A stretch of DNA of 64,000 nt, taken from positions 79,728 to 143,727 of the IMG/VR virus record IMGVR_UViG_3300018080_000003; one strand, written 5' to 3'. Below, in pieces: positions 1 to 64,000 of the stretch. Position numbers and translations under genes: made by a program. This stretch comes from a virus. Within the stretch, counting starts at the first letter, position 1. Each line of letters begins with the position of its first letter. The notes beneath the pieces are model-generated. The model was not told where the DNA came from and ran no database searches. It was given only the letters and a program-made list of their open reading frames with translations.

Positions 1-317
1 ATGGCGGTGTCGGCCAGCTCGAAGGCGAGCTTGGTTTTCAGATCGTCTGAGAGGATCGATTCGTCTGAGAGACCACAGCGGTCCACGAGCCCAGAAGAGT
101 TCTTGATGTCTTCCAGGTCGACTTCGAAGTCACCTCGGAGCACCTTCTTCAGCAGGTTGGCGAACTCTCCTAGCTCGCCCATCGTGGCGAGCGTCCAGCG
201 CTCGGGTGTCCACTTGGCGTCAGGCTTCTGTGCGAGGCCGCCTCGGGCGTTGCGGAAGCGCTTGTTGCGCTTGCGTGAGGCTTCTTGGAGAGCCTTGAAG
301 CTGAGGTCTTTTGACAT
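1..317 (-). CDS. MazG-like nucleotide pyrophosphohydrolase, partial
   Basis: The reading frame starts at the ATG ending at 317 and runs off the left edge, leaving about 105 residues without the C-terminus. The stretch GELGEFANLLKKVLRGD followed by a helix ending ELADT matches the helical core of MazG-like enzymes (E-x2-E on one helix and an ExxD-type motif on the next). Family members hydrolyse NTPs or dNTPs to the monophosphate plus pyrophosphate; phage versions may reset nucleotide or alarmone pools. A purine-rich AAGAAAGAG lies 6-8 bases before the start. Identity is inferred from this motif only. Confidence 0.72.
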   Translation of the reverse strand, partial: MSKDLSFKALQEASRKRNKRFRNARGGLAQKPDAKWTPERWTLATMGELGEFANLLKKVLRGDFEVDLEDIKNSSGLVDRCGLSDESILSDDLKTKLAFELADTA

Positions 318-492
318 GCTGGGTGCTCTTTCTTGAAAGATGGGCGCAGGGAGCCGAGGAGGACCGGGTGTCGACACGCGCTGAGGCTTGGCTATCGCTC
401 CAGCGACAGTCGACGATGAGGTCTTTCCTCGGCCCCCTTTGCCCGAGGTATTAGGAGAACAAACAATGCAAACAGCCGGAGATGACTGCGGA
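318..492 (-). other. Leader of the MazG-like gene, no ORF seen
   Basis: No convincing gene lies here. On the minus strand the stretch between the tRNA-like element and the MazG-like start contains a CCTCGG/CCGAGG hairpin and a GTGTCGACAC palindrome. This recalls the structured leaders seen further right, but without the standard GGAGGACAACAAC ribosome site. Confidence 0.4.
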
Positions 493-560
493 GGCTGGTT
501 GAGGATTCGAACCTCGAAGAGGGGCGCGCTCTTCAGCTACTCTTCAGCCGGACGCCAGCC
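493..560 (-). tRNA. tRNA-like element, probably degenerate
   Basis: Read on the minus strand, GGCTGG at the 5' end pairs with CCAGCC at the 3' end, and a good T-arm GAGG-TTCGAAT-CCTC sits just inside. A GAAGAG/CTCTTC stem precedes the T-arm but its 7-base loop CGCGCCC has no U33, and no standard D-arm plus anticodon arm of correct size can be drawn. The total of 68 nt is short. It could be a decayed tRNA, a tRNA-like RNA, or a tRNA with a non-standard anticodon arm like those at 37088-37434. The anticodon cannot be assigned. Confidence 0.35.
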
Positions 561-568
561 AAGTGTGT

Positions 569-630
569 CGAAGGGGCTGTTTCATGTTGGACTACGTGAT
601 GGGATCTCCCCACCCACCATGGCCCCTTCG
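569..630 (-). ncRNA. Structured RNA element upstream of the tRNA-like element
   Basis: A perfect 9-bp inverted repeat (CGAAGGGGC / GCCCCTTCG, 569-577 and 622-630) encloses about 44 nt that contain a further GGTGGG/CCCATC hairpin. It lies directly between the stop codon of the metallopeptidase gene and the tRNA-like element, so it may be a processing or stability structure for that RNA. No T-run follows, so it is not an ordinary terminator. Confidence 0.4.
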
Positions 631-634
631 GCAC

Positions 635-648
635 GTAACTCATGTTAC
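635..648. promoter_or_regulatory. GTAAC-N4-GTTAC dyad
   Basis: GTAAC-TCAT-GTTAC, a 14-bp dyad of the same form as those at 14101, 19544 and 28055. Here it overlaps the TAA stop of the metallopeptidase gene and no TTGAC-type -35 is seen at the usual distance. It may be a decoy or chance site. Confidence 0.35.
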
Positions 649-1151
649 TGCAGGACGCCCTGCCGTTGCAACTCTTCGATGACTTTCTTCGCCATCCGCT
701 TGGTGCGTCGCGAGCCGAGCATGCGCCTGAGCGCTGCTTCTTCCTTTTTGCCAGCAAGCTCGGGTGGCTCGTCGTCGTCGAAGGTGAACCAAGAGCCGAT
801 GTTTCCGTAGACGCTCTGCTCCGCTTTCTGGATGAAGCGGGTCGGGGCGTTCACTTCTGCGCCGACGCGCATGGTGACGACAGTCGCTCTGAGTTCGTTG
901 AAGTCGCAGAACTGGTCGGATCGCTTCGCAAGCTCAGAAGAGATGTCTTTCTTACCTCCCGGTGGCTCGCTGAGACTCTCGCCGAGGCCGAGCCAGTGGC
1001 CCATCTCATGGGCGAGGAACTCCACCAGGTGCCAATTGGGCCAGTCACCCATCCGGTAGTGGGGTTTTTGCATGCGGTGGTACTCGGCGATCTCCGTGAC
1101 GGGCAACCACTCAGCAGCGAGCGCTTCGAGTCTCTCTTGGTTGATCTTCAT
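645..1151 (-). CDS. HEMGH metallopeptidase-like protein
   Basis: 168 residues. A zinc-binding HEMGH (about residues 48-52) lies in the hydrophobic context EFLAHEMGHWLGLGE, typical of zincin metallopeptidases. A third zinc ligand is not certain; Glu58 in GLGES or a later acid could serve. The C-terminal third is basic and charged (GSRRTKRMAKK), suggesting nucleic-acid or partner contact. No signal peptide is visible, so it is probably cytoplasmic. The ATG at 1151 follows a weak purine-rich region. It is the last gene before the tRNA-like element. A second, unrelated HExxH protein is at 55823-56347. Substrate unknown. Confidence 0.7.
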   Translation of the reverse strand: MKINQERLEALAAEWLPVTEIAEYHRMQKPHYRMGDWPNWHLVEFLAHEMGHWLGLGESLSEPPGGKKDISSELAKRSDQFCDFNELRATVVTMRVGAEVNAPTRFIQKAEQSVYGNIGSWFTFDDDEPPELAGKKEEAALRRMLGSRRTKRMAKKVIEELQRQGVLQ

Positions 1152-1159
1152 CTTCGGAC

Positions 1160-1486
1160 CTAGCTCTTTGGTGAGAGCGCCTCCATGTCGTCGAAGACCT
1201 TGAACAGCTCGTGGGCGCTTCTGGTGATCTTCTCTACATGACTCTGTCTCTCGTGGTACTCGGCTTGAACGAGCTTGAAGACGAAGGACCAGAGGTTGTC
1301 GAGGGCATCGGACGGGCTTTGGGACTCTCCTGAGGTCACGAGGAAGGTACCCTCCGGATCTCCCTCGTAGATTTCTCGCACCCGCGCATGCCAGCCTTTC
1401 TCGCCCTCGAATATTTCGAGCTGGAGAGGCTTTGAGAGGGCCAGACTGGCTGCTTTCAAGAGTAGCTCTACGCGTTGGTTGGTCAT
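1160..1486 (-). CDS. Hypothetical protein, 108 aa
   Basis: The start is taken at the ATG ending at 1486, two bases after the upstream gene's stop, rather than an upstream arginine-rich extension that would overlap that gene. A mixed hydrophobic and charged soluble protein beginning MTNQRVELLLKAASLAL, with no motif I recognise. It sits in a tight minus-strand run (1160-3893) whose stops and starts touch or overlap, so it is probably co-transcribed. Confidence 0.75.
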   Translation of the reverse strand: MTNQRVELLLKAASLALSKPLQLEIFEGEKGWHARVREIYEGDPEGTFLVTSGESQSPSDALDNLWSFVFKLVQAEYHERQSHVEKITRSAHELFKVFDDMEALSPKS

Positions 1487-1488
1487 GA

Positions 1489-1857
1489 TCAGGGCTCCTC
1501 TCCTTCGGGACCGAAGAACTGTGCGATGGCGCGCGCCCTGCCCCCGGTGAACATGTCGGCGGTCTGCTCGGCGGTGAGACCGAGGCGGATGAGGCATTTG
1601 CCGGTCTTCTTGCTTCGGATCTCGAAGAAGTAGCAGCCGTTGCCCTTCTGCAAGCGCACGACGGCGTCTTGGACGGGCTTGAACCGAACGAGCTTCTCCT
1701 CGTCGTACGAGGGCATGTCGTCGTAGTCGAACTCGCTGAAGCTGGGCGGCTCGGTTCCGAGCCCGATGCGGGTCTGGTTGAGTGCCTGGCGTTGCTCCTT
1801 GGTGGGGAAGCCGGCGAGGGTCTTGTCGAATTTGTCTTCCATGATGTTGGTGCTCAT
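1489..1857 (-). CDS. Hypothetical protein, 122 aa
   Basis: Acidic soluble protein. The middle (EFDYDDMPSYDEEKLVRF) is rich in D/E and aromatic residues, and is followed by a predicted beta segment CYFFEIRSKKTGKCLIRLGL. It overlaps the start of the preceding gene by an ATGA-type junction at 1854-1857. No family recognised. Confidence 0.75.
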   Translation of the reverse strand: MSTNIMEDKFDKTLAGFPTKEQRQALNQTRIGLGTEPPSFSEFDYDDMPSYDEEKLVRFKPVQDAVVRLQKGNGCYFFEIRSKKTGKCLIRLGLTAEQTADMFTGGRARAIAQFFGPEGEEP

Positions 1858-2270
1858 TGGTTTTGGATCTCCTCGCGGAGCTTCAGCAGTTGCGCTTGGG
1901 CTACTTCAAGCCTTTCTCGCAGAACTTCGTTGTACTGTTTGGTCTTCTCGATGGCGTACTTCAGCGCTTGGGTGCGCGTGTAGAAGAGCCTGGACACCTC
2001 AGGCTTGTTGAGGCGCCTTTGAATCCACTTCGTGGTCGTACGCCCTGTAGGGCAGTTGTTCTCTGACACCATCCAGTCGTCGATCAGGTCGGCTCCAGCG
2101 CGGCCGGTGTCGTGGGGCGCGTACTCAGCCCACGTGCAGTGCTCGTAGTAGGTGTAGGTATTCTCGAAGACGTGGTACTTGTCGGAGTAGAAGGAGACGT
2201 GAAACAGCGTGAAGCTGTCTCGGTCTTGTGGGTCTTCGAGGATCTTTTTGATCTCTTCTTCTGAGGTCAT
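1854..2270 (-). CDS. Hypothetical protein with C-terminal coiled coil, 138 aa
   Basis: Start chosen at MTSEEEIKK (ATG ending 2270), which overlaps the stop of the upstream 398-residue gene as ATGA; three codons upstream is another ATG. The middle is rich in Y, H, T and D (a YSDKYHVFENTYTYYEH run). The last ~35 residues form a strong heptad helix ending QAQLLKLREEIQNQ. Function unknown. Confidence 0.75.
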   Translation of the reverse strand: MTSEEEIKKILEDPQDRDSFTLFHVSFYSDKYHVFENTYTYYEHCTWAEYAPHDTGRAGADLIDDWMVSENNCPTGRTTTKWIQRRLNKPEVSRLFYTRTQALKYAIEKTKQYNEVLRERLEVAQAQLLKLREEIQNQ

Positions 2271-3463
2271 GCCGTCCACCCGAACAGGTCGCTGTCATCG
2301 TCGAGCGTGCCGTGGTCGGGCTCAGCGTCCTGGCCCACGGGGCCAGAGGGCGGAGCGCTCACGGGCGGAAGCTCGTCGACCGAGGGCGGCGGAGGCGGAG
2401 CCTCCGAAGCGGGCGGCGGGGAGGCGTCCGAAGTGCGCGTCTCCGCGGCGGGCTCCGGCTCCTCCTCGTCGAGGAAGTCGACCACCTGACCCTGGAGCAG
2501 CGAGCGGAAGTGCCGCTGGTAAAGCTCCTGGGTCTCCTGAAGGGGCGTCATGACGCTCGCCTCGATGACCTCCTTGTAGAGGGAGAGCTTGTTGCCGAGC
2601 TGCTGCATGTTCTCCAGCTGGCGCTTGATGTAGCCCTCGCGGCTCTTGGGCTTGCCCTTGGCGGTGAGCGAGGGGCTCTTGGCCTCTTCGATCTCACGCT
2701 GCAGGCGCTCCTTCATCTCGGCCAGCTCCTCGGTGAGCTTGCGCTTGCCGGCGTCCTGCATGACGGCCACGTCGTGGGCGGCGCCCATCGTGGTCTTCGG
2801 GTCGCGCAGGTAGTAGATGCCGAGCCGGACCCGGCACTCGTCCATGAAGGCGTGGAGCGCAGGGGCGTTGTGGTGGATGATGTAGTAGTTGTTGCCACCA
2901 CCGAGGCTCTTGCTGCCTCCGGCCTGCTCGACGGCAGCGCGGAGCGCTTTGCCCAGCTGGCTCGCATCCATGTTCTCCAGCAGGGAGTTGGCCTGTTGGG
3001 CGATGTCTTCGGCACGCTTGCGCGCCTCCTCATCGGGGAAGGTGCTCTGCCCCTCGGGCGGGAATGCGCGGGCCTGGACGATGGTGTTGCCGTCCTCGTC
3101 GAGGCCCAGGTTGCCGATGCGCACGCGGGCGAGGCAGGTGTACTCGTCGCCCGATTCGTCATCGCCGGTGACCTCGGTCACGTGGATGGCCATGGGCGTG
3201 TCTGGGTTGGGGTGCACGAATTCGCGCACCAGGTAGCCCTTGGGGTTGCGCCCTCGCCGCGACGCGGCCTTCAGGGCGCTGTCGGGCTTGGGCGGTCGCT
3301 CGACGAGCGAAGCGAAGCCGTGCTCCTGGAACACCTTGAGGGCGTCGCGGCGCGGGACGTAGACGCCCGTCACGGCGAACTCGATGCGGTCGCCGAGCCA
3401 GGTCGCGCCGTGCTTCTCGCAGCGCTTGCGGGTCTCTTTGATGGTCTCTGATTCGATGGTCAT
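2267..3463 (-). CDS. Large hypothetical phage protein, 398 aa
   Basis: The largest gene of the left minus-strand operon. Roughly three parts: residues 1-170, mixed alpha/beta with an acidic loop GDDESGDEY; 170-310, helical, containing YYIIHHNAPALHAFMDE and charged helices rich in E/K/R; 320-398, a low-complexity proline/acid tail (PPPASEAPPPPPS). The organisation suggests a cytoplasmic scaffold or DNA-metabolism accessory protein; I see no catalytic motif. Its start shares bases with the stop of the next gene upstream (TGATG at 3461-3465), implying coupled translation. Confidence 0.8.
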   Translation of the reverse strand: MTIESETIKETRKRCEKHGATWLGDRIEFAVTGVYVPRRDALKVFQEHGFASLVERPPKPDSALKAASRRGRNPKGYLVREFVHPNPDTPMAIHVTEVTGDDESGDEYTCLARVRIGNLGLDEDGNTIVQARAFPPEGQSTFPDEEARKRAEDIAQQANSLLENMDASQLGKALRAAVEQAGGSKSLGGGNNYYIIHHNAPALHAFMDECRVRLGIYYLRDPKTTMGAAHDVAVMQDAGKRKLTEELAEMKERLQREIEEAKSPSLTAKGKPKSREGYIKRQLENMQQLGNKLSLYKEVIEASVMTPLQETQELYQRHFRSLLQGQVVDFLDEEEPEPAAETRTSDASPPPASEAPPPPPSVDELPPVSAPPSGPVGQDAEPDHGTLDDDSDLFGWTA

Positions 3464-3690
3464 CAGTAGTCTCCGTCACAGAGCACGATGGCTCGCTTGT
3501 TGGCGTAGTGGTCGGTGCTGTCGTAGACCTCGTGGAGGTCGCTGGCCTTCAGATCGGATCCGTCGAGCTGCTGTTCCTTCAGCTCTTTCTTCAAGATCGC
3601 TTTCGCCTCGACGCGAGACTCGGCGAGCACGATGGCGGCGGTGCCCGTAGGCTGACGGCCTGTGAATGCTGTGCAGGTGTAGATCTTCAT
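3463..3690 (-). CDS. Small hypothetical protein, 75 aa
   Basis: The start at the ATG ending 3690 is preceded by GAGAACAACC, an A-rich version of the ribosome site used in this region. MKIYTCTAFTGRQPTGTAAIVLAES then a K/E-rich helix; it looks like a small beta-alpha fold. Coupled to the 398-residue gene downstream by TGATG and overlapping the previous gene by four bases. Function unknown. Confidence 0.72.
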   Translation of the reverse strand: MKIYTCTAFTGRQPTGTAAIVLAESRVEAKAILKKELKEQQLDGSDLKASDLHEVYDSTDHYANKRAIVLCDGDY

Positions 3691-3893
3691 GGTTGTTCTC
3701 CTTCTTCTTGCTCCCAGTAGGGATCGGGTTGCTCGGGTGCGCCGTACTCCTTGAGCGCACGCTGGGCCAGCCATCGGATAGCCTTCAGGCTCTCGGCAGG
3801 GTTCTGCGTTGTCTCAGTGGCGACCAGGATGCCGCGCATGTACTCGGTCAGCGCGATCGCCTGCTCGCAGTTGCAAAGCTCGTCGGTTGCCAT
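3687..3893 (-). CDS. Small hypothetical protein, 68 aa
   Basis: Start taken at MATDELCNCEQ (ATG ending 3893), one base after the stop of the preceding gene. Mostly helical, with two cysteines near the N-terminus and an acidic C-terminus WEQEEGEQP that overlaps the next start. No family recognised. Confidence 0.7.
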   Translation of the reverse strand: MATDELCNCEQAIALTEYMRGILVATETTQNPAESLKAIRWLAQRALKEYGAPEQPDPYWEQEEGEQP

Positions 3894-3894
3894 G

Positions 3895-4242
3895 TCAGTT
3901 GTCCTCGTTGATGACTTTGATGGCCTCGGTCTCGCTACCGTTCCACTCGGTGCGGATGCCAAACTTGCTGAGAGTTCGAACGACGGTGCTCGCGATGTCT
4001 TTGGCTTCGAAGGGAACGCCAGGCGTCTTGCCGTAGTAGAGGTGGAAGTTGTGTCCTTCTGCTTTTCGCTCTCCCTCTTGCTGGTGGAAGAACACGTACC
4101 CGATGCCATCGCGCTTCCCCTCTTCGAGGTCACGTTCCAGCTTGGACAGAGCGCAGCTCTGGCAGCAGCTGTAGTTTTGTAGCGCGATGATCTGCTTTCG
4201 TCGCAGCGCCTTGAAGGCGCGGGTCAGTCTCGTGCTTGTCAT
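3895..4242 (-). CDS. DUF6891-like cysteine protein, 115 aa
   Basis: The start at the ATG ending 4242 follows GAAAGGGAACAAGC. The N-terminal basic helix (ALRRKQIIALQN) leads to CCQSC, then GYVFFHQQEGERKAEGHNFHLYYG, then a helical C-terminus ending FGIRTEWNG. This order (CCxxC, G-Y-V-F-F-x-Q-Q, LYYG, W-x-G) resembles the DUF6891 family, function unknown. The call rests on pattern memory only. First gene of a 4242-1160 run with a long structured leader. Confidence 0.65.
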   Translation of the reverse strand: MTSTRLTRAFKALRRKQIIALQNYSCCQSCALSKLERDLEEGKRDGIGYVFFHQQEGERKAEGHNFHLYYGKTPGVPFEAKDIASTVVRTLSKFGIRTEWNGSETEAIKVINEDN

Positions 4243-4383
4243 GCTTGTTCCCTTTCTTCTTCGCGTCTTGAATCGAGGCTCGTCCTCCAGGATTGGAGAG
4301 GAGGACAGGTCGCACAGAAGACGAGCCCCGATTCGAGGCGCGAAGCCTCTGGTATTGTTCGTTACCGCTGTTACTAGTGTCAA
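4243..4383 (-). promoter_or_regulatory. Promoter with paired GTAAC sites and a long hairpin leader
   Basis: On the minus strand a TTGACA (4378-4383) is followed after three bases by two direct GTAAC copies four bases apart (4370-4374 and 4361-4365). Downstream lies a leader that can fold into a 15-bp stem (GAATCGGGGCTCGTC with GACGAGCCTCGATTC, one G-U pair) ending shortly before the ribosome site. The arrangement fits a regulated promoter plus structured leader for the 4242-1160 genes. Confidence 0.5.
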
Positions 4384-4394
4384 GCGAAAGATGA

Positions 4395-4579
4395 TCAGCT
4401 TGAAACCTTCACCCACTGGACGCCCAGCTGTCTGGCTGCTTCGACGTCGCAGTTCTTGTCTCGGTAGATCCCTTCTGGGTCCAGACTGGAGGGCTCAACT
4501 GGGTCTCCCGGGAAGAAGGTCCAGACGCTCAGGTCCTCCTCGTTTTCTTCGTCTTCTGGACGCGGGCGTAGTGCTCATG
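4395..4579 (-). pseudogene. Small acidic protein gene with a disrupted start frame
   Basis: After the stop of the 54-residue gene at 4575, the same frame stays open for about 59 codons and reads as a convincing protein: a D/E-rich start (EDEENEEDLSVWTFFPGD) and a C-terminus DKNCDVEAARQLGVQW. It has no ATG of its own in that frame. The overlapping ATGA at 4576-4579 is in another frame; removing one base near 4560 would join it as MSTTPAPEDEENEEDL. So either a one-base indel has broken the gene (mutation or sequencing error), or the UGA at 4575-4577 is read through, fusing it to the upstream 54 residues. Confidence 0.5.
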
Positions 4580-4739
4580 CCCAGTGCGTGGAAGCCAGTG
4601 GAAACAGCGCTTTCACTTCTTTTAGGCGTTCGCCCCTGTAGTGGAACTTCTCAGACAGTCTCTTAGGTCCCCAGAACCATCGAGCCTGAAAGCTGTTCCA
4701 GCATAGGTAGTTTCCTCCGATCGACAAGATCACCATCAT
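4575..4739 (-). CDS. Small hypothetical protein, 54 aa
   Basis: ATGATG starts at 4739 and 4736 just after GAGGAGG, a strong ribosome site. The product (MMVILSIGGNYLCWNSF, then a basic aromatic segment) ends with THWA. The downstream frame remains open past its TGA, see the 4395-4579 entry. Function unknown. Confidence 0.55.
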   Translation of the reverse strand: MMVILSIGGNYLCWNSFQARWFWGPKRLSEKFHYRGERLKEVKALFPLASTHWA

Positions 4740-4850
4740 CCCTCCTCGGAAGTCCCCGAGCCTTGCGGCTGAGGCCCAGAAGGCAGAACAGCGCCCTTCG
4801 GGGCGCCGCGCTGCGTGGCTCATGCGTTCACGTGCTCTAGCGTTCGCGGC
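4740..4850 (-). promoter_or_regulatory. Double-hairpin leader
   Basis: No gene. On the minus strand a GGCGCC-like hairpin (GCGCCCCGAAGGGCGC) and a second stem around CAGCCGCAAGGCT precede the GGAGG of the 54-residue gene. Same layout as the leaders at 6404-8302, with different sequence. Confidence 0.4.
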
Positions 4851-5702
4851 TCACTTGACGTCCTCCGCGGTCACGGGGCCCTGGTCCTCGGTCAGGCCGC
4901 GCGGGAACATGCTCCGCCGCGTGGGCGGTTGCATCTCGGCGGCGACCTTGGGTAGGTGCTCCTTGGCGGCTGCGACGCTCCGCGGGTCGGGCTCGTAGTT
5001 GTCCTGGAACTCGAAGCCCAGCTGCCCGTCGCCCAGCTCGTTGAGTAGCTGGACGGCTTGCTCTTCGACCTCCGCCTTGAACTCGGCTTCGAGGGCGGCG
5101 AGTCGCTGCGACCAGCGCACGGCTTTCTTGGCCCGCTCGCGAATCACGTTCGCGTACTGGCTGCAGATGACGTTGCCGATGCGAGCACGCTCCTCGGCGG
5201 CCATCAGATCGGCGACCTTGGCGAGGGCGTTCTCGATGTAGCGGGGTAGGTCTTGGTCGATGCCATCGTCGAGGAAAGCGGCGTTCGCCTCTTCTTCGGA
5301 GATGATCTGACTGGGCTTGTCTGCTTTGAATCGTCGGTCGGCGAAGAAAGTCACCTGACGTCCGTAGCCAAAGCCAGCGCTGGACTCGTCTTTGCGACTG
5401 TCGTTCCACCGACTGCTGAATTCTCCTGAGTACTTCTTGCCGTGCTCCTCTTCGAGCTGACGCTCAACGTCGAGCTTGATGAACCACCAGCCACTGACGT
5501 GGCGGTCTTCTTCGTGCTCCACTCGGAAGTACTCGATCGCTCGGTACTTCTCGTCGGTCATGTACACGTCGATGGCTATCGAAGCATGCCGGTAGTAGAG
5601 CTTGTCCTTCCGGTTGTCCTTCGTGTGGGTGTTCCACCGATCGTCGGTGAAAACGTAGTCTGGCTTGTTGGCCATCTCTTGCTTCTCTTGCTGCTGTTCC
5701 AT
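4851..5702 (-). CDS. Hypothetical phage protein, 283 aa
   Basis: The start at the ATG ending 5702 follows AAAGGAGGACAAC, the standard strong site of this region; the open frame upstream is arginine-rich out-of-frame noise. The N-terminal half has aromatic and charged beta-like segments (YYRHASIAIDVYMTD, HVSGWWFIKLDVERQ), the C-terminal half is a long helical region with A/E/R heptads. Soluble, no catalytic motif recognised. Single-gene unit with its own leader. Confidence 0.8.
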   Translation of the reverse strand: MEQQQEKQEMANKPDYVFTDDRWNTHTKDNRKDKLYYRHASIAIDVYMTDEKYRAIEYFRVEHEEDRHVSGWWFIKLDVERQLEEEHGKKYSGEFSSRWNDSRKDESSAGFGYGRQVTFFADRRFKADKPSQIISEEEANAAFLDDGIDQDLPRYIENALAKVADLMAAEERARIGNVICSQYANVIRERAKKAVRWSQRLAALEAEFKAEVEEQAVQLLNELGDGQLGFEFQDNYEPDPRSVAAAKEHLPKVAAEMQPPTRRSMFPRGLTEDQGPVTAEDVK

Positions 5703-5779
5703 GTTGTCCTCCTTTGGTTCACGAATCGTCACCGAGCACGGTCCCGAAGGACCGAGCCCGAGAACGCGCCGTGAAGCGC
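5703..5779 (-). promoter_or_regulatory. Hairpin leader
   Basis: A CGGTCC-TTCG-GGACCG tetraloop hairpin inside a longer imperfect stem lies between the previous stop and the AAAGGAGGACAAC site of the 283-residue gene. Confidence 0.4.
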
Positions 5780-6085
5780 TCAGAATGCGACCGTGACGAC
5801 TTCGCCCCGCTTCGTGCGGGCCGAGCGGTAGCCGTGGGGCCGCTCGATGCCGAGGGCGACCCGCGCCGTCTGCGCGGCGCCCACGGCCGCGGCGCCCCGG
5901 GTCCCGAACGAAGCCCTGAGGCTGAGGTCCAGCAGCTCGTCGTGGTAGTAGACCAGTCTGGTTTCGACCCAGCGCCCGGGGCTGTCTGGGTCCTCGCTTA
6001 CGGCCAGGAAGTACTTGATCCCAGACGGCTGCGCGATGACGGCGACGTTGCCTGACTTGTCGCTGATGAGTCTGCACTCATTCAT
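5780..6085 (-). CDS. Hypothetical protein, 101 aa
   Basis: The ATG ending 6085 follows TAGGAGACAGCC. Beta-rich N-terminus (MNECRLISDKSGNVAVIAQP), central YYHDELLDLSLR, alanine-rich C-terminal part. Follows the 102-residue gene with a nine-base gap. No family recognised. Confidence 0.72.
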   Translation of the reverse strand: MNECRLISDKSGNVAVIAQPSGIKYFLAVSEDPDSPGRWVETRLVYYHDELLDLSLRASFGTRGAAAVGAAQTARVALGIERPHGYRSARTKRGEVVTVAF

Positions 6086-6094
6086 GGCTGTCTC

Positions 6095-6403
6095 CTACAG
6101 GCTGTAGGCCTGGTACTTGGTTGACGTCCCCCGCATCGCGCCAAAGCTCGATCCGGTCCGCCCGAGACGGGCGGCGATGACGAAGCGCCGGGTGTCGGGG
6201 CAGACCTCGGCTTGCTCGACGATCGTGCCCTCGACCACGTCCTCCTCGGGCTCGAATCCCATGCGGATGGCGTAGTCGCGATCGAACTTGGCGTGCCGCT
6301 CGCACAGCACGTCAAACGATCCGTAGCGGTGCGAGAGCGCTGCTGCCACGCGGACAGCGTTGTCGCTGTACTCGCGCGGCATCCCTTGCTTGTAGTAGTT
6401 CAT
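6095..6403 (-). CDS. Hypothetical protein, 102 aa
   Basis: Start taken at the ATG ending 6403 after GGAGGACAACAACC. An N-terminal helical part (YSDNAVRVAAALSHRYGSF) is followed by an acidic segment and a basic beta C-terminus. Own double-hairpin leader. Function unknown. Confidence 0.75.
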   Translation of the reverse strand: MNYYKQGMPREYSDNAVRVAAALSHRYGSFDVLCERHAKFDRDYAIRMGFEPEEDVVEGTIVEQAEVCPDTRRFVIAARLGRTGSSFGAMRGTSTKYQAYSL

Positions 6404-6470
6404 GGTTGTTGTCCTCCTCTCAGCTCGCGTACGCGTGCACGCGAGCTGAGAGAAGGGCAGCAAGCTGCCC
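6404..6470 (-). promoter_or_regulatory. Double-hairpin leader, copy L1
   Basis: Transcribed leftward: hairpin 1 is GGGCAGCTTGCTGCCC (6455-6470); hairpin 2 is an 11-bp stem CTCAGCTCGCG/CGCGAGCTGAG (6418-6451); then GGAGGACAACAACC and the ATG. Hairpin 1 is identical to the copies at 6971-6986, 9277 and 9800. Confidence 0.65.
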
Positions 6471-6477
6471 CTGCCCG

Positions 6478-6522
6478 TCATTCCCAGACGGGCATGTCGT
6501 TTTCATCCCAGTGCCAGTCCAT
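6478..6522 (-). CDS. Micro-ORF, 14 aa
   Basis: ATG ending at 6522 preceded by TAGGAGGAGACC, one of the best ribosome sites in the region, encodes MDWHWDENDMPVWE. It lies between two normal genes and just before hairpin 1 of the next leader. The ribosome site right after a stop argues that it is translated. It could be a real microprotein or a leader peptide; no homologue known to me. Confidence 0.45.
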   Translation of the reverse strand: MDWHWDENDMPVWE

Positions 6523-6531
6523 GGTCTCCTC

Positions 6532-6921
6532 CTAGAAATTGAAGTCGTAGTACTCGCTGCGCTTGCCGAGCACCACGGTTCCCCCGCGTTGCTTGGTCGG
6601 CGTGCCTACGTGCTTGTAGATGTAGCCCTCGGCGTTCGGCCGCTTGCGGCGCGTGACGACCAGACGCTCACCGTCCGGGTTGCGTTCGTAGCGGTACCGC
6701 TGCGTGCCACTGGTGTGGCCCGCGAAACCTCCCGGACTGAACTGCAGCGCATCGGGCTCTCCCGAGCCATGTCCGTTCAGCAGGATGGCGCGGTCGCGCT
6801 GGAGCACGAGCTTGCGCCCGTTCTCCTTCACCTCGATGACAGTGAATGCCTGGCGATCGCTGTAGCAGTACAGCGTCGCGCCCATGCCGACCTCTGGTCG
6901 GACTTCCGTTTCGGTGTTCAT
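6532..6921 (-). CDS. Hypothetical protein, 129 aa
   Basis: Start fixed by GGAGGACAACAAC before the ATG ending 6921. Predicted all-beta, many basic residues: ATLYCYSDRQAFTVIEV, a GRKLVLQRD strand and a C-terminal GGTVVLGKR. The strand pattern and basic charge suggest a small SH3- or OB-like barrel, which is inference only. Its leader is identical over 70 bases to that of the gene at 9865, on the other strand. Confidence 0.75.
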   Translation of the reverse strand: MNTETEVRPEVGMGATLYCYSDRQAFTVIEVKENGRKLVLQRDRAILLNGHGSGEPDALQFSPGGFAGHTSGTQRYRYERNPDGERLVVTRRKRPNAEGYIYKHVGTPTKQRGGTVVLGKRSEYYDFNF

Positions 6922-6986
6922 GTTGTTGTCCTCCTCTCTAGGCACATGTCGTGCATGTGCCCAGAGACGAGGGCAGCAAGCTGCCC
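6917..6986 (-). repeat. 70-bp inverted leader repeat, left copy
   Basis: Bases 6986 to 6917 read on the minus strand are identical to 9800-9869 on the plus strand. It holds hairpin 1 (GGGCAGCTTGCTGCCC), hairpin 2 (TCTCT-GGGCACATG-loop-CATGTGCC-AGAGA with one mismatch), the ribosome site GGAGGACAACAAC, and ATGAA of the gene. Confidence 0.85.
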
Positions 6987-6992
6987 CGCGGC

Positions 6993-7727
6993 TCAGTGAG
7001 CCGCAATCCAAACCGACTTGGCCCCCGACGCGTTGCCGCGGCAGAGCCCGCAGGTGGCGCACGTAGCGCGACCCGAGACCGCCGGACAAGACACCTCACC
7101 CTTGGCCGGAGCCGCATCGCGGTCCTCGTCAGCCCGGAAGTAGCGCCAGCCCGCGGCCCGCGCCTCGGTCGCATCCGCCGGACTGTCGCAGCTGGCCATG
7201 AGCCATGCCGCAAGCTCCGGGCGCGAACGCCACGAGTGAGTGTAGCCGGTCCAAGAACCCGCCGCGTCGGCCAGCTCCGCTACCAGCTCCACTGGCAGCG
7301 CAGCCGGGTCACCGTACGCCCCAAAGCGAAGCGCCTTACCGCGCAGACGCGACAGCGCCCGAACCTTGTTGGTCCCGCGGCTGTAGGTCGACGCCCACAC
7401 GCTACGTGGCGCCTGAAAGGCGCGCTTGGCGACGTAGCACATGGTGAGACCGTTCTCCCGGGCCACCGAAGGGCGCCGAGGACAGTCGCCGCAGATCGCA
7501 GCGTCCTCGCCCGTTTTGATCGCCTCATGCGGCGCGACGTCGGCAGGAAGGATCCACAGCTGGACCATGTGGCCCGTCTTAGTATTCTTGCTGTCGGCGT
7601 CGAGACCCGTCAGGACCGCGACGATCGGCTCGCCGTTGAGCCGCGACGGTCCGCGCCAGATCACCTCAGACCGAGGCGTCCGCTTTCGGATCACGTCGCG
7701 CTTGGCGCGAATGTTGATCAATTGCAT
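6993..7727 (-). CDS. Cysteine-rich conserved phage protein, 244 aa
   Basis: The start at the ATG ending 7727 follows TGGAGGACAACAAC. CGDCPRR and a later C lie near residues 78-100, then FGAYGDPAALP, GYTHSW, LMASCDSPADA and GWRYFR, and a C-terminal CATCGLCRGN. This ordered set of motifs recurs in a phage family of unknown function; the two CxxC clusters look like a zinc or Fe-S site. Soluble. Own leader and own transcription-unit layout suggest independent expression control. Confidence 0.75.
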   Translation of the reverse strand: MQLINIRAKRDVIRKRTPRSEVIWRGPSRLNGEPIVAVLTGLDADSKNTKTGHMVQLWILPADVAPHEAIKTGEDAAICGDCPRRPSVARENGLTMCYVAKRAFQAPRSVWASTYSRGTNKVRALSRLRGKALRFGAYGDPAALPVELVAELADAAGSWTGYTHSWRSRPELAAWLMASCDSPADATEARAAGWRYFRADEDRDAAPAKGEVSCPAVSGRATCATCGLCRGNASGAKSVWIAAH

Positions 7728-7793
7728 GTTGTTGTCCTCCACTCTGCGCGCATGCGTCACATGCACGCAGAGGGGAGAGCAGCAAAGCTGCCC
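7728..7793 (-). promoter_or_regulatory. Double-hairpin leader, copy L3
   Basis: Hairpin 1 GGGCAGC-TTT-GCTGCTC with a changed loop, hairpin 2 CTCTGCG...CGCAGAG (7742-7772) with CATG-type bases inside, then GGAGGACAACAAC. Different stem sequence but same architecture as the 6917-6986 copy. Confidence 0.6.
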
Positions 7794-7800
7794 AGACGGC

Positions 7801-8235
7801 TCACTGCTCGCGCAGCACCGTCATCGCATCCTCGTCGAGGCCCGCGAGGAATTCGTCGACCTTGTCCACGGTCGCGACGCACGCCTCGTAGATGCGCTCT
7901 GCGCGTCGCGAGTCCGTGTCGTACCCAAACTCCGCACAGAAGTCCTCGAAAGACTCGCAGTAGCGAGCCGCGTCCGCGTCGGACATCAGGCTGTGAAGCA
8001 CGTCCGCCGCTTTGGGTTCGTGCTGAAACGCCGGACCCATGTGGAAGCTGGTGGTCAGCGTCCGCATGGCAGGCTTGCTGAAGTGAGGGCCCGGTCCGGG
8101 CCAGCTCAGCGTGACCGTCCAGCTCGTAGACCCAGCCGGCATGTCGCTCGGGGTGACGTCCACGCAGCCCATGACGGACTGCGTGCGGATCCCAAGCTTT
8201 TTGCAGAGCTTGTCTGCGTCAGTGAGATTGTTCAT
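7801..8235 (-). CDS. Hypothetical protein, 144 aa
   Basis: Start at the ATG ending 8235 after GGAGGACAACAATC. N-terminal KLCKKLGI helix, a beta region with VTLSWPGPGPHFSKP, and an acidic helical C-terminal half (FEDFCAEFGYDTD). The last segment resembles many small phage proteins that carry a FxxxCxxFGYDxDS pattern; function unknown. Confidence 0.75.
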   Translation of the reverse strand: MNNLTDADKLCKKLGIRTQSVMGCVDVTPSDMPAGSTSWTVTLSWPGPGPHFSKPAMRTLTTSFHMGPAFQHEPKAADVLHSLMSDADAARYCESFEDFCAEFGYDTDSRRAERIYEACVATVDKVDEFLAGLDEDAMTVLREQ

Positions 8236-8302
8236 GATTGTTGTCCTCCTGCGGAGCCCCGTTGCGCACGGAGCCCCGCAGGAGAGCAGCAAACGCTACT
8301 CT
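8236..8302 (-). promoter_or_regulatory. Double-hairpin leader, copy L4
   Basis: Hairpin 1 GAGTAGC-GTTT-GCTGCTC (one G-U pair) and hairpin 2 CCTGCGG...CCGCAGG (8248-8282), then GGAGGACAACAATC. Stem bases differ from the other copies yet remain paired. Confidence 0.6.
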
Positions 8303-8312
8303 CGCGTCGCGG

Positions 8313-8570
8313 TCAGGCCGCGTCCTCGTCGGCGACCATCAGCACCACGTGGTGCCGCGACCCGCCGTCGGTGGTCCCGCAGCAGTCGCACGAGCGCCAC
8401 GAGAACTCCTCGTCGCGCTCCGCGTCGCCGTTGCAGAGCCATCCTTCCTGCGAGAGCGCATCCAGCCCCTCGGCTACCTCGCGCTCGCGCTCGTCGGTGA
8501 TGTCATCCACGTAGCCGTGCGCAATCGTGTGCACACAGTCCACGCAAACCTCTAGGTCGTGAGTTTGCAT
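8313..8570 (-). CDS. CDCCG-motif small phage protein, 85 aa
   Basis: Start at the ATG ending 8570 after CAGGAGGACAGAT. CVDCVHTIAHG near the N-terminus and FSWRSCDCCGTTDGG-R-H near the C-terminus give four clustered cysteines in two pairs, likely a small zinc-binding fold. The S-x-C-D-C-C-G-x-x-x-G-G-x-R-H pattern is common in small phage and actinobacterial proteins of unknown function. First gene leftward from the divergent control region. Confidence 0.75.
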   Translation of the reverse strand: MQTHDLEVCVDCVHTIAHGYVDDITDEREREVAEGLDALSQEGWLCNGDAERDEEFSWRSCDCCGTTDGGSRHHVVLMVADEDAA

Positions 8571-8862
8571 ATCTGTCCTCCTGTCGCCCACTAGGGCAAC
8601 GCTGACCCCCGTTGCGCTCTGCAGCGCCCCGGGCCGTCGTTCCACCCCCTGCCCCACCGCTGCACCCCGATGCCCCTGGCCTGTGAAGCGTGACGCTAAT
8701 AGTAATTAGCGTCACGTATAACATGGTACGTTACGGTTACTGAAATATCGTCACGCACCACACAACAAGTAAAACGGGGGTCAGCGGTGGGGCAGGGGGT
8801 GACCGGCAGGGTCGAGGCACAACGGGGTGCCGCGATGGTACAGCCGGTGAGAGGACATACAG
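8571..8862. promoter_or_regulatory. Divergent control region with mirrored leaders
   Basis: No gene. Centre: an 11-bp stem dyad GTGACGCTAAT/ATTAGCGTCAC (8690-8715), an additional CGTCAC at 8749-8754, and GTTAC twice at 8730-8740, in the most AT-rich stretch nearby. Outward on each side the same two blocks occur as inverted copies: AACGGGGGTCAGCG (8773-8786, and inverted 8600-8613) and CAGCGGTGGGGCAGGGGGTG (8782-8801, inverted 8643-8662). Two divergent transcripts would therefore carry matching 5' leader blocks. No clear TTGACA/TATAAT pair is visible. An origin function is possible but unsupported. Confidence 0.65.
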
Positions 8863-9069
8863 ATGACCAAGCTACTTACTAAGAGCATCGAGCGATGGCG
8901 CGCTACGGCGAGTCAGCGTCGCTTGCACGGCGGTGCGACCGTCACGCGGTTCTTCGTCTGCGAAGCGGACGGGGAGCGCCACGGCGAATTCGTCGGTTAT
9001 GGCCGAACGCCTGGCGACCGTAAGAGCTATGCCATGGCTGCCGCCCGCAAAGCGTGGGGGCTGTCATGA
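8863..9069 (+). CDS. Small basic hypothetical protein, 68 aa
   Basis: The ATG at 8863 follows GAGAGGACATACAG. The N-terminus is a basic helix (KSIERWRATASQRRLHGG), followed by a beta segment TRFFVCEADGERHG and a helix. First gene rightward from the divergent control region; overlaps the next start as ATGA. Function unknown. Confidence 0.72.
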   Translation: MTKLLTKSIERWRATASQRRLHGGATVTRFFVCEADGERHGEFVGYGRTPGDRKSYAMAAARKAWGLS

Positions 9070-9269
9070 TGCGGCTCTGCTACTACCCAGCGAACGTGGC
9101 TTGGGGGTTCGTCTTTGGCGACACCCCGATCCGCATGGGCGACGGGCCGCTGCTCTACAGCGGGAAGAACGCCAAGGCGAGGGCCAAGGCGGACGCGGCG
9201 CGGCAGGGCCTGACGGTCGTGCTCGGACGCGTGGTTCCCGCGGGGCCTAACCGCGACGCGGCTCGCTGA
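9066..9269 (+). CDS. Small hypothetical protein, 67 aa
   Basis: ATGATG at 9066 and 9069 overlaps the previous stop. Aromatic beta N-terminus (LCYYPANVAWGFVFGD), then a basic alanine-rich helix (KNAKARAKADAARQG). Function unknown; same unit as the previous gene. Confidence 0.72.
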   Translation: MMRLCYYPANVAWGFVFGDTPIRMGDGPLLYSGKNAKARAKADAARQGLTVVLGRVVPAGPNRDAAR

Positions 9270-9276
9270 GCCGTTC

Positions 9277-9342
9277 GGGCAGCTTGCTGCCCTGCTTTCA
9301 GCTCGCATGCCAGACATGCGGGCTGAAAGGAGGACAACAACC
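9277..9342 (+). promoter_or_regulatory. Double-hairpin leader, copy R1
   Basis: Hairpin 1 GGGCAGCTTGCTGCCC (9277-9292); hairpin 2 TTTCAGC-TCGCATG-loop-CATGCGG-GCTGAAA (9296-9328) with loop CCAGA between two CATG-type ends; then GGAGGACAACAACC. Compared with 9800-9864 the stem letters differ but the pairing and CATG-N5-CATG core are kept, which is covariation. Confidence 0.65.
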
Positions 9343-9792
9343 ATGAAAACTATCGAGCTGAAACAAGACACGATTCTCGTGTCGGCAACGACGCCCCTCG
9401 GAAGCCCGATCCTCACTGAGGACGACGGCATGGGCCCGCTCTGGGCCTGGAGCGACAACCCCTACGGTGGCGTCTCTGCCATCGTTCGGGCGCAGTCCTA
9501 CGAGAAGGCTCTGGAGATCGTTTACGATCTCCTGCCGACGATCCCGGAAGACGAGGTGCACGAGGCCTATGGCTTCGACTGCGAGGGCGAGTTCCAAGCG
9601 GCCATCTCGCGGGGCGAGCAGCCGGAGCTGATCGAAGGCTACCACGACCAAGCCAACAGGAGCGGCACGGGAATTGTCTCCGTCGACCACTGCGAGCGCA
9701 TGTGGAAGCTGGACCACGAAAACGCAAAGTATGCGGTCCGGCTGAAGGTGCGTCACTTGGACGACGTTCTTCTCGACGACTTGTTCGATTGA
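9343..9792 (+). CDS. Hypothetical protein, 149 aa
   Basis: The start follows GGAGGACAACAACC. An acidic soluble protein with LWAWSDNPYGG, SYEKALEIVYD, and DEVHEAYGFDCEGEFQAA, then a C-terminal segment ending DVLLDDLFD. The VHEAYGFD segment recurs in phage hypothetical proteins I have seen. No catalytic motif. Expressed from its own leader. Confidence 0.75.
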   Translation: MKTIELKQDTILVSATTPLGSPILTEDDGMGPLWAWSDNPYGGVSAIVRAQSYEKALEIVYDLLPTIPEDEVHEAYGFDCEGEFQAAISRGEQPELIEGYHDQANRSGTGIVSVDHCERMWKLDHENAKYAVRLKVRHLDDVLLDDLFD

Positions 9793-9799
9793 GATGTCA

Positions 9800-9869
9800 G
9801 GGCAGCTTGCTGCCCTCGTCTCTGGGCACATGCACGACATGTGCCTAGAGAGGAGGACAACAACATGAA
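9800..9869 (+). repeat. 70-bp inverted leader repeat, right copy
   Basis: Identical over 70 bases to 6917-6986 on the opposite strand: hairpin 1, hairpin 2 with loop CACGA, GGAGGACAACAAC and the first five coding bases. The genes that follow the two copies encode unrelated proteins, so the leader moved or is maintained independently of the gene. Confidence 0.85.
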
Positions 9870-10140
9870 GTATGCGACAAAACGCTTGCTCGATTCCGTC
9901 TGGACCGTGGCATTCACGGTCACGAAGGATGGCAAGGCAACGATCCACGGCTACAGCCGTGACTGCCAGCTGGGTTACGACCTGGAGGGCGATCTTCCGG
10001 TGTGCCGGCTCATCGAGGGTCCAGGCCGTGAGGTAAAGGCGCTCGACGTCAAGCTCGCGACCGAAGCGGGCTCGCGTTCGACCTTGTATCAGGTGTCGAA
10101 CCCTCGGCACGTATTCAGCTACGGCGAGGTACAGGTATGA
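9865..10140 (+). CDS. Hypothetical protein, 91 aa
   Basis: Start set by GGAGGACAACAAC. Beta-rich small protein (WTVAFTVTKDGKATIHGYSR, YDLEGDLPVCRL). Overlaps the next start as ATGA, so it leads a four-gene run 9865-10713. Function unknown. Confidence 0.72.
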   Translation: MKYATKRLLDSVWTVAFTVTKDGKATIHGYSRDCQLGYDLEGDLPVCRLIEGPGREVKALDVKLATEAGSRSTLYQVSNPRHVFSYGEVQV

Positions 10141-10310
10141 CGACCACCAGGCGTGCACGGCGCTTCGCGAACCAATACGGGTTCGGCTCCGATCTTCGAA
10201 AGCTCAAGCGGCCGGCTCGGCGGCGCGAGCGCCGCAACATCAACCAGGCGATCCGACGCGGCGACTACGATGCGGCGATGCGCCCCCTGACAGAGAGGTA
10301 CGTGGCATGA
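10137..10310 (+). CDS. Small basic protein, 57 aa
   Basis: ATGA overlap with the previous stop. Extremely arginine-rich (RRARRFANQYG, KRPARRRERRNINQAIRRGD), with net charge strongly positive, so RNA or DNA binding is likely. The R-R-N-I-N-Q-A-I-R-R-G-D-Y-D segment resembles its neighbour's AYNQLTRAFGY, so the pair may be related. Confidence 0.68.
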   Translation: MTTTRRARRFANQYGFGSDLRKLKRPARRRERRNINQAIRRGDYDAAMRPLTERYVA

Positions 10311-10477
10311 ACAAGAACACGGAGAAAGCCGCCAGGTTTCATATCCGCTGCTGCCTGCGACGTGGGCGCAGCAAAAGCCAGGCCTACAACCAGCTGACGC
10401 GAGCGTTCGGCTATGGTCCGGACATCGGTGCACTCATCGACGATGAGTACGAGAAAGCGAAAGGGGACGTGGCATGA
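10307..10477 (+). CDS. Small basic protein, 56 aa
   Basis: ATGA overlap. N-terminal basic helix with two adjacent cysteines (HIRCCLRRGRSKSQAYNQL) and an acidic C-terminus (IDDEYEKAKGD). Ends in the same GDVA/YVA-type tail as the previous gene. Function unknown. Confidence 0.68.
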   Translation: MNKNTEKAARFHIRCCLRRGRSKSQAYNQLTRAFGYGPDIGALIDDEYEKAKGDVA

Positions 10478-10713
10478 ATCTGAACGGCAACATCAAGCAT
10501 GGCCGCTTCGGCGGCGACGTGTTGGCGGCTACGCGCTGGGAGAAGAGGGAAGGCATGCGAAAGAGTCGTGTCGTCCTGATCCAGATCGCCAGCGAGTGGT
10601 GTACAGCCATCCACTGCGAGGGGGATTATGAGTGGCTGTACGGCAAGTACTTCGTGACCCCGGAAGCGGCGTGGGAGAGCTTCACGGAGCGGGCGCGAGA
10701 CTTGCTCTCGTGA
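10474..10713 (+). CDS. Small hypothetical protein, 79 aa
   Basis: ATGA overlap. A beta segment RVVLIQIASEWCTAIHCEGDY then helix AAWESFTERARDLL. Two cysteines five residues apart. Function unknown. Confidence 0.7.
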   Translation: MNLNGNIKHGRFGGDVLAATRWEKREGMRKSRVVLIQIASEWCTAIHCEGDYEWLYGKYFVTPEAAWESFTERARDLLS

Positions 10714-10719
10714 GGCGAT

Positions 10720-10785
10720 AAGACAGCAGGGATGCTGTCTTCCTTTCGGTGCCTGGCATGGGTCAGGCTTCGAAAGGAGGACAAC
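10720..10785 (+). promoter_or_regulatory. Double-hairpin leader, copy R3
   Basis: Hairpin 1 AAGACAGC-AGGGAT-GCTGTCTT (10720-10741) and hairpin 2 CTTTCG...CGAAAG (10743-10776), then GGAGGACAAC. Both stems have entirely different letters from the 9800 copy but the same size and spacing. Confidence 0.6.
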
Positions 10786-11070
10786 ATGAACACGTTCAAC
10801 ATCAAGACGGACGAGCACGGCGATCAGACCGTCGAGATCCGAAACGAGCAGGGCGACGTGGTGGCTGAGATCATCGCGGTGCCCGTCAGCAAAGATGGCA
10901 TGAGCATCGACGTTCGGCCGATGGTTCACGCCAGGGTGCAGAACATCGTTTTCGGTGTCGATGAGATGGATCGCATGAGCGACCGCTTCGTGTACAACAC
11001 CAAGAACCACAACGGCAACATCAACGATGTTTGCCTCCCCTTCGTGTGCGTGGAGGTCAACCCGTCATGA
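10786..11070 (+). CDS. Hypothetical protein, 94 aa
   Basis: Start after AAAGGAGGACAAC. All-beta looking with a DEHGDQTVEIRNEQGDVV repeat-like start and a V/I alternation later. Acidic. Couples to the next gene by ATGA. Function unknown. Confidence 0.72.
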   Translation: MNTFNIKTDEHGDQTVEIRNEQGDVVAEIIAVPVSKDGMSIDVRPMVHARVQNIVFGVDEMDRMSDRFVYNTKNHNGNINDVCLPFVCVEVNPS

Positions 11071-11447
11071 GACAGCTACCGGCAAACCTTCAGGGAAAGC
11101 TCATCGAGAGCTACTACGACGGGGGCGAGACCCCGCTCGACTACAACCACCCCGACTTCGACGCGACGCGCGTCGCGACCGCCATCGTGCGGCACGCCTA
11201 CGCGATGGGCATCGAGGAGGGGCGAGACCGCGCCGAAGGTCGCTACCCGATGGTTAACGGGAGGATGGGTGCGCGAGTAAAGCATCCTGTGGGGGGAGAA
11301 GAGGTACACGCACAAGACGCGATCGAAGACCTTGATGGCATCCTTTGTGTGATCCTCAGCCATCTGGTCGGTCGTATGCGGTACACGGAGATGGTCATCG
11401 CGCGGGCTCACCAGGAGCTAGAGCGGGCGGTCGTCAAAGAAGCCTGA
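11067..11447 (+). CDS. Hypothetical protein, 126 aa
   Basis: ATGA overlap start. Helical; AIVRHAYAMGIEEGRDRAEGRYPM and a second helix ILSHLVGRMRYTEMVIARAHQELE. Possibly a small regulatory or structural subunit. No motif recognised. Confidence 0.7.
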   Translation: MRQLPANLQGKLIESYYDGGETPLDYNHPDFDATRVATAIVRHAYAMGIEEGRDRAEGRYPMVNGRMGARVKHPVGGEEVHAQDAIEDLDGILCVILSHLVGRMRYTEMVIARAHQELERAVVKEA

Positions 11448-11546
11448 GAGGGAAGCGCCTTGCTGGCGCCCCTCGGGGCGCACGAAAGTTCAATCCAATT
11501 GAACGTTCGTGCGGCCCGAGGTGCACGAGCACCCAAGGAGACAAGC
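11448..11546 (+). promoter_or_regulatory. Long hairpin leader
   Basis: A large imperfect hairpin (CCTCGGG...CCCGAGG, 11471-11521, containing GTTCAAT/ATTGAAC at the tip) precedes AAGGAGACAAGC. A smaller GGCGC stem lies before it. This is a divergent member of the leader class. Confidence 0.5.
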
Positions 11547-11935
<389 letters not shown>

Positions 11936-11939
<4 letters not shown>

Positions 11940-12151
11940 ACGGCTCTCCCATCTCTGTGGGCAGCAAGGTGCACGTCGGCGAGCCCTACTCGGACGAGTA
12001 CGACGAGGGCACCGTCGTCGAGCGTGAAGGCGACTGTCTCCTGGTCTTCTGGTCGCGCTGCGGCGAGGAGTACTGGGAGGCAGAGGACGTGCTGAACCAC
12101 GGTCACCCTGGCTGCTGGCCGGAGGTGCCGATCGCTGAGCGCGCGAGCTGA
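11936..12151 (+). CDS. Small hypothetical protein, 71 aa
   Basis: ATGA overlap. SVGSKVHVGEPYSDEYDEGTVVEREGDCLLVFW looks like a KOW/SH3-like small beta barrel, with a C-terminal WEAEDVLNHGHPGCWPE. Possibly binds nucleic acid or protein. Function unknown. Confidence 0.7.
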
Positions 12152-12279
12152 GCTGAGTTGAGCGTGCAGACTTGAGCGGCCCTCAGGCCGCCGCCGCGCC
12201 CCTTGGGGCGCCGTGTCCACTCTCCGTCCTCCGGGACGGGGCGTGGCCACGGTGCATCAGGCATCGACAGGAGGACGAC
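12152..12279 (+). promoter_or_regulatory. Leader with three short hairpins
   Basis: No gene. GCGGCCCTCAGGCCGC, GCGCCCCTTGGGGCGC and CCGTCCTCCGGGACGG are three back-to-back perfect stems before CAGGAGGACGAC. Same position and purpose as the double-hairpin leaders but with a third stem. Confidence 0.55.
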
Positions 12280-12630
12280 ATGGAACGACATCAGATCAAC
12301 AACGAGGACCACGACCGCCAGGCGCTCGAAGCCTGTGCGGCATCCCACGAGCAGTTTCTCCATGAGCTGGGCGCCTTCATGGGCATGCTCAAGGAAGATG
12401 CCGAGGCCAAGGACCTCGACCACACCGACGTCTTTCGGCTCATCGACGAGGCGGCGAAGATCCTGGGTCCGAACACCCGGCTCGATCAGCACGTCCAGTG
12501 CACGCAGGAGCTGATCCGAAACCTCGCGGAGGCCGGGCGCTCGCACCGCATCGCCTGGGTTCGCCGCGGGCTGCAGACCGCTTACAACGGCGCCAAGCGG
12601 CACCGCGACTACCTGAGAGGCGAGCTTTGA
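12280..12630 (+). CDS. Helical hypothetical protein, 116 aa
   Basis: Start after CAGGAGGACGAC. Mostly amphipathic helices (EQFLHELGAFMGMLKEDAEAK and a C-terminal basic helix). No motif recognised. Confidence 0.72.
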   Translation: MERHQINNEDHDRQALEACAASHEQFLHELGAFMGMLKEDAEAKDLDHTDVFRLIDEAAKILGPNTRLDQHVQCTQELIRNLAEAGRSHRIAWVRRGLQTAYNGAKRHRDYLRGEL

Positions 12631-12714
12631 GCTGACCCTTCCTCGCTAGGGCCTGAGGAGCTATCTTCTCGGGCCCCTGCGAGGGCGCGTGAGCCCAACA
12701 GAGGAGAACCAAAG

Positions 12715-12948
12715 ATGATCAGAAGGAAGGCAAGCACGGTGCAGCAGTCACAGCGCGAGCGCGAGAAGGCGCGGGCGTATTGGAACACGCTGATGCCTCA
12801 GGACAAGGAAGCGCTCGCGGACGCGATGGTGTTCGGCGAGAACCTGGTCGAGGCCGGGTTCTTCGAGCGGCTTCCGAGCGGCATCTTCCAGGATGAGCTG
12901 GGCGAGCTGATGGTTCAGCGAGAGATCGACTTCATCCCCCGCGCATGA
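12715..12948 (+). CDS. Hypothetical protein, 77 aa
   Basis: ATG preceded by AGAGGAGAACCAAAG. Basic N-terminus (RRKASTVQQSQREREKARAYW) and acidic helical C-terminus. The 84 bases before it hold an imperfect GGGCC stem only. Function unknown. Confidence 0.7.
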   Translation: MIRRKASTVQQSQREREKARAYWNTLMPQDKEALADAMVFGENLVEAGFFERLPSGIFQDELGELMVQREIDFIPRA

Positions 12949-12971
12949 GCGTGGGTCGAAAGGGGACAGAC

Positions 12972-13355
12972 ATGAACGACGACAAGGCAGGAAAGATCGC
13001 GCTGCTCGCGGCGGAGAACGCGGCGGAAGGCTTCATCTACGGCATGGTGCAACATGCAGCGGAGGCCATCAACAAGCTGGCGGAGGATCACTCAGTGAGA
13101 CTCACCGACGCGAAGATCCGACTCAGTTACGGCCGCCGTCGCGGCATGAACGTGAGCTACGGCTGGCGCGCGGAGATCGAAAAGGGCGCCTTCGACGTGG
13201 ATGAGGGCGCCGTCTACGCGTTGCGCGACATCGCGGAGAACGGTCGGAGCTGGGAGTCGGACGGCGCCGTGAGGGCGGTGGAAACGATGATCTCCTGGAT
13301 GGGAGAGGTCTTCCGCGCTGGATCTCGGCGCCCGTCGTGGGAGGACTCAAAGTGA
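12972..13355 (+). CDS. Hypothetical protein, 127 aa
   Basis: Start chosen at 12972, after AAAGGGGACAGAC, rather than the ATG at 12945 that overlaps the previous stop. Central RLSYGRRRGMNVSYGWRAEI strand pair and flanking helices. The stop overlaps a GTG start of the next gene. Function unknown. Confidence 0.72.
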   Translation: MNDDKAGKIALLAAENAAEGFIYGMVQHAAEAINKLAEDHSVRLTDAKIRLSYGRRRGMNVSYGWRAEIEKGAFDVDEGAVYALRDIAENGRSWESDGAVRAVETMISWMGEVFRAGSRRPSWEDSK

Positions 13356-13615
13356 GCTACAAGAGCCTCAGCGACGCGCCCTGGTGCCAGGCCCTGAACG
13401 ACTGGATCGAATCCCAGAACGCTCGGGTGCTCTGGCGCGAGCTGAAGACGGACCGGGAGGTCAGCTGCTACGAGGCGAAGGGTAAGATCTTCGTGGTCGT
13501 CGCCTACGCCCACGGCTGGGAGCTGCTCATTCCTGCGTCCGCAGACAACGACGTCAAGAAGACGCTGGAGGCCGCGGAGGCCTACCTCAACGCACACCAC
13601 GAAGGAGAAAACTGA
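13352..13615 (+). CDS. Hypothetical protein, 87 aa, GTG start
   Basis: GTG at 13352 overlaps the previous TGA and follows GGGAGGACTCAAA. A tryptophan-rich start (APWCQALNDWIESQNARVLWREL) followed by strands KIFVVVAYAHGWELLIPA. Function unknown. Confidence 0.72.
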   Translation: MSYKSLSDAPWCQALNDWIESQNARVLWRELKTDREVSCYEAKGKIFVVVAYAHGWELLIPASADNDVKKTLEAAEAYLNAHHEGEN

Positions 13616-14031
13616 TGCCATTCATCGTAGGCAAAGAACTGCGCGCTGGAGCGCGCCTGACCATCTCAGCACCGCAGGGGGGAGGCGAGAGTAACCCTGG
13701 AATGACCATCTCCGTCTCAGACGACGCTTCTCTGACGGAGGCTTTGGAGATCCAAATCAGCCACGAGGACCTCATGCGGGCGCTGACCGGCCACGGCTAT
13801 ATCCGATGCCAGGCCACCTGGCGCGTGTCCAAGCTCGGGCTCAAGCGCGAGCACAAGGAAGAGAAAGGTGTGACCGAGGAGAACCTTCACACCTTTGAAG
13901 TCGATGGCTGGAAGGGCCGGAAGGAAGACCTCAAGAACTTCCATCGCAGAACCTACGACAAGAAGAGCGGGGAGTACACCGCTCGCGTTGGCTTCGAGCG
14001 CTGGGTTCCGATCGAGGACGAGGATGTATGA
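13615..14031 (+). CDS. Hypothetical protein, 138 aa
   Basis: TGATG junction with the previous gene and GAAGGAGAAAAC as ribosome site. Beta-rich with a lysine/glutamate-rich centre (KLGLKREHKEEKG) and YDKKSGEYTARVGFERW near the end. No family recognised. Confidence 0.73.
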   Translation: MPFIVGKELRAGARLTISAPQGGGESNPGMTISVSDDASLTEALEIQISHEDLMRALTGHGYIRCQATWRVSKLGLKREHKEEKGVTEENLHTFEVDGWKGRKEDLKNFHRRTYDKKSGEYTARVGFERWVPIEDEDV

Positions 14032-14104
14032 GCCTCGGTTCTTCCCTCGGCTGGGGGACGTCAAGCTCATCCAGGAAGGCAAGAGAGTTGACTCAGACTC
14101 GTAA
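14024..14104 (+). CDS. Microprotein, 26 aa
   Basis: ATG at 14024 overlaps the preceding gene by eight bases, with GAGGACGAGG as ribosome site. Product starts MYEPRFFPRLGDVKLIQ, protein-like in composition. Its TAA is inside the GTAAC site at 14101. Function unknown. Confidence 0.45.
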   Translation: MYEPRFFPRLGDVKLIQEGKRVDSDS

Positions 14105-14118
14105 CAGGCGTTACAACA
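14088..14118 (+). promoter_or_regulatory. Dyad promoter of the MoxR/VWA operon
   Basis: TTGACT (14088-14093), seven bases, GTAAC-AGGC-GTTAC (14101-14114), with TACAAC as a possible -10. The same TTGACT-N7-GTAAC-N4-GTTAC geometry occurs at 19531. The dyad would lie between -35 and -10, a place where a repressor blocks polymerase or a MerR-type activator remodels the spacer. Confidence 0.6.
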
Positions 14119-14140
14119 GACATCGAAAGGGGAACAACAC

Positions 14141-15343
14141 ATGACTGCCAAGCTCAAGGCTGTGGAAGAACAGCCCAAGACCAACCCACTGCACGACAAG
14201 GTCGTGTCCATCCGCCGCGCCCTTGAGGGCGCCATGCTGGAGCGCGAGGACGCGATCGAAGCGCTCATGCTCGCGTTCGTGACGCAGGAGCACGTCGTCT
14301 TCGAGGGGCCGCCCGGCACGGGCAAGAGCTACTTCGTCGATGCGCTCTTCTCGTGCATGGAGGCCGACAACCGCTACGTGCGGCGGCTCATCCACAAGTT
14401 CATGACCCCGACCGAGTTAATCGGCGGGATGGACCTGAAGCACTTCCAGGAGCACGGCCGGGTGCGCACGGTCATCGAGCGCGGCCCGGCTACGGCGGAG
14501 GCGGTGTTCCTGGATGAGATCTTCAAAGCGAACGGCGCGTGCCTCAACTCCCTACTCAGCCTGCTCAACGAGCGGCTGTTCATGGACCAGGAGCGAGGGA
14601 CCATCGAGGTGCCCCTGCGCATGTGCGCGGCGGCCTCCAACGAATTCCCCGAGGACAAGAGCCTCGCGGCGCTGTACGACCGGTTCCTGTTCCGCTGCCA
14701 GGTGAGCTTCCTGCGGCCCGAAAACCGCAAGCGGCTGCTCATGCGCAAGGCTGGCCAGGACAAGCGGGCGCAGGCCTTCGAGCCGCCCGTTCAGCTCACT
14801 ACCGACGAGTGGGATCAGATCGCCGCCGAGGCCGACGAGGTCACCATCCCCGAGGCCGTCATCGACGCCATCCAGAGCTTGGAGCACAAGCTCTTTCACG
14901 AGCACGGCCTTACCAGCTCCGACCGGCGCTTCGTTCAAGCCCTGCGCGCCATCAAGGCCGCTGCCTGGCTCGATGGGGACGACGAGGCCGACGTCAGCCA
15001 CATCGAGGCCCTTCGCTTCGTGCTCTGGGACACCCCCGAGCAGCGGGAGAAGGTCGAGGACGCCATCGCAGCCATGGACCAGGGTGAGACCAAGGCGCTC
15101 ATCGACGCCATGGACAACGCCCTGCGCGCCTTCCACAGCCGCCCCACCGAGAACGCGGCCCTCTACGAGGCCATCCCGCAGATCCTCGCAGGCATCAAGG
15201 CTGCCGCCGAGCAGGCCCGCGAAGCGGTCACCTCCGGCCGGCTCTCGCGCAAAAACGTCGACAAGATCAAGCGCCGCGGCGCTGAGGTCGCCGAAGCGCA
15301 CAAGGAACTCATCAAGCTCATGCAGTCTGGGGTGGAGTTCTGA
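14141..15343 (+). CDS. MoxR-family AAA+ ATPase
   Basis: 400 residues. Walker A GPPGTGKS (residues 56-63), Walker B AVFLDEIFKA (D125, E126), and a sensor-1 region AASNEFPED follow the MoxR/RavA arrangement, with a helical C-terminal lid. MoxR ATPases work with VWA proteins to remodel or insert cofactors into target proteins; the VWA partner is two genes downstream. The start follows AAAGGGGAACAACAC. First gene of the unit under the 14088 promoter. Target unknown. Confidence 0.9.
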   Translation: MTAKLKAVEEQPKTNPLHDKVVSIRRALEGAMLEREDAIEALMLAFVTQEHVVFEGPPGTGKSYFVDALFSCMEADNRYVRRLIHKFMTPTELIGGMDLKHFQEHGRVRTVIERGPATAEAVFLDEIFKANGACLNSLLSLLNERLFMDQERGTIEVPLRMCAAASNEFPEDKSLAALYDRFLFRCQVSFLRPENRKRLLMRKAGQDKRAQAFEPPVQLTTDEWDQIAAEADEVTIPEAVIDAIQSLEHKLFHEHGLTSSDRRFVQALRAIKAAAWLDGDDEADVSHIEALRFVLWDTPEQREKVEDAIAAMDQGETKALIDAMDNALRAFHSRPTENAALYEAIPQILAGIKAAAEQAREAVTSGRLSRKNVDKIKRRGAEVAEAHKELIKLMQSGVEF

Positions 15344-15347
15344 GGTC

Positions 15348-15722
15348 ATGACCTACACCCACCAAGTCCCCAGCTACAAGCATGGACCCACGGCCAAGGC
15401 GCTCATCGCGCAAGGCTGGGCCCTGCACGTCGTGGAGACCTACAGCAGCAAGAACTACACGGACCTTCTCATCCGGATCATCCCCGCCGCTGAGACCCTC
15501 GCCGGTCTCGCCGCCGATGAGGGCATCCGCATGCTCAAGCTCGATCGCTACGACATCAATGTCCGCGTCCGCATGGACGAGTCCGCGCCTCCCAGCATCG
15601 ACGATGCCGTCGAGTATGCCTCCAGGTGCTTCGCCAAGAGCATCCACAACACCCTCGGCCGCTACGTCGAGCGCCTTCAGTCCGTCCTCAGCCGTGTCCC
15701 CGTCCCTCAGGAGAAGTCATGA
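15348..15722 (+). CDS. Hypothetical protein between MoxR and VWA, 124 aa
   Basis: Four bases after the MoxR stop, and overlapping the VWA start as ATGA. N-terminal TAKALIAQGWALHVVETYSSKNY, then LLIRIIPAAE, RMLKLDRYDINVRVRMD, and a helical end. Likely a third component or adaptor of the MoxR/VWA pair, judged from position only. Confidence 0.72.
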   Translation: MTYTHQVPSYKHGPTAKALIAQGWALHVVETYSSKNYTDLLIRIIPAAETLAGLAADEGIRMLKLDRYDINVRVRMDESAPPSIDDAVEYASRCFAKSIHNTLGRYVERLQSVLSRVPVPQEKS

Positions 15723-16846
15723 GCATCGAAACATCCTCTGCCTGGAAGGCTGCCACTGGCGCCTTCAGTCCAGATCCCGGCTCTTGGGCCGAAGCGTTCA
15801 TGGACACGATGCCTCAGCAGTACGCTTCCCTGCTCGCGAGAGGTGGCCCGGCCCTGGACTGCGCCGTCAAGCGGCACAACGAAGCGAAGACCAACATGTT
15901 CTCCCAAGGTCACCGAAGCCCCTTCCACATGCGAGAGACCTGCCGCGAAGCTTGGAGACGCTTCCAGGAAGAAGCAGAGCGGCGTGAGTCTCTCGAATTC
16001 GGCCTCGGCTTCGACCAGTCCGACAGCTGGGACCACAGTTTCCGTGCCGAGCTGCCCCAGAAACTGCGACCCGCCAAGGTCTACGACATCGCCCGGCTCG
16101 CCGGCCGGCTGGTCGTCGCGCTGCGTGGAGAGAAGGCAAAGAAGGTCTCTTCTGTACCCGAGGAGGTCTACGACGTCGAGCTGGGCGGTGACCCCTCCCG
16201 TCTGCTCACCAGCGAACTGATGCACCTCGGGCAACCCACCGAGCTGATGCTCCTCAACCGCATCAACGAGCAGCGCGCCCTGCAGTACAAGCTGCGCGGA
16301 GAAGCAGCCGCCAAGCGCGGACCGCTGATCATCGCCATCGACGAGTCGGGCTCGATGGGCGGAAGCGGCTTCAAGCGCGGCGTCTGGGCCAAGGCTGCCG
16401 CTGTGGCGCTCACCCGTCTGGCCTGGGAGGACGATCGGCCCGTCATCTGGGTCCACTGGTCGACCACCGTCAGCAGCACGGAGATGCCCAAGCCCGACAA
16501 AGACAAGCTCGCCTACGCCATCCGGCACTTCTACGGCGGAGGTAACGACTGCGCAAAGGCGCTTTCCCGAGCAGGCAAGCTTGTCTGCCGGCTCCGTGAG
16601 GCTGGCCATCCAGGAGGAGACGTCATTCTCATCACCGACGGGGTCGAGAAGTGGGGCGAAGAAATCGAGCACGCCATCGACAGCATCGAAGACAGTGACG
16701 CGCGGCTCTGGACCATCGGCATCGAGGTCGACTGTCGCATTGAGGCAGACGCACCCATCCGCGCCCGCGCCGCGGCCTACACGGCCATCAAAGAGGGCGG
16801 TCTTAGCCAGGCTGACCTCGGAAGCGCGAAGGGAGCGGTGCTGTGA
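15719..16846 (+). CDS. VWA-domain protein, MoxR partner
   Basis: 375 residues. Residues 1-200 are a helical N-terminal domain; the C-terminal VWA domain holds a full MIDAS: D208-E-S210-G-S212, and T306-D307-G308. Strands PLIIAIDESGSMG and VILITDGVEKW are typical. VWA partners of MoxR ATPases (RavA-ViaA, CoxE-like) bind metal and the client. ATGA overlap with the preceding gene. Confidence 0.88.
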   Translation: MSIETSSAWKAATGAFSPDPGSWAEAFMDTMPQQYASLLARGGPALDCAVKRHNEAKTNMFSQGHRSPFHMRETCREAWRRFQEEAERRESLEFGLGFDQSDSWDHSFRAELPQKLRPAKVYDIARLAGRLVVALRGEKAKKVSSVPEEVYDVELGGDPSRLLTSELMHLGQPTELMLLNRINEQRALQYKLRGEAAAKRGPLIIAIDESGSMGGSGFKRGVWAKAAAVALTRLAWEDDRPVIWVHWSTTVSSTEMPKPDKDKLAYAIRHFYGGGNDCAKALSRAGKLVCRLREAGHPGGDVILITDGVEKWGEEIEHAIDSIEDSDARLWTIGIEVDCRIEADAPIRARAAAYTAIKEGGLSQADLGSAKGAVL

Positions 16847-17058
16847 GCCAGCCGCTCGAACTCGGACGAGTCTGCTTCACCAGGCACCGTACGCAAGAAA
16901 CAAACTCAGATCCAGAAGTTGCATCCCCACCAAAGCAAGTCTCCGGTTGCCAGCCTTGGGCCCTGGACCTCGACGCCGGCTTTCAGACGGTCATCATCGA
17001 AGGCGAGTGCTGGGTCGTCGTCAGATGGATCGCCTGGAGATCTGAGGAAAAACAATGA
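16843..17058 (+). CDS. Small hypothetical protein, 71 aa, GTG start
   Basis: GTGAGC overlaps the VWA stop. Two cysteines (C11, C36) and a C-terminal beta stretch GFQTVIIEGECWVVVRWIAW. Function unknown. Confidence 0.7.
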   Translation: MSQPLELGRVCFTRHRTQETNSDPEVASPPKQVSGCQPWALDLDAGFQTVIIEGECWVVVRWIAWRSEEKQ

Positions 17059-17252
17059 AAATGAAGAAGCTTGAACCCACGTTCGAAAAGAAACTCACCA
17101 TCCCTTACGGTCAGCACGACGTCCAGTACGACTACCAGAAAGACGTCCTCTGGCTCCGACTGAGGGATGGCCACAACGTCATGCTTGGGTCCCTTTCTGT
17201 CTTCAAGGGCAGGGTCGAAGGGATCCTCTCTGACATCGAGAAGCACCGATGA
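17055..17252 (+). CDS. Small hypothetical protein, 65 aa
   Basis: ATGA overlap. Beta-like with YDYQKDVLWLRLRDGHNVMLG. Lysine-rich N-terminus. Function unknown. Confidence 0.7.
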   Translation: MKMKKLEPTFEKKLTIPYGQHDVQYDYQKDVLWLRLRDGHNVMLGSLSVFKGRVEGILSDIEKHR

Positions 17253-17611
17253 GGCCCTGGTACGAGAACTTGAGCAAGGGCGAGATGCTCTTGTGGGGAG
17301 GATCCGAGGTGTTCGTCATCGAGCCGTGGAACGGCTCCTACCTTCGGGTCTGGGGCCTTTGCTTCAGCGAACGCGGGCCCATGCGCTTCGATGTGAACGA
17401 GCTGGAACTCGGATGCGAGCCCATGGTCGACGACAACAAGCGGCGCGCCGTCCAGCGGGTGATCCTCGAAGGCGGACGCCTCACGCTTCCCGAGGGCAGC
17501 GTCGGGCCCGACGTCACCAAGGAACACGCCTACTCCGGATGGTCCAAAGACCATCTTTCGAACAAGCACTTCAACAAGGCCGACGAGGCCGCATCGTTCC
17601 TCATCCCATGA
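17249..17611 (+). CDS. Hypothetical protein, 120 aa
   Basis: ATGA overlap. Starts MRPWYENLSKGEMLLWGGSEV, with EPWNGSYLRVWGLCF and FDVNELELGCEPM; aromatic-rich beta fold with a C-terminal WSKDHLSNKHFNKADEAA. Resembles the protein at 21496 in its VIEPWN/VIQPWN segment, so the two may share a fold. Confidence 0.72.
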   Translation: MRPWYENLSKGEMLLWGGSEVFVIEPWNGSYLRVWGLCFSERGPMRFDVNELELGCEPMVDDNKRRAVQRVILEGGRLTLPEGSVGPDVTKEHAYSGWSKDHLSNKHFNKADEAASFLIP

Positions 17612-17772
17612 GCAAACTCTTCACCCCCGTCGAAGCCATCGCCATCATGCTCCTCGTCGGAGCCATGGCCATGCAGTCGGGACGAGAGCCCGAGGATGCC
17701 CTCGCAGGCATCTTCTACGTCTTCTCCGGCATCCTCGTCGGCATGCGTTGCAGCGAAGAAGGACACCTATGA
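17608..17772 (+). CDS. Small membrane protein, 54 aa
   Basis: ATGA overlap. Two hydrophobic segments (VEAIAIMLLVGAMAM and AGIFYVFSGILVGM) separated by a polar QSGREPEDA loop, so a two-pass hairpin is likely. Could be a small membrane effector; function unknown. Confidence 0.68.
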   Translation: MSKLFTPVEAIAIMLLVGAMAMQSGREPEDALAGIFYVFSGILVGMRCSEEGHL

Positions 17773-18023
17773 GTAAAAACTCCCCTGACGACGACAGCTA
17801 CTACGTGGCTGCGAACCAAGAGGTCACTGACGCCATCACAGACGTGTACTGGCACCATGAAGAACTCATCCGCAAGTGGGAACGCGTCATGAAAGCCGAA
17901 GAGACCCTGGCCCACTACCACAAGACCCCCGACGCCGAGCGTCAGATCGCTACCGCCGGAGCTGCCACAGCCAAGCAAACCCTGTGCGTACTCCGAGCGC
18001 TCATCCACGAGAACGACCGATGA
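17769..18023 (+). CDS. Helical hypothetical protein, 84 aa
   Basis: ATGAG overlap. Acidic N-terminus then helices (DVYWHHEELIRKWERVMKAEE, TAKQTLCVLRALIHEND). Function unknown. Confidence 0.7.
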   Translation: MSKNSPDDDSYYVAANQEVTDAITDVYWHHEELIRKWERVMKAEETLAHYHKTPDAERQIATAGAATAKQTLCVLRALIHENDR

Positions 18024-18505
18024 AGCGCCGCCCCTTCGACGCCTTCGACTTCATCCCGGACGACTACTTGAATCCAAAAGAAACCATCATGAAGGTCACA
18101 CTCCAGTTCCACCACACCGAAGACGCCGCTCCGCCCCCAGACAAGGCGCTCGTGCTCCTCGAAGCCAGTGCCCTTTGTCAAAAAGGCGAGGAGCCCAAAC
18201 GTGTCTTCGAAGAGATGATGCTCGGACGTCGAGTCGACATGGACGATGGCACCTGGGGCTTTGCGCTCGAAGGCTGTGAACCTCAGGACCCAGAAGACTT
18301 CTACGCCTGGGCCGAGCTTCCCGCCATGCCAGCGCCGCGGCCTACCCCGACGGTCGATGATTACGAGAAGGCCGTTTTGGATCTCCTCGTCAAGTACGAG
18401 GAGGGCACGACAGATGATGCATCCTTGGTTCGCTCCGTTGGCGAGCTGTACAACCGTTTCCCTTCGCTCCGCATGCGAGCACGGCGAGAGGCGGCGAGGC
18501 GATGA
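18020..18505 (+). CDS. Hypothetical protein, 161 aa
   Basis: ATGA overlap, start MKRRPFDAFDFIPDD. A second possible ATG at 18089 (MKVTLQFHHTED). Acidic, proline-containing middle (PAPRPTPTVDD), C-terminal basic helix. Function unknown. Confidence 0.7.
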   Translation: MKRRPFDAFDFIPDDYLNPKETIMKVTLQFHHTEDAAPPPDKALVLLEASALCQKGEEPKRVFEEMMLGRRVDMDDGTWGFALEGCEPQDPEDFYAWAELPAMPAPRPTPTVDDYEKAVLDLLVKYEEGTTDDASLVRSVGELYNRFPSLRMRARREAARR

Positions 18506-18777
18506 TCCCTGGACCCGGTCAGAAAGGCTACATCGGCAGCCTTCAGGCGGAGATCCTATCGGCCATACGAGAGAAGGGCGAAGCCCACGGGATGCTCATC
18601 GCTGACATCATCGACATGGACAAAAACGAGGTCTACCCGCCGCTTCGACGCCTGCTCAAGCGCGGCCTCATCGACCACAAGCCCCCCTTCTACGCCCCTG
18701 AGTCCCGAGGCGTACCCCGCAAGGTTTACTTTCTCACCGAAAAGGGACGGGCGGCGCTAGAACAGCTCGATGTCTGA
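18502..18777 (+). CDS. Winged-helix regulator, 91 aa
   Basis: ATGA overlap. GYIGSLQAEILSAIREKG-helix, MDKNEVYPPLRRLLKRGLI (recognition helix), then wing VPRKVYFLTEKGRAAL; a PadR/MarR-like winged helix-turn-helix. Likely binds DNA; the nearby GTAAC-N4-GTTAC dyads (14101, 19544) are plausible targets, which is inference. Confidence 0.8.
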   Translation: MIPGPGQKGYIGSLQAEILSAIREKGEAHGMLIADIIDMDKNEVYPPLRRLLKRGLIDHKPPFYAPESRGVPRKVYFLTEKGRAALEQLDV

Positions 18778-19036
18778 CGCCCTGACAGCGCTCCTGGACG
18801 CTCACAGTGGCTGGAACAGGCCCGAGCCCCGCAAGTCGAAGCCAAGAAAGCGGCTCAAGACCTACAAGACCCACTGCCGATTTCAGAGCGTGCGACGTGG
18901 GAAGACAGACCCCCGGTACTGCCACACCTGGGTGCTCTACATGCCCTGCGCCAAGGAGCACGTCAGCCACGCGGCCGAGCCTCCCGAGGACATCGCCTGC
19001 GTCAAAGCGGTCAGCTGCGACCTGAGGAAAGAATGA
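18770..19036 (+). CDS. Basic hypothetical protein, 88 aa
   Basis: Overlaps the previous gene by eight bases. N-terminal helix then a strongly basic stretch (PRKSKPRKRLKTYKTH), four cysteines (CRFQ, YCHTW, MPCAK, IACV and SC) and a W-V-L-Y-M strand. Possibly zinc-binding. Function unknown. Confidence 0.7.
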   Translation: MSDALTALLDAHSGWNRPEPRKSKPRKRLKTYKTHCRFQSVRRGKTDPRYCHTWVLYMPCAKEHVSHAAEPPEDIACVKAVSCDLRKE

Positions 19037-19263
19037 ACAAGAAGCTCCGGGAAAGCATCAACGAGTGCCTTCGATGCCCAGACCACTGCGAGTCACTTGC
19101 CGACTACATGCACGACATGGGCAATGATGCTCGCAGATGGCTGAAGCAAGCCGAGCGCGCGGGTGACGAGAAAGAGATCGAGTCCTGCAAGAAGCTCGTT
19201 GAAGAAAACGACCTCTGCGAGCGGCTCCTCAGGGCGCTCGTCAAGGCCAGTATAGAGAACTGA
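19033..19263 (+). CDS. Helical hypothetical protein, 76 aa
   Basis: ATGA overlap. Cysteines at the N-terminal CLRCPDHCES cluster (C-x2-C-x3-C) and helices rich in E/K/R. A small zinc-binding helix bundle is possible. Function unknown. Confidence 0.7.
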   Translation: MNKKLRESINECLRCPDHCESLADYMHDMGNDARRWLKQAERAGDEKEIESCKKLVEENDLCERLLRALVKASIEN

Positions 19264-19264
19264 A

Positions 19265-19534
19265 ATGAAGGACATTGCAGACACCAACGCGACCCCCGAG
19301 TGGTACGACGACATCTATCGAGCAGGTGTGCTCGAAAAAGTCTCCACCATCGCCGCTGAGTACGAACTCACGCTCGAAGAGCTGAAGACGATGGCTCCCA
19401 CGCTCTATGGCTACGTCAACGGCTCCCCGAAGTACTACGGCAAGGCGCTCAGGGAGCTGTGCGCCCTCGTCGCCTGCGCCAAGGTACTCAAGCAGGAGCT
19501 TGAAGAGTACGGGCCTCACATCAAAGAGTATTGA
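19265..19534 (+). CDS. Hypothetical protein, 89 aa
   Basis: Starts one base after the previous stop. Helix-rich, TATPEW-like start, EYELTLEELKTMAPTLYGYV and LCALVACAKVLKQELEE. Its stop overlaps the TTGACT box of the next promoter. Function unknown. Confidence 0.7.
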   Translation: MKDIADTNATPEWYDDIYRAGVLEKVSTIAAEYELTLEELKTMAPTLYGYVNGSPKYYGKALRELCALVACAKVLKQELEEYGPHIKEY

Positions 19535-19560
19535 CTTGTTCACGTAACCATGGTTACGTC
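19531..19560 (+). promoter_or_regulatory. Dyad promoter of the hammerhead/tRNA transcript
   Basis: TTGACT (19531-19536), seven bases, then GTAAC-CATG-GTTAC (19544-19557), geometry identical to 14088-14114. A -10 would fall at about 19555-19560 and the start at about 19565, a few bases before the hammerhead core. Confidence 0.6.
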
Positions 19561-19573
19561 TAAAATGCCGCAA

Positions 19574-19629
19574 GGACGAAACGCTCTGCTGCAGAGCGTC
19601 TGAGGGTATGCACCCTCACTGATGAGTCC
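19574..19629 (+). ncRNA. Type II hammerhead ribozyme
   Basis: All core elements are present in type II order. Stem II strand GGAC (19574-19577), GAAA (19578-19581), stem III CGCTCTG/CAGAGCG (19582-19598), U-C cleavage site (19599-19600), stem I TGAGGG/CCCTCA (19601-19606, 19613-19618), CTGATGA (19619-19625), stem II GTCC (19626-19629). A581 can pair with U599 and C600 is the expected H17. Self-cleavage would occur after C19600, leaving a 5'-OH on the downstream RNA that carries tRNA-Arg. Stem II is only 4 bp. Prediction by hand; no activity data. Confidence 0.9.
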
Positions 19630-19828
19630 CGGCTCACGCGACGGAAGCTTTGACCCTCTTCGGAGGCGAGCTGAATCGCGGTCCTGTCTGCTTCTCCGGG
19701 TAGTGGCAGACGAGGGCGACGTGAGGGCGAGAGCATAACTACCTGAGAGCCTTGGTTCCAGCTCTCTCCAGGTGGGCCCAGTAATTGGAACCCTGGGCGC
19801 TGCGTTTAGCTAGCGCGGGCCCAGCTTT
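19630..19828 (+). ncRNA. Structured RNA between hammerhead and tRNA-Arg
   Basis: About 200 nt without an ORF but dense in stems: CTCACG/CGTGAG (19633-19638, 19720-19725), CGCGA/TCGCG, CCTC-TTCG-GAGG, GTCTGC/GCAGAC (19686-19711), GAGAGC/GCTCTC (745-750 with 761-766 of the 19 kb block), and GCCCAG/CTGGGC (19776-19798). The loop GGTTCCA of one hairpin is complementary to TGGAACC in the next, so a kissing interaction is possible. No family recognised; candidate novel RNA. Confidence 0.6.
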
Positions 19829-19900
19829 GCATCTGTCGCTCAGAGGATGAGCAGCGGCCTTCTAAGCCGACCCACGCAGGTTCGAATCCTGCCAGATGCG
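19829..19900 (+). tRNA. tRNA-Arg (UCU)
   Basis: A complete cloverleaf of 72 nt: acceptor GCATCTG/CAGATGC, D-stem GCTC/GAGC, anticodon stem around loop CTTCTAA with U33 and anticodon TCT, T-arm GCAGG-TTCGAAT-CCTGC. CCA is not encoded. It reads AGA/AGG codons, rare in GC-rich hosts. Unlike the trio at 37088, its anticodon arm is normal. Confidence 0.92.
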
Positions 19901-19920
19901 CTCAAGAAAGGGGACCTCAA

Positions 19921-20337
19921 TTGAATCAAGAAGAGCAAGAAGGATGGTGGCTGACCGCTGAACAGTTTGATCCTGTCGACTGTGGCCACGTCGTCCATCC
20001 CTGGAACGGAGAGAGCATCGGAATCCTCTGGGAAGAGAAGGGCGACATCGAGTTCTTCTACAGAGAAGACCTGTCGCGCATCGAGCACTTGCAAGTCGAC
20101 GAACCAACCAAGCTGCTGCGGGCTCTGAAAACCATCATGAAGCTCGGAGGAGAGCACACCTCCGTTCGCATCCACTTCTTCGATCTTCGTCCGCCAAGAG
20201 GAAAAGTCGCAGAGCTGAAAAGCGACGCTGTCAGCAGTCACGTGCGAACGCGTGATGGCAGGAAGGTTTACCAAGATATCGGGCGCGCTGCCGTGCGCTT
20301 CGTCTGCGAAGTCCTTCAGGAGAGAAAGCGTGAGTGA
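19921..20337 (+). CDS. Hypothetical protein, 138 aa, TTG start
   Basis: TTG at 19921 follows AAAGGGGACC, a good ribosome site. WWLTAEQFDPVDCGHVV and a W-x-G-E-x-I-G-I-L strand give a beta-rich N-terminal half; helical end REVLQERKRE. First gene after tRNA-Arg on the same predicted transcript. Function unknown. Confidence 0.7.
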   Translation: MNQEEQEGWWLTAEQFDPVDCGHVVHPWNGESIGILWEEKGDIEFFYREDLSRIEHLQVDEPTKLLRALKTIMKLGGEHTSVRIHFFDLRPPRGKVAELKSDAVSSHVRTRDGRKVYQDIGRAAVRFVCEVLQERKRE

Positions 20338-20560
20338 AGACGCACGCAAGGCTCACCAGGCGAGGGTCGAAGCCGAGAAGTGCCTTCGAAGGGCACATTC
20401 CAACCTGACATCCGCCATCGACAGCGCCGAGAACGACAAGCATAGCTCCGCGCTTGAGGATGCCTCTTGGGCGCTCCAATACCTGGGAGCGGCCGTGATG
20501 CACCTAGGCAACGCCATTTACCACCAGACCAAGTGGGAATGCGCCCCGTACGGAGACTGA
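20330..20560 (+). CDS. Helical hypothetical protein, 76 aa, GTG start
   Basis: GTG at 20330 overlaps the previous gene. Coiled, alanine-rich helices (ARKAHQARVEAEKCLRRAH, ALEDASWALQYLGAAVMHLG). Function unknown. Confidence 0.68.
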   Translation: MSEDARKAHQARVEAEKCLRRAHSNLTSAIDSAENDKHSSALEDASWALQYLGAAVMHLGNAIYHQTKWECAPYGD

Positions 20561-20562
20561 GA

Positions 20563-20904
20563 ATGAAAATCGACAAGCCGACCCCAGAAGACGTACTCCA
20601 CACCCTCATGTGGGCTCGTGCCCTCATCAAGCGTGGATGGACAAAGCACAAGTGCACCAACCGAAAAGCAATCCGTAGCGACAAGGTCGGAACGAGATAC
20701 TGCGCCATGGGCGCTATCTACGCGACAACGGATGATTACCAGCTGCAGCAAGCTGCAAGAATGGCGCTCGGCCGAGCCTTGAAGGTGCCAGGCATAGCTC
20801 ACTTCAACGACCACCGAGACACGAAGAAACGTGATGTCATCAACCTCTATGACCGCGCGATCGAGTGCCTGAGCCAGCGCATCAAGCCGAAGAAGAACTC
20901 ATGA
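20563..20904 (+). CDS. DUF6197-like protein, 113 aa
   Basis: Two bases after the previous stop. LMWARALIKRGWTKHK, RYCAMGAIYATTDD, then ALGRALKVPGIAHFNDH and RDVINLYDRAIECL match the order of the DUF6197 family common in phages: R-G-W, C-x-x-G-A, FND, V-x-x-L-x-x-A-I. Function unknown. A relative with a similar GAYCALGALAAH motif is at 21846. Confidence 0.75.
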   Translation: MKIDKPTPEDVLHTLMWARALIKRGWTKHKCTNRKAIRSDKVGTRYCAMGAIYATTDDYQLQQAARMALGRALKVPGIAHFNDHRDTKKRDVINLYDRAIECLSQRIKPKKNS

Positions 20905-21164
20905 AAAAGTTGCGAGAAAAGGATTTTTCAACAGCATACGTCGTCGCGACTCTCAACCTCTCTTTGGAGCCTCCTGTCGTCATCGATGTCAGATGCTACG
21001 GCGAGAGCGCTGAGAGGCTAACCATGAGGAGTTCGCGCTATTGCTATGCGACTCTGTTCAGCACGCAGGCCAAGTCCTTCGAGCAAGCATGCCAGCTGGC
21101 GCTCGACACGGCCAAGGCTGCTCCTCACCTCAAATGGGCTGCGTCCTTCTTGGAGAACTCATGA
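20901..21164 (+). CDS. Hypothetical protein, 87 aa
   Basis: ATGA overlap. Basic start KKLREKDFSTAYVVATLNLSL, beta-like, then SSRYCYATLFST and helix EQACQLALDTAKAA. Function unknown. Confidence 0.7.
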   Translation: MKKLREKDFSTAYVVATLNLSLEPPVVIDVRCYGESAERLTMRSSRYCYATLFSTQAKSFEQACQLALDTAKAAPHLKWAASFLENS

Positions 21165-21496
21165 GCAAAGTCACCGATCTCAAAGGAGCCCTCGGGCTCG
21201 TAAAAATCTGGAACCACGGACACATCCTCGTCTACCCCTCGACCAATCGAGGCTACGTCTGCATCACACAAAGGGGGCACAAAGACCGCAACGGCAAACT
21301 CATGAAGCCCGGCACCGTGGGTCCTTCTGATGGCTTCTTTGGCATGGGTGCCAAGGCGTTCGAGCCGAAGACTTTCCGCCACCCCTTGGTGGGGCCGGGG
21401 GACCTAGACGAGAAGAACAAGCATCTGTTCGATCTCTACGGAGGTCGAACCGCTTCTGTTGAAGAGCAACACGCGTTCGCTCAGAGGAGGCTCTGA
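21161..21496 (+). CDS. Hypothetical protein, 111 aa
   Basis: ATGA overlap. GLVKIWNHGHILVYPSTNRGYVCI is beta-rich; then a basic loop and PLVGPGDLDEKNKHLFDLYGG. Function unknown. Confidence 0.7.
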   Translation: MSKVTDLKGALGLVKIWNHGHILVYPSTNRGYVCITQRGHKDRNGKLMKPGTVGPSDGFFGMGAKAFEPKTFRHPLVGPGDLDEKNKHLFDLYGGRTASVEEQHAFAQRRL

Positions 21497-21849
21497 TGCC
21501 GCTCATCGACCCAAAAAACCAGCCCCCCATCCCTAAATGGTGGACCAACGTCAAAGTTGGGACGAAGATCGTCGCCGGAGCCGGCCGCGGTATCAGAGCC
21601 ATCGTCATCCAGCCTTGGAACGACGTGTTCCTCGGTTGCGCAAAGCAGGTGTGGAGGACTCCTGCTGCAGCGGGAGCGAATCTACTTCAGCCTCGATGGG
21701 AGATGTTTGCCCTTCGAGAAATTGAACTCTTCGACCAGTTCTGGTTGCCGCTAGACACTGCAGAAGAGCTTCTCACGTCGTTCAGAAGTTGGATCGAGGC
21801 TCATGACCCCGACGGCTTCTTCGAGCCGGAAGCAAGGAAGACACAATGA
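21496..21849 (+). CDS. Hypothetical protein, 117 aa
   Basis: TGATG junction. KVGTKIVAGAGRGIRAIVIQPWNDVFLG gives a small beta core; later FALREIELFDQFWLPL and a helix. Its VIQPWND segment echoes the protein at 17249. Function unknown. Confidence 0.7.
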   Translation: MPLIDPKNQPPIPKWWTNVKVGTKIVAGAGRGIRAIVIQPWNDVFLGCAKQVWRTPAAAGANLLQPRWEMFALREIELFDQFWLPLDTAEELLTSFRSWIEAHDPDGFFEPEARKTQ

Positions 21850-22292
21850 CACGTTCTGGATACTCCGACGACTTTGGCTGCGGTGGCCCTGAAGAGATGT
21901 GGGCCAACATCCGCTACCGAGGAGCCGTCAAGTCAGCTATCCGTGGCAAGCGCGGCCAGCGCCTGCTCCGCAACCTTCGTGACGCCCTCGACGCGATGCC
22001 CGTCAAAGAACTGATCGAGATGGAGATGCAGGCCCCCTCAGGGGCCTACTGCGCCCTAGGGGCGCTCGCTGCGCATGAGGGGCGCGACCTGAAGGAGATG
22101 CGCTTCGACGATGAGACCGACGCTGAGCGCATCGCGGAGGATTTCGACGTCGCGACCTCTCTGATCCGAGAGATCGTTTTCGAGAACGACGACGACTTCG
22201 GACCCTACACCAAGGACACGGCCGAGGTCCGAAAGCGGCGCTGGAAGCGCGTGCGGAGCTGGGTCGAGAGTCAGATCCGAGAGAGGCCATGA
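21846..22292 (+). CDS. DUF6197-like protein, 148 aa
   Basis: ATGA overlap. GAYCALGALAAHEGRDL in the middle, then acidic EMRFDDETDAERIAEDFDVATSLIREIVFENDDD. This C-A-L-G-A-L motif followed by a conserved E-x-x-x-x-N-D stretch is common to a phage family of unknown function; the protein at 20563 is a shorter member. Confidence 0.72.
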   Translation: MTRSGYSDDFGCGGPEEMWANIRYRGAVKSAIRGKRGQRLLRNLRDALDAMPVKELIEMEMQAPSGAYCALGALAAHEGRDLKEMRFDDETDAERIAEDFDVATSLIREIVFENDDDFGPYTKDTAEVRKRRWKRVRSWVESQIRERP

Positions 22293-22825
22293 CCGACCAC
22301 CGCGTCCCGCTGTTCAACCACCAGCCCGTGCAGAAGTTCCACGTCAGCAACAAGGGCGAGTACGGCATCTTCCTCCTCGATGGCAACACGCTCATCATCT
22401 ACAGCAGCTTCGGGAGCTACGGCCATCACTGGAGCCATCCGGGGGCAGACATCCGGAAGTTCCTCCTCAAGGTCGAGAAGAGCTACTTGCTGAGCAAGCT
22501 CTGTCCCTCCAACTGGTACACCTACTCTCGCACCGACTACGACAAGACCTTCCAGCGCGTGCGTGAAGAGATCCTTCGCGACCGCCGCGACGGCGGTCTG
22601 ACCAAGGAGCAAGCGAGGGAGGAGTGGAAGCTCTCTGAGCAGATCCTAGCGCACCACGAAGGCTACCTCTGGGAGTGGTACGAGCACACGAGGCTGCAAG
22701 ATGCGCACGAGCTGACGGTCATGCAGCCCTACCCCGGACAGCTCGAAGGTCTCTACCGAGATCTCTGGCCCGGGTTCAGAGCCATGCTCCAAGAAGACCT
22801 AAACCCCAAGCAGTACCTCGCATGA
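22289..22825 (+). CDS. Hypothetical phage protein, 178 aa
   Basis: ATGA overlap. Aromatic strands (IFLLDGNTLIIYSSFGSYGHHWSHPG, WYTYSRTDYDKTF) then charged helices (ILRDRRDGGLTKEQAREEWK). No catalytic motif. Similar Y-S-S-x-G-S-Y-x-x-x-W proteins occur in phages. Confidence 0.73.
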   Translation: MTDHRVPLFNHQPVQKFHVSNKGEYGIFLLDGNTLIIYSSFGSYGHHWSHPGADIRKFLLKVEKSYLLSKLCPSNWYTYSRTDYDKTFQRVREEILRDRRDGGLTKEQAREEWKLSEQILAHHEGYLWEWYEHTRLQDAHELTVMQPYPGQLEGLYRDLWPGFRAMLQEDLNPKQYLA

Positions 22826-23007
22826 GGTTCCGCATCAGAGGGGCACGCTGGTTCAAAATGCTCCAGCAGAAGTCTAAGGTCGTCGCGAAGAAGATAGGGC
22901 TCTCGTACCCCAGCGATGACCCCGACATCATGGCCAAGGTCCACGCAGAAGCTGAGCGCCAAATGACGACTCGACTGACCGAAGCTTTCAGGAAGGAGAC
23001 CCAGTGA
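22822..23007 (+). CDS. Small basic protein, 61 aa
   Basis: ATGA overlap. Very basic N-terminus (MRFRIRGARWFKMLQQKSKVV) and an acidic-to-polar helical end. Nucleic-acid binding plausible. Overlaps the next GTG start. Confidence 0.65.
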   Translation: MRFRIRGARWFKMLQQKSKVVAKKIGLSYPSDDPDIMAKVHAEAERQMTTRLTEAFRKETQ

Positions 23008-23369
23008 AGATCAACTACCGCAACATGCTCGAAAAACTTGCCATCCAAGCAAGGCGGGCTCTCGCCACGGCCAAGCCTGATCCTGCCGAAGAGTTTCGGT
23101 GCGAAGAATTCAAGCGCCTCCACCAGATGAGCGAGAAGGTGCTCGGAGAGCTTCAGTCTGAAGGCAACGCACCAGACGAATGGTTCGAGAAGCTGAAGCC
23201 GCACGATGCGATCTACGACAACCACGAGAAGCAGGTCGTCTTCGCTCTCACCAACTACGACCACAACGAAGGCGGCATCTATGTGGAGTGGCGCGAGGGC
23301 AAGAAAGTCCTGCAGACCTTCATCCCCAAGAAGATCCTCAAAGAGGACATGGTCAAATGGAATCCGTAG
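23004..23369 (+). CDS. Hypothetical protein, 121 aa, GTG start
   Basis: GTGAAG overlaps the previous stop after GGAGACCCA. Basic helix, then KVLGELQSEGN and YDHNEGGIYVEWREGKKVLQ beta hairpin. Function unknown. Confidence 0.7.
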   Translation: MKINYRNMLEKLAIQARRALATAKPDPAEEFRCEEFKRLHQMSEKVLGELQSEGNAPDEWFEKLKPHDAIYDNHEKQVVFALTNYDHNEGGIYVEWREGKKVLQTFIPKKILKEDMVKWNP

Positions 23370-23680
23370 ACTTCGAGGCCTACAACCGATTCCTCGCCGC
23401 ACGAGGCAGGTACCTGCGGGAGAGCGGCTGGACCCCATGGATCGATGGGAACCATCTAAACCGCCTTCAGAGCGCAGAGGGGGCGCCCATCGTGCTGTGG
23501 AAGCCACCGCCGTGGATCCATGCCGACCGGCCCTACATGGACACCGAGACTGCAATATCTTGGCAGACCAACGAACACGCCATCGAACTGAAGCACCTCG
23601 GCCGCGCCATCGCCGAGCGCGAGCGCGAGCGCGCCCGGAAACAAAAGAAGAAGTGCCTTGTGTCCTTGGAGGAGAGATGA
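23357..23680 (+). CDS. Hypothetical protein, 107 aa
   Basis: ATG 13 bases inside the previous gene, which ends at 23369. Tryptophan-rich (SGWTPWIDGNHL, VLWKPPPWIHAD) and a basic C-terminal helix AERERERARKQKKK. Function unknown. Confidence 0.66.
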   Translation: MESVDFEAYNRFLAARGRYLRESGWTPWIDGNHLNRLQSAEGAPIVLWKPPPWIHADRPYMDTETAISWQTNEHAIELKHLGRAIAERERERARKQKKKCLVSLEER

Positions 23681-23772
23681 GCCTAAAGCCTGGAGTCGTG
23701 CTCCGCACGCGGAAGATCGACACCTACTCTGACGTCCCGGAAGGAGAGGGAGAGAAAGAAGAAGATGAGTGA
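23677..23772 (+). CDS. Microprotein, 31 aa
   Basis: ATG at 23677 follows GGAGGAG, overlaps the previous stop and itself overlaps the next start. MSLKPGVVLRTRKIDTYSD then an acidic tail. Very small but well placed in the operon. Confidence 0.55.
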   Translation: MSLKPGVVLRTRKIDTYSDVPEGEGEKEEDE

Positions 23773-23953
23773 TCAAGAATACGAGGCCCTCAAGAGCCTA
23801 CAGGCTGCTTCCAGGGCGCTGTCTCGGTGCGCCGAGCGCGTCAGGCTCTACGACTTGACACTCCAGAGCGCGCGCTACGCCATTTCGTCCGACCTCGATG
23901 AGATCGACGCCCACATCCAAGATGTACGAGAGAGGGTAGAAGACGATGAGTGA
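23765..23953 (+). CDS. Small helical protein, 62 aa
   Basis: Overlaps both neighbours by eight bases. Heptad-like helix ALKSLQAASRALSRCAERVRLY and acidic end RERVEDDE. Function unknown. Confidence 0.68.
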   Translation: MSDQEYEALKSLQAASRALSRCAERVRLYDLTLQSARYAISSDLDEIDAHIQDVRERVEDDE

Positions 23954-24242
23954 CGAAACCCAGCCCCTCCTCCGCGTCGATGCCGTCAACGACACGCTCG
24001 CCGCCTACCGGGTCGACGTCGACCAAGGAGTCACACCAAGCTCCTGGGCACGCATTCTCGCTGGATCCGTTGAAGCCATCGTCTCCGAAACCTTCCGCGT
24101 CGGCGCCCATCCTCCCCACGCGACCCCTGAGCAGATGAAAGCCCTCATCGCGGCACACTTCGTCTCCGAAATGGTCAACCCTCAACACGCCGTCGCCCCC
24201 AACTTCGCCGTCATCGACGGCGGAAAGAGCGAAGAGTCATGA
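23946..24242 (+). CDS. Hypothetical protein, 98 aa
   Basis: Overlaps the previous gene. TLAAYRVDVDQGVTPSSWARIL then helix SVEAIVSETF and MKALIAAHFVSEMVNPQHA. Function unknown. Confidence 0.7.
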   Translation: MSDETQPLLRVDAVNDTLAAYRVDVDQGVTPSSWARILAGSVEAIVSETFRVGAHPPHATPEQMKALIAAHFVSEMVNPQHAVAPNFAVIDGGKSEES

Positions 24243-24745
24243 AGCCTGCCGTCATGAAGGCGCCCTACTTCTTCTCCACCCGCGATGTGCAAGACTGGCT
24301 CAAGGAGAAGGCAGAAGAGCCTGGCGGGGCCGAGTGTCCCTGCTGTGGCCAGCTCGTCAAAACGTACCGGCGCTCCATCAGTCCAAAGGCAGCCCGATGG
24401 CTGCTGTGGCTGTGCAAATACTACGACGGCATCGTCGTGGGGCAGCCAGACAGACCCGTTGACGAGATTTGGATCAGCACCACCCACTACCCCGTCAAGG
24501 GTGGCGACTACGCCAAGCTCCGCCACTGGGGGCTCGTACGCAAGAAGCCGAAGGACGTGAGCGATAAGAGCCGCAAGGCCGGCATGTGGCAGCCCACGGG
24601 CCTCGGCATCCGCTTTGCGAAGGGACAGGAAAGCGTCCCGAAGTACTGCTACATGCAGCTCGGCCAAGTCATCTCCAAGTCTGTCGAAACCATCCACATC
24701 GGAGACATTCTCAAAGGAGAAGTCTTCCAGTCCCCTGGCCCATGA
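24239..24745 (+). CDS. CPCC zinc-motif conserved phage protein, 168 aa
   Basis: ATGA overlap. CPCCGQLVKTYRRSI, helix ARWLLWLCKYYDG, GGDYAKLRHWGLVRKKP, and GMWQPTGLGIRFAKG in order. This C-P-x-C-G-Q...G-D-Y-x-K-L-R-x-W-G-L...G-x-W-x-x-T pattern is a widespread phage family of unknown function with a likely winged-helix core. Confidence 0.76.
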   Translation: MKPAVMKAPYFFSTRDVQDWLKEKAEEPGGAECPCCGQLVKTYRRSISPKAARWLLWLCKYYDGIVVGQPDRPVDEIWISTTHYPVKGGDYAKLRHWGLVRKKPKDVSDKSRKAGMWQPTGLGIRFAKGQESVPKYCYMQLGQVISKSVETIHIGDILKGEVFQSPGP

Positions 24746-24924
24746 AGAGAATCTACCAAGCCGAGTTCGACCACCTGGACCGTCAGATCCAAAGCCTACT
24801 CCTCAAGGCAAGCCAGAGCGGCGACCGAGATGGGCCATCCATCAGCGCCGAGCTGCGGATGATGGTCTACGACCTCGCCAAGACGCAGAAGCGGATGCTC
24901 AAACTGATGGAGCGCATGGCATGA
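24742..24924 (+). CDS. Small helical protein, 60 aa
   Basis: ATGA overlap. FDHLDRQIQSLLLKASQSGD and AKTQKRMLKLMERMA helices, likely a coiled-coil pair. Function unknown. Confidence 0.68.
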   Translation: MKRIYQAEFDHLDRQIQSLLLKASQSGDRDGPSISAELRMMVYDLAKTQKRMLKLMERMA

Positions 24925-25199
24925 TCATCTACCTCGCCGTCAGGGGCAGCCGTGCCCAGGGCGACAAGCTCTACAACCAGCTCCTCTTCGAGACGTTGCT
25001 CGTCACCGTCGACCTGGAGAAGGCGATCATCGTCGCTCGTGACTACGCCAAGAGATACGGGATGAACGACATGAGCCCCCTGCTGCCCAGAGAAGGCAAG
25101 ATTCGAGCGATTTGGAGCGGAGAAGAAGGCCAGACCTGGGTCGAACGTCACTTGGTCAAAGACCTCATCATCAACCTGGACGACATCGATGACCCTTGA
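24921..25199 (+). CDS. Hypothetical protein, 92 aa
   Basis: ATGA overlap. MIIYLAVRGSRAQGDKLYN beta-alpha start, LETLLVTVDLEKAIIVARDYAKRYG, and an acidic end. Function unknown. Confidence 0.7.
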   Translation: MIIYLAVRGSRAQGDKLYNQLLFETLLVTVDLEKAIIVARDYAKRYGMNDMSPLLPREGKIRAIWSGEEGQTWVERHLVKDLIINLDDIDDP

Positions 25200-25374
25200 G
25201 ACGCTCATCGGGATCCAAACCGGCCTCGGCATCTACCTCGGCGTCCAGGCGCTCTACTGGAACTGGCGCCACAGACGACTGAAAGGAGAGCTGGCGAAGA
25301 CGTCCGGCGTCCTGGAAGAGCTGAACACTCGACTGGAAAAGATGAACCAACATCTTCGAAAGAAAAAGAAATGA
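25189..25374 (+). CDS. Small membrane-anchored coiled-coil protein, 61 aa
   Basis: Overlaps the previous gene by 11 bases. A hydrophobic N-terminal segment (LIGIQTGLGIYLGVQALYW) then a basic coiled coil ending NQHLRKKKK. Likely inner-membrane anchored with the coil in the cytoplasm. Function unknown. Confidence 0.65.
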   Translation: MTLETLIGIQTGLGIYLGVQALYWNWRHRRLKGELAKTSGVLEELNTRLEKMNQHLRKKKK

Positions 25375-25919
25375 ACTACTACTTCGACACCGAATTCATG
25401 GAAGATGGCAAGACCATCGAGCTGCTCAGCATCGGCATCGTCGCCGAGGATGGTCGTGAGCTGTACCTGGAGAACAGCGAGGCGGACCACTCAAAGGCCA
25501 ACGCGTTCGTCAAGGCGGAGGTGCTTCCCTACCTTGAGCGCTCAGAGGAGGTACTCAGGACGAAGAAGCAGATTGCTAAAGCCGTCCGCAAGTTCTGCCT
25601 TGACGACCTGAACAACCTGCAGCGACAGGCCCAGCACCAGTTCTGGGCCTACTACTGCGCCTACGACTGGGTCGTCATGTGTCAGCTTTTCGGCAACATG
25701 ACCGACCTCCCGGAAGGCTTCCCCATGTGGTGCCACGACCTCATGCAGACGGGTGTGGAAGTCAGAAAAGTTACCCACGAGAAGAACTGCTGGATCGCAG
25801 GCGGCGACGTCAAGTTCCGCATCCCCGGCTTCAACAAGCATCACGCCCTCCACGACGCCCGCTGGTGCAAGCTGGCATATCACGCCATCGAGCAGGTGCG
25901 AGACAAGCGAGGCTTCTGA
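25371..25919 (+). CDS. DEDDh 3'-5' exoribonuclease-like protein
   Basis: 182 residues, ATGA overlap. D6-T-E8 in YFDTEFM, a central YDW with D99, and H157-x4-D162 in a HHALHDAR segment give the DEDDh set of the Rv2179c-like family, which degrades RNA from the 3' end. Length fits the family. With the DHH phosphoesterase and dNMP kinase it suggests nucleotide recycling. Confidence 0.82.
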   Translation: MNYYFDTEFMEDGKTIELLSIGIVAEDGRELYLENSEADHSKANAFVKAEVLPYLERSEEVLRTKKQIAKAVRKFCLDDLNNLQRQAQHQFWAYYCAYDWVVMCQLFGNMTDLPEGFPMWCHDLMQTGVEVRKVTHEKNCWIAGGDVKFRIPGFNKHHALHDARWCKLAYHAIEQVRDKRGF

Positions 25920-26152
25920 TGAAAATCAGGGAAGGGCTCATCGAGCCCCAGAATGAGCGTGAGAAGGAGATCGAAGCTGAGGAGTCTCTCTGCTTCGAAA
26001 TCCAAGAGCTGATCGCAAAGGCCGTAGAGTCAGCGGATCGTTCCCAGGATGACTACCAACACCTCCTTCATCCAGACGCCGAGCTGACCTTCAGACAGGT
26101 CGCACGAGAACTTCACCACCTCGGCTTCAGACTCATCCTCAGCCTAAAGTGA
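25919..26152 (+). CDS. Acidic helical protein, 77 aa
   Basis: TGATG junction. NEREKEIEAEESLCFEIQELI and helical end REL-x-H-L-G-F-R. Function unknown. Confidence 0.68.
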   Translation: MKIREGLIEPQNEREKEIEAEESLCFEIQELIAKAVESADRSQDDYQHLLHPDAELTFRQVARELHHLGFRLILSLK

Positions 26153-26265
26153 TCATTCTCAGCATCGCCTTGGCGGTATGTCTCGCCATCGCAGCCAACA
26201 GCATTGCCATCTGGAGCCTCCACAAGCGGCTCAAGGACCTTGAAAAGGAAAGGGAAGAGCCATGA
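26149..26265 (+). CDS. Small single-pass membrane protein, 38 aa
   Basis: GTG at 26149 overlaps the previous stop and the TGA overlaps the next start. A hydrophobic IILSIALAVCLAIAANSIAIW segment then basic and acidic residues KRLKDLEKEREEP. Tightly fitted in the operon, so likely real despite its size. Confidence 0.6.
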   Translation: MIILSIALAVCLAIAANSIAIWSLHKRLKDLEKEREEP

Positions 26266-26591
26266 ACAAGGGAGACCGCGTCGGTGCCATCCTCGGCGCC
26301 GACTACGACAACGACACCGTCCAAGTGCTCGGGTACGGAACGTTTCAGGGCTACGAAGTGCCGCCGCCTGATGACGGCTGGATTGCCCAGGCGCTTCACG
26401 ACGTGAAGCAGACCAACGCGAAGATCCTCCTCGACACCGGAGAGGTCGTCTGGGGCTGCCAGTGCTGGTGGGGGCTGGAGAACGAGGTGAAAGAGAAGAT
26501 CGACCGCTTCAAGGACAACGGCTGGGAGATCAAACATACAACCATCGCTGCCGCGCTCGAAAAGGCCAAGGCAGAGGAGTCACTCGGATGA
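26262..26591 (+). CDS. Hypothetical protein, 109 aa
   Basis: ATGA overlap. GDRVGAILGADYDNDTVQVLGYGTFQG is a beta-barrel-like start, GEVVWGCQCWWG in the middle, helical end. Function unknown. Confidence 0.72.
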   Translation: MNKGDRVGAILGADYDNDTVQVLGYGTFQGYEVPPPDDGWIAQALHDVKQTNAKILLDTGEVVWGCQCWWGLENEVKEKIDRFKDNGWEIKHTTIAAALEKAKAEESLG

Positions 26592-26860
26592 GAATCTACG
26601 CCATCTTCGGACAACGCAACTGCACCTATGAGGACGAGTACGCGCCCGAGCTTCTCGAAGCCTGGGACGAGTACGCCATCGATGAAAACGAGCAAGGCTG
26701 GGACGAGAAGCTCGACAAGTGGTTTTCGATGCAAGGGCCCAGCAAGGAGTTCTCCAAGATCGAAGTGTTCCACATCGAGGTCGACGAAGAGATGATCTAC
26801 AGGGTGCTGCGCACCTCACCCGAACTCGGCGCTCTCATCCAGAAGGCTCCGGCGTCATGA
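26588..26860 (+). CDS. Hypothetical protein, 90 aa
   Basis: ATGA overlap. MRIYAIFGQRNC beta-alpha start; YEDEYAPELLEAWDEYAIDE acidic helix, then KIEVFHIEVDEEMIYRVL. Function unknown. Confidence 0.7.
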   Translation: MRIYAIFGQRNCTYEDEYAPELLEAWDEYAIDENEQGWDEKLDKWFSMQGPSKEFSKIEVFHIEVDEEMIYRVLRTSPELGALIQKAPAS

Positions 26861-27282
26861 GCAGCGGCAACAAGTACGTGGACGGTGCCATCATCCGTGC
26901 GCTGGCTCAACTGGCGCGTGACCAGCACCTGATCGATGAGATCATCAACGACAGCATCGACCGAGGAGAGCTGGTTCAGCGAGCCAGTTACGAGCTGATG
27001 TTTCTGCGGGGCGGCTTCCCGAAGCACGTCGTCAAGCAGCGGAAGAAGAAGTGGATCAAGGTCAACCGTCACAACATCGACTTCAACAAGCGCCATGGCG
27101 ACAGCCGGCCTCCCTTGTCGGTGAAGCAGTCTGGAGAGCCCGTCATGAAGGGGCATCAACTCGTCGCCAAGCTTCCCAGCGGCAACGAGGCCTTCCGCGT
27201 CGTCTACAACCCCGACAAGCCCCTGAGCTGCGGGGCGACGGTGTGGATCGAGACCAACCTAGAAATCGAGGTCGTAGACTGA
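26857..27282 (+). CDS. Hypothetical protein, 141 aa
   Basis: ATGA overlap. Helical start, then a strongly basic middle (KHVVKQRKKKWIKVNRHN) and a beta C-terminus LVAKLPSGNEAFRVVYN. Possibly nucleic-acid binding. Function unknown. Confidence 0.7.
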   Translation: MSSGNKYVDGAIIRALAQLARDQHLIDEIINDSIDRGELVQRASYELMFLRGGFPKHVVKQRKKKWIKVNRHNIDFNKRHGDSRPPLSVKQSGEPVMKGHQLVAKLPSGNEAFRVVYNPDKPLSCGATVWIETNLEIEVVD

Positions 27283-27283
27283 G

Positions 27284-27490
27284 ATGCCACAGTTTCCAAA
27301 CAAGGGTCATCGCATCTGGGCTGTCTTGATGCTCATATTTGGAGTCTTCCTCCTGCTCCCCCTCGCGGTCATCGTCGTGGCCACAATCTTGAGCCGGTTC
27401 GGAGACACTGGGAAGCTCTTGGCCATCCTCTTCATGGGCGCTGTCCTGGCGCGATGGATCTACAACCTCACAAAGAAGGAGCCGTCATGA
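27284..27490 (+). CDS. Membrane protein, 68 aa
   Basis: Two hydrophobic segments (IWAVLMLIFGVFLLLPLAVI and LLAILFMGAVLARWIY). Starts just after the previous stop. Likely two-pass. Function unknown; a lysis or membrane-modifying role is only speculative. Confidence 0.68.
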   Translation: MPQFPNKGHRIWAVLMLIFGVFLLLPLAVIVVATILSRFGDTGKLLAILFMGAVLARWIYNLTKKEPS

Positions 27491-27813
27491 TGAATCTCTA
27501 CCAGAAGATGCAAGACACCGAGCCCGGCAGGTACGCCGTAGCCATCGCGGAGATCCTCTACGACCCGGGCCGCCTGAACCGGAAGGGCAACGACGAACTT
27601 CGGAAGGAGCTGACCAGGGCTCAGCACTACCTGGAAGCCATCGCACACGAGAAGCTCCGCAAGGAGCACCCCTGGATCGAGGGCTTCATCAGCGCCGCTA
27701 CACGAGAGATGAAAGAGGAGCTTCAGGGGCTGAAGAAAGAGCTTCAAGAGCTGAGAGAAGAGAACGAACGCCTTGAGCTTGAGAGCCGAGGCACCAGCGA
27801 CCTCATGACATGA
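27487..27813 (+). CDS. Coiled-coil protein, 108 aa
   Basis: ATGATG start overlapping the previous stop. N-terminal helix, then a long coil KEELQGLKKELQELREENER. No TM segment. Function unknown. Confidence 0.7.
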   Translation: MMNLYQKMQDTEPGRYAVAIAEILYDPGRLNRKGNDELRKELTRAQHYLEAIAHEKLRKEHPWIEGFISAATREMKEELQGLKKELQELREENERLELESRGTSDLMT

Positions 27814-28058
27814 ACGGAAGCTGGATCCTCAAGCCCAAACTCTACCGGATGCTCCACGCCATCGGCCACCGCGTAGCCTTCGCCGACGAGGTGGATGGCC
27901 TCGACGACTGGATCATGCACCGGCTCACATGGGTCAAGACGCAAGCCAGACAATCAGGCTGGGATGAGGACCAGATCGATGAAGCCGTCATGGACGGGTT
28001 GGTCACTGGTCGGGCTGCAGCCTTTCAGCACTTGACCCAAGGACCAAGGCGGGTGTAA
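27810..28058 (+). CDS. Hypothetical protein, 82 aa
   Basis: ATGA overlap. GSWILKPKLYRMLHAIGHRVAF, HRLTWVKTQARQSG and helical end. Its TAA lies inside the GTAAC-N4-GTTAC dyad at 28055-28068. Function unknown. Confidence 0.7.
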   Translation: MNGSWILKPKLYRMLHAIGHRVAFADEVDGLDDWIMHRLTWVKTQARQSGWDEDQIDEAVMDGLVTGRAAAFQHLTQGPRRV

Positions 28059-28078
28059 CGTGCGTTACAAAAGGGGAG
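28032..28078 (+). promoter_or_regulatory. GTAAC dyad and possible promoter
   Basis: TTGACC (28032-28037), then 17 bases, then GTAAC-GTGC-GTTAC (28055-28068), then AAAAGGGGAGC before the next start. The spacing from TTGAC to the dyad differs from the 14088 and 19531 sites. Confidence 0.5.
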
Positions 28079-28082
28079 CAAG

Positions 28083-28334
28083 ATGTCAACGAAGCGCGAG
28101 AGCTTCTTTCTAGAAACCGATCTTACGGTCGACGAGGCCGAAGAGCTAGACGCGGAGATGGCCATCGCAGAGCGACACCTGCTCTTTGCCCTTCAGGTCG
28201 CTCGGCGTGCGCGCCGCAACGACGTCAGCCGCTACCAGAAGAAGCTCCTCGACGATGTGCGAGCCATCCGTCGCATGACCGTCCCCGTCTGCAAGGCTGC
28301 GAAGAAGATTCAGAAGAAAGAACAAGCGAAGTGA
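28083..28334 (+). CDS. Small basic helical protein, 83 aa
   Basis: ATG after AAAGGGGAGCAAG, directly downstream of the GTAAC dyad at 28055. Acidic start (DEAEELDAEMAIAERHL) then a basic helix (RRARRNDVSRYQKK) and KKIQKKEQAK. Function unknown. Confidence 0.72.
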   Translation: MSTKRESFFLETDLTVDEAEELDAEMAIAERHLLFALQVARRARRNDVSRYQKKLLDDVRAIRRMTVPVCKAAKKIQKKEQAK

Positions 28335-28804
28335 TCAACGGACCCTTTTCCTTCCGCATCCAGAACCTGCACGTGAAGCACGGCAAGATGACTTGGGTGG
28401 ACTCCGCCGCTGGCGGCTTCTTCAGTCACTTCGAGGACGCCTACAAGTGGGCTAAAGAGCATGCGGGTGACGAGGCCTTCTGGCGCGTCATGCCCTACAA
28501 ACCCTACATCATCGAGGGCCTCAATCCGGAGGCGAACGGCAAGCCTCGCGCACACGACAACGTCATCCAGATGCCAGACCCGATGGATGAAAAGCGAGGG
28601 CGCGTCGTGTTGGCCTTCCGAGAGATGCTCGCGATGGCAGAAAAAGGCGACATCCTCGACTACGTCACCGTCTGGGTCAAGCCAGGCGATCCTGAGTCTG
28701 TCAGTTGGCGCAGTGAGACGTCGAATGGAATCTTCCAACTCCTCGGCGCCATCAGCGTCTTCCGCGACCACATCGCGCGGAGAATTCTGGAGAGCAAGCG
28801 ATGA
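28331..28804 (+). CDS. Hypothetical protein, 157 aa, GTG start
   Basis: GTG overlaps the previous TGA. FRIQNLHVKHGKMTWVDSAAGGFFSHFEDAY, then YIIEGLNPEANG, RGRVVLAFREMLAMAEKGD and a helical end. No motif recognised. Confidence 0.72.
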   Translation: MINGPFSFRIQNLHVKHGKMTWVDSAAGGFFSHFEDAYKWAKEHAGDEAFWRVMPYKPYIIEGLNPEANGKPRAHDNVIQMPDPMDEKRGRVVLAFREMLAMAEKGDILDYVTVWVKPGDPESVSWRSETSNGIFQLLGAISVFRDHIARRILESKR

Positions 28805-29028
28805 ATGAAGAAGAGAGAAGCGATGACCTTCCTGAGGAGGGCTACTGCTATTGTGGCAGAACGCTGCCGATGTTCGCGTTCAGGCAGATGGAGAGCCAGT
28901 GTGACTCTCGTTACACTCATCGCTGCCTCTGCAAGCGCGTCTACCGCTACCACGCTCCTGAGCGAAGAGTCATGCATGTAAGCAACGACTACGCGGGGCC
29001 TGGAGAGAACCTCTACCTCGTTCACTGA
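28801..29028 (+). CDS. Cysteine-containing small protein, 75 aa
   Basis: ATGA overlap. EGYCYCGRTLPMFAFRQMESQCDSRYTHRCLCKRVYRY has C-x-C ... C ... C-x-C, a likely zinc knuckle. Function unknown. Confidence 0.7.
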   Translation: MNEEERSDDLPEEGYCYCGRTLPMFAFRQMESQCDSRYTHRCLCKRVYRYHAPERRVMHVSNDYAGPGENLYLVH

Positions 29029-29318
29029 TGTTTGAGCCCGGTCGGACGTGGGACGACACCGTCGACAAGCTTGAAGAGCGTGGCCTGCTTCAGCTGGCTC
29101 ACACCATCTGTGAGAGAAACCATGTCACCATCGACGAACTGTGCGGGCGAAGCCGCCTGCAGCACGTCGCGCTCGCGAGGTTTCATCTGTGGTTCTACCT
29201 CTACACGAAAAAGAACATGTCGACGCGAGCCATCGGGTTTCTGTTCGGGATGGATCGAACCTCAGTCATGAACGGCATCAAAGTGTACGGAGAAAGCATC
29301 TGTGAGAACCTTGAGTGA
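29028..29318 (+). CDS. DnaA domain IV-like stand-alone protein
   Basis: 96 residues. TICERNHVTIDELCGRSRLQHVALARFHLWFYLYTK followed by AIGFLFGMDRTSVMNGIK matches the DNA-binding domain IV of bacterial DnaA, including the D-R-T-S-V helix-turn-helix signature (RDH-S/T-T-V in DnaA). No AAA+ domain is present. It may bind DnaA boxes at the host or phage origin. TGATG junction. Confidence 0.8.
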   Translation: MFEPGRTWDDTVDKLEERGLLQLAHTICERNHVTIDELCGRSRLQHVALARFHLWFYLYTKKNMSTRAIGFLFGMDRTSVMNGIKVYGESICENLE

Positions 29319-30000
29319 CAGACAGCTTCTGAGAAAGTACGAGGACCAGGAGTACGGGCTCAGTTCTTCCGAGCGAGAGCGTGTCGCAGTGCTTCTCCGA
29401 AGACGCTACAGCTACCAGTTCATCCAGCGAGAGAATGAGGAATGCACAGCCGGCATCAAGCGACAGCTCGGCATCATCGCGAAAATGAGCGGCTTCACCA
29501 TCAGCTGGGGCATGAAACCAGGCCGCAACTACGACGACGGTTATGGCAAGAAGAAGGTCTTCTCCTACGAAGGGTCTCAGCGCAAGATCGCCGGATCGCG
29601 CTCTGCCAGCGATGTCATCCACGACGTCGCCCACTACCTCGTCTGCAGCGAAGAAAGGCGAGACGTGCACAACTTCGGCCTGGGCCCAGCACCTGACGAC
29701 TTCTCCCGCACGGCAGATTCGCCCGAGCTGGTCAAGGGCCAGGCGGCCTCACACGAAGAAGAGATGGCTTCCCTGCTTGGGATCCTCATCGAAGCACACC
29801 TCGGCGTCCGCTTCACCGGCACGCTCATAGAACACAACTGGGACGAGCACGAGAAGCTCCTGGACATGCTCGCCATCCTTCAGAAGAAGGGCCATGTCCA
29901 CGGGCACATCCCCGTCATCTGCAAGCAAGCCGGCCTGGCCCGCATCAACCACATCAAGCTCACCAAGAAAGCACATCATGATCATTGGTCTATCCGGTAA
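29302..30000 (+). CDS. Hypothetical phage protein with HDVAH motif, 232 aa
   Basis: GTG at 29302, or TTG at 29311. Basic start, then GFTISWGMKPGRNYDDGYG and SDVIHDVAHYLVCSEERRDVHNFGLGPAPDD, then an acidic PELVKGQAASHEEEMASLLGIL. The conserved H-D-V-A-H plus N-F-G-L-G segment recurs in phage proteins; the two histidines and a downstream H-E-E-E could hold metal, which is inference. Overlaps the dNMP kinase by 23 bases. Confidence 0.68.
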   Translation: MRTLSDRQLLRKYEDQEYGLSSSERERVAVLLRRRYSYQFIQRENEECTAGIKRQLGIIAKMSGFTISWGMKPGRNYDDGYGKKKVFSYEGSQRKIAGSRSASDVIHDVAHYLVCSEERRDVHNFGLGPAPDDFSRTADSPELVKGQAASHEEEMASLLGILIEAHLGVRFTGTLIEHNWDEHEKLLDMLAILQKKGHVHGHIPVICKQAGLARINHIKLTKKAHHDHWSIR

Positions 30001-30634
30001 GGCAGGCTCGGGGAAAGACACCCTGGCACGCATGCTCGCAGAAAGCCGCGAGCAAGCTGTCGTTCGCATGGCCATCGCCGATCCGATGAAGGTCTTCATC
30101 CAGCAACTCTACCCCGGAGCGTTCACCGACGAAGACCTGTGGGGGGCGTCCGAGAAGCGTGAGAAGGTGTATGAACCAGTCGGGAAGACGCTACGTCAGA
30201 TCCTACAGGAGCTGGGCGACAAAGGCCGTCAAATCGACCCGAACATCTGGGCTCGGCCCGCTGTCCGGAAGGCGCAGAGGCTCATCATGAGCGGGCGGAT
30301 TGGGCTTGGGCTCGGCTACTCGCGAAAGAAAGGCGTCTACTACCATGGCGGGCGTGTCCCTTGCGACATCGTCTGCATCACGGACTGCAGGTTCTCGAAC
30401 GAGATCGATCGGATCAAGGACATCGGAGGCATGATGGTGCGCATCAAGCGCAAAGGCTCGGGCCTCAAGGGAGACGGCGCCAGTCACATCACCGAAACGG
30501 CGATGGACGAAGTCCCCGACAAAAGATTCCACATCGTCATTGAGAACGACGGGAACGGTCTCGAAGGCCTTCAGATCGCAGCCGACGTGATCCTCAAGGA
30601 CGCGATGAAGCTCGAACCGGTTCAGGTCGGATGA
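29978..30634 (+). CDS. Deoxynucleoside monophosphate kinase
   Basis: 218 residues. P-loop GKAGSGKDT (residues 7-15), ADPMK, and a later ITDCRFSNEIDRIKDIGG motif match the T4 gp1-type dNMP kinase. Phosphorylates dNMPs to dNDPs. Downstream genes include a DHH phosphoesterase, consistent with nucleotide recycling. Start ATG with a weak ribosome site inside the previous gene. Confidence 0.85.
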   Translation: MIIGLSGKAGSGKDTLARMLAESREQAVVRMAIADPMKVFIQQLYPGAFTDEDLWGASEKREKVYEPVGKTLRQILQELGDKGRQIDPNIWARPAVRKAQRLIMSGRIGLGLGYSRKKGVYYHGGRVPCDIVCITDCRFSNEIDRIKDIGGMMVRIKRKGSGLKGDGASHITETAMDEVPDKRFHIVIENDGNGLEGLQIAADVILKDAMKLEPVQVG

Positions 30635-30737
30635 CCACTTCACTGGTCACCAGCAGCGCCTTCACCACACAGCGCTTGCACCAGGGACCCTTCGTCGTAC
30701 GGCCCATAACGCTCTGACAGCGTGCACACTTCTTCAT
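30594..30737 (-). CDS. Antisense zinc-ribbon microprotein, 47 aa
   Basis: On the minus strand, an ATG ending 30737 follows AGGAG with an eight-base spacer. CARCQSVMGRTTKGPWCKRC gives C-x2-C-x12-C-x2-C, a zinc-ribbon pattern. It occupies the largest coding gap (30635-30751) in the plus-strand operon and overlaps the kinase C-terminus by 41 bases. Could be real or a chance antisense frame. Confidence 0.5.
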   Translation of the reverse strand: MKKCARCQSVMGRTTKGPWCKRCVVKALLVTSEVVIRPEPVRASSRP

Positions 30738-30751
30738 CGGAAAAACTCCTG

Positions 30752-31117
30752 ATGCCTCGAAAGTTGAAAGACCTTACTGGCCTTCGGTTCGACACGCAAC
30801 TCGTCCTCCGAAGGTCTGGAAATGACAGGGTCTACGAGACCGCGACCGGCCCGAGGAGTCAAGTCTACTGGGTCGTTCACTGCGGAGCTTGCAACAGCCA
30901 GCGAGAAGTGCAGGGCAATACCCTAAAACGAGGCGTCAAGTGCCCTTGCCAGCGCAAGAAGAACGCTCGGCGGATGAAGAAAGACACGAAGATTCAAGAG
31001 ATGAGCAGCCGAGCCATCTGCGCTGAGGTCTCGAAGACCCTCGCAGGCAACGTCCCCCCTCTGGTCTACGACCGGATCCTACGACTCATTCTCGAACTAG
31101 ACCGGAGAGCCAATTGA
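30752..31117 (+). CDS. Basic zinc-binding-like protein, 121 aa
   Basis: ATG at 30752 with only a weak site (ACTCCTG); a GTG at 30722 is an alternative. VHCGACNSQREVQGNTLKRGVKCPCQRKK gives C-x2-C ... C-x-C with a strongly basic end, a zinc-knuckle nucleic-acid binder. Helical C-terminus. Opposite strand carries the zinc-ribbon microprotein just upstream. Confidence 0.7.
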   Translation: MPRKLKDLTGLRFDTQLVLRRSGNDRVYETATGPRSQVYWVVHCGACNSQREVQGNTLKRGVKCPCQRKKNARRMKKDTKIQEMSSRAICAEVSKTLAGNVPPLVYDRILRLILELDRRAN

Positions 31118-31473
31118 AAGACGAAGAGAAGGAACAGTGCATCGACCTGCTCAAGGAACTCTCCATCGAAGAGTACCTCGACCGCGCAATCACAAGCATC
31201 AACGAGATGACCTTGCCCCCGTTCTTGACCCAGATGGTCAGCACCGCCTCGTGCTGCCCTCTGACTCGCGTCGTCATGCTCGACGCCATCCGTGCCGTCA
31301 TCGTCGTCGAGATGAAGCACTACCTCAAAGACGACGAAGAAAAGCTGAAGCGCTTTGAAAAGCTCTGCGACACCAGCCCCAAGTTCTGCGAAGAGTGGAT
31401 GACTGTCGCGACCATGGCTGAACTCGAAGCTGCAAAAGCGAACCAGAAGAAAGCCAAGAAAGACCTCAACTGA
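31114..31473 (+). CDS. Helical hypothetical protein, 119 aa, TTG start
   Basis: TTG overlaps the previous stop. ELSIEEYLDRAITSINEMTLPPFLTQMV, a C-C-P-L turn, VIVVEMKHYLKDDEEKLKRFE. Function unknown. Confidence 0.7.
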   Translation: MKDEEKEQCIDLLKELSIEEYLDRAITSINEMTLPPFLTQMVSTASCCPLTRVVMLDAIRAVIVVEMKHYLKDDEEKLKRFEKLCDTSPKFCEEWMTVATMAELEAAKANQKKAKKDLN

Positions 31474-32417
31474 TGACCTTCAAAGCCCCGCAACGTGATC
31501 AGATCACTCGCATCATTAGCCACCGAAGCTGCGCCGACGGCATCGCATCTGCCCTCATCCTTCGCGCTTGCTACCCTGACGCGCGCGTCGAATTCGTCCA
31601 GCACGAAGCGCCCAGTCAGAGGGAGCTAGACCCCAGTGACGGCTGCGCCATCTTCTGCGACATCACGCCTCACGAAAGCAACGCTCAGGCCTTCGCGGAC
31701 GCAGGTCACTACTGCCTCGACCACCACAAGACCCAGAAACACGTCGTCGAGATGTTCGGCGACCACGGTCTCTTCGCCGAAGAAAGCGAACGCACCAGCG
31801 GCGCCGGCCTTGCCTTCAGGGTCTTCGAGCAACGCATGCCGCTCTACGAGCGGAAGGAAGAGCTTCGCGACTTCGCCGAGCTAGCCTGCATCTACGACAC
31901 CTGGGTACGTGACAGCCCTCGCTGGAAAGAAGCCTCAGATCAAGCTGGCTACCTTCACTTCCTCGGACAGGAGCGCGCCATGGCCCGAAAGACCATCGCA
32001 CTGACCAACGAAGAGAAGATGTTCGCCCGAGTCCTCAGTGAGCGCCTGCTCGAAAACGCCAAGAAGGCCTACGAAGAGCGACTTCTGCCCATCGGCAACT
32101 TTGGCGTCTTTGCCGACGACGAAGAAGGGCGACTCATCAACGAAGTTGCCGACCATGCCCGGGCTGTCGGCTCAAGTTACACCGCCATCATCGGCTTCCA
32201 GACGAAGCCCCAAGACAAGGAAACCCTCCGCTACAAGTTCAGCGTCCGGCGAGTTGATCCCACCTACGACTGCAGCAAGGCCACCAAGGTCTTCGGTGGC
32301 GGCGGTCACAGTGGTGCTGGGGGCTTTTCTACCCTAAGCGCCTTCAGCCAAAGTGGATTCGACTTCGTATCCGAAAACTATGAAGGATTCTGCGAGGGTA
32401 TCAAAGGCTGGCGGTAG
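31473..32417 (+). CDS. DHH-family phosphoesterase
   Basis: 314 residues. D22 in RSCADGIAS, D63 in IFCDITP, D83-H84-H85 in CLDHHKTQ, and the DHHA1 GGGGHSGAGG (275-284) are all present. DHH/DHHA1 proteins degrade short oligoribonucleotides or cyclic dinucleotides (NrnA- or RecJ-like). Here it may turn over nanoRNA or a signalling nucleotide such as those made in defence. Last gene of the plus-strand operon. Confidence 0.88.
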   Translation: MTFKAPQRDQITRIISHRSCADGIASALILRACYPDARVEFVQHEAPSQRELDPSDGCAIFCDITPHESNAQAFADAGHYCLDHHKTQKHVVEMFGDHGLFAEESERTSGAGLAFRVFEQRMPLYERKEELRDFAELACIYDTWVRDSPRWKEASDQAGYLHFLGQERAMARKTIALTNEEKMFARVLSERLLENAKKAYEERLLPIGNFGVFADDEEGRLINEVADHARAVGSSYTAIIGFQTKPQDKETLRYKFSVRRVDPTYDCSKATKVFGGGGHSGAGGFSTLSAFSQSGFDFVSENYEGFCEGIKGWR

Positions 32418-32423
32418 CCCACC

Positions 32424-32645
32424 TCAGGGGGCCGCGCCCACTGCCGAGTCGATCCAACCCGGAAGAGGGACTTCAGCTTCCGAATCCAGCGAGTGGAACT
32501 TCCGAATGATCACCTTGAGGCTGTCCGTCGACTCAGCAGGGGCCGAGCTGAGGGGTGTGCCCTGGTTGATGGCCGTTTCTTGGAGCCAGGTACGCCAGGC
32601 GTTCAGCTCGTCCGTCTCTTCTTGCGTCAGGTTCGGGAGAGGCAT
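32424..32645 (-). CDS. Minus-strand hypothetical protein, 73 aa
   Basis: The only gene on the minus strand in the gap 32418-32731. MPLPNLTQEETDELNAWRTWLQ helical start, then a proline-ended tail. Convergent with the DHH gene. Confidence 0.65.
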   Translation of the reverse strand: MPLPNLTQEETDELNAWRTWLQETAINQGTPLSSAPAESTDSLKVIIRKFHSLDSEAEVPLPGWIDSAVGAAP

Positions 32646-32731
32646 AGCCCAGAAAGCCTAGCACCTCTCCGTTCGCCCTCATAGCCCCAACCTGGTATCC
32701 TCTCTGGGAGCTACCCGGAGAACCAAAAGAC

Positions 32732-35700
32732 ATGGCAGATGAAGGAAGCTGGGGCTTCAAGGGTTTCGGTGCGCGAGCGCTGGAGCTTCCCTCGGGGCAG
32801 GACGTCGAAGTTTCACCCGCTGATCGAGGGCGCCTGCGTTACAACGCGACGACCAGTCAGCTGGAGTTCTCCGCCAACGGAGGCGCCTACGCCGCACTCG
32901 GCATGGGCGGTGCCAGCCCCTGGCTCAGTGCCGCAGGCGTGACTCGGCTCCAGAACATCACAGACGATGTAGCCATTGGTGCGACCACCATGGCCGGCTC
33001 CGAGAAACTTCGCATCATCGGCGATGTGCGTGTTGAGTCCCAGGTTCAAGTGACTGAAATCACTTCAGTGCCCGGCTCTGCCCTCGATCTCGAAATCTCA
33101 GCCGACACCGGTAACGTCAACATGACGCTCACCGGTGGGTCTGGCTTCCGTGCTCAGAATGGCGTCGGTGACCCTCTCATCCGAGCGGTGCCTACGGGTC
33201 AAATCCTTCTCGGCGATCCTGCGATTCCGCTCTCCGGCGTCGACATCAGCGCTGACATCACGCTCGTGGAAGGCGACGAGCTGAACTACCGCGCCTCCGG
33301 CTCCACCGACAACCTGATCAGAGCTGAAGCGACCACCAACACCTTCAACGTGGGGCAGCTCGCGCCCCTCTTGGAAGTCGATCAGGTCAACGTCGGCACT
33401 CAGGTGCTCAATGCAGCGGCCTCTCCCAACGCGTTCCAGGTCGTCCAAGGCGCCAACAACTACCTGAATATCGACACCGCTGGCGGGGTCATTCAGATCG
33501 GTTCCACCGGCGGCACAGGCTCCACCCTAACCTTCGACGGGACAACCGGGTCCACCACCCTGGACTCTGAGCTGAACCAGGCCGCATCCTTCGTCCTTAC
33601 CGACGGCACCGACGACGCCATCGTCTTCGACGCCACCACCGGTGGTAAAAACCTCTCTCTCGGTGGTCCAAACATCGAGGTCGTCGTTCCCGGAAACAAT
33701 AACATTCGCATCGACGGGGGCTCTCTCTGCCTCGTTGAAAGAGCCACAGATCCGGCGGCCGTCGCCAACGAGGGCAAGGTCTACACGAAGGATGTTCTGG
33801 GCGTCACCGAGCTGTTCTACCGAGACTCAGCTGGCAACGTGCGGCAACTCACACCACCCGCAACAGGCGGCGCTCCGGGTGGCGCGAACACCAACGTTCA
33901 GTTCAACGACGCCGGGAGCTTCAACGGAAACGCCAACTTCACCTTCGATGGCACCAACGTCGACATCGCGACACAGCTCTCGGTGCCTGTCGTCCAAGGG
34001 ACTGGCGCGACTTTGGCTGTCGGAAACGGTGCAAGCGATCTGACGCTTCAAGGTGTCCCCGGCTCTGGAACGCTCTTCAGCTTGAGCGGAACCAACCCAT
34101 ACCTGACCATCGACGACAACACCAACGACATCGTCGTCGGCAACACCACCGACAACCCTGACCTGGAATTCTCCGGGAGCGGCAACGTCGCTCTCACCGG
34201 CGGAAGTCAGATCCTCTTCACCGAGCGCGTGGGTGACCCAACCCCCGCGGCCAACGTCGGTCAGGTCTACACCAAGGACGTCGCCGGTCAGACCGAGCTG
34301 TTCTACATCGACGCCGCTGGCAACGTCCGGCAGCTCACCCCGCCCGCAACCGGAGCGCCTGGTGGCGTCAACACCAACGTCCAGTACAACAACGCTGGTT
34401 CCTTCGACGGCAACAACAACTTCACGTTCGACGGGACTGCTGTCACGATCGCTACGCGTGTTGAGGTGCCCACGGTTCAAGGTACAGCTGGCAGCCTCGA
34501 ACTCGGCAACGGTGTGAGCAACATCACGATGACCGCTACACCGGCGTCGGCTACGGCCATCACGATCGGAACCTCGAACACCTACATCGCTATCGACGAC
34601 GCCGCAGGCAGCATGGTTCTGGGCAACGCACTGTCGAACCCCAGTCTGGAGATCGCAGGCTCGGGCGACATCGCCATCACTGGCGGGACACAGTTGGTGA
34701 TCACCGAGCGCGTCGGCGACCCTGGCGCTGCCGCCAACACCGGCAAGCTCTACACCAAGGACACCGCTGGCACGACCGAGCTATTCTACCAGGACAGCGC
34801 CGGTAACGTTCGGCAGCTCACGCCTGGTGGCGGTGGCGGAACGCCTGGTGGCGCCAACACTCAGGTCCAGTTCAACAACGCAGGCTCCTTCGACGGGAGT
34901 GCCAACTTCACGTTCGATGGAACCACCATCACGCTCGGGCCCGTCTCGGGAGTCTCGACCATCGAGACCGACATCAACATCGCGGACAACACCAACAACG
35001 CGTTCCTCGTCCGCGAAAACATCAACAACTACATCGAAATCGACACCTTCACCGCTGCCGAATCGATGTCATTCGGCAACGGTGGCGCTAACACCCCCTC
35101 GATGCTCTTCACGATCCGTGCAGCCAACAACAGTTGGCGGATCACTGAAGCCGGTACGTCGCGAGACTACATCAACATCAACGCAGGCGGCTCGAACAAC
35201 ATCGAGCTGGGAAACATCACCGGCGCTCCGAGCGTCGACATCGTTGGTGACGGTGGCCTGTACCTCCGTGGCGACAACCTCAACGATGGTTCGTTCCTCG
35301 ACATCCGAGAGCGCACCAGCGGACCTCCCCCCACGGCAGCTCAGCGTGGTCAACTCTTCACACTCGACGTCTCGACGGTGACCGAGCTGTTCTACCAAGA
35401 CAACACAGGAGCCAGCACTCAGCTCACGTCCGGAGGTGGCGCAGTTGTCGGCTCCACAATCATCATCAACGACAACCAGACCCAGGCCTTCAGCGTTCGT
35501 GAGGCCGCGAACAGCTACATCGACGTCAACACCACGAACGGGGCAGAGGCGATCACTTGGGGCAACGGGAATACCGATCCGTCCTTCTTCTTTGCAGGGG
35601 CGCCTGGACCCATCGACATCGACGTCTCTCCGGCCACTCCAGGTGCCAACGTCGACATGTGGACGGCCAACGCCGGAAGTCTGACCATCGGTAACACTGC

Positions 35701-36055
35701 TGGTGGCGGACCCACCACGATGCTGTCTACGACGGGATTCCTCTTCGAGACGACCGGTACCGTAGCATTCGATGTCACCGCAGCTGCGACGGGCAACAGC
35801 GTGAACCTGTTCACCGGCAACGCTGGCAACGTATCGATCGGCGTCTCCGGGCTCCAGACCCAGGTGTCGAGCAACTTCCGCGCAAACGAGAACGCGATCA
35901 TCGCTGGAGCGGCGACAGACACTGTCGGGTTCTATGGTGCAGCTGGCATCACGCGACCTACCGTCACTGGCTCTCGGGGCGGCAACGTCGCTCTCGCAAA
36001 CCTTTTGACTCAGCTAGACAACATGGGCTTGATCCAAAACAGCACGACGCCCTAA
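32732..36055 (+). CDS. Modular fibre-like virion protein, 1107 aa
   Basis: ATG after CCGGAGAACCAAAAG. N-terminal module (RLRYNATTSQLEF, VAIGATTMAGSEKLRIIGDVRVE), then several repeats of a unit containing ANVGQVYTKDVAGQTELFY...GNVRQLTP and NTNVQYNNAGSFDGN-N-FTFDGT. Highly beta, rich in N, G, T, S, few K. Shares near-identical protein segments with the 965-residue protein at 59528 and an N-terminal module with 62710. Fits a tail fibre or capsid fibre; trimerisation and receptor binding unproven. Confidence 0.8.
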   Translation: MADEGSWGFKGFGARALELPSGQDVEVSPADRGRLRYNATTSQLEFSANGGAYAALGMGGASPWLSAAGVTRLQNITDDVAIGATTMAGSEKLRIIGDVRVESQVQVTEITSVPGSALDLEISADTGNVNMTLTGGSGFRAQNGVGDPLIRAVPTGQILLGDPAIPLSGVDISADITLVEGDELNYRASGSTDNLIRAEATTNTFNVGQLAPLLEVDQVNVGTQVLNAAASPNAFQVVQGANNYLNIDTAGGVIQIGSTGGTGSTLTFDGTTGSTTLDSELNQAASFVLTDGTDDAIVFDATTGGKNLSLGGPNIEVVVPGNNNIRIDGGSLCLVERATDPAAVANEGKVYTKDVLGVTELFYRDSAGNVRQLTPPATGGAPGGANTNVQFNDAGSFNGNANFTFDGTNVDIATQLSVPVVQGTGATLAVGNGASDLTLQGVPGSGTLFSLSGTNPYLTIDDNTNDIVVGNTTDNPDLEFSGSGNVALTGGSQILFTERVGDPTPAANVGQVYTKDVAGQTELFYIDAAGNVRQLTPPATGAPGGVNTNVQYNNAGSFDGNNNFTFDGTAVTIATRVEVPTVQGTAGSLELGNGVSNITMTATPASATAITIGTSNTYIAIDDAAGSMVLGNALSNPSLEIAGSGDIAITGGTQLVITERVGDPGAAANTGKLYTKDTAGTTELFYQDSAGNVRQLTPGGGGGTPGGANTQVQFNNAGSFDGSANFTFDGTTITLGPVSGVSTIETDINIADNTNNAFLVRENINNYIEIDTFTAAESMSFGNGGANTPSMLFTIRAANNSWRITEAGTSRDYININAGGSNNIELGNITGAPSVDIVGDGGLYLRGDNLNDGSFLDIRERTSGPPPTAAQRGQLFTLDVSTVTELFYQDNTGASTQLTSGGGAVVGSTIIINDNQTQAFSVREAANSYIDVNTTNGAEAITWGNGNTDPSFFFAGAPGPIDIDVSPATPGANVDMWTANAGSLTIGNTAGGGPTTMLSTTGFLFETTGTVAFDVTAAATGNSVNLFTGNAGNVSIGVSGLQTQVSSNFRANENAIIAGAATDTVGFYGAAGITRPTVTGSRGGNVALANLLTQLDNMGLIQNSTTP

Positions 36056-36207
36056 GATGAGGGCAGACTCCTAGCGAGGCACGAACACCAGACGCCGCAG
36101 TTTGGCTGCGGCGTCACGGCGCCCGCTTTGCTAGCGAGATTGCGAGAGCCAGGGAGGAGTATCAGGTGTTCCTTTTTCCCTGGCTCTCCCCTTTTGTGCG
36201 CTAGTAT
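36056..36207 (+). terminator. Two strong hairpins after the fibre gene
   Basis: A perfect 10-bp hairpin GACGCCGCAG-TTTGG-CTGCGGCGTC (36093-36117), then an 11-bp stem GAGAGCCAGGG/CCCTGGCTCTC followed by CCCTTTTG. The second resembles a Rho-independent terminator with a short T-run. No gene fits here. Confidence 0.6.
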
Positions 36208-36221
36208 GTTACGGTCGTAAC
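36208..36221 (+). promoter_or_regulatory. GTTAC-N4-GTAAC dyad
   Basis: GTTAC-GGTC-GTAAC, the half-sites of the other dyads in reversed order, just upstream of TTGAAAGGGAAGAC and the DUF2786 gene. Confidence 0.5.
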
Positions 36222-36235
36222 TTGAAAGGGAAGAC

Positions 36236-36937
36236 ATGAAAGACCCCGTACCACAGGACGTGCTCGACAAGGCGCGTAAGCTCCTGAACCTCAAGGAGCG
36301 AGCTGCCACCGAAGGCGAAGCGCTCGCCGCAGCCAAGGCCCTCGCCAAGCTCGTCGACAAGCACCGCATCGAGATCGCAAAGCTAGAGAGCGCAGGGTTC
36401 CAGAACGACGAGGTCATAGCGCTCGAAGAAGACGAGCCCCTGATGGTCTACAAGAGGAAGACCACCTGGAAGAACGATCTCGCCCTGACTCTCTGTGACC
36501 ACTACGGCGTGGTGTTCATGCGCCGTAGCCGAGTCGGTGGAAAGAAGAAGATCCTTCTCGCTGGGCGCAAGACCGACATCGAGATGGTGCGGTACATGTT
36601 CAACTGGCTCTCTTCGGAGATCGAGCGACTCACTCGCGCCTCCGGCGCCGAAGGACGTGTCGCCATCAACAGCTGGAGGATCGGATTCGTTCGAGGTCTC
36701 CAGATACAGCTGGAAGAAGCACGGAAAGAAGCTCTGAGCGACGAGCCCGCATCAGTCGCCCTCGTCCTCAGATGCCGAAAAAAAGAAGCCGATCGGTGGC
36801 TGACCAAGCACCTCGGCAAAGAGCTTCCGACGATCAAGACCCAAGACGTAAGCGTGGACCCTGTCTGGTACGAAGCGGGCAAGAAAAAAGGCAAGGTCCA
36901 GCACCTGGGCAAGAGTCTCGAAGAAGGAGACGCTTGA
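36236..36937 (+). CDS. DUF2786 family protein, 233 aa
   Basis: ATG after TTGAAAGGGAAGAC. KARKLLNLKERAATEGEALAAAKALAKLVDKHRI is the DUF2786 N-terminal helix pair; the rest, including LLAGRKTDIEMVRYMFNWL and NSWRIGFVRGL, matches its usual extended version. DUF2786 proteins are widespread in phages, function unknown. Stands alone between terminators, with its own dyad site. Confidence 0.82.
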   Translation: MKDPVPQDVLDKARKLLNLKERAATEGEALAAAKALAKLVDKHRIEIAKLESAGFQNDEVIALEEDEPLMVYKRKTTWKNDLALTLCDHYGVVFMRRSRVGGKKKILLAGRKTDIEMVRYMFNWLSSEIERLTRASGAEGRVAINSWRIGFVRGLQIQLEEARKEALSDEPASVALVLRCRKKEADRWLTKHLGKELPTIKTQDVSVDPVWYEAGKKKGKVQHLGKSLEEGDA

Positions 36938-37046
36938 CAGTGCTGCCGGGGATGCGCAAACATCTCTGCATGACCTCCAACCGACATTGACAGTCAGCTG
37001 CTCGACAGCTCTTCAATGGACCACCCCATCCGGCGTCGTTGGAGTC

Positions 37047-37087
37047 GAAAGCCCACAGGCCTCTGCCTGCATGGGCTTTCTGTTTTT
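37047..37087 (+). terminator. Rho-independent terminator
   Basis: GAAAGCCCA...TGGGCTTTC with an inner CAGGC/GCCTG stem (37047-37080) followed by TGTTTTT. Ends right at the tRNA trio. It may terminate the DUF2786 transcript or act as an attenuator for the tRNAs; a TTGACA at about 36989 is a weak promoter candidate upstream. Confidence 0.75.
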
Positions 37088-37262
37088 GCACGGGTAGCTC
37101 AGAAGCCGACGGGCTGTGGTAGAGCACTCGGGAAGGAGGGAGCGCTCACCTTGACCGGTGGCGGCGGACAGGAACAGTCCGTGCGCCCGGTGCAGGTCGC
37201 AGGCCTACGGCGCTACCACACCCCTGAGAAGGGCGGAGGTTCGAACCCTTCCCCGTGCACCA
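37088..37262 (+). tRNA. tRNA gene with a ~90-nt anticodon-loop insertion
   Basis: Acceptor GCACGGG/CCCGTGC with encoded ACCA (37088-37094, 37252-37262), D-stem GCTC/GAGC, T-arm GGAGG-TTCGAAC-CCTTC, all canonical. The D-loop carries an extra AGCC-GACG-GGCT hairpin. The anticodon stem CTCGG/CTGAG (37127-37131, 37224-37228) encloses about 92 nt that fold into one nested hairpin (AGCGC/GCGCT, GACC/GGTC, ACCGG/CCGGT, GGAC/GTCC). No anticodon or U33 can be assigned. Too short for a group I intron; may be a novel intron, an anticodon-loop insertion, or a tRNA-like RNA. Confidence 0.6.
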
Positions 37263-37263
37263 T

Positions 37264-37353
37264 GCAGGAGCAGCTCCTTGGAGGAGCACCGGGGACGCGC
37301 CGCAGTGCGTGGTACCCGAAGGGTGGCGTGTTCGATTCCGCCCTCCTGCGCCA
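37264..37353 (+). tRNA. tRNA gene with a hairpin in the anticodon loop
   Basis: One T after the previous CCA. Acceptor GCAGGAG/CTCCTGC with GCCA at the end, D-arm GCTC-CTTGGAG-GAGC, T-loop TTCGATT with stem GGCG(T)G/CCGCC bearing one bulged T. The anticodon stem CGGG/CCCG (37290-37293, 37315-37318) encloses 21 nt with an inner ACGCG/TGCGT hairpin rather than a 7-nt loop, so no anticodon can be named. 90 nt in total. Confidence 0.55.
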
Positions 37354-37354
37354 T

Positions 37355-37434
37355 GCGAGAGTAGCTCAGTTTGGCCAGAGCACTAGGAGTAATGCCCCTA
37401 GAGGTCGCAGGTTCGAGTCCTGTCTCTCGCTCCA
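37355..37434 (+). tRNA. tRNA gene with an enlarged anticodon loop
   Basis: One T after the previous CCA. Acceptor GCGAGAG/CTCTCGC with TCCA, D-arm GCTC-AGTTTGGCCA-GAGC, T-arm GCAGG-TTCGAGT-CCTGT. The anticodon stem CTAGG/CCTAG closes a 9-nt loop AGTAATGCC; with an A-C mismatch as a sixth pair the loop is GTAATGC, giving U33 and an AAU anticodon (Ile), but this is uncertain. Confidence 0.65.
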
Positions 37435-37446
37435 AAGGAACCTGAC

Positions 37447-37791
37447 ATGAAGAAGCTCTACGTTCTCGTCCGCAACGACATCAGCCCCGGTCTTCAGATC
37501 GCTCAAGCCTGCCACGCACAGTTCGAGTTCTTCGAGCGCTACCCCGAAGCCAAGAAAGACTGGGAGGGGAACCTCGTCGTCCTTCAGGTCGAGGGCGAAG
37601 AGAACCTCAAGAACTGGCTGGAGAACACGCTCAGTCCCCGAGGACTGAAGGCTGTCGGGTTTCGTGAGCCCGACCTCAACATGCAGCTGACGGCCGTGGC
37701 CGTTGGCGGCAAAGCTGAAGCCCACGGGCTTGTGAGCGACCCCGAGCAGCTCTTCTCTTCGCTGCCTCTCGCGCTCAAGCAGTCCGCCTGA
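37447..37791 (+). CDS. Pth2-type peptidyl-tRNA hydrolase
   Basis: 114 residues. MKKLYVLVRNDISPGLQIAQACHA matches the Pth2 family signature (K-x-Y-V-L-V-R-x-D-I...AQ-x-x-HA), with length typical of Pth2. Frees tRNA from stalled peptidyl-tRNA. ATG after AAAGGAACCTGAC, 12 bases after the third tRNA, so the tRNAs and Pth2 are likely co-transcribed. Confidence 0.88.
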   Translation: MKKLYVLVRNDISPGLQIAQACHAQFEFFERYPEAKKDWEGNLVVLQVEGEENLKNWLENTLSPRGLKAVGFREPDLNMQLTAVAVGGKAEAHGLVSDPEQLFSSLPLALKQSA

Positions 37792-39517
37792 AAGGCGAAC
37801 GGCGTCCCGCCATCGCTCCGATGATGTCGTCGATCGCTTCGATGGTCATGTCCTGGCGCGCTTCCCGGCTCGGCTTCTTGTTGTCGACAACCTGATCGAT
37901 CAACGTCTGCTTCGCTTTCAACACACGGGCAATGTGCTCATCCACTGTGTTGCGAGCATCGAGGTACGTCACCGTCACCTTGTTGCGCTGACCAAGACGG
38001 TGGCAGCGGCTCTCTGCTTGGCCCATCAGCGCTGGAGTCCACTCCCGCTCTAGGAAAAGCATGTCGCTCGCGCGCTGGAGGTTCAAGCCCACGCCAGCGC
38101 TTCGGATGGGCGCCAAGAAGACGTCGACCTCTCCGCTCATGAACTTGTCGACCTTCAGCTGCCGTTTGTTCGAAGGGTCGCTACCCTTCAGATGAACGGA
38201 AGCAATGCCAGCGTTCTGGCAGATCGCTTCGAGACCCCACAGAACTGGACGATGGTAAGCGAACACCACCAAGGGGCGCTTCTCGTTCTCGAACCATGCT
38301 TCGAGGTAGCTCTTCGCTGCTGAGCGAAGTTTGCCGACTGCCGCGATGCGACGCAACACGTTGAGCTTCACGATCGCCTGGCCGCGCTTCGCGCTCTGCG
38401 CACGCTCGCCTCCGGCGACATCCGTGAGCCACTTGATGAAATCCTTCTCAGCCTTCTGGTAGTGCGCAGCGTCGTAGGGATGCAGGTCTACGACGATCCT
38501 TCTGCGTTCCTTCGGCGGCAGCTGTTGCTTGATGGTCTCGTCCCGCTGGCGACGCAGGATATACGGCGCCGTAAGAGCCTGCAGCTCGTCGACATGCTTG
38601 GCCCGGCCGTGATCCGTAACGATCGAACGAACCTTCCTCATCGCCTCTCTCTCTTGCTTTGTGAGCGCGGAGCAATAGCGCTTCTTGTAGGCCTTGAAGT
38701 CCGGCCACTCCTTCTTATCTACGATGTGAAGCAACCGCCACATCTCCTCTGGCCGGTTCAATAGCGGAGTGCCCGTCATAAGCACCACGTTGCCGATATG
38801 ATGCGCGAACTGCGTTGCGATCGACGCGCGATGCGTTGGACTCGGCAGCGGCTCCTTGAGCAGATGCGCCTCGTCGAAGACGATGAGCTTTGGGCGTACC
38901 AACTTCGACAGCTGCCTCGCACGAGCGCGCAACGTCGCATACGACAAAATGTATAGGTGCGCAGGCCTAAGCATCCCCTCCTGACCGTTGATGACGAACG
39001 GTACGAGCTTTGGCTTCAAGTGATTCAGCTCTCGGGCCCAGTTGTCCTTCAAGGATGTCGGGCAGACGATGATGGTCGGCGTCGCGCGTGTCGCAGCGAT
39101 CGAAGAGAGCACCTGAAAGGTCTTTCCCAGACCAGGATCGTCCGCGAGGATGGCTCCTTTCCGACCTGCAATCCGAGAGGCGAGCCACCCCGCCCCCTCA
39201 GCCTGATAGGGGAAAGGCTTCCGGTTCACCACGCCATGGATCATCTTGATCCAATGAGGGGCGACGACTCGGCGAGGCCACTCATCCGGGATGACCATAT
39301 GACGCCCCCCTTCAAGGAGGGTGATGTCCGCCTGATTTGCACGACTTGAGTTGAGTCTGGTGCCCTTCGCGCCCTCCACCAGTACCAAGTCTCCCAGCTT
39401 GGGAGGGTTGGGCGTGGAGTAAGAAAAGATCCGAGGACCAGGACCCAGGGTCACCCGAAACATGCCATCGAATCGGGGCCTTACGGACACAACACGAGCC
39501 TTCACGCGGATGCTCAT
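37775..39517 (-). CDS. SNF2-family helicase/ATPase
   Basis: 580 residues, start at MSIRVKARVV (ATG ending 39517); a longer frame upstream would overlap the response regulator. Walker A-like DDPGLGKT (126-133), DEAH (215-218), and a QAESRCHRLGQ motif VI near residue 510 define an SNF2-like superfamily 2 ATPase. The DDPGLGKT variant replaces the usual DEMGLGKT. Such proteins translocate on dsDNA and remodel DNA-bound proteins. Divergent from the response regulator with a 19-bp gap. Confidence 0.88.
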   Translation of the reverse strand: MSIRVKARVVSVRPRFDGMFRVTLGPGPRIFSYSTPNPPKLGDLVLVEGAKGTRLNSSRANQADITLLEGGRHMVIPDEWPRRVVAPHWIKMIHGVVNRKPFPYQAEGAGWLASRIAGRKGAILADDPGLGKTFQVLSSIAATRATPTIIVCPTSLKDNWARELNHLKPKLVPFVINGQEGMLRPAHLYILSYATLRARARQLSKLVRPKLIVFDEAHLLKEPLPSPTHRASIATQFAHHIGNVVLMTGTPLLNRPEEMWRLLHIVDKKEWPDFKAYKKRYCSALTKQEREAMRKVRSIVTDHGRAKHVDELQALTAPYILRRQRDETIKQQLPPKERRRIVVDLHPYDAAHYQKAEKDFIKWLTDVAGGERAQSAKRGQAIVKLNVLRRIAAVGKLRSAAKSYLEAWFENEKRPLVVFAYHRPVLWGLEAICQNAGIASVHLKGSDPSNKRQLKVDKFMSGEVDVFLAPIRSAGVGLNLQRASDMLFLEREWTPALMGQAESRCHRLGQRNKVTVTYLDARNTVDEHIARVLKAKQTLIDQVVDNKKPSREARQDMTIEAIDDIIGAMAGRRSPFRRTA

Positions 39518-39536
39518 CCGGGCTAAGATAACACTG

Positions 39537-40397
39537 ATGCGGGTTCTTGTCGTAGACGACTCCGAGACCGATCGGAGACTCCTCACAGCCATGCTGGAGG
39601 CGCAAGCGGATCGTGAAACAGGTCTGTTTCATCAGTTCGATGAGGCCGGTACGCTCGACCAAGCGTTGAAAATGCTTCGAAATCGAGAGCCCTACGACGT
39701 CGTGCTCCTCGACCTCAACCTGCCCGACTCCGAGGGGAAGACGACCTTTCAGCACCTCTACCCGGTCGCTCGGCCTACCCCCATCGTCATCTACTCCGGA
39801 CTCGACGACCAGACGCTGACCAAGCAACTCATCGCCGAAGGCGCCAGCGACTACATCATCAAGGTTCCCGGTCTGAAGGCAAAGCAGGTCCTCAACACCC
39901 TGATGATGACCGTTCAGCGGTCGCACTATGAGATCAGAGTCGCGCAAGACCAAGCAGAGGCGGTCAACAACGCAGAACGCGCCACAAAGACGCTCATCAG
40001 CGTCTCCTCACAGGCCCCTGAAAGCCAGGTAGGCAAAGAGTTCAACGTCGAAACAGAGCACCACGACCACCTGAGAGAGCACCAGAGAGCGCTAGCTCAC
40101 AGCATCGATGGGCTCTTCCAGATGATGAAACTCCAGGTCGAGAAGGATGCTCGACAAGACGAGGCGATCAACACTTCTCGTATCCGACAGGTTAGCCTCG
40201 AAGAGGCTCAGAAGGTGCTCGCTCGCGACAGCGTCTACCTCGAAGAGAAACAGAAGGAGATCAGCGTAGACCTGAAAACCTTCGACAAGAAGACCAAGCG
40301 ACAGCTTGCTATTCTCGCCTTCATGATCGCAGCCGGCGGCGCCGGCCTTCGCGATCAAGCCCCAGTCCTCTGGGAGTTCCTTACGAGTCTGATGTGA
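39537..40397 (+). CDS. Response regulator with coiled-coil and hydrophobic C-terminus
   Basis: 286 residues. Receiver domain MRVLVVDDSETDRRLL (acid pair D7-D8), D59 in VVLLDLNLPDSEG, K in YIIKVPG. Then a long coiled region (115-250) with H-D-H and Q/E-rich helices, and a weakly hydrophobic C-terminal segment LAILAFMIAAGGAGL. Not a DNA-binding output; perhaps membrane-associated. First gene of a five-gene plus-strand run. Confidence 0.85.
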   Translation: MRVLVVDDSETDRRLLTAMLEAQADRETGLFHQFDEAGTLDQALKMLRNREPYDVVLLDLNLPDSEGKTTFQHLYPVARPTPIVIYSGLDDQTLTKQLIAEGASDYIIKVPGLKAKQVLNTLMMTVQRSHYEIRVAQDQAEAVNNAERATKTLISVSSQAPESQVGKEFNVETEHHDHLREHQRALAHSIDGLFQMMKLQVEKDARQDEAINTSRIRQVSLEEAQKVLARDSVYLEEKQKEISVDLKTFDKKTKRQLAILAFMIAAGGAGLRDQAPVLWEFLTSLM

Positions 40398-41449
40398 AAG
40401 TCCGAGAGTACAAGAACGCGCTTGAAATTGTTCCTGTTTTGGCTGTCATCTACAGCAACTGTCACAAGGAACCGAGCGATATCGTGGTGGACTACATCTC
40501 ATCGCACAGCCTAGAACGCTTCACGCCCGTCGCTGACCCCATCGGAAAGTCCATGAACGAGTTCGAAGGGTATGAGACGCTCGCCGAACAGATCCATAGC
40601 TGTGCAAAGACTGGAGAGTCAGATGATGTCCTGTTCAAGGATGAGCCTTCGTCGGGGTGGTTCGTAGGGTCGCTTCATCGAATCAACCGCCAACACGTGC
40701 TCATGACCTACAAGGACGTGAAAGAAATCGTGCTCGACAACATGGCTTTGGGGCGCGCTGCGGAGATCGCAAACAACAAGAACGAAAAATTCATCCGTGC
40801 ACTCGCTCATGACCTGAAAGAGCCTACCCGGGCCATCGTGGGGTTCAGCGAGATCTTGTTGACCCACTGGGACAGCGTCCAGCCGTCGCAGCGAGAAGAG
40901 TACCTTCAACACATCAACAGTGGAGCGTTGAAACTCCATGAAATGATCCAAGAGCTTCGCAACTACGCTCTGTCCGAAAAACCTGCATCCGATATCGAAC
41001 CCATCACCGCCAAGCGGATGATCCAAGAAGCAGTCGAGATGGCGAAGTCGAAGCTTCAGGAGAACAACAGCACGATCAGCGTCCGATGGTCGATCGATGA
41101 AGAAGTCATCGTTATCAGCTCGCTCAAGCGAGTCCTCTTCAACTTCATCGACAACGCCATCAAGTATCAACGCAAGGACGTGCCATCTGAGATTCAAGTC
41201 ACAGCCTTCTTGGAAGACAAAGACCTCGTCGTGTCCGTTCAGGACAACGGATTGGGCTTCGAGCCAGAAGACGCAGGAAGGATCTTCGAGCCCTTCCACA
41301 GGCTTTCTCCCCATCAAGAAACGCCCGGCGTCGGCATGGGGCTTGCCATCTGCAAAGATATCATCTCAAAAGTAGGCGGACGGATCTGGGGGACCTCCAA
41401 AGGGCTCGGCAAGGGCTCGCACTTTACCTTCAGAGTCCCCATCAGATGA
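40394..41449 (+). CDS. Sensor histidine kinase
   Basis: 351 residues, GTG start overlapping the previous stop. N-terminal about 110 residues with no clear TM segment or PAS match, then HisKA with H139 in ALAHDLKEPTRAIVG, N-box NFIDNAIKYQ, G1 DNGLGFEPED, and G2 GVGMGLAICKDI. Complete catalytic set. Cytoplasmic by absence of TM. The flanking regulators suggest a phosphorelay. Confidence 0.88.
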   Translation: MKVREYKNALEIVPVLAVIYSNCHKEPSDIVVDYISSHSLERFTPVADPIGKSMNEFEGYETLAEQIHSCAKTGESDDVLFKDEPSSGWFVGSLHRINRQHVLMTYKDVKEIVLDNMALGRAAEIANNKNEKFIRALAHDLKEPTRAIVGFSEILLTHWDSVQPSQREEYLQHINSGALKLHEMIQELRNYALSEKPASDIEPITAKRMIQEAVEMAKSKLQENNSTISVRWSIDEEVIVISSLKRVLFNFIDNAIKYQRKDVPSEIQVTAFLEDKDLVVSVQDNGLGFEPEDAGRIFEPFHRLSPHQETPGVGMGLAICKDIISKVGGRIWGTSKGLGKGSHFTFRVPIR

Positions 41450-41877
41450 AACGAAGCGCTAAAATCAAGGTTGTTGTCATGCATCTAGAGGATAGCGACT
41501 CAGACGCTATCCAGATTGAGCTTGCGCTCGATAAGGCTGCGCCAAACTGGAAGGATCACGCTACGATCTACCGAGCGAGAGACGTTCGTGAGGCCAGGAA
41601 GACGATCAAGAGCATCCGGCCCCAAGTCCTTCTACTCGACCTCAACCTGCCAGGGGTCTCAGGACATGAATTCCTCGTCGAACTGAAGAGTGACCCCGCC
41701 ACTTCTTCCATCCCCGTCCTCATCCTCAGTACGTCTGACGCCGACGGAGATGTCCTCAAGGCCTACCACAATTTCGCTTCATGCTACCTGGTGAAGCCTG
41801 CCAGCTTCGCCAAGCTCGTCGCCATCATGGGCGCTGTGAAGAAGTTCTGGCTCGAAATCGTGACGCTTCCACCATGA
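41446..41877 (+). CDS. Single-domain response regulator
   Basis: 143 residues. Acid pair E15-D16, phospho-acceptor D65 in VLLLDLNLPGVSG, K in YLVKPASF. Rcp1-like single receiver without an output domain. ATGA overlap with the kinase gene. Confidence 0.87.
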   Translation: MKRSAKIKVVVMHLEDSDSDAIQIELALDKAAPNWKDHATIYRARDVREARKTIKSIRPQVLLLDLNLPGVSGHEFLVELKSDPATSSIPVLILSTSDADGDVLKAYHNFASCYLVKPASFAKLVAIMGAVKKFWLEIVTLPP

Positions 41878-42452
41878 GACCGAGCAGTTCAGACTTCACA
41901 ACACCACCGGAGCCGTTCACCTCCTTCGATGAGAGCGTCTGTGACCCTAGCCCCCAGCCTGGTGTCGTTCGCTTCAAGGATTGGGTCATGAGCGAGTGGG
42001 GCGGGCGAAGCCTAGGTATCGTTCGCGAGTGTGGTCTCACCGGCTCCACCAGTGGACACTACAGCGGCAGCGCCTGGGACTGGGGGCTGAACGCGAGTGA
42101 CCCTCAAGAAGCAGCCATCGCAGAGGACATGCTTCAGTGGCTGCTGAAGAACGACGCAGAGATGTTTCGACGTGCAGGCCTCGGCTACGTCATCTGGAAC
42201 AAAAAGATCTACTCGCCTCGCATCAGCACCTCTTGGCGCCCCTACACGGGAAGAAGCCCCCACACCGACCACGTCCACTTCTCCTTCGGGCCTGACGGGG
42301 CCGCGGGCAGCACGAGCTTCTTCGGCTGGCTTGATGGGCCCAAGAAGAAGAGCCCCGTGCTTGCCCCGAAGACCGTCGTGCCTGCGGTCGCAGGAGGAGT
42401 GCTCGGCTTCTTCGTCGTCACCTATCTTCAGAAGAGGCGTAAGGGCCGATGA
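41874..42452 (+). CDS. LAS-type peptidoglycan peptidase with C-terminal TM
   Basis: 192 residues, ATGA overlap. H62-x6-D69 in GHYSGSAWDWG and H133-x-H135 in HTDHVHF make the zinc site of LAS (M15/VanY-like) peptidases. The C-terminus has a TM segment (VVPAVAGGVLGFFVVTYL) and a basic tail. No signal peptide. Plausible endolysin or virion-associated lysin tethered at the membrane. Confidence 0.78.
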   Translation: MRPSSSDFTTPPEPFTSFDESVCDPSPQPGVVRFKDWVMSEWGGRSLGIVRECGLTGSTSGHYSGSAWDWGLNASDPQEAAIAEDMLQWLLKNDAEMFRRAGLGYVIWNKKIYSPRISTSWRPYTGRSPHTDHVHFSFGPDGAAGSTSFFGWLDGPKKKSPVLAPKTVVPAVAGGVLGFFVVTYLQKRRKGR

Positions 42453-42753
42453 CCCCGATGCTTTCGAGCTGCTGCTTGATCTCAACCAGCTCGTCGACCA
42501 TCTGAGGACGCTCCGCCATGATCACGTCCGGCGAGAGCTGAGGCCAGACCTCAAAGCGCTGCGCTAGCTCTTCGAGCCGTATCGCAGTAGCATAGAGGAA
42601 GTCGGATTCTGCCATGGTCAAGGGGTTCTTTCGCCGCAAAAAAGCAGCACGCTCTGCCGCTTCTGCCACCTCGCGAGCGATCGCAGCGAGTGCGACGTTC
42701 CCCGACCCTCTGGGGGGAGTGACGGCACCATCTCGTTCATCTGCTGCTGACAT
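42418..42753 (-). CDS. Helical hypothetical protein, 111 aa
   Basis: Start at MSAADERDG (ATG ending 42753). Alanine/glutamate-rich helices (IAREVAEAAERAAFLRRK). Overlaps the RusA-like gene start base for base (CATG), and the LAS peptidase 3' end by 35 bases. Function unknown. Confidence 0.62.
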   Translation of the reverse strand: MSAADERDGAVTPPRGSGNVALAAIAREVAEAAERAAFLRRKNPLTMAESDFLYATAIRLEELAQRFEVWPQLSPDVIMAERPQMVDELVEIKQQLESIGVIGPYASSEDR

Positions 42754-43195
42754 GGCAAGACCTCTCAAGAAGAATAGCGCAAAGCGCATCGAACTGGTCC
42801 AGTTCAAGTACGGGCTCGACCCTGACGGGATTCAAATCCTTCAGGTTCCTTTCTACCTTCCTTCCGCCGCGAACTTTCGTGGTCACACACGTGACCGAAA
42901 AAGGACAAAGCGCATCGCCCACCAACGTGGTGAGACCGTGCTCTTCCTTCGAAGCAAGGCGAAGAAGCCTCGTGTCCCCGGGGCTCGGATCACACTGGCT
43001 CGCATCGCCCCCAGAGGACTCGACGAAGACGACAACCTGCCGATGTCACTGAAGCACATCCGCGATGGCGTCTGTCAGTGGCTTGGGGTCGATGACAAAA
43101 GGCGAGAGGTCGTCAGCTTCACCTACGTTCAGTGGAAGCACGCCCAGCCACACACCTACGGCTGTCAGATCCACATCCACCCTGACGAGGAATGA
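42752..43195 (+). CDS. RusA-like Holliday junction resolvase
   Basis: 147 residues, start at MARPLKKN. RIAPRGLDEDDNLPMSLKHIRDGVCQWLGVDD and TYGCQIHIHPDEE match the RusA fold, in which conserved acids (here D in LDEDDNL and D near the later GVDD) bind metal and cleave Holliday junctions. Length fits RusA. Expected to act in late replication or packaging. Confidence 0.78.
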   Translation: MARPLKKNSAKRIELVQFKYGLDPDGIQILQVPFYLPSAANFRGHTRDRKRTKRIAHQRGETVLFLRSKAKKPRVPGARITLARIAPRGLDEDDNLPMSLKHIRDGVCQWLGVDDKRREVVSFTYVQWKHAQPHTYGCQIHIHPDEE

Positions 43196-43533
43196 TGTTC
43201 TTCCTGCACCTCTTCGACCCAGTCCTTCAGCTCTTGCTCTGGTCGATGGTGCCCGCCACGCCCTGCTACACCGGCACGCAGTGCCTCGTGGAATGTGACA
43301 GCGTCTACTACGACGCATCGCCCGAACCTGACTGCGAAGAGACGTGCACTCGGAAGTACCGCAGCTGCCTCAAGGGATGCCAGTTCATACCGAGAGAAAA
43401 GAGAGGTGTTTGCTACCTCAACTGCATGTACGACTGGTCTGAATGTACGAAGGCTTGCAAGGCCGAGACAGCAGTGGCCCTGTGGACTGCTTCTGTAACA
43501 GGGGCCGATGAGGATCTAACTCATCTACGGTAA
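43192..43533 (+). CDS. Cysteine-rich secreted protein, 113 aa
   Basis: Start at ATGATG (43192 or 43195). N-terminal hydrophobic signal-like MFFLHLFDPVLQLLLWSM, then about 13 cysteines in a C-x2-C / C-x3-C / C-x5-C rhythm (PCYTGTQCLVECDSVYYD, CEETCTRKYRSCLKGC), with K/R-rich linkers. Likely periplasmic with disulfides. Its 3' end overlaps the 43516-43533 repeat. Function unknown. Confidence 0.75.
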   Translation: MMFFLHLFDPVLQLLLWSMVPATPCYTGTQCLVECDSVYYDASPEPDCEETCTRKYRSCLKGCQFIPREKRGVCYLNCMYDWSECTKACKAETAVALWTASVTGADEDLTHLR

Positions 43534-43566
43534 CTCTTCGGCAGGCAACTAGTTCACCTACAGTAA
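43516..43566. repeat. Imperfect direct repeat at the TnpB 3' end
   Basis: CTAACTCATCTACGGTAA (43516-43533) and CTAGTTCACCTACAGTAA (43549-43566) share 14 of 18 bases at 33-bp spacing. The first covers the stop of the cysteine-rich gene, the second the stop region of tnpB. May mark the end of the TnpB element. Confidence 0.5.
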
Positions 43567-43600
43567 AGAGCCCCGAAGGGCCTGCCCCGAAGGGCTTTCC
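43540..43600 (-). ncRNA. Candidate reRNA 3' hairpins of TnpB
   Basis: On the minus strand the end of tnpB carries two TTCG hairpins in tandem (AGCCC-TTCG-GGGCA and GGCCC-TTCG-GGGCT) followed by the stop codon. TnpB guide RNAs often end in such a 3' scaffold that overlaps the gene end. The guide would lie just beyond, near 43530. Low certainty. Confidence 0.4.
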
Positions 43601-44733
43601 TGCTTCACAGGGATGCCAACGCAAGAACCCTCCACAGGCAGGGCCGAGGCGTTCCCACGGCCTAGAATGATGGTAGCGGCATTCAAGTCCGCTTGCGAGT
43701 AGAAGCCACACGAAGTGCAGAAGAAGTCCTCGCCATCACGAGAGGCCTCGTCCGTGTAGCCGCACACCGAGCAGGTCTGAGAAGTGTAGGCAGGCTCCAC
43801 TTCGATCAGCTCCCCGCCGTTCCACTCCAGCTTGTACGCCAGCATCCCCCGGAACTGGCTCCAACCCGCATCTGCGATGTGACGAGCGAGAAAGGGATTT
43901 CGGATCATGTTCCTGACCCGAAGGTCTTCGATAACGACCCGCGAGTAGTTTCGAGCGTAGAAGGTCGAAAGCTCATGCAAGAAGTGGCGGCGCTGCTGCC
44001 GCACACGACGATGCAGTCGCGCAAGCTTCTTCTTCTGCTTCAAGAAGTTCGCCGAGCCCTTCTTCTTGCGACTGAGCTTCTTGTGCGCACGGCGAAGCTG
44101 TTCGAGCGAACGCTTGAGTGGACGTGGGCTCTTGATGAGACGACCGTCGCTGTCAGCTGCAAAGTAGGTGATGCCTCGATCGATGCCTATCGAGCGCTCA
44201 TCCGAAAGCCCTGGTGCACCGTGCTCGACCTCAGACAGCAAGCAAGCGTACCAGTGATCTGCGTCCCGCACGATGGTCACGCTCTTCATCTTCCCTTCGA
44301 AGGGACGGTGAACCACGATCTTCATCCTTCCCACCTTCGGGAACTGAAGCCTCGAACCTTCAAGCTTGCACGCGCGAGGCTCCGTCATGGCCATGCGATG
44401 GCGGCCCTTCTTTTTGAAGCGGGGCGCCTTGCTCACGCCTTTGAAGCAGCGCTTCCAGGCCTTCTCCAGTGTCATGAGCGTCTGTGTAGCAACGTCACGA
44501 GGGACGTCACGGATCCAGTCATGCTCTGCGCGAAGGTGCTTCAGCTGCTTGATCTGGTCGAAAGCCGTGGGGTACACCTTCTCCCCTTTGCAGCGGCGCA
44601 TGCCCATCAAATGCTGTTCCAGTGCAAGGTTCCACAAGAAGCGAAGGGTGTTCTCCCAGGAGAGCAGTCTCTGCTCCTGTGCTTCATCGGGATAGACCCG
44701 ATACTTGAAGGTCTTGTAGACCGGCACGGTCAA
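43558..44733 (-). CDS. Solitary TnpB RNA-guided nuclease (IS200/IS605 OrfB)
   Basis: 391 residues, TTG (44733) or GTG (44727) start. RuvC triad D185 (GIDRG), E269 (VIEDL), D349 (ADLNAA); zinc ribbon C321, C324, C339, C342. Length normal, no frameshift. No tnpA neighbour. A nearby IS end is suggested by a repeat at 43516-43566. TnpB without TnpA can act as a programmable nuclease and has been found domesticated in phages. Confidence 0.88.
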   Translation of the reverse strand: MTVPVYKTFKYRVYPDEAQEQRLLSWENTLRFLWNLALEQHLMGMRRCKGEKVYPTAFDQIKQLKHLRAEHDWIRDVPRDVATQTLMTLEKAWKRCFKGVSKAPRFKKKGRHRMAMTEPRACKLEGSRLQFPKVGRMKIVVHRPFEGKMKSVTIVRDADHWYACLLSEVEHGAPGLSDERSIGIDRGITYFAADSDGRLIKSPRPLKRSLEQLRRAHKKLSRKKKGSANFLKQKKKLARLHRRVRQQRRHFLHELSTFYARNYSRVVIEDLRVRNMIRNPFLARHIADAGWSQFRGMLAYKLEWNGGELIEVEPAYTSQTCSVCGYTDEASRDGEDFFCTSCGFYSQADLNAATIILGRGNASALPVEGSCVGIPVKQESPSGQALRGSLL

Positions 44734-44791
44734 AGGCTAACCTATCTCTTGAGACAGGAGCAAGAACCTGTGGAAAACTTGAGGAGACATT

Positions 44792-45148
44792 GTGAACCGC
44801 TTCGCATTCCCAGGTGAGAAGAACGTCCTCTTCCCGCGCCTCGATCCCATCGATGACACGAGAAGGCTCGATCCCAACGCGCCGGTGCTCGAAGCCTACC
44901 TTGGCGGCAGAAGGGTGCTCCTGGCTCGACCAGACCCGAAGACGAGACGACCTGGGATGCCAGTAGACCTGACCATCCCTCTATCGGTCTCACGCTACCG
45001 CTATGCTCGCGACATCGAACGTGATCGCGCTACAATGCCCTTTGAGCCCACGCCCATCGTCGGGTTCGAGCAAGACACCACGCCCCTCTGGGCAGCGCTT
45101 GCCGTAGCTGGCGCCATCGTCGGCCTCACCCTCTACTTGGCCCCCTGA
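44792..45148 (+). CDS. Hypothetical protein with C-terminal TM, 118 aa
   Basis: GTG after GAGGAGACAT. A basic/proline-rich soluble part (RLDPIDDTRRLDPNAP, ARDIERDRATM) and a C-terminal TM segment PLWAALAVAGAIVGLTLYLAP. First of a three-gene plus run. Function unknown. Confidence 0.7.
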   Translation: MNRFAFPGEKNVLFPRLDPIDDTRRLDPNAPVLEAYLGGRRVLLARPDPKTRRPGMPVDLTIPLSVSRYRYARDIERDRATMPFEPTPIVGFEQDTTPLWAALAVAGAIVGLTLYLAP

Positions 45149-45149
45149 G

Positions 45150-45335
45150 ATGCAAGAACGAAAGATCCGAACCATCACTGGAAAGCAGAACCCGGGAGGG
45201 CTCTTCGTTCCGCACACGCCGGCCCCGTCCTACCACGGCTACCATGGCGTAGAAGCCATGAGCGACGACAAGGCCATCCTCTTTCTCATCATCGGAGTCG
45301 GCCTCGTCATCGCTGGCGCGGCGACGATGAAGTGA
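45150..45335 (+). CDS. Small membrane protein, 61 aa
   Basis: Two bases after the previous stop. ILFLIIGVGLVIAGAATMK is one TM segment at the C-terminus; N-terminus basic. Function unknown. Confidence 0.62.
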   Translation: MQERKIRTITGKQNPGGLFVPHTPAPSYHGYHGVEAMSDDKAILFLIIGVGLVIAGAATMK

Positions 45336-45339
45336 AACC

Positions 45340-45555
45340 ATGAGTGGCGTTCGAATCACCCGGAGCCAGCTCCGGAAGAGGAAGAAGAAGGCCTTGGCGA
45401 GTGCGCCCTACTGGGTGATCTGGCGAGACGAGAACATGCGCTGGATGGCCGAGTTCAACGGCGACTTCTACGTCGAGCTGGAAGCGTCTAGCCACGATGA
45501 GCTGATGGCCAACATCAACTTCATCACCGACACTGGACAGACTGAAGTCAACTGA
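45340..45555 (+). CDS. Hypothetical protein, 71 aa
   Basis: Basic N-terminus RSQLRKRKKKALASAPYWVIWRDENMRWM, then a beta hairpin FNGDFYVELEASS. Ends the plus run before a strong terminator. Function unknown. Confidence 0.68.
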   Translation: MSGVRITRSQLRKRKKKALASAPYWVIWRDENMRWMAEFNGDFYVELEASSHDELMANINFITDTGQTEVN

Positions 45556-45566
45556 GTCAGACTATA

Positions 45567-45583
45567 CGTAGGCGTAGCCTACG
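45567..45583. promoter_or_regulatory. Palindrome before the convergent terminator
   Basis: CGTAGGC-GTA-GCCTACG, a perfect 7-bp hairpin. Adjacent to the terminator at 45612. Confidence 0.4.
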
Positions 45584-45611
45584 AGGTCACCCCTGCCCAC
45601 TGGTGGCCACC

Positions 45612-45652
45612 CTGAAGCCAGCGTGTCTCGATCCACGCTGGCTTCAGCTTTT
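45612..45652 (+). terminator. Strong Rho-independent terminator
   Basis: CTGAAGCCAGCGTG-TCTCGATC-CACGCTGGCTTCAG (14 bp perfect) followed by CTTTT. It ends the plus-strand run and meets the end of the minus-strand operon starting 46052; bidirectional use is possible. Confidence 0.85.
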
Positions 45653-46052
45653 AGATCCCAAAGCTCGGGAGTGAGCTGTTGTGAGGGTCCTTCGGGTCGA
45701 CGTACTGCATCGCCAGCACCTTACTCTTCGCGAAGACCGGAGGACACTTGGTCTGGTCCTGAGCCACCTCCCACTTGCGCACACGCCACATGCCTCCTGG
45801 CGTGTTCGGCTTGAGATGCTTCGGGACGATCGTGGCCATCAGCTGAAAGACAAAAGTCATCTCTTGAGCACGGTTCATGCCTAAAGGCAGCGTACGCGTC
45901 TCGTACAGCTGCTCGCTCTCTGACCCTCCGTCAGGATGAAAGGTCAGTCCGAGCAAGGTCTCTACTGGCTTGCACGTCTCCTTCTTCTTCTTGTGGTAAA
46001 CGACAGCGCCGCCACCAAGGGCGAGCAGAATGGCTGCAAGGATGGGGTCCAT
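45651..46052 (-). CDS. Membrane-anchored hypothetical protein, 133 aa
   Basis: MDPILAAILLALGGGAVVYHKKKKE is an N-terminal TM anchor; the soluble part (LLGLTFHPDGGSESEQLYETR, MTFVFQLMATIVPKHLKP, MWRVRKWEVAQD) is periplasmic or cytosolic. It ends a co-directional minus run. Function unknown. Confidence 0.7.
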   Translation of the reverse strand: MDPILAAILLALGGGAVVYHKKKKETCKPVETLLGLTFHPDGGSESEQLYETRTLPLGMNRAQEMTFVFQLMATIVPKHLKPNTPGGMWRVRKWEVAQDQTKCPPVFAKSKVLAMQYVDPKDPHNSSLPSFGI

Positions 46053-46060
46053 GGGATCTC

Positions 46061-49000
46061 CTAGAGGATGGCACCCCAGAGATGAACGGGGGTGGGAAGG
46101 TCGAAAGCGTTGCCGTTGCGACGGTAGTTCTCCCGGAAGATATCACCGACGAACTCTTGCTGGCGAGCAGAGGCAAACTCCTCGTTGAAGTCGTCGAACA
46201 TGCTTTCAGCGAACGTCGGCTCGACCACGGTAGAGCGCTCTCGGATCGACTCGTACGCTCGGATGATGCCTTCAGGGCGCTCCAGGCTCATGCCTTGGCG
46301 CCGAAGCATGCGACGAAGCTCGTCTTCCTGGGCAGGGGCGCAAGGCACCTTGTAGCTCTTCATGATCTCAACCAGGAGCGACGTGAACTCAGGACGCTGG
46401 ATGTACTGCTTGCCCTTCTGGCGCCCCTGGATGATCTCCCAAAGCCGCCGCGCGATCCGGCGCGCAACACACTCAGAGTGGGCCTGATGCCGGAGCGCGA
46501 AGTCTTCCTTGAAAGCCATCGTGTGCACAATGGTCTGGCTCTCGATGTTGAACAGCTCACGGAACGCCGACAGAGGAGCCTTGTCACACAGGGCGACGAG
46601 TCTCAGGGCTCTGTCCTCGGCGGCTTCTTTGCCAAACAACTTTCGCACCTCGTTCAAGTAGAACCGCTGACGCTTGCCGCCGGCTCCCACCGTCTGAAGC
46701 TCCCCCTTCTTCCGCTTCTTGATCAAAGCCATCGCGTCATACCCAGGCTGGTTGGCCACCCTTGAGACGAACACCTCCAGCTCGTCAGAGACGCGCTGCG
46801 CAGCAGCCTCGAAGCTCCGCGTGTTGACCTGACCTCGGCTTCTCGCCTTCTCCTCTTGCAGCTGATCTAGCGAACCATCGATGCTGCAAAGCGCGTCGAT
46901 GAACTTCGCGACGTCTACACGAGAGAACCGATCGAACTGACGCTTCATGCTGCGGACGGGCTGATTGGTCGCAGCAGCCAGCCAGTCCAGCATCTCCTCG
47001 CGCTCGTCAAACGGAAGATCGTAGACCGGGTCACTGTCTGCATACCAAGCCGGAGCCAGATCGCTCATGGGCTGCGGCGTCTGCTGCTTCTTCTCCCAGC
47101 CCTCTGGCGTGCCTGGTGTCGTGCGGTACTGGCCGCCACGGACGCGGAACCAAGCGATGATCTCCTCCGGAAGGTGCTCCCGAAACACCTCACGCGGCTC
47201 AGGCGCCCTGAAGCTACCTCGAAGCTTCGTCTCCGGCCACGGCGCCTCAGGCGCAACGAAGCGTCCCTCTCGGCCCGAAAGAACGTCTTGGACCTGCGCC
47301 GTCACCTTCAGCGACTCTTCGATCCACTTCTCCAGCGCGAGTACGCGGGTGAACTTCCCTGCATCAGAAGCCCACTCCATCCAAAGCTCAGACAGACCTC
47401 GGCACACACCATCATCTGGTCCGCAGTCTCCGACCTGCCCGGGGCTCATCACTGGCATCGCGGGGGAAAGCTTTCCGTCCGTGCCAAGCCACCAGTTGAG
47501 CCCGCTCTCCTTTCCGGAGAAGACCCAGTTGGCCAAGTCCAGACCAGCGGGGCCGTAGAGCCTCCCGTCGTCTGCTCTTGCACGCTGACGCTGGCGCGCT
47601 TCTTCGATCTTCGGGTCAAGCACGATCGGTTCATCATCCGGCTCGTCAAAGCGACCCACCAGCTTGCCGAAGTCCTCGAAGCTTAGATCCTCATCATCCT
47701 CATCTTCATCGAAGTCCTCGTCGAACTCACTTTGGTTCGGGATGAACTCCATCTTGGAGACCAAGCTCTGCTTCTTGCGGCCTCCGCTCTTGATGAGCTG
47801 CTGCCGGTTGCCCTTCTCGCCCCAATGGACCCGGTAGATGATGCAGAGCCGTCGAATCGACTCGGCGTCCAGACTCAAGCAGGTTTGAATCTTCGTATCC
47901 TCGCCGCTCGTCAGACGCTTGCCTCGACGCTTCTCGATGTTCTGGATGAAAGCTTCTTCGCTCGAAGGCCCTGGCGCGCTGCCCAGATCCTCGAACTCCA
48001 CCGCCTCGACCGGCTCAACTTCTCGGGTTTGAGGTCGCGCTGGGCGACGTTCCTCGGCTTGAGGTCGCGCCGGGCGAAGACGGGGGCGCGGCGCCTCGGG
48101 GACACCCATGGGCTCGATGTCCTCAGAAGAGATCGTCGGCACCTCAGGCTCAGGCGGAAGCTCACGGAACGAACGCCCAGGTACTGTCGCCCTGGGGGCG
48201 ACGCGGGCCCCCGATGGGGCCTCGGGCTGGGGCCGGAGCCGGAACGGCTCCGCGATCATCTTCTCCTCGTCGAACTCCTCGATGTAGAGGCCCGTCGTCG
48301 CAACACTCGTGTGGCCGAGCATCTTCTGAACCCGGTTCATGGGCGTTCCGCCTTCGATGGCGATGCGCGCGAACAAGCCACGCAAACCATGAGGGTGCGC
48401 TCGCTGGAAGTCCGGGCTTCCCGGCTCGATACCAGCCTTTTCCGCTCGACGGCGAAGCATCATCGCGATCCCCGGGCGCGTGAGACCTGCCTCGCCCGTG
48501 CCCGCGTTCGCGCCCCAGTAGGCAACGGCCGGGATGAGAGGCGCATCGTCGCGGCTCAAGAGCGACGCCGCGCGGCTCTTGCCCTGGTAACGGAGCTGGT
48601 GCTCTGCCATTTTCTGGATGCGGACATCCATCTCCACCAGGGCACGCTGCGCAGCAGGAGGCACGATCACCTTGCGCTTCTTGTTCCGCTTGCCAAGCAG
48701 CGTCACCATCGGCCGGTCGTAGTCACGACGCTTCAGGCGATGGACCTCCACCGAACGCGCACCCGTCTGCGCCATGAAGATAAGCAACGCACGATCCCGG
48801 ACGTCCTTGAACGTCGGCTCTCGCCCTCGGATGGGCGGGGGCACAGGACGGCCCCAGAATGCAGCCTCTGCCGCTGCCAAGGCACCGCCGCCGTGCGTTC
48901 GTGTGAACGTCGTAGCCAACAGCCGCAGGAAGAACGTCAAGGGCGTCTGCTTGGCCTTGCGCGCCTGCTGTCTGAAGCTCGGTGCCTCACTGAGCACCTG

Positions 49001-49729
49001 CTTCAGCGGCGGCGTCCAGATGTTGAACCGCAAGAGCGGCTCCTCACGACCCGGCACGTTCTCCGTGCTGCTCGTGATGAAGTACTTCCAGAGCGAGCTG
49101 AGGGCGCTCAAGCGCGTGACCATCATGGACGCACGCTCGGCGCCTGAAGGCGCCTGGACCTTCGGGACGTAGTACCGAAACACATCCTCAGGAGGCCGAA
49201 TGACAGCGCCTCCGTTCGCTCGTCGATATTCTTCAACCGTGGGTGTCCTCACCAGGGTCTTGGCTCTTACCAGACAGCCCAACCGCTTCACGTACCAGTC
49301 GTAGCTGCGCGTCATGAAGGTCTTGGTACGCAAACCCTCCAAGTTGATGCCAGGGTTGTCCTTCACGACCTCGAAGATGATGAGATCATCCCGGCGACTC
49401 GGGTCAGCACGCAACCGCTCCTCCGTCAGAGGGTCGTCGTGCTCACGCAGCCACCGAGCGAACTCTACCGCATCTGCACGCCGCACTTGGTCGGGAGTGA
49501 CGATTCGACCCTTCTCTTTACGGTACCACTCGAAGAACTGGAGAATGGAAAAGCTGTAGCTTCTCAGGGTGTTACGGCTCCTGATCGCACGAAGAAAGTC
49601 CACCAGCGCCGAAGTGAAGGCCTGACCACGAGGCTGGTACTTCCACTCCTGTCCGATCTGACCGAGGGTCAGCTCCGTTCGGGTCTGCTGATCCTGCGGC
49701 TTGTCGAGGCTGATGACACTCTGGGCCAC
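46061..49729 (-). CDS. Tyrosine recombinase fused to a 700-residue C-terminal extension
   Basis: 1222 residues. R325 in QTGARSVEVHRLKRRD, K in LGKRNKKRKV, H447 and R450 in HPHGLR, H473 in LGHTSVATTG and Y482 in LYIEEF give the complete tyrosine-recombinase set (residues 30-500), with an N-terminal SAM-like region. Then a proline/acid linker (500-620), a low-complexity DEDE region, and about 560 residues of helical and beta segments with no known domain. Integrases are usually 300-450 residues. It may be an integrase fused to a virion or partition domain, or a large transposase-like recombinase. Confidence 0.82.
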   Translation of the reverse strand: MAQSVISLDKPQDQQTRTELTLGQIGQEWKYQPRGQAFTSALVDFLRAIRSRNTLRSYSFSILQFFEWYRKEKGRIVTPDQVRRADAVEFARWLREHDDPLTEERLRADPSRRDDLIIFEVVKDNPGINLEGLRTKTFMTRSYDWYVKRLGCLVRAKTLVRTPTVEEYRRANGGAVIRPPEDVFRYYVPKVQAPSGAERASMMVTRLSALSSLWKYFITSSTENVPGREEPLLRFNIWTPPLKQVLSEAPSFRQQARKAKQTPLTFFLRLLATTFTRTHGGGALAAAEAAFWGRPVPPPIRGREPTFKDVRDRALLIFMAQTGARSVEVHRLKRRDYDRPMVTLLGKRNKKRKVIVPPAAQRALVEMDVRIQKMAEHQLRYQGKSRAASLLSRDDAPLIPAVAYWGANAGTGEAGLTRPGIAMMLRRRAEKAGIEPGSPDFQRAHPHGLRGLFARIAIEGGTPMNRVQKMLGHTSVATTGLYIEEFDEEKMIAEPFRLRPQPEAPSGARVAPRATVPGRSFRELPPEPEVPTISSEDIEPMGVPEAPRPRLRPARPQAEERRPARPQTREVEPVEAVEFEDLGSAPGPSSEEAFIQNIEKRRGKRLTSGEDTKIQTCLSLDAESIRRLCIIYRVHWGEKGNRQQLIKSGGRKKQSLVSKMEFIPNQSEFDEDFDEDEDDEDLSFEDFGKLVGRFDEPDDEPIVLDPKIEEARQRQRARADDGRLYGPAGLDLANWVFSGKESGLNWWLGTDGKLSPAMPVMSPGQVGDCGPDDGVCRGLSELWMEWASDAGKFTRVLALEKWIEESLKVTAQVQDVLSGREGRFVAPEAPWPETKLRGSFRAPEPREVFREHLPEEIIAWFRVRGGQYRTTPGTPEGWEKKQQTPQPMSDLAPAWYADSDPVYDLPFDEREEMLDWLAAATNQPVRSMKRQFDRFSRVDVAKFIDALCSIDGSLDQLQEEKARSRGQVNTRSFEAAAQRVSDELEVFVSRVANQPGYDAMALIKKRKKGELQTVGAGGKRQRFYLNEVRKLFGKEAAEDRALRLVALCDKAPLSAFRELFNIESQTIVHTMAFKEDFALRHQAHSECVARRIARRLWEIIQGRQKGKQYIQRPEFTSLLVEIMKSYKVPCAPAQEDELRRMLRRQGMSLERPEGIIRAYESIRERSTVVEPTFAESMFDDFNEEFASARQQEFVGDIFRENYRRNGNAFDLPTPVHLWGAIL

Positions 49730-49756
49730 GAGTCGATTCTACTGTAGAATCCGCGA

Positions 49757-49942
49757 TCAGTCTTCCGCTGAGCGCATCTGGGTGATGACATCGCCTTCAG
49801 ACTCGAACAGCGCAGCTTTCGCGTTCTTGTACAAGACTTCCGCAAAGACCTGCTCTCCGATATTCATGCACATGTCCCCGAATTCAGTAAGAGTCTTTGC
49901 GCTTCCCGTTCGGATGGCTCTCTCCGCTACTGAGGTCAGCAA
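49757..49942 (-). CDS. Small helical protein, 61 aa
   Basis: TTG start likely. AERAIRTGSAKTLTEFGDMCMNIGEQVF then acidic. Function unknown. Confidence 0.55.
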   Translation of the reverse strand: MLTSVAERAIRTGSAKTLTEFGDMCMNIGEQVFAEVLYKNAKAALFESEGDVITQMRSAED

Positions 49943-49965
49943 CCGCTTGAGCGAGGCTTCCGCGG

Positions 49966-50226
49966 TTACCTGTTACACGCCGTCACCTCCACGTCTAGAT
50001 CTCGCTCCGGCGCCTGTCCCGGTTCTTCCGGGCCTGGCGGCATATCGGGCCCGGGGATGAAATGGATCGTCAGCGTGACGAGCTGCCCGTCCTCTTGCTG
50101 AGTCCAGCTCATCCCATGGACAGAGCAGAGGTTGATCCCCATTTGGTTCGGGATGGCGTCGATTGGAAGCGGCGCCAGCTCGGGGTGGGCGATCAGCTCG
50201 TCAATGGTCTTGGTGGTGTGTTTCAT
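49966..50226 (-). CDS. Hypothetical protein, 86 aa
   Basis: MKHTTKTIDELIAHPELAPLPIDAI, then a WTQQEDGQLVTLTIHFIPG strand and an acidic, proline-rich tail. Overlaps the 3' end of the next upstream gene by 26 bases. Confidence 0.66.
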   Translation of the reverse strand: MKHTTKTIDELIAHPELAPLPIDAIPNQMGINLCSVHGMSWTQQEDGQLVTLTIHFIPGPDMPPGPEEPGQAPERDLDVEVTACNR

Positions 50227-50434
50227 GATAGATCTCTTCGCTCTCGGTGATGCCCAGCCGCTTCGCGGCGGCGAGGGGACACATGGTTACCGGGTCCTCG
50301 TCCTCTTTCCGGCGTTTGTCCCACTGGTAGTGTCGATACTCGATGAGCCCCTTGTGCAAGATCGCAAGCAGCAAGTAGACAACCGCCAGAGCGATCAAGA
50401 CCAACCCCGCCAGCTTCAGGACAGTCCAGATCAT
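50201..50434 (-). CDS. Small membrane protein, 77 aa
   Basis: Start MIWTVLK at 50434 (ATGA overlap). LAGLVLIALAVVYLLLAIL TM segment then basic KGLIEYRHYQWDKRRKEDED and a histidine-rich end. Function unknown. Confidence 0.66.
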   Translation of the reverse strand: MIWTVLKLAGLVLIALAVVYLLLAILHKGLIEYRHYQWDKRRKEDEDPVTMCPLAAAKRLGITESEEIYHETHHQDH

Positions 50435-51120
50435 CTCTTCTTTTTCGGCTTGTCCTTCACGGTCTTCGCTTCCAACTCGCGGTGATACTGCTTGATGAGC
50501 GGGTGCCAACGCACAGAGCGGCCCGGAGGAGCCTTCTCCTTCTTGCGAGCCTGGCTCACCAGCGCTTCCTTGCCCGACTTGCTGCGCATCAGGCGCTGAA
50601 TGACGCTCTTCGGCAGACAGAGCCGCTTGCGACCTCCAGAGAGGCTGTTGCTCGGAGCGCCACACTTGTCCGAGTAGTCCACGTCACCGCCACGCTTGAC
50701 GATGACCACGCGCCAGTCCTGCGTCGTCCAAGCGTAGCTCTGGTAGCCCGGAGCCCGGTTCTCGCGGTACCCGTTCAGCGTGTAAGCATTCGCTTCGAAA
50801 TCCCCCGCCTTGTACTCGGCGAGCGTCTGTTCAGCCCAGTCGCGACCAGAGTCGCCGCCCCACAAGAGCCACGCCTGGTAGCCCTTGCTGTCGACGCCCC
50901 AGCCCTTCCCCTTCTTGTCGACCTCGTGACGCGCGAAGTAGCTCACCATCCGCTTGATGGTCGAGAGCGACACCCGCTGCTGATTCGCGAGTTGAGAGCC
51001 CCGACGGATCCCCACTGACGTGCAGCAACGGCGACTCTGAGGCAACGAGTTCCGCAAGTCGATGCCCTTCTGGGCCTCGCGAGCGACCTCAAGCGGCGGG
51101 ATGAAAGACGGCTCAGACAT
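50431..51120 (-). CDS. Phage protein with WGGDSGR motif, 229 aa
   Basis: Residues 50-120 contain RMVSYFARHEVDKKGKGWG and YQAWLLWGGDSGRDWAEQTL, a pattern (R-M-x-S-Y-F-A-R-H-E-V-D-K...A-W-x-L-W-G-G-D-x-G-R) that recurs in uncharacterised phage proteins. The second half ends in a basic helical region. Function unknown; often adjacent to virion genes. Confidence 0.7.
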   Translation of the reverse strand: MSEPSFIPPLEVAREAQKGIDLRNSLPQSRRCCTSVGIRRGSQLANQQRVSLSTIKRMVSYFARHEVDKKGKGWGVDSKGYQAWLLWGGDSGRDWAEQTLAEYKAGDFEANAYTLNGYRENRAPGYQSYAWTTQDWRVVIVKRGGDVDYSDKCGAPSNSLSGGRKRLCLPKSVIQRLMRSKSGKEALVSQARKKEKAPPGRSVRWHPLIKQYHRELEAKTVKDKPKKKR

Positions 51121-51337
51121 GGGCTAGGTGGTCGGGATGAATATGAAAGGCGCCATGATCATCCAAGTCTCTACCAGTGCGAGTGTCAAAACGGCGAGAC
51201 CAAGACACCTCAGGCCGAAAGGGACCTGAACGCCGAACAACTCGCTTGAGTGTAACGACGTGCAAGCGCTTCTTGACGACCGAAGCCTGCAGAACATGAG
51301 AAGGGTCGGCGTTCTCAACGAGACGGATCGTCATCAT
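51113..51337 (-). CDS. Small basic protein, 74 aa
   Basis: ATGATG start at 51337/51334 shared with the previous stop. VLQASVVKKRLHVVTLKRVVRRSG, then SWSRRFDTRTGRD and an H-rich end. Function unknown. Confidence 0.66.
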   Translation of the reverse strand: MMTIRLVENADPSHVLQASVVKKRLHVVTLKRVVRRSGPFRPEVSWSRRFDTRTGRDLDDHGAFHIHPDHLAHV

Positions 51338-51771
51338 GCCTCCCAAGGTCGGCCGAACGCCTGCTCGAACTTTCGCTCGATGACCTCGTACATCGGAAGT
51401 TGAAGTGTAGCAGACTCGCGCTTGATCCAATCCCGGAAAGGCTTCGTCACCTTCATCGAGGTGAACGTCATCGCCTGCCGCTTTGCCTGCGCATCATCTG
51501 GGAGCTTGAGCCACAACGGCAGCTTGCCATGCCGCGCCACGTGTCCGATCAGGTTGCACAGCTCATCCGTCGGGCTGAACCAACCAGAATGCGTGTGACA
51601 CGACGCGAAATAGGACCGGAGCGCGACCTCCGTCCTGACCGTGCCTTCAGCTGTCGCAGTCAGCTCGATAACCCGAGGACTGAACGACTGTATCGTCGCC
51701 ACGCGCTCCTGCGGGTTCTTGGCGTACCCGATGAACACACGCCCGCAGTCGCTGCCCGCAAAGAGGATCAT
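51334..51771 (-). CDS. T5orf172/GIY-YIG-like protein, 145 aa
   Basis: Start at MILFAGSDCG (ATG ending 51771); upstream sequence is out-of-frame. GRVFIGYAKNPQERVATIQ, P-R-V-I-E-L-T-A-T-A-E-G, RTEVALRSYFA and GWFSPTDELC match the T5orf172/Mug113 branch of the GIY-YIG fold, with a conserved E in the R-x-E motif. The basic C-terminus (KRQAMTF...KRESA) may bind DNA. Possible nuclease. Preceded by a perfect hairpin at 51774-51790. Confidence 0.75.
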   Translation of the reverse strand: MILFAGSDCGRVFIGYAKNPQERVATIQSFSPRVIELTATAEGTVRTEVALRSYFASCHTHSGWFSPTDELCNLIGHVARHGKLPLWLKLPDDAQAKRQAMTFTSMKVTKPFRDWIKRESATLQLPMYEVIERKFEQAFGRPWEA

Positions 51772-51773
51772 CT

Positions 51774-51790
51774 TGGGTAGAAAGTCTACC
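51774..51790 (-). promoter_or_regulatory. Start-proximal hairpin of the GIY-YIG-like gene
   Basis: GGGTAGA-CTT-TCTACCC, 7 bp perfect, directly in front of AAG-ATG with no usable ribosome site otherwise. It lies between the upstream TAG (51795) and the ATG. May block initiation. Confidence 0.5.
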
Positions 51791-51794
51791 CGAA

Positions 51795-52529
51795 CTAGTA
51801 GAGCATATCCAGCAGCTCGCGGTCCTTGTCCGAGAGCGTGCCGCGCTTCTTGCCTTCCATTAGGTCCTGGAAGGTGTTGTCGTCGAGGATGGCCCAAACG
51901 TAGGGCTCATCAGCCAGCAGTGAACCGAAGGCGCGATGGTTGCCGTCACGGATGGTGAATGACCAAGAGCCGAGATCGCCTTCCTCGTTCTCCACCGCAT
52001 CGCGAAGAGCTTGTTCCATCTCCTCCTTCATCTCCTCGTACTCTTCCTCGCCAGGCTCGCCGTAAGCGCTGAGGTACTCGCCTGGATCAACGAGGTACTC
52101 ATCCAGGTCATCATCCCCCGTTGAGTACGGCTCATCCATGTCGTCGCCACCGGAGCCATGGTACTCGATGCTCTCCTTGACGCTCTGGAGATCGATCTTG
52201 CTGGCCGTCCCATACGGCGCGATGAAGTAGACCTTCTCAGGGTGGTGGATGACGCCCTGCATGACCGCGTTCAGTTTCTCGGGATAGAAGATGTTCCCCT
52301 CGATGTGAAGCGCGTAGTCAGGGTCGACCCGGAGCATGCGACCCTTGTCTCCGATCCAGATCACATTCCGGCCAGTGTAGAGATTCTCAGGTTCGCGCTC
52401 TTCGGCCTCTTCCCCCAACTCACCAGAAGCGGAGCCAGGATAGTATTCCTCGAAGTCATCATACGACGCACTGTCATCCACCAACGACTCCAGCGCCGGA
52501 AGATGGCCCGGGTTCATGCTGTATTTCAT
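51795..52529 (-). CDS. Hypothetical protein with ParB-like DGNHR motif, 244 aa
   Basis: N-terminal half acidic (DDSASYDDFEEYYPGS), WIGDKGRMLRV beta, then an acidic linker (DEYLVDPGEYL), and RDGNHRAFGSLLADEPYVWAILDD, which resembles the DGNHR core of ParB/Srx-like nucleotide-binding proteins. C-terminal helices. Function unknown. Confidence 0.7.
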   Translation of the reverse strand: MKYSMNPGHLPALESLVDDSASYDDFEEYYPGSASGELGEEAEEREPENLYTGRNVIWIGDKGRMLRVDPDYALHIEGNIFYPEKLNAVMQGVIHHPEKVYFIAPYGTASKIDLQSVKESIEYHGSGGDDMDEPYSTGDDDLDEYLVDPGEYLSAYGEPGEEEYEEMKEEMEQALRDAVENEEGDLGSWSFTIRDGNHRAFGSLLADEPYVWAILDDNTFQDLMEGKKRGTLSDKDRELLDMLY

Positions 52530-53371
52530 GACCGCGTGAATACCCTGAAAAGAAGGAAAGCTCCAAGCGCTACACCGCCAACGATGAGCATCTCGTCACC
52601 ACCCAGCGTGTTGATGATGCTTGGCCGAGGCTGGCCGCTGCCAGGGTCTATGACCGGGAGGCCCATCGGTGAATCGATGGGTCCCTTCCCCTTGTCCACC
52701 CAGCGCTGGATGGGACCTTGCCAGACCTGGTCGGCGATCTTCGTATGCCCATGGCCCAGCGGGTACGAGGGGAAGTGGGCCAAGATGACGTTCCCTAGCT
52801 GCCAGACCTCCTCAGGCGCCGGTGTGATCCCAAAAAAGTCGCTCCGGCGCGTGAAGAGCTGTCCCGTTCGGTCCTCGACTGCGGCCTGAATAGCCTTCAG
52901 GTTCTCGATACCTGTCGCCCACTGACCGTTGGGGTTCGGAGAGGCTGTCGCGATGAAGAGCTTGTCCCCGGGCCCCACGACGGTGTCGACCGCAAACTGG
53001 GTGAAGCCCTCGATCGCAGGAGGGACACGGCCCTGCTTGTTCACCCAGGTCGACGTGTACGTAGCGTCAGCCAGATGGACCGCAGCCGTGCGCTTGCGAT
53101 AGTTGTCATCAAGCAAGCATCGCTTCACAAGGCTACCGCCCGCGCTGAAAGCGCCCCAGTAGATGTCCTCCACCTCGGCGCCAGGGACGTTCACCTTCGT
53201 GAAGAGAAGCTCCGGGGCCAACATCAGCTGCTCGCCGATATTTGGGCAGTCCGGGCGGCCCGTCTTTCGGCCATCACCAGTGCAGCTGATAAACTTGCGC
53301 GTCGACCCCTGAAGCGTGGCCCCAGGGACCTGGAATTCTGCAACCGGTCCTGTCCAAACGACGAGCTTCAT
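52526..53371 (-). CDS. Alpha/beta-hydrolase-like protein with C-terminal TM, 281 aa
   Basis: YWGAFSAGGSLVKR holds a nucleophile elbow (A-F-S76-A-G), followed by VHLADATYTSTW and LGHGHTKIADQVW, placing a serine, aspartate and histidine in hydrolase order. C-terminus has a TM segment MLIVGGVALGAFLLF. In a minus run of virion-type genes, so it may be a virion-associated esterase. Not certain. Confidence 0.66.
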   Translation of the reverse strand: MKLVVWTGPVAEFQVPGATLQGSTRKFISCTGDGRKTGRPDCPNIGEQLMLAPELLFTKVNVPGAEVEDIYWGAFSAGGSLVKRCLLDDNYRKRTAAVHLADATYTSTWVNKQGRVPPAIEGFTQFAVDTVVGPGDKLFIATASPNPNGQWATGIENLKAIQAAVEDRTGQLFTRRSDFFGITPAPEEVWQLGNVILAHFPSYPLGHGHTKIADQVWQGPIQRWVDKGKGPIDSPMGLPVIDPGSGQPRPSIINTLGGDEMLIVGGVALGAFLLFRVFTRS

Positions 53372-53979
53372 GATCCGATGCCAAGTTCTCGCACTTCGTT
53401 GCCGTTGACGACCAAGTACTCGAAGAAAAGGTCTTCCAGGCCATGGCCCCAGACTCCGTAGTAATCAGGCTCCTCGTAGATCTTCTCGTAGGCCCGAGCA
53501 AGCGACCAAACAAGCCAGCCCACCGTCATGCAGTAGTAAGGACTGCGCCGCGCCAGATCATATGGCTGGACTTCGACACCCACCGCTTGGTTGAGCGGAT
53601 AGTCGATGTTTGCTCGCATCGCCAAAGCATCTGGACTCCTGTGCCTGCCGTAGCTTCCAGTGACCACCTTCTCCATGTAGCGAACAGAGGAGGTTGCACG
53701 ACGAGGCTTGCCGTTCACTCTCACCGCCACCTTAGTGGCCCCGGAAATGAGAGCATCGGCAGCATGCGGGCCGAAACGAAGCACATCGATCAGCTTCAAG
53801 TCCAGAGAGATGTTGCGAGATGACAGAGCACTAGGCTCCTCTGCCATCTTGAATCGCTTGTCCATCAGCTTGGGCTCAGGCACAGACACCCAGTCAGGAG
53901 ACGGCTTCGTGTCCCAATTGCCCATGAACTTCGCACGCAGCTCCTTTGGAGCTTTCAACTCTCTCGGCGTAACCATCAT
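53368..53979 (-). CDS. Hypothetical protein, 203 aa
   Basis: ATGATG start after AAGGAGAC. Basic helices (KELRAKFMGNWD), R-G-x-x-A beta, YCMTVGWLVWSLARAY hydrophobic segment. Function unknown. Confidence 0.7.
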   Translation of the reverse strand: MMVTPRELKAPKELRAKFMGNWDTKPSPDWVSVPEPKLMDKRFKMAEEPSALSSRNISLDLKLIDVLRFGPHAADALISGATKVAVRVNGKPRRATSSVRYMEKVVTGSYGRHRSPDALAMRANIDYPLNQAVGVEVQPYDLARRSPYYCMTVGWLVWSLARAYEKIYEEPDYYGVWGHGLEDLFFEYLVVNGNEVRELGIGS

Positions 53980-54197
53980 CGTCTCCTTGGCGTCAAGCCA
54001 TGCGCGTGCATCATCCCGTAGCGCATCCCATGCTGAGGCGCGCGCTGCGGGCTACTGCAAGGCTTCATCGACACGTCTCCACAGCGACTACACCGAAACA
54101 CCAGCCAAAGCTGGCCCGACTGGTCATACGCACTGCCCATCAACGCGTACGGATGCGCCCCGATGGGCGCTGTGGGAACCTGCCGATGGTCGATCAT
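53976..54197 (-). CDS. Small CxxC protein, 73 aa
   Basis: FRCSRCGDVSMKPCSSPQRAP has C-x2-C and a further C; H/M-rich end. Possibly zinc binding. ATGA overlaps on both sides. Confidence 0.66.
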   Translation of the reverse strand: MIDHRQVPTAPIGAHPYALMGSAYDQSGQLWLVFRCSRCGDVSMKPCSSPQRAPQHGMRYGMMHAHGLTPRRR

Positions 54198-54691
54198 CGC
54201 GTGTCCTGAAGATGGCGCGGAAAGCGTCCCCGAGGATGGCGCTGACGGTAGTTCTTGCGAGCCGTCCGAAGGGCGATGGCCACCGCCTGCTTCTGCGGGA
54301 AACCTTCGTCCATGAGCATCGAGATGTTGTCGCTGATCATCTCACGCGACCAGCCACGTCGCAGCGGATTCTTCTCGTAGGGCGCATGAAAGTTGTACTC
54401 GTCTGTCACATCGCCACGATGGTTGACGACACGAAAACGGCCCTGCCAACCGTAATCCTCCTGAGAAGACTCAAGACTCGAAACCGCTTTTTTGCGAGAA
54501 GAGAAAGGCTGGTCAAACCAAGCTCCAGTGCTGACCCACCCTTCCCCAGGGATATGTTGCTCGATATACCAGAGGGGCTTCCCGGAGTTCGCGATGTAGA
54601 AGTCCATCGCGCCCCCGTGCTTCAGCAGCTCTTCTCTCGACACATCGATCGTGACCGTGTCATCATGCTTCTTACGCCTACGCTTCGCCAT
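54194..54691 (-). CDS. Hypothetical phage protein with QKQAVAIAL motif, 165 aa
   Basis: Basic start MAKRRRKKHD, IANSGKPLWYIEQHIPGEGW beta, then ISDNISMLMDEGFPQKQAVAIALRTAR, a segment shared by many phage proteins (I-S-x-N-I-x-x-L-M-x-E-G-x-P-Q-x-Q-A-V-A-I-A-L), probably a partner-binding helix. Confidence 0.72.
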   Translation of the reverse strand: MAKRRRKKHDDTVTIDVSREELLKHGGAMDFYIANSGKPLWYIEQHIPGEGWVSTGAWFDQPFSSRKKAVSSLESSQEDYGWQGRFRVVNHRGDVTDEYNFHAPYEKNPLRRGWSREMISDNISMLMDEGFPQKQAVAIALRTARKNYRQRHPRGRFPRHLQDTR

Positions 54692-55073
54692 CTTCCTTCA
54701 TCACCTGTTCGTAGATATCCAGAGGGGGCTCCGACTCCATCAGGTCTTCACCAGTGACGGCCGGCATCGACGGTTGGGTGTCCGTCTTCGGGACAGTGTC
54801 GGGCTCCGTGTCCGGAGGTGGAGGGACGGATTGCCTGAAATTCCTCAGGATCCATTCGTCCCATCCCTTGTGGATCTCTTTGACCCCCTTGTCAGATCCA
54901 AGAATCCGCTGAATCTCGCCAACCGGATCACCCCCGGCTGCCGCGATACCCTGCGCTGCCTTCAGAGCGATCGACGTGATGCTCGCGACGATCCCTGCCG
55001 GGCCCGGAGCGGCTGACGCCGCCTTCGCTACCTCCGAGGCCTGGCCCAGTGCTTCCGCTACTTCCTTGCTCAT
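54678..55073 (-). CDS. Helical protein with proline-rich tail, 131 aa
   Basis: Alanine-rich helices (SITSIALKAAQGIAAAGGD), then PPPPDTEPDTVPKTDTQP and an acidic end. Overlaps the 3' end of the lipoprotein frame by 146 bases on a different frame. Confidence 0.65.
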   Translation of the reverse strand: MSKEVAEALGQASEVAKAASAAPGPAGIVASITSIALKAAQGIAAAGGDPVGEIQRILGSDKGVKEIHKGWDEWILRNFRQSVPPPPDTEPDTVPKTDTQPSMPAVTGEDLMESEPPLDIYEQVMKEDGEA

Positions 55074-55509
55074 CTTTCTGTTCCTCGCACTTGATGATCC
55101 CCAAGGGGATGACAGGGAGCTTCTTCGGGAAAATCAGCCGAAACTTGCAGTACGCATCCTTCAACTCCCGAAGAGCCGTAGTTGTATCAGCCCCTTCCTC
55201 AAGCATCGTAGCCCATTTGTCATGAGCAAGCTGAAGCGAATCCCACGCCTGCCAAACAGGCTTCCAGGCACGCTTCACGTCGTTGATCGCAGCCACGGCT
55301 TCGAGACGACCCCCACCGGCAGCCTTGACCGCCTTGAGCGCATCCATGCCGTCTTCATTGTAGCTCTCCAAGATCCAAGGAAGCATGTCGTTGGTGCTCT
55401 GCGCGATGGCGTTCGCCGTCTGAGCCTGAACAATGCGAGCCTGAGAACTGCAGCCCATGCTGCCAAGCGACAGCAGGACGACCAACAACACCACAAACTT
55501 CCTGAGCAT
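54928..55509 (-). CDS. Lipoprotein, 193 aa
   Basis: MLRKFVVLLVVLLSLGSMGCSS is a signal peptide with a lipobox ending at C20. Helical middle (NAIAQSTNDMLPWILESY, AWKPVWQAWDSLQLAHDKW) and a low-complexity S/G/R tail that overlaps the next gene by 146 bases. Outer-membrane or inner-membrane lipoprotein. Overlapping frames recall Rz1-type spanins, but the order is reversed and this is only suggestive. Confidence 0.72.
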   Translation of the reverse strand: MLRKFVVLLVVLLSLGSMGCSSQARIVQAQTANAIAQSTNDMLPWILESYNEDGMDALKAVKAAGGGRLEAVAAINDVKRAWKPVWQAWDSLQLAHDKWATMLEEGADTTTALRELKDAYCKFRLIFPKKLPVIPLGIIKCEEQKDEQGSSGSTGPGLGGSEGGVSRSGPGRDRREHHVDRSEGSAGYRGSRG

Positions 55510-55826
55510 CAGAACTTCTCCTCGATGATCTCTTCCAAGCCAGCCGGCGTCAGCCACCGCTTGTCCAGATCCAACAGATGAAACACCGCAAACGTCCCAC
55601 CGATGGCGCCGATGTAGAGGGGGAGCTTTTTCGCAGCTTCCTTCTCCTCTTCCGTCTCAGCGCCCTCTATCAAAGCCTTGATGATGATGGCGCCGATCCC
55701 AATCCCGCCAGCCACGCCGGCAGCTACGTACAGCTGCATGTCACGTCGGTCGATATCGCGCTGGACCTTGTCCCACAGCTCCGGCGTCTTGTGCAGCGGG
55801 GGAAGGGAAGTGTCGTCACCGATCAT
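55509..55826 (-). CDS. Two-TM holin-like protein, 105 aa
   Basis: Start MIGDDTSLPP by ATGA overlap. Two TM segments: LYVAAGVAGGIGIGAIIIKALI and LPLYIGAIGGTFAVFHLL, with an acidic/basic loop (EGAETEEEKEAAKK). Adjacent to a lipoprotein; a holin or antiholin role is plausible but unproven. Confidence 0.62.
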   Translation of the reverse strand: MIGDDTSLPPLHKTPELWDKVQRDIDRRDMQLYVAAGVAGGIGIGAIIIKALIEGAETEEEKEAAKKLPLYIGAIGGTFAVFHLLDLDKRWLTPAGLEEIIEEKF

Positions 55827-56347
55827 CGCAAGCCTCGGGGACGCGCCTTCTGGCCACTGAAACACTGCAACATGCAAGGCCCACAGTAGGTGATGGGCAT
55901 CCCGGTCACAGTATACGCGATCGAGTCTGCCGCCATCTCGACTTGATCGTCACTCCGCTGGTTCCAGAGCTTGAACCACTTGCGGGTGTACTTGTCCGGC
56001 TCTCGGTCCCCAATCCAGATCGCTTCTTCGTCCCCTCGGTCAGGTGACACCCACATGCCTGGGTACATGAAGTCAGCCGCATGCCCGAACTCATGCGTGA
56101 TGATGGCGACAAGCGTCTCTAGCGGCAGCTCAGCCGCCTGGGGCGCTAGGATGATGTACTTCCCGTCCGTGCGGCAAGCTGCATAGTGACGGGGGCTGTC
56201 ACGAACAGCCTCGTCTACGATGAGCTGGACCTTACAGAGCTTCTTGAGTGGATTCCCACCGTTCGGGCGATACTCCGCAAAGACGTCTCTTACAGCGTCG
56301 AAGTGCGGCTCTAGGACGGCCGCGGCAAGCTCCAGATCATCCGCCAC
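55823..56347 (-). CDS. HEFGH metallopeptidase-like protein, 174 aa
   Basis: GTG start at 56347 after AGGTGA. THEFGHAADFMYPG (HEFGH, residues 85-89) and a following DQVEMAADSIAYTV where E may be the third zinc ligand; C-terminal CGPCMLQCFSGQ adds cysteines. Gluzincin-like. Unlike the 645-1151 protein it lies in a virion-type operon. Confidence 0.72.
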   Translation of the reverse strand: MADDLELAAAVLEPHFDAVRDVFAEYRPNGGNPLKKLCKVQLIVDEAVRDSPRHYAACRTDGKYIILAPQAAELPLETLVAIITHEFGHAADFMYPGMWVSPDRGDEEAIWIGDREPDKYTRKWFKLWNQRSDDQVEMAADSIAYTVTGMPITYCGPCMLQCFSGQKARPRGLR

Positions 56348-56348
56348 T

Positions 56349-56552
56349 TCACCTAAAGAACCGCGCCCCTTTGTGACGCTTCTGGATCTGAGACTTGGCA
56401 GCTTTTCTCGTTCTCGCTCGGACGTGACCGGCAATGTCGCCGTCCTCGCTCTCGAACTCATACAGAGTTTCGCCTACACCCCAGTATCGGCCAAACTCAT
56501 CATACCCACCTCGATCCAAGCGGACCTGGCGCAAGTAGAACTTTTCACCCAT
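56349..56552 (-). CDS. Small basic protein, 67 aa
   Basis: Start MGEKFYLRQ at 56552, eight-base overlap. GYDEFGRYWGVGETLYEFESEDGDIAGHVRARTRKAAKSQ, basic end. Function unknown. Confidence 0.66.
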   Translation of the reverse strand: MGEKFYLRQVRLDRGGYDEFGRYWGVGETLYEFESEDGDIAGHVRARTRKAAKSQIQKRHKGARFFR

Positions 56553-57024
56553 GACGGCGGACTGCCTGGCCCTGTTGGGCCATCTGGGCACAGCGAGCAC
56601 TCACTTGCTGCTCACCCGCCGGGTTGATGTAGCCGCGGCTCCGTGCCTCGCTGAGGTGTCGCTCACACTCCCCACGCTCGATGCGAAGCGGAAACTTGAA
56701 GCCACAGTTCCGGCACTTGAGCTGGTTCGGGCACCAGGCGTTCTCGTGCGGGAGGTACATCCAACTGGTAGGCTCACGAACGAACTGCGTGCCCCGGAAG
56801 GCGATCGCCGGGTTCACGCCGTACTTCATCGAGACCAGCTCGGGGTACTCCACCATGAGCTGGCTAGGCGTGCCGCAGCCCTGACACTCGAAGGTCAGCG
56901 CGCAGCCCTGAGGCGTGATGTGAGTCTTGACGGCGTCATGCCGCTTGAGCCCATCGGCACCCTCGAAGACGCCGTTGAAGCTCTGGATGACATCCGTGAA
57001 AGTGTCGTAATTGCTCGAACTCAT
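56545..57024 (-). CDS. Zinc-binding-like protein, 159 aa
   Basis: FECQGCGTPSQ and WCPNQLKCRNCGFKFP give two C-x2-C pairs spaced for one zinc site. Terminus Q-rich. Possibly a virion or assembly protein. Function unknown. Confidence 0.7.
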   Translation of the reverse strand: MSSSNYDTFTDVIQSFNGVFEGADGLKRHDAVKTHITPQGCALTFECQGCGTPSQLMVEYPELVSMKYGVNPAIAFRGTQFVREPTSWMYLPHENAWCPNQLKCRNCGFKFPLRIERGECERHLSEARSRGYINPAGEQQVSARCAQMAQQGQAVRRHG

Positions 57025-57025
57025 C

Positions 57026-57340
57026 TCAGCTGTCTCCCTTTTCGTCGAAGCTCACAGGAATCTCCTCTTCTTCCTCTTTCTTGGGCTTTTCGACCAGAGG
57101 AGAAGTAGCGAGGATCATCTTCAGCCTGCCGGGCACCTTGTCCCGAGTCAAGAAGCTCGCGCGATCGATGATCTCCCACAGGCGAGCCTGCCAGCCCGTC
57201 ATCTGAGTGTGGTCTTTGCGCGGAGAGATGTTGACGATGAGGTAGAGCGTCACCGCGATGGCGACCTCGGGGTTCGCCTGGACCCAGGCCCAGGCCGCAG
57301 TGAGGTACTGCGATACATTCATAAGAAGAAGGGTGAACAT
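57026..57340 (-). CDS. Membrane protein with acidic tail, 104 aa
   Basis: Hydrophobic N-terminus with two segments (MFTLLLMNVSQYLTAAWAW, VAIAVTLYLIVNI), a basic helix and an E-rich tail. Function unknown. Confidence 0.66.
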   Translation of the reverse strand: MFTLLLMNVSQYLTAAWAWVQANPEVAIAVTLYLIVNISPRKDHTQMTGWQARLWEIIDRASFLTRDKVPGRLKMILATSPLVEKPKKEEEEEIPVSFDEKGDS

Positions 57341-57344
57341 GTTC

Positions 57345-58385
57345 TCAGCCTGCTGTCAGTAGGTTTCGGAGGAGGGTGTTGACCTGAGCGAGCGTGAGAT
57401 CTTGCGACTCCAGCGTCGTCAGTAGAGCTTGGATGGATGCTTGGTCCGCGGCCTTGGCGTCGAGGACGGCCTGCTCCCCTGCGGTGGGAAGCGTGGGAGA
57501 GAACCCACTGGGCGTAACAAGAGTAACCTTTGTGATGCTGCCATTCAAGAGCGCTGCGTACCAAACGCCCGCGCCATCTGTGTACTGAATGGGGACAACC
57601 TCTGCGCCGACCTCCGGCTCGAAGTCGAATTCTGCCGGAACCGTGGGATCTGGCCAAAGAATAGCGCCAGGCGGAAGCGTCGAAGCGTCAAAGCCGACGG
57701 GGACCTCAGGCGTCGGGAAGGATGCGGGGTCTGCTACACCAGCAAGCTCCTCATCCATCGCCGCAAACAATCCAGGAATATCAACAGCTTGGGAATATGC
57801 TCCGGTCGCATACAGGTTGCCCCTCAAGGGGTTCTGCGTTCCGAAGGAGCCCCAAAAGAGAGGGTTTGGATGCGTTCCTTGCCCCACCGCGATGCTTCCG
57901 ACCGGCGTGACAGCATCGTCGAAGTAGATCGTCGCGACGCCAGCGTCGTAGACCACCGCAACCTTGTAGTCCTGGTTGTTCGAGACGGTGGCCACGAACT
58001 GGAGGCTGCTGCCATTCCACAGGTAGAGCGTACTGGTGTCCCGGTAGAGAGAGAACTCATCCCCATCAGGAGCGCTGTCTGCCCAGACGTTCTGGAAGCC
58101 ACTGGCTACCGTAAAACGGAACAAAGAAAAGAGCGTGACCGTGCTCTGTCCCGTCAGATCGAGGCCACTATCATAGCCAGCGTCGGCGGCCGTGATCCCA
58201 GCAGCAGGACCGGAGCCGTCCCCTAGTGGATCAGCCAGGATGTCCGGGGCCGCACCAGCGTCTGCGAGAGACGCGTCATTGCCAGCATCGGAAGAATCCT
58301 CCCAACCAGACGCATTCGGGCCTCCCGTCGTGCGAAGGAGGAGCTGCAGAGCAGTTCCGAGCGTTGTGAAAGATGAGAGGGCCAT
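57345..58385 (-). CDS. LamG/jelly-roll virion-type protein, 346 aa
   Basis: DAGNDASLADAG low-complexity start, then a beta jelly roll around residues 75-220 (FRFTVASGFQNVWADS, YLWNGSSLQFVATVSNNQDYKVAVVYDAGVATIYFDDAV) of concanavalin/LamG type, then repeats and helices. Fits a virion carbohydrate-binding decoration or fibre protein. Confidence 0.72.
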   Translation of the reverse strand: MALSSFTTLGTALQLLLRTTGGPNASGWEDSSDAGNDASLADAGAAPDILADPLGDGSGPAAGITAADAGYDSGLDLTGQSTVTLFSLFRFTVASGFQNVWADSAPDGDEFSLYRDTSTLYLWNGSSLQFVATVSNNQDYKVAVVYDAGVATIYFDDAVTPVGSIAVGQGTHPNPLFWGSFGTQNPLRGNLYATGAYSQAVDIPGLFAAMDEELAGVADPASFPTPEVPVGFDASTLPPGAILWPDPTVPAEFDFEPEVGAEVVPIQYTDGAGVWYAALLNGSITKVTLVTPSGFSPTLPTAGEQAVLDAKAADQASIQALLTTLESQDLTLAQVNTLLRNLLTAG

Positions 58386-58388
58386 GGG

Positions 58389-58973
58389 TCAGGAGAAAGT
58401 CGGGACGCGGAACAACGTGAACTCACTGTTCGGTCCAATTCCGGCTCCGAGATTGGAGACGAGATCAAAGGAGGTGATGTTCGTCGCACCGATGCCAGAA
58501 AGCTTGGTGGTGAAGTCACCTACACGCTCAGTGAGCGCAGGGAGGTAGTCCTCTTGGGCAATCAGCGTGCGAATGAACCGCGGAGCACCTCGGATAGCGC
58601 TGCAGCTGATGTAGGACATGAACAGCCCCTTCGCGCTGAAAGATCCGTTCTGAGACTGGGTGTCGATCAACCGCAACGTGTTCGAGAGGAAGTTATTCTC
58701 GGTTGTCAGGCTGTCATTGATCCTACGTTGGAAAGAGGTATCTCCAGCAACAGCAGGGATGCCGTTTGGCAGAAAACTCAGCCTGACGTCTCCGATGCCA
58801 GGGCGCATCGCGTACTGGCCGACCAGGAGCCATGCGCCGTCCGCGTTCCCGTCCAACCCCGAGAACGTGACACTGGTCACGAACCCTCCGGTTCGGATCT
58901 GCTGCAGGCGCTCAAAAGGCAGACCCCCGCGCTGAATCACGCCTGCCACCATTGTCAGAAAGGGGTCTGCCAT
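58389..58973 (-). CDS. Hypothetical virion-type protein, 194 aa
   Basis: Beta-rich. TSVTFSGLDGNADGAWLLVGQYAM, DVRLSFLPNG; C-terminal TSFDLVSNLGAGIGPNSEFTLF. Positioned between the LamG-like and coiled-coil genes. Function unknown. Confidence 0.68.
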   Translation of the reverse strand: MADPFLTMVAGVIQRGGLPFERLQQIRTGGFVTSVTFSGLDGNADGAWLLVGQYAMRPGIGDVRLSFLPNGIPAVAGDTSFQRRINDSLTTENNFLSNTLRLIDTQSQNGSFSAKGLFMSYISCSAIRGAPRFIRTLIAQEDYLPALTERVGDFTTKLSGIGATNITSFDLVSNLGAGIGPNSEFTLFRVPTFS

Positions 58974-58981
58974 GTCCTACC

Positions 58982-59425
58982 TCAGTTGGCTCCCGTCAGC
59001 GTCGTGAGCGCCGAAGGAGAAACCGGCTCGTTGGTGAACTCCATCGAGTCGAGCTTCAGTCGCCACGGGTTCTCGACCTGCTCCTCGACGTTGATGCCGT
59101 GGGAGTTGGCCATCATCTTCACGACACTGACGAACTGCTTCCCCATGTCGTCGATGGCCTTGGTGCGAGTCTCCATGTCCTCCTTCAAGGCACGAAGCTG
59201 GCTCCGGAGGTCGGCGGCTCGCATCGCTTGGTTCGCAAGCTGAATCTTCTGATTCGCCATCTGCTGGTCCAAGTCTCTGAGAGCCATCTGCTGGTCTTCC
59301 GTGAGGGAGACCGTCTGGTAGTTGGGTGCCGCGGATGCGGTCCCATTGCTCTTCGACCGAGAAGAGGTCTTCTTCTTGGTCGGAGTGCGCTTACGAGTTG
59401 TCGTCTTCTTCTTTCTTGCAGTCAT
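58982..59425 (-). CDS. Coiled-coil protein with basic N-terminus, 147 aa
   Basis: Start MTARKKKTTTRKRTP (ATG ending 59425) after GAGGTGGAAT. Residues 1-35 very basic K/R/T, then a long coil (ALRDLDQQMANQKIQLANQAM, RSQLRALKEDMETR). May link virion parts or bind nucleic acid. Confidence 0.72.
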   Translation of the reverse strand: MTARKKKTTTRKRTPTKKKTSSRSKSNGTASAAPNYQTVSLTEDQQMALRDLDQQMANQKIQLANQAMRAADLRSQLRALKEDMETRTKAIDDMGKQFVSVVKMMANSHGINVEEQVENPWRLKLDSMEFTNEPVSPSALTTLTGAN

Positions 59426-59458
59426 ATTCCACCTCAAAACAAAGGTGGCGATCACGCT

Positions 59459-59524
59459 CGGTCGAGCGGAGGTGGACTCGCTTCCCCTAGCGCGATCACC
59501 GTTGACGCCACCTTGCCAGATGAA
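59459..59524 (-). terminator. Terminator/attenuator between the fibre and coiled-coil genes
   Basis: AAGGTGGCG/CGCCACCTT with an inner GTGATCGC/GCGATCAC stem and TTTGTTTT downstream on the minus strand. May lower expression of the genes after the fibre protein. Confidence 0.6.
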
Positions 59525-59527
59525 ACA

Positions 59528-62425
59528 TCAGAGGACAACCGGATCGCCCACCTGGATGATGCAGATCGCGTTACCGCCAGAGATTTCTTGGATCTTCCCC
59601 ATGCGAAGCACGGTATCGCCGCTGGTCGTGGGCGCCGTCAGCGTAAGCTGGCCCTGCGTCGTGGAGAGGAAGAAGGTTTGGCCGACATTGGCCGCACCGG
59701 GCGCAACATCGAAGATGGCCGTGGGAATGGTCGCCTGACCATTCACAACGATGTCGTGAGAAGCCGCTGCTACACCAGCCGTAGCCGCCACGCCAACCGC
59801 GTTGGTTCGACCTGCAGCGTTCGCATCCGCGTTCTGCGAGCGGGCGTTGCCCGCCGCATCCGTGAAAACGACCGGGGCGCCGATGGCGATAGCCTCGTTC
59901 GCCGTCTGACTGATGAGCGTAGCCAGCGAAGACGAAGCAGCACCACCAGGAGGCGTGAGCTGCCGGACGTTGCCAGCGCTGTCCTGGTAGAACAGCTCCG
60001 TGACGGAGGATACGTCTTTGGTGTAGAGACGGCCTCGGTTTGCAACGTTGCCCGGGTCAACCAGGCGCTCCCGCATGTCGAGAAAGGAGCCGTTGTTGAG
60101 GTTGTCACCTCGGAGGTAGAGGCCGCCATCACCTACAATGTCGACACTAGGAGCACCAGTGATGTTGCCCAGCTCGATGTTGTTGGAGCCGCCCGCGTTG
60201 ATGTTGATGTAGTCGCGAGAAGTGCCAGCTTCCGTGACCCGCCAGCTAAAGTTGGCTGCGCGAATCGTGAAGAGCATCGAAGGCGTGTTGGCGCCGCCAT
60301 TCCCGAACGACATCGACTCAGCAGCGGTGAACGTGTCGATCTCGATGTAGTTGTTGATGTTCTCGCGAATGAGGAACGCGTTGTTGGTGTTGTCCGCGAT
60401 GTTGATGTCCGTGAGGATGGTCGAGACACCCGTCGCCGGACCGAGGTTGATCTCAGTGCCATCGAAGGTGAAGTCCGCAGAGCCGCCGAAAGCACCAGCG
60501 TTGTTGAACTGCACCGAGTCGAATGGAGCGGCCGGCGTCGCTGCAGGTAGAGGCGTGATCTGACGAACGTTGCCGGCGCTGTCCTGGTAGAAAAGCTCGG
60601 TCGTGCCAGCAACGTCCTTGGTGTAGACCTTGCCAGCGTTCGCCGTCGCACCCGGATCACCAACACGCTCAGTGATGACGAACTGAGAACCGCCATCCAG
60701 GCGGAAGTCGCCAGAGCCGAAGGCTACGATGTCCGGGTTCGTCGTCGCGTTGCCAAGACTGATCTGCTCCAGACCGTTGACCGTCGTGATGTTGAGGTAG
60801 ACGTCAGTGTCATCTGCGATGACCTGGAAGGCGTCCGCCGTGTTGTCACCCACGTTGGACTTGACGTTGGTCGTCGAAACACCGGTGACAGGGCCGAGGA
60901 AGATGTCCGTGCCGTCGAAGGTAAAGTTGGCGTTGCCGTCGAACGAACCAGCGTTGTTGAACTGGACTTGAGTGTTGGCACCACCGGGGGTGGTCGCGGC
61001 AGGGAGCGGCGTGAGCTGCCGAACGTTACCGGCGCTGTCCTGGTAGAACAGCTCTGTAGTACCCGACACATCCTTCGTGTAGACCTTGCCCTCGTTGACC
61101 GCACCACCGGGGTCACCGACTCGCTCCAAGAAGATGAGCTGCGCGCCACCGTCGATGCGAACATCACCAGCGCCCGCAAAGGAGACGTCAGGGTCCGACG
61201 TCGCGTTGCCGATCGTGATGATCTCGTTCGCGTTGGTCGTGTCGATGTTGAGGTAGATCTCCGAGCTGTTGGCGATGACCTCCAACCCGTTCGCGTTGTT
61301 GTCCGGGATGTTGATCCTCGTCGAGGTAGCAGAAAGACCAGTCGCCGGACCGAGGAAGATGTCCGTGCCGTCGAACGTGAAGTTGTTGTTGCCGTCGAAG
61401 GAACCAGCGTTGTTGTACTGGACGTTGGTGTTGACACCGCCAGGAGAAACGGTTGCTGTCGGAGGCGTCAGCTGACGGACGTTGCCCGAACTGTCCTGGT
61501 AGAACAGCTCCGTAGTACCCGACACATCCTTCGTGTAGACCTTGCCGCGATCCGCCGTAGCACCGGGGTCGCCGACTCGCTCCTCGATGCTGAGCTGAAG
61601 CGGTCCGATCTGAATGTCCGAGGTGTTCGTGATGCCGATGCTCACGATGCCATCGGTACCAGCGCCAGAAGCCGCGCCACCGTTGATGCTGACACTAGAA
61701 CCGTTGGCGCCACCGCCACCGCCGTCAGCGCCAGCCGCGCCACCGGAAATAAACACCGGAGAGCCAGCACCAGCAGGCTGCGTCGCATCACCATCGCCAC
61801 CGGGGCCACCACGTACGATGGTCAGACCACCAGCAGCACCAGGGTTACCACCACCAGCAGCGGCCCCCTCACCGCCCACGATGGTCAGCGTGCCACCCGC
61901 AGTTGTCGAGCCAGCGACATCAGCGGCGATGCTGATCTCGTGCGCAAGGCCCTCGATGAAGATGATGTCCTGCTGACCAACCGTGCCGACGCGAGACACG
62001 AAGGAGACCGTGTCCGTCACAGCGTCACCGAAGGTGACGTTGCCGTTGAAGGTCGCATTCGCCTGGAAGGTCGCGCCACCGTTGAAAATCTCGGTGCCAT
62101 CAACAACCAGGTCCCCGAGAATGGTCGTGGTCTGACCCACTCGGCTGATGTTGATGTCGCCCGTCGGAGCAAGCGTTCCGAGGTTGATGACGTGACCACC
62201 GCCGCCGGGGTCAGCGTTGATGTCGGTGACGTCCAGCGTCTTGCCGCCACCAGCTACGCCGATCTGAACCAGCGCACCGTCAGGGGAGAGGACCAGGTCT
62301 GCTGCGCCACCCGTAGGAGTGACGATGGAGCCCGTCACGGGGTTCGTGCCGAGAATCAGCGCATCGGTGTCTCCCACCTGGCGAGTGATCCCAGCCTGAA
62401 TAGTCAATGCTTTGCTATCAGCCAT
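59528..62425 (-). CDS. Modular fibre-like virion protein, 965 aa
   Basis: Several copies of the module with GKVYTKDVSGTTELFYQDS-GNVRQLTP and NTNVQYNNAGSFDGNNNFTF, one glycine-rich stretch near residues 190-270 (GGEGAAAGGGNPGAAGGLT) and a C-terminal beta module (GAPVVFTDAAGNARSQNAD...). A 130-residue block is almost identical in protein to one in 32732-36055 despite many silent differences. Glycine-rich motifs recall T4 gp38-type adhesin tips; function inferred. Confidence 0.8.
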   Translation of the reverse strand: MADSKALTIQAGITRQVGDTDALILGTNPVTGSIVTPTGGAADLVLSPDGALVQIGVAGGGKTLDVTDINADPGGGGHVINLGTLAPTGDINISRVGQTTTILGDLVVDGTEIFNGGATFQANATFNGNVTFGDAVTDTVSFVSRVGTVGQQDIIFIEGLAHEISIAADVAGSTTAGGTLTIVGGEGAAAGGGNPGAAGGLTIVRGGPGGDGDATQPAGAGSPVFISGGAAGADGGGGGANGSSVSINGGAASGAGTDGIVSIGITNTSDIQIGPLQLSIEERVGDPGATADRGKVYTKDVSGTTELFYQDSSGNVRQLTPPTATVSPGGVNTNVQYNNAGSFDGNNNFTFDGTDIFLGPATGLSATSTRINIPDNNANGLEVIANSSEIYLNIDTTNANEIITIGNATSDPDVSFAGAGDVRIDGGAQLIFLERVGDPGGAVNEGKVYTKDVSGTTELFYQDSAGNVRQLTPLPAATTPGGANTQVQFNNAGSFDGNANFTFDGTDIFLGPVTGVSTTNVKSNVGDNTADAFQVIADDTDVYLNITTVNGLEQISLGNATTNPDIVAFGSGDFRLDGGSQFVITERVGDPGATANAGKVYTKDVAGTTELFYQDSAGNVRQITPLPAATPAAPFDSVQFNNAGAFGGSADFTFDGTEINLGPATGVSTILTDINIADNTNNAFLIRENINNYIEIDTFTAAESMSFGNGGANTPSMLFTIRAANFSWRVTEAGTSRDYININAGGSNNIELGNITGAPSVDIVGDGGLYLRGDNLNNGSFLDMRERLVDPGNVANRGRLYTKDVSSVTELFYQDSAGNVRQLTPPGGAASSSLATLISQTANEAIAIGAPVVFTDAAGNARSQNADANAAGRTNAVGVAATAGVAAASHDIVVNGQATIPTAIFDVAPGAANVGQTFFLSTTQGQLTLTAPTTSGDTVLRMGKIQEISGGNAICIIQVGDPVVL

Positions 62426-62430
62426 TTGTC

Positions 62431-62700
62431 TTATCTTTCAAAAGGTTGCCGAGGAATCACTCGGGGTCGCTGTTCCGTGAATCGGGGGTCCGCACGCAAT
62501 GCACGAAGGGTGATGGGGTCAGTGAAATCGACAGGGTCACTGTTCTCGTCGGTGATGAGCTGACCGTCGGGGTAGCCACCAGGCTTGTTCAGAACCTGAG
62601 TTCCCGTCTTCGTAGGGATCCTCAGCTCATTCGTCGTTCCATAAGACGCGACGAAGCGAAAACCGAGTGCCGCTTCACCTTCGTATACGAACTGTGCCAT
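62431..62700 (-). CDS. Small virion-type protein, 89 aa
   Basis: Start MAQFVYEGEAALGF (ATG 62700; TTG 62706 alternative). FRFVASYGTTNELRIPTKTG, then a basic proline end. Between two fibre-module genes. Function unknown. Confidence 0.66.
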   Translation of the reverse strand: MAQFVYEGEAALGFRFVASYGTTNELRIPTKTGTQVLNKPGGYPDGQLITDENSDPVDFTDPITLRALRADPRFTEQRPRVIPRQPFER

Positions 62701-62709
62701 GCTCAATCT

Positions 62710-63477
62710 TTACTGCAATTGCGTGAAGTTACGCTCGATCAAGACAACCAGAGTGGTCGCGTTGCGAGCAAAACCAACCTCCTGAACGATCTCACCAGGA
62801 GCCGTCGGAGGAACATTCGTCAAAATACCAGGAGTTGTGGAAAGATAGTAGGTGTCTCCCGCTACCAGGCCAGCAAAACCGCCCAACTCTCCAGCGTATT
62901 GGATCTCACACGTCGTCGCCGTGGGCTTGGCGATGACCACACCAACGCAAGGTCGGTCCGTTACGATGTTGGACGCTGCCTGGTCCACGTTGTCCGCCGC
63001 CGAGAGGAACACCGCATCGTTCACATTTACCGTTGCCGGGCAGTTATAGACTGCACTCGTGAGAGAACCAGAAGAACCGCCAGGTCCAAACACCTGGTAC
63101 GGGCCACCGTTGACGCTGACCTCGAACTGCTGAAGCACCTCGTTGTAGCGAACGCGACCCTCGTTCAGGTTGCTGACAGCAGCCGTAGAACCGCCAGAAA
63201 GCTCGAAGAAGGCTCCGTTGCCTGCCGTCGAATCTTCGATACGAACGAAGGTGTCGATGAAGCCCGTCAGTTCAAGGTTGCCCTCGACACGAAGTGTCCC
63301 AACGATCCGAACCTTCTCGCCACCAGCCATGGTGGATGCGCCGATAGCCACGGTGTTCGTCGGCGTGACAAGCTCGACGACCGTGCCCGTCGCCTGCCAA
63401 GGCGAAGGACCACCGCCGCCGCCTCCAGGAGGCTGCGCGCGCGGAATAAACCGAAGGCTGGCGTTTTTGACAGTCAT
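62710..63477 (-). CDS. Fibre-module protein, 255 aa
   Basis: Begins with a basic/proline-glycine linker, then VAIGASTMAGGEKVRIVGTLRVEG and GRVRYNEVLQQFEVSVNGG, a module shared with the N-terminus of 32732-36055; then a C-terminal module like that of 59528-62425 (AVFLSAADNVDQAA, GDTYYLSTTPG). Likely a virion fibre or decoration protein. Confidence 0.75.
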   Translation of the reverse strand: MTVKNASLRFIPRAQPPGGGGGGPSPWQATGTVVELVTPTNTVAIGASTMAGGEKVRIVGTLRVEGNLELTGFIDTFVRIEDSTAGNGAFFELSGGSTAAVSNLNEGRVRYNEVLQQFEVSVNGGPYQVFGPGGSSGSLTSAVYNCPATVNVNDAVFLSAADNVDQAASNIVTDRPCVGVVIAKPTATTCEIQYAGELGGFAGLVAGDTYYLSTTPGILTNVPPTAPGEIVQEVGFARNATTLVVLIERNFTQLQ

Positions 63478-64000
63478 CAGGGAGACGTGCCGATAGACAC
63501 GTAGACGGCGGCCCGCGCTGCTGCACCAGGGCCGAAGAGGTTCGCAAGATTTTCATCCGCCTGGCCGGCGGCAAAATCGTAGTCCGTCGGCGTGGCCCCG
63601 CGAGTCAGCCCAATGAGCAGCTCGTCCCCCGTCGCAGAGACCTCATGCACGACGTACAAAGGCTGCCCAGCATCTGCGAAAGACGCCGGATCTTGAACAC
63701 CTTGCTGAATGACACCCGTGCCGCCACCCGGGACGAGGGGCTGCAGCAAGTTCGGGCTACCGAAGCGAATGTCCTCAGAACGACCATTCTGCGTCACACG
63801 AGCGAAGCCGGACACCGGCTCCGTCTGGACGTAGATAGTCCCACTGTTCGCCGCAGGGATGAGCACGCGCTCTTCCGTCTGAGGACCCGAAGTGTCAGGC
63901 ACACCCTCGCTCGGCGTCAAGTGGAAGGGGATCTGATTGTCGTTCTGGAAGTCCAAGAGCGTTCGGTAGCGCCACCAGAAGCTCCAGGTGTACGGCAAGA
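63477..64000 (-). CDS. Virion-type protein, partial at the right edge
   Basis: At least 173 residues; continues beyond the window (no convincing start codon at 63998). SGTIYVQTEPVSGFARVTQNG, LYVVHEVSATGDELLIGLTRG, AARAAVYVSIGTSP: beta-rich virion-type composition. Overlaps the next gene by one base. Confidence 0.7.
   Translation of the reverse strand, partial: LPYTWSFWWRYRTLLDFQNDNQIPFHLTPSEGVPDTSGPQTEERVLIPAANSGTIYVQTEPVSGFARVTQNGRSEDIRFGSPNLLQPLVPGGGTGVIQQGVQDPASFADAGQPLYVVHEVSATGDELLIGLTRGATPTDYDFAAGQADENLANLFGPGAAARAAVYVSIGTSP

Follow-up and report, generated by a model that had tools for sequence, protein, structure and literature searches.

An intact type II hammerhead ribozyme with all core bases present lies at 19567–19633 on the plus strand of the 64,000-nt stretch analyzed here (the window), which covers bases 79,728–143,727 of a 143,727-base IMG/VR record that carries phage replication and tail genes and has a G+C content of 60%. 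Judged on its motif and fold, it is a genuine hammerhead and is probably active. In the reading that we prefer (probability about 0.72), the ribozyme would stand first in a phage leader RNA, cut itself after C19600 and set the fate of the RNA downstream. A type II hammerhead is ordinary in a phage, but one ahead of a tRNA is not. The features of the region are as follows.

19531–19566, plus strand: putative promoter-like leader, by sequence motif (TTGAC, 8 nt, palindrome GTAAC-CATG-GTTAC, then TAAAAT at 19561–19566)
19567–19633, plus strand: type II hammerhead ribozyme, counting the outer GCCG/CGGC extension of stem II (motif, fold, covariance model R1, Rfam, descriptor)
19574–19577, plus strand: stem II 5′ strand GGAC, pairing with GTCC at 19626–19629 (fold and R1)
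19578–19581, plus strand: catalytic core G12 A13 A14 and A15.1, GAAA (sequence)
19581–19599, plus strand: stem III hairpin, 8 bp, loop CTG (fold)
19600, plus strand: C17, after which cleavage is predicted, 19600/19601 (motif position)
19601–19618, plus strand: stem I hairpin, 7 bp, loop ATGC (fold)
19619–19625, plus strand: catalytic core CUGAUGA (sequence and R1)
19634–19828, plus strand: non-coding G+C-rich spacer, 195 nt (ORF listing, folding)
19829–19901, plus strand: tRNA-Arg, anticodon UCU, without encoded CCA (tRNA search, 56.9 bits)
19921–20337, plus strand: ORF of 138 aa with a TTG start and AAGGGGA upstream, function unassigned, first ORF after the tRNA

Structure of the hammerhead

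The elements follow each other in type II order, namely GGAC, GAA, A–stem III–U, the C at the cut, stem I, CUGAUGA and GUCC, and the invariant hammerhead core is complete, with CUGAUGA at 19619–19625, GAAA at 19578–19581 (G12A13A14 at 19578–19580) and UC at 19599–19600 before the cut. The A15.1–U16.1 pair corresponds to A19581–T19599 in stem III. Stem II is formed by G19574–C19577 with G19626–C19629, and is extended outward by GCCG (19567–19570) pairing with CGGC (19630–19633), a CAA bulge lying between the two helices. The MFE and centroid folds of 19565–19648 alone are precisely the hammerhead and, together with the descriptor, give closed stems I and III and an open stem II, whereas stem II is disrupted in the full-length MFE fold. 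The motif position agrees with the product start at 19601, that is, a cut after C19600, that an earlier note on this DNA had predicted.

The pairing of loop I (UAUGCA) with the 3′ tail (CGGCUCACG), a pseudoknot present in most type II hammerheads (PMC3088659), was absent in the 19567–19633 hammerhead, so that cleavage may be slow. Loop I could form 3-bp alternatives with bases on the 5′ side, the best placed being UGC with GCA at 19570–19572, or a weak UGC/GCG pairing.

Statistical support

A loose hammerhead descriptor, requiring the full core and minimal stems, was run on both strands of the whole 143.7-kb record and matched once, compared with no match in 60 first-order Markov genomes of matching length; with the descriptor in all three orders, no type I or type III hammerhead was found in the record. 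The earlier note had also proposed a search with the Rfam type II model. RF02276 (Hammerhead_II) did pick the site as the best of the record (E = 4.3e-4 over the whole record), but at 25.3 bits it fell short of the gathering score of 37, and because of this score phage hammerheads were collected for a model of their own. Type II hammerheads were gathered from viral contigs by pattern, in more than 119 contigs, and covariance model R1 was built from 37 diverse phage type II hammerheads with the window excluded. The R1 alignment covaries, as 98% of its cells are paired vs. 67% in shuffles, and double changes occupy 163 cells vs. 45 in shuffles; GAAA is invariant across the 37 sequences, but the core was part of the pattern used to find them.

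R1 recovered the window ribozyme at full length with 57.5 bits (E = 6.6e-14), in keeping with the covariation pattern of the family, and the runner-up site in the record reached 12.7 bits. The type II hammerhead claimed from the letters alone is thus borne out by R1, by the MFE fold and by the descriptor. Weak Rfam and model matches elsewhere in the record (≤12.9 bits) look like chance and were set aside. When the ribozyme or the surrounding 4 kb was compared by blast with 50,697 phage records, the only matches were to the tRNA or were noise. The only relative, with no diverged one in the collections, is a contig of a second IMG/VR record that is 100% identical over 21 kb, and this identity argues against an assembly error.

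The upstream dyad

The hammerhead lies outside likely genes, 33 nt 3′ of a stop at 19534, and directly 5′ of it is a perfect 18-nt palindrome at 19542–19559 with the dyad ACGTAACCA/TGGTTACGT. The composite TTGAC-N8-GTAAC-N4-GTTAC also precedes the MoxR gene, at 14088, and has two copies in the record vs. none in 100 shuffled genomes, which supports one signal common to the tRNA-side and MoxR operons. The dyad GTAAC-N4-GTTAC alone has four copies in the record vs. a mean of 0 in shuffled genomes, and likely represents a phage operator or promoter family. These copies are located at window positions 635, 14101, 19544 and 28055, at least three of them directly before genes or operons.

The element had been described as a dyad promoter shared with the MoxR operon. 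The shared motif stands, but the promoter-like match TTCACG-16-TAAAAT (19539–19566) occurs no more often than in shuffles, and the dyad motif before the hammerhead may serve as an operator as well as a promoter. If TAAAAT at 19561–19566 is a −10 box, the putative start would fall at about 19573, at the edge of stem II, and the outer GCCG strand would be lost.

Spacer, tRNA-Arg and downstream ORF

The spacer was rejected as coding sequence, its plus strand lacking an ORF of at least 60 aa, and also as a structured ncRNA, the folding of 19601–19828 being no stronger than that of shuffles (z = −1.1). Rfam found no other ribozyme family in it, and no HDV-like fold was matched in a scan of 19450–19960 at E up to 10. 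GTGAGGG at 19721–19727 can pair with CCCTCAC at 19613–19619 after the predicted cleavage; this pairing may help the product to leave the active fold, and is possibly a chance match.

The clean tRNA-Arg(UCU) noticed about 230 nt downstream was confirmed by tRNA search; it begins 228 nt after the predicted cut, on the same strand and with no gene between. In a rough gene set of the phage, AGA and AGG account for 644 of 3625 arginine codons, and therefore this tRNA would have work. The TTG of the first ORF follows the tRNA by 20 nt and is preceded by the Shine-Dalgarno-like AAGGGGA. The earlier description of the ribozyme as heading a tRNA transcript is plausible, given the order, the strand and the lack of an intervening gene, but with this ORF the unit can just as well be called a coding-operon leader. 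No RtcB or AAA_33-type kinase, RNA repair enzymes for 5′-OH ends, was matched in the phage of the window.

Two further observations concern other parts of the window. The tRNA at 37355–37434 was called Ile with anticodon AAT, which is unusual for bacteria. A perfect 70-nt inverted repeat (6917–6986 and 9800–9869, copies 2.8 kb apart) belongs to a family of palindromic elements of about 61 nt, also present at 7725–7785 and 9280–9340.

How unusual the setting is

Since type II hammerheads are common in phages, the window ribozyme is a further case of a known class. Its surroundings were compared with those of 138 structurally sound type II hammerheads from a viral sample, taken with one exact core pattern from among the matches listed. 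Among these 138, 86% had a Shine-Dalgarno sequence plus start within 60 nt, and the median distance to the start codon was 27 nt (middle half 22–34 nt), while the first start codon after the window hammerhead is 292 nt away, outside the usual range. A tRNA within 500 nt, on either strand, accompanied 0 of the 138 type II hammerheads among the matches listed. The word unusual in the earlier note therefore fits the tRNA context; type II hammerheads as such are carried by more than 119 phage contigs. A pattern scan for other type II hammerheads followed at this distance by a tRNA T-loop gave, besides the identical contig, chance matches and a possible type I hammerhead.

Type I hammerheads fused to phage tRNAs

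Targeted scans of phage sequences for joints between type I hammerheads and tRNAs yielded 11 phage cases in which the hammerhead abuts the tRNA, nine of them non-redundant tRNA-Tyr(GUA), one tRNA-His and one tRNA-Gly. The positions of the hammerhead cores in these contigs are as follows.

L209 8399; L213 6483 and 6633; L268 2319; L273 6877, plus strand: cores fused to tRNA-Tyr
L267 3946; L269 4372; L271 5902; L277 2115, minus strand: cores fused to tRNA-Tyr
L265 12316, minus strand: core fused to tRNA-His
L266 10092, minus strand: core fused to tRNA-Gly

In all tRNA-Tyr cases, including the two in tandem in L213, the predicted cut falls exactly before nucleotide 1; in the tRNA-His case it would keep G-1, and in the tRNA-Gly case it leaves one extra U (U-1). 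For L213a, L268 and L271 the tRNA at the cut was not called by ARAGORN, and its acceptor, anticodon and T arms were read by eye. Nucleotides 1–5 of the fused tRNAs supply the 3′ half of stem I, whose 5′ strand covaries with positions 2, 3 and 4 of the acceptor stem. In the jumbo contig L213 the type I/III search form matched twice, each time on a tRNA-Tyr, and the contig also has an RtcB gene. Rfam at its gathering score did not flag the fused hammerheads of L209 and L213, and no description of a hammerhead-fused tRNA was found in the open-access literature, subscription papers and preprints being mostly outside the search. By their arrangement, the fused type I hammerheads look like ribozyme-made tRNA 5′ ends; if they are active, phages would have RNA acting in cis in the role of RNase P. 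The window ribozyme falls outside this class, as its cut is 228 nt upstream of the tRNA and its order is type II.

In bacterial genomes, a strict pattern found no tRNA-fused hammerheads, and a looser one gave mostly chance matches plus one Microbacterium case. This case (Microbacterium sp. oral taxon 186, NZ_KE150458.1) is a plausible type I hammerhead whose predicted cut precedes a tRNA-Leu on the chromosome by 15 nt. Another possible type I hammerhead, on the minus strand at L134:700–970, has a long stem III and lies ahead of a tRNA-Asn(GTT)-like sequence with an insert; both this hammerhead and the unusual tRNA-like sequence were read by eye, and the MFE fold gives them no support.

A same-strand tRNA within 500 nt was found for 16 of 129 type I/III motifs vs. 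6.3 expected (maximum 11 in 200 draws), the expectation being for random positions in the same loci and related contigs being counted separately; on the opposite strand, the count was 0 of 129. These results support a linkage of hammerheads and tRNAs in phages generally, with the window differing in geometry and not belonging to the fused group. Several type I hammerheads, often in tRNA arrays, lie 119–356 nt before a same-strand tRNA (L177, L240, L259, L165, L226, L246, L175 and L173), a spacing that resembles the hammerhead–tRNA distance in the window. Several of these loci have in common a post-cut stretch like CCTTGTGGTGTAGG. At L246:277–830, in a phage tRNA region, a GOLLD RNA (198.6 bits) is followed at 15 nt by a hammerhead core.

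Hammerheads may even be a general phage tool for tRNA transcripts, acting as fused type I and as remote leaders, with the window as the first type II example, but this wider reading is tentative and we hold it to be unlikely. Under it, fused type I hammerheads would take over from RNase P the cut at the mature 5′ end, while a remote leader hammerhead like that of the window would free a tRNA-bearing RNA with a 5′-OH.

Proposed function and alternatives

The reading as a leader ribozyme is in keeping with the usual place of phage type II hammerheads at the head of leaders and with the dyad motif directly upstream here. Against it stand the missing loop I/3′-tail pseudoknot, the disruption of stem II in the full-length MFE fold and the 292 nt to the first start codon. 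We infer that the window ribozyme is transcribed, that it cleaves and that the cut affects RNA fate. The leader RNA would carry the ribozyme first, then the 195-nt spacer, the tRNA-Arg(UCU) and several small ORFs in a row, and the ribozyme would fold during transcription and cut itself after C19600. From a transcript begun at the dyad promoter the cut would remove about 28–36 nt, and from one begun earlier the entire upstream message; it would leave the tRNA/ORF RNA with a 5′-OH and the short piece with a 2′,3′-cyclic phosphate. RNase P would then produce the 5′ end of tRNA-Arg in the ordinary way. By cutting, the ribozyme would probably fix where the downstream RNA begins and how stable it is, and sever it from read-through of the gene ending at 19534.

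A possible alternative, clearly less probable than the leader reading, is that the ribozyme acts mainly on upstream read-through RNA at an operon boundary, where it would separate off the tRNA/ORF unit, the dyad being an operator or a chance promoter. Between the upstream stop and the motif are 33 nt, in which no terminator-like site was reported, and several hammerheads can occur per gene cluster in phages, as seen in the viral contig pattern scan, and have been described per gene cluster in bacteria (PMC3088659); the dyad and TTGAC directly upstream, however, fit a start at the ribozyme.

Service to the tRNA is improbable. The ribozyme would here trim the precursor and free tRNA-Arg faster or without host nucleases, and it does share strand and leader with the tRNA, with no gene between; phages also pair ribozymes with tRNAs elsewhere, as in the HDV-like theta ribozymes (PMC10879173) and the tRNA-abutting type I hammerheads. 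With the cut 228 nt before the tRNA, however, direct maturation is unlikely and RNase P is still needed, a 5′ end of tRNA-Arg made by the ribozyme itself being unsupported at that distance, and none of the 138 type II hammerheads among the matches listed is near a tRNA. Cleavage in the leader or at an operon boundary, with a 5′-OH RNA as its product, is therefore preferred here to direct tRNA maturation.

Less likely still is the joint excision of a stable 228-nt ncRNA (19601–19828, with a 5′-OH) by the ribozyme and RNase P. Both of its ends would be set by RNA enzymes, and GTGAGGG at 19721 offers the 3′ strand of stem I a new partner once the cut has been made, but the spacer folds no better than shuffled sequence (z = −1.1) and has no relative in phage records or Rfam. 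A relic that has lost its catalysis, or two hairpins side by side by chance, is the least likely reading of all; the score below the Rfam gathering level and the lack of the standard pseudoknot would point to it, but the full set of core bases, the perfect stems, no match in 60 shuffled genomes and an E of 6.6e-14 speak against it.

With the leader reading, a ribozyme and a tRNA in one leader provide a concrete and testable setting for the roles of bacterial and phage hammerheads.

Comparison with known systems

The window ribozyme and the described type II hammerheads (RF02276; Perreault et al., 2011, PMC3088659) are alike in order, core and UC cut site, in a stem I of 6–7 bp with a short loop, and in the A before GGAC. 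Natural type II hammerheads are reported to cleave in vitro, and hammerheads of A. tumefaciens to cleave in vivo when expressed in E. coli (PMC3088659). The window differs from them in lacking the loop I/3′-tail pseudoknot, in the four additional base pairs of stem II across the CAA bulge, in a score under the Rfam cut-off, and in being followed by a tRNA instead of lying near a start codon. With the type II hammerheads of phage leaders in IMG/VR it shares the phage genome, the intergenic leader position and the match to R1, whereas, compared with the 138 listed, its start codon is 292 nt off, with a tRNA between.

Like the tRNA-abutting type I cases, the window has a hammerhead upstream of a same-strand phage tRNA; however, type I order, tRNA nucleotides 1–5 within stem I and, for tRNA-Tyr, a cut at the mature 5′ end are features of the fused cases that the window has none of. 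The HDV-like theta ribozymes of gut phages (PMC10879173) likewise tie a self-cleaving ribozyme class to a phage tRNA, but they have an unrelated fold and are proposed to process the 3′-trailers of (suppressor) tRNAs, while the window hammerhead stands at a distance upstream of its tRNA-Arg.
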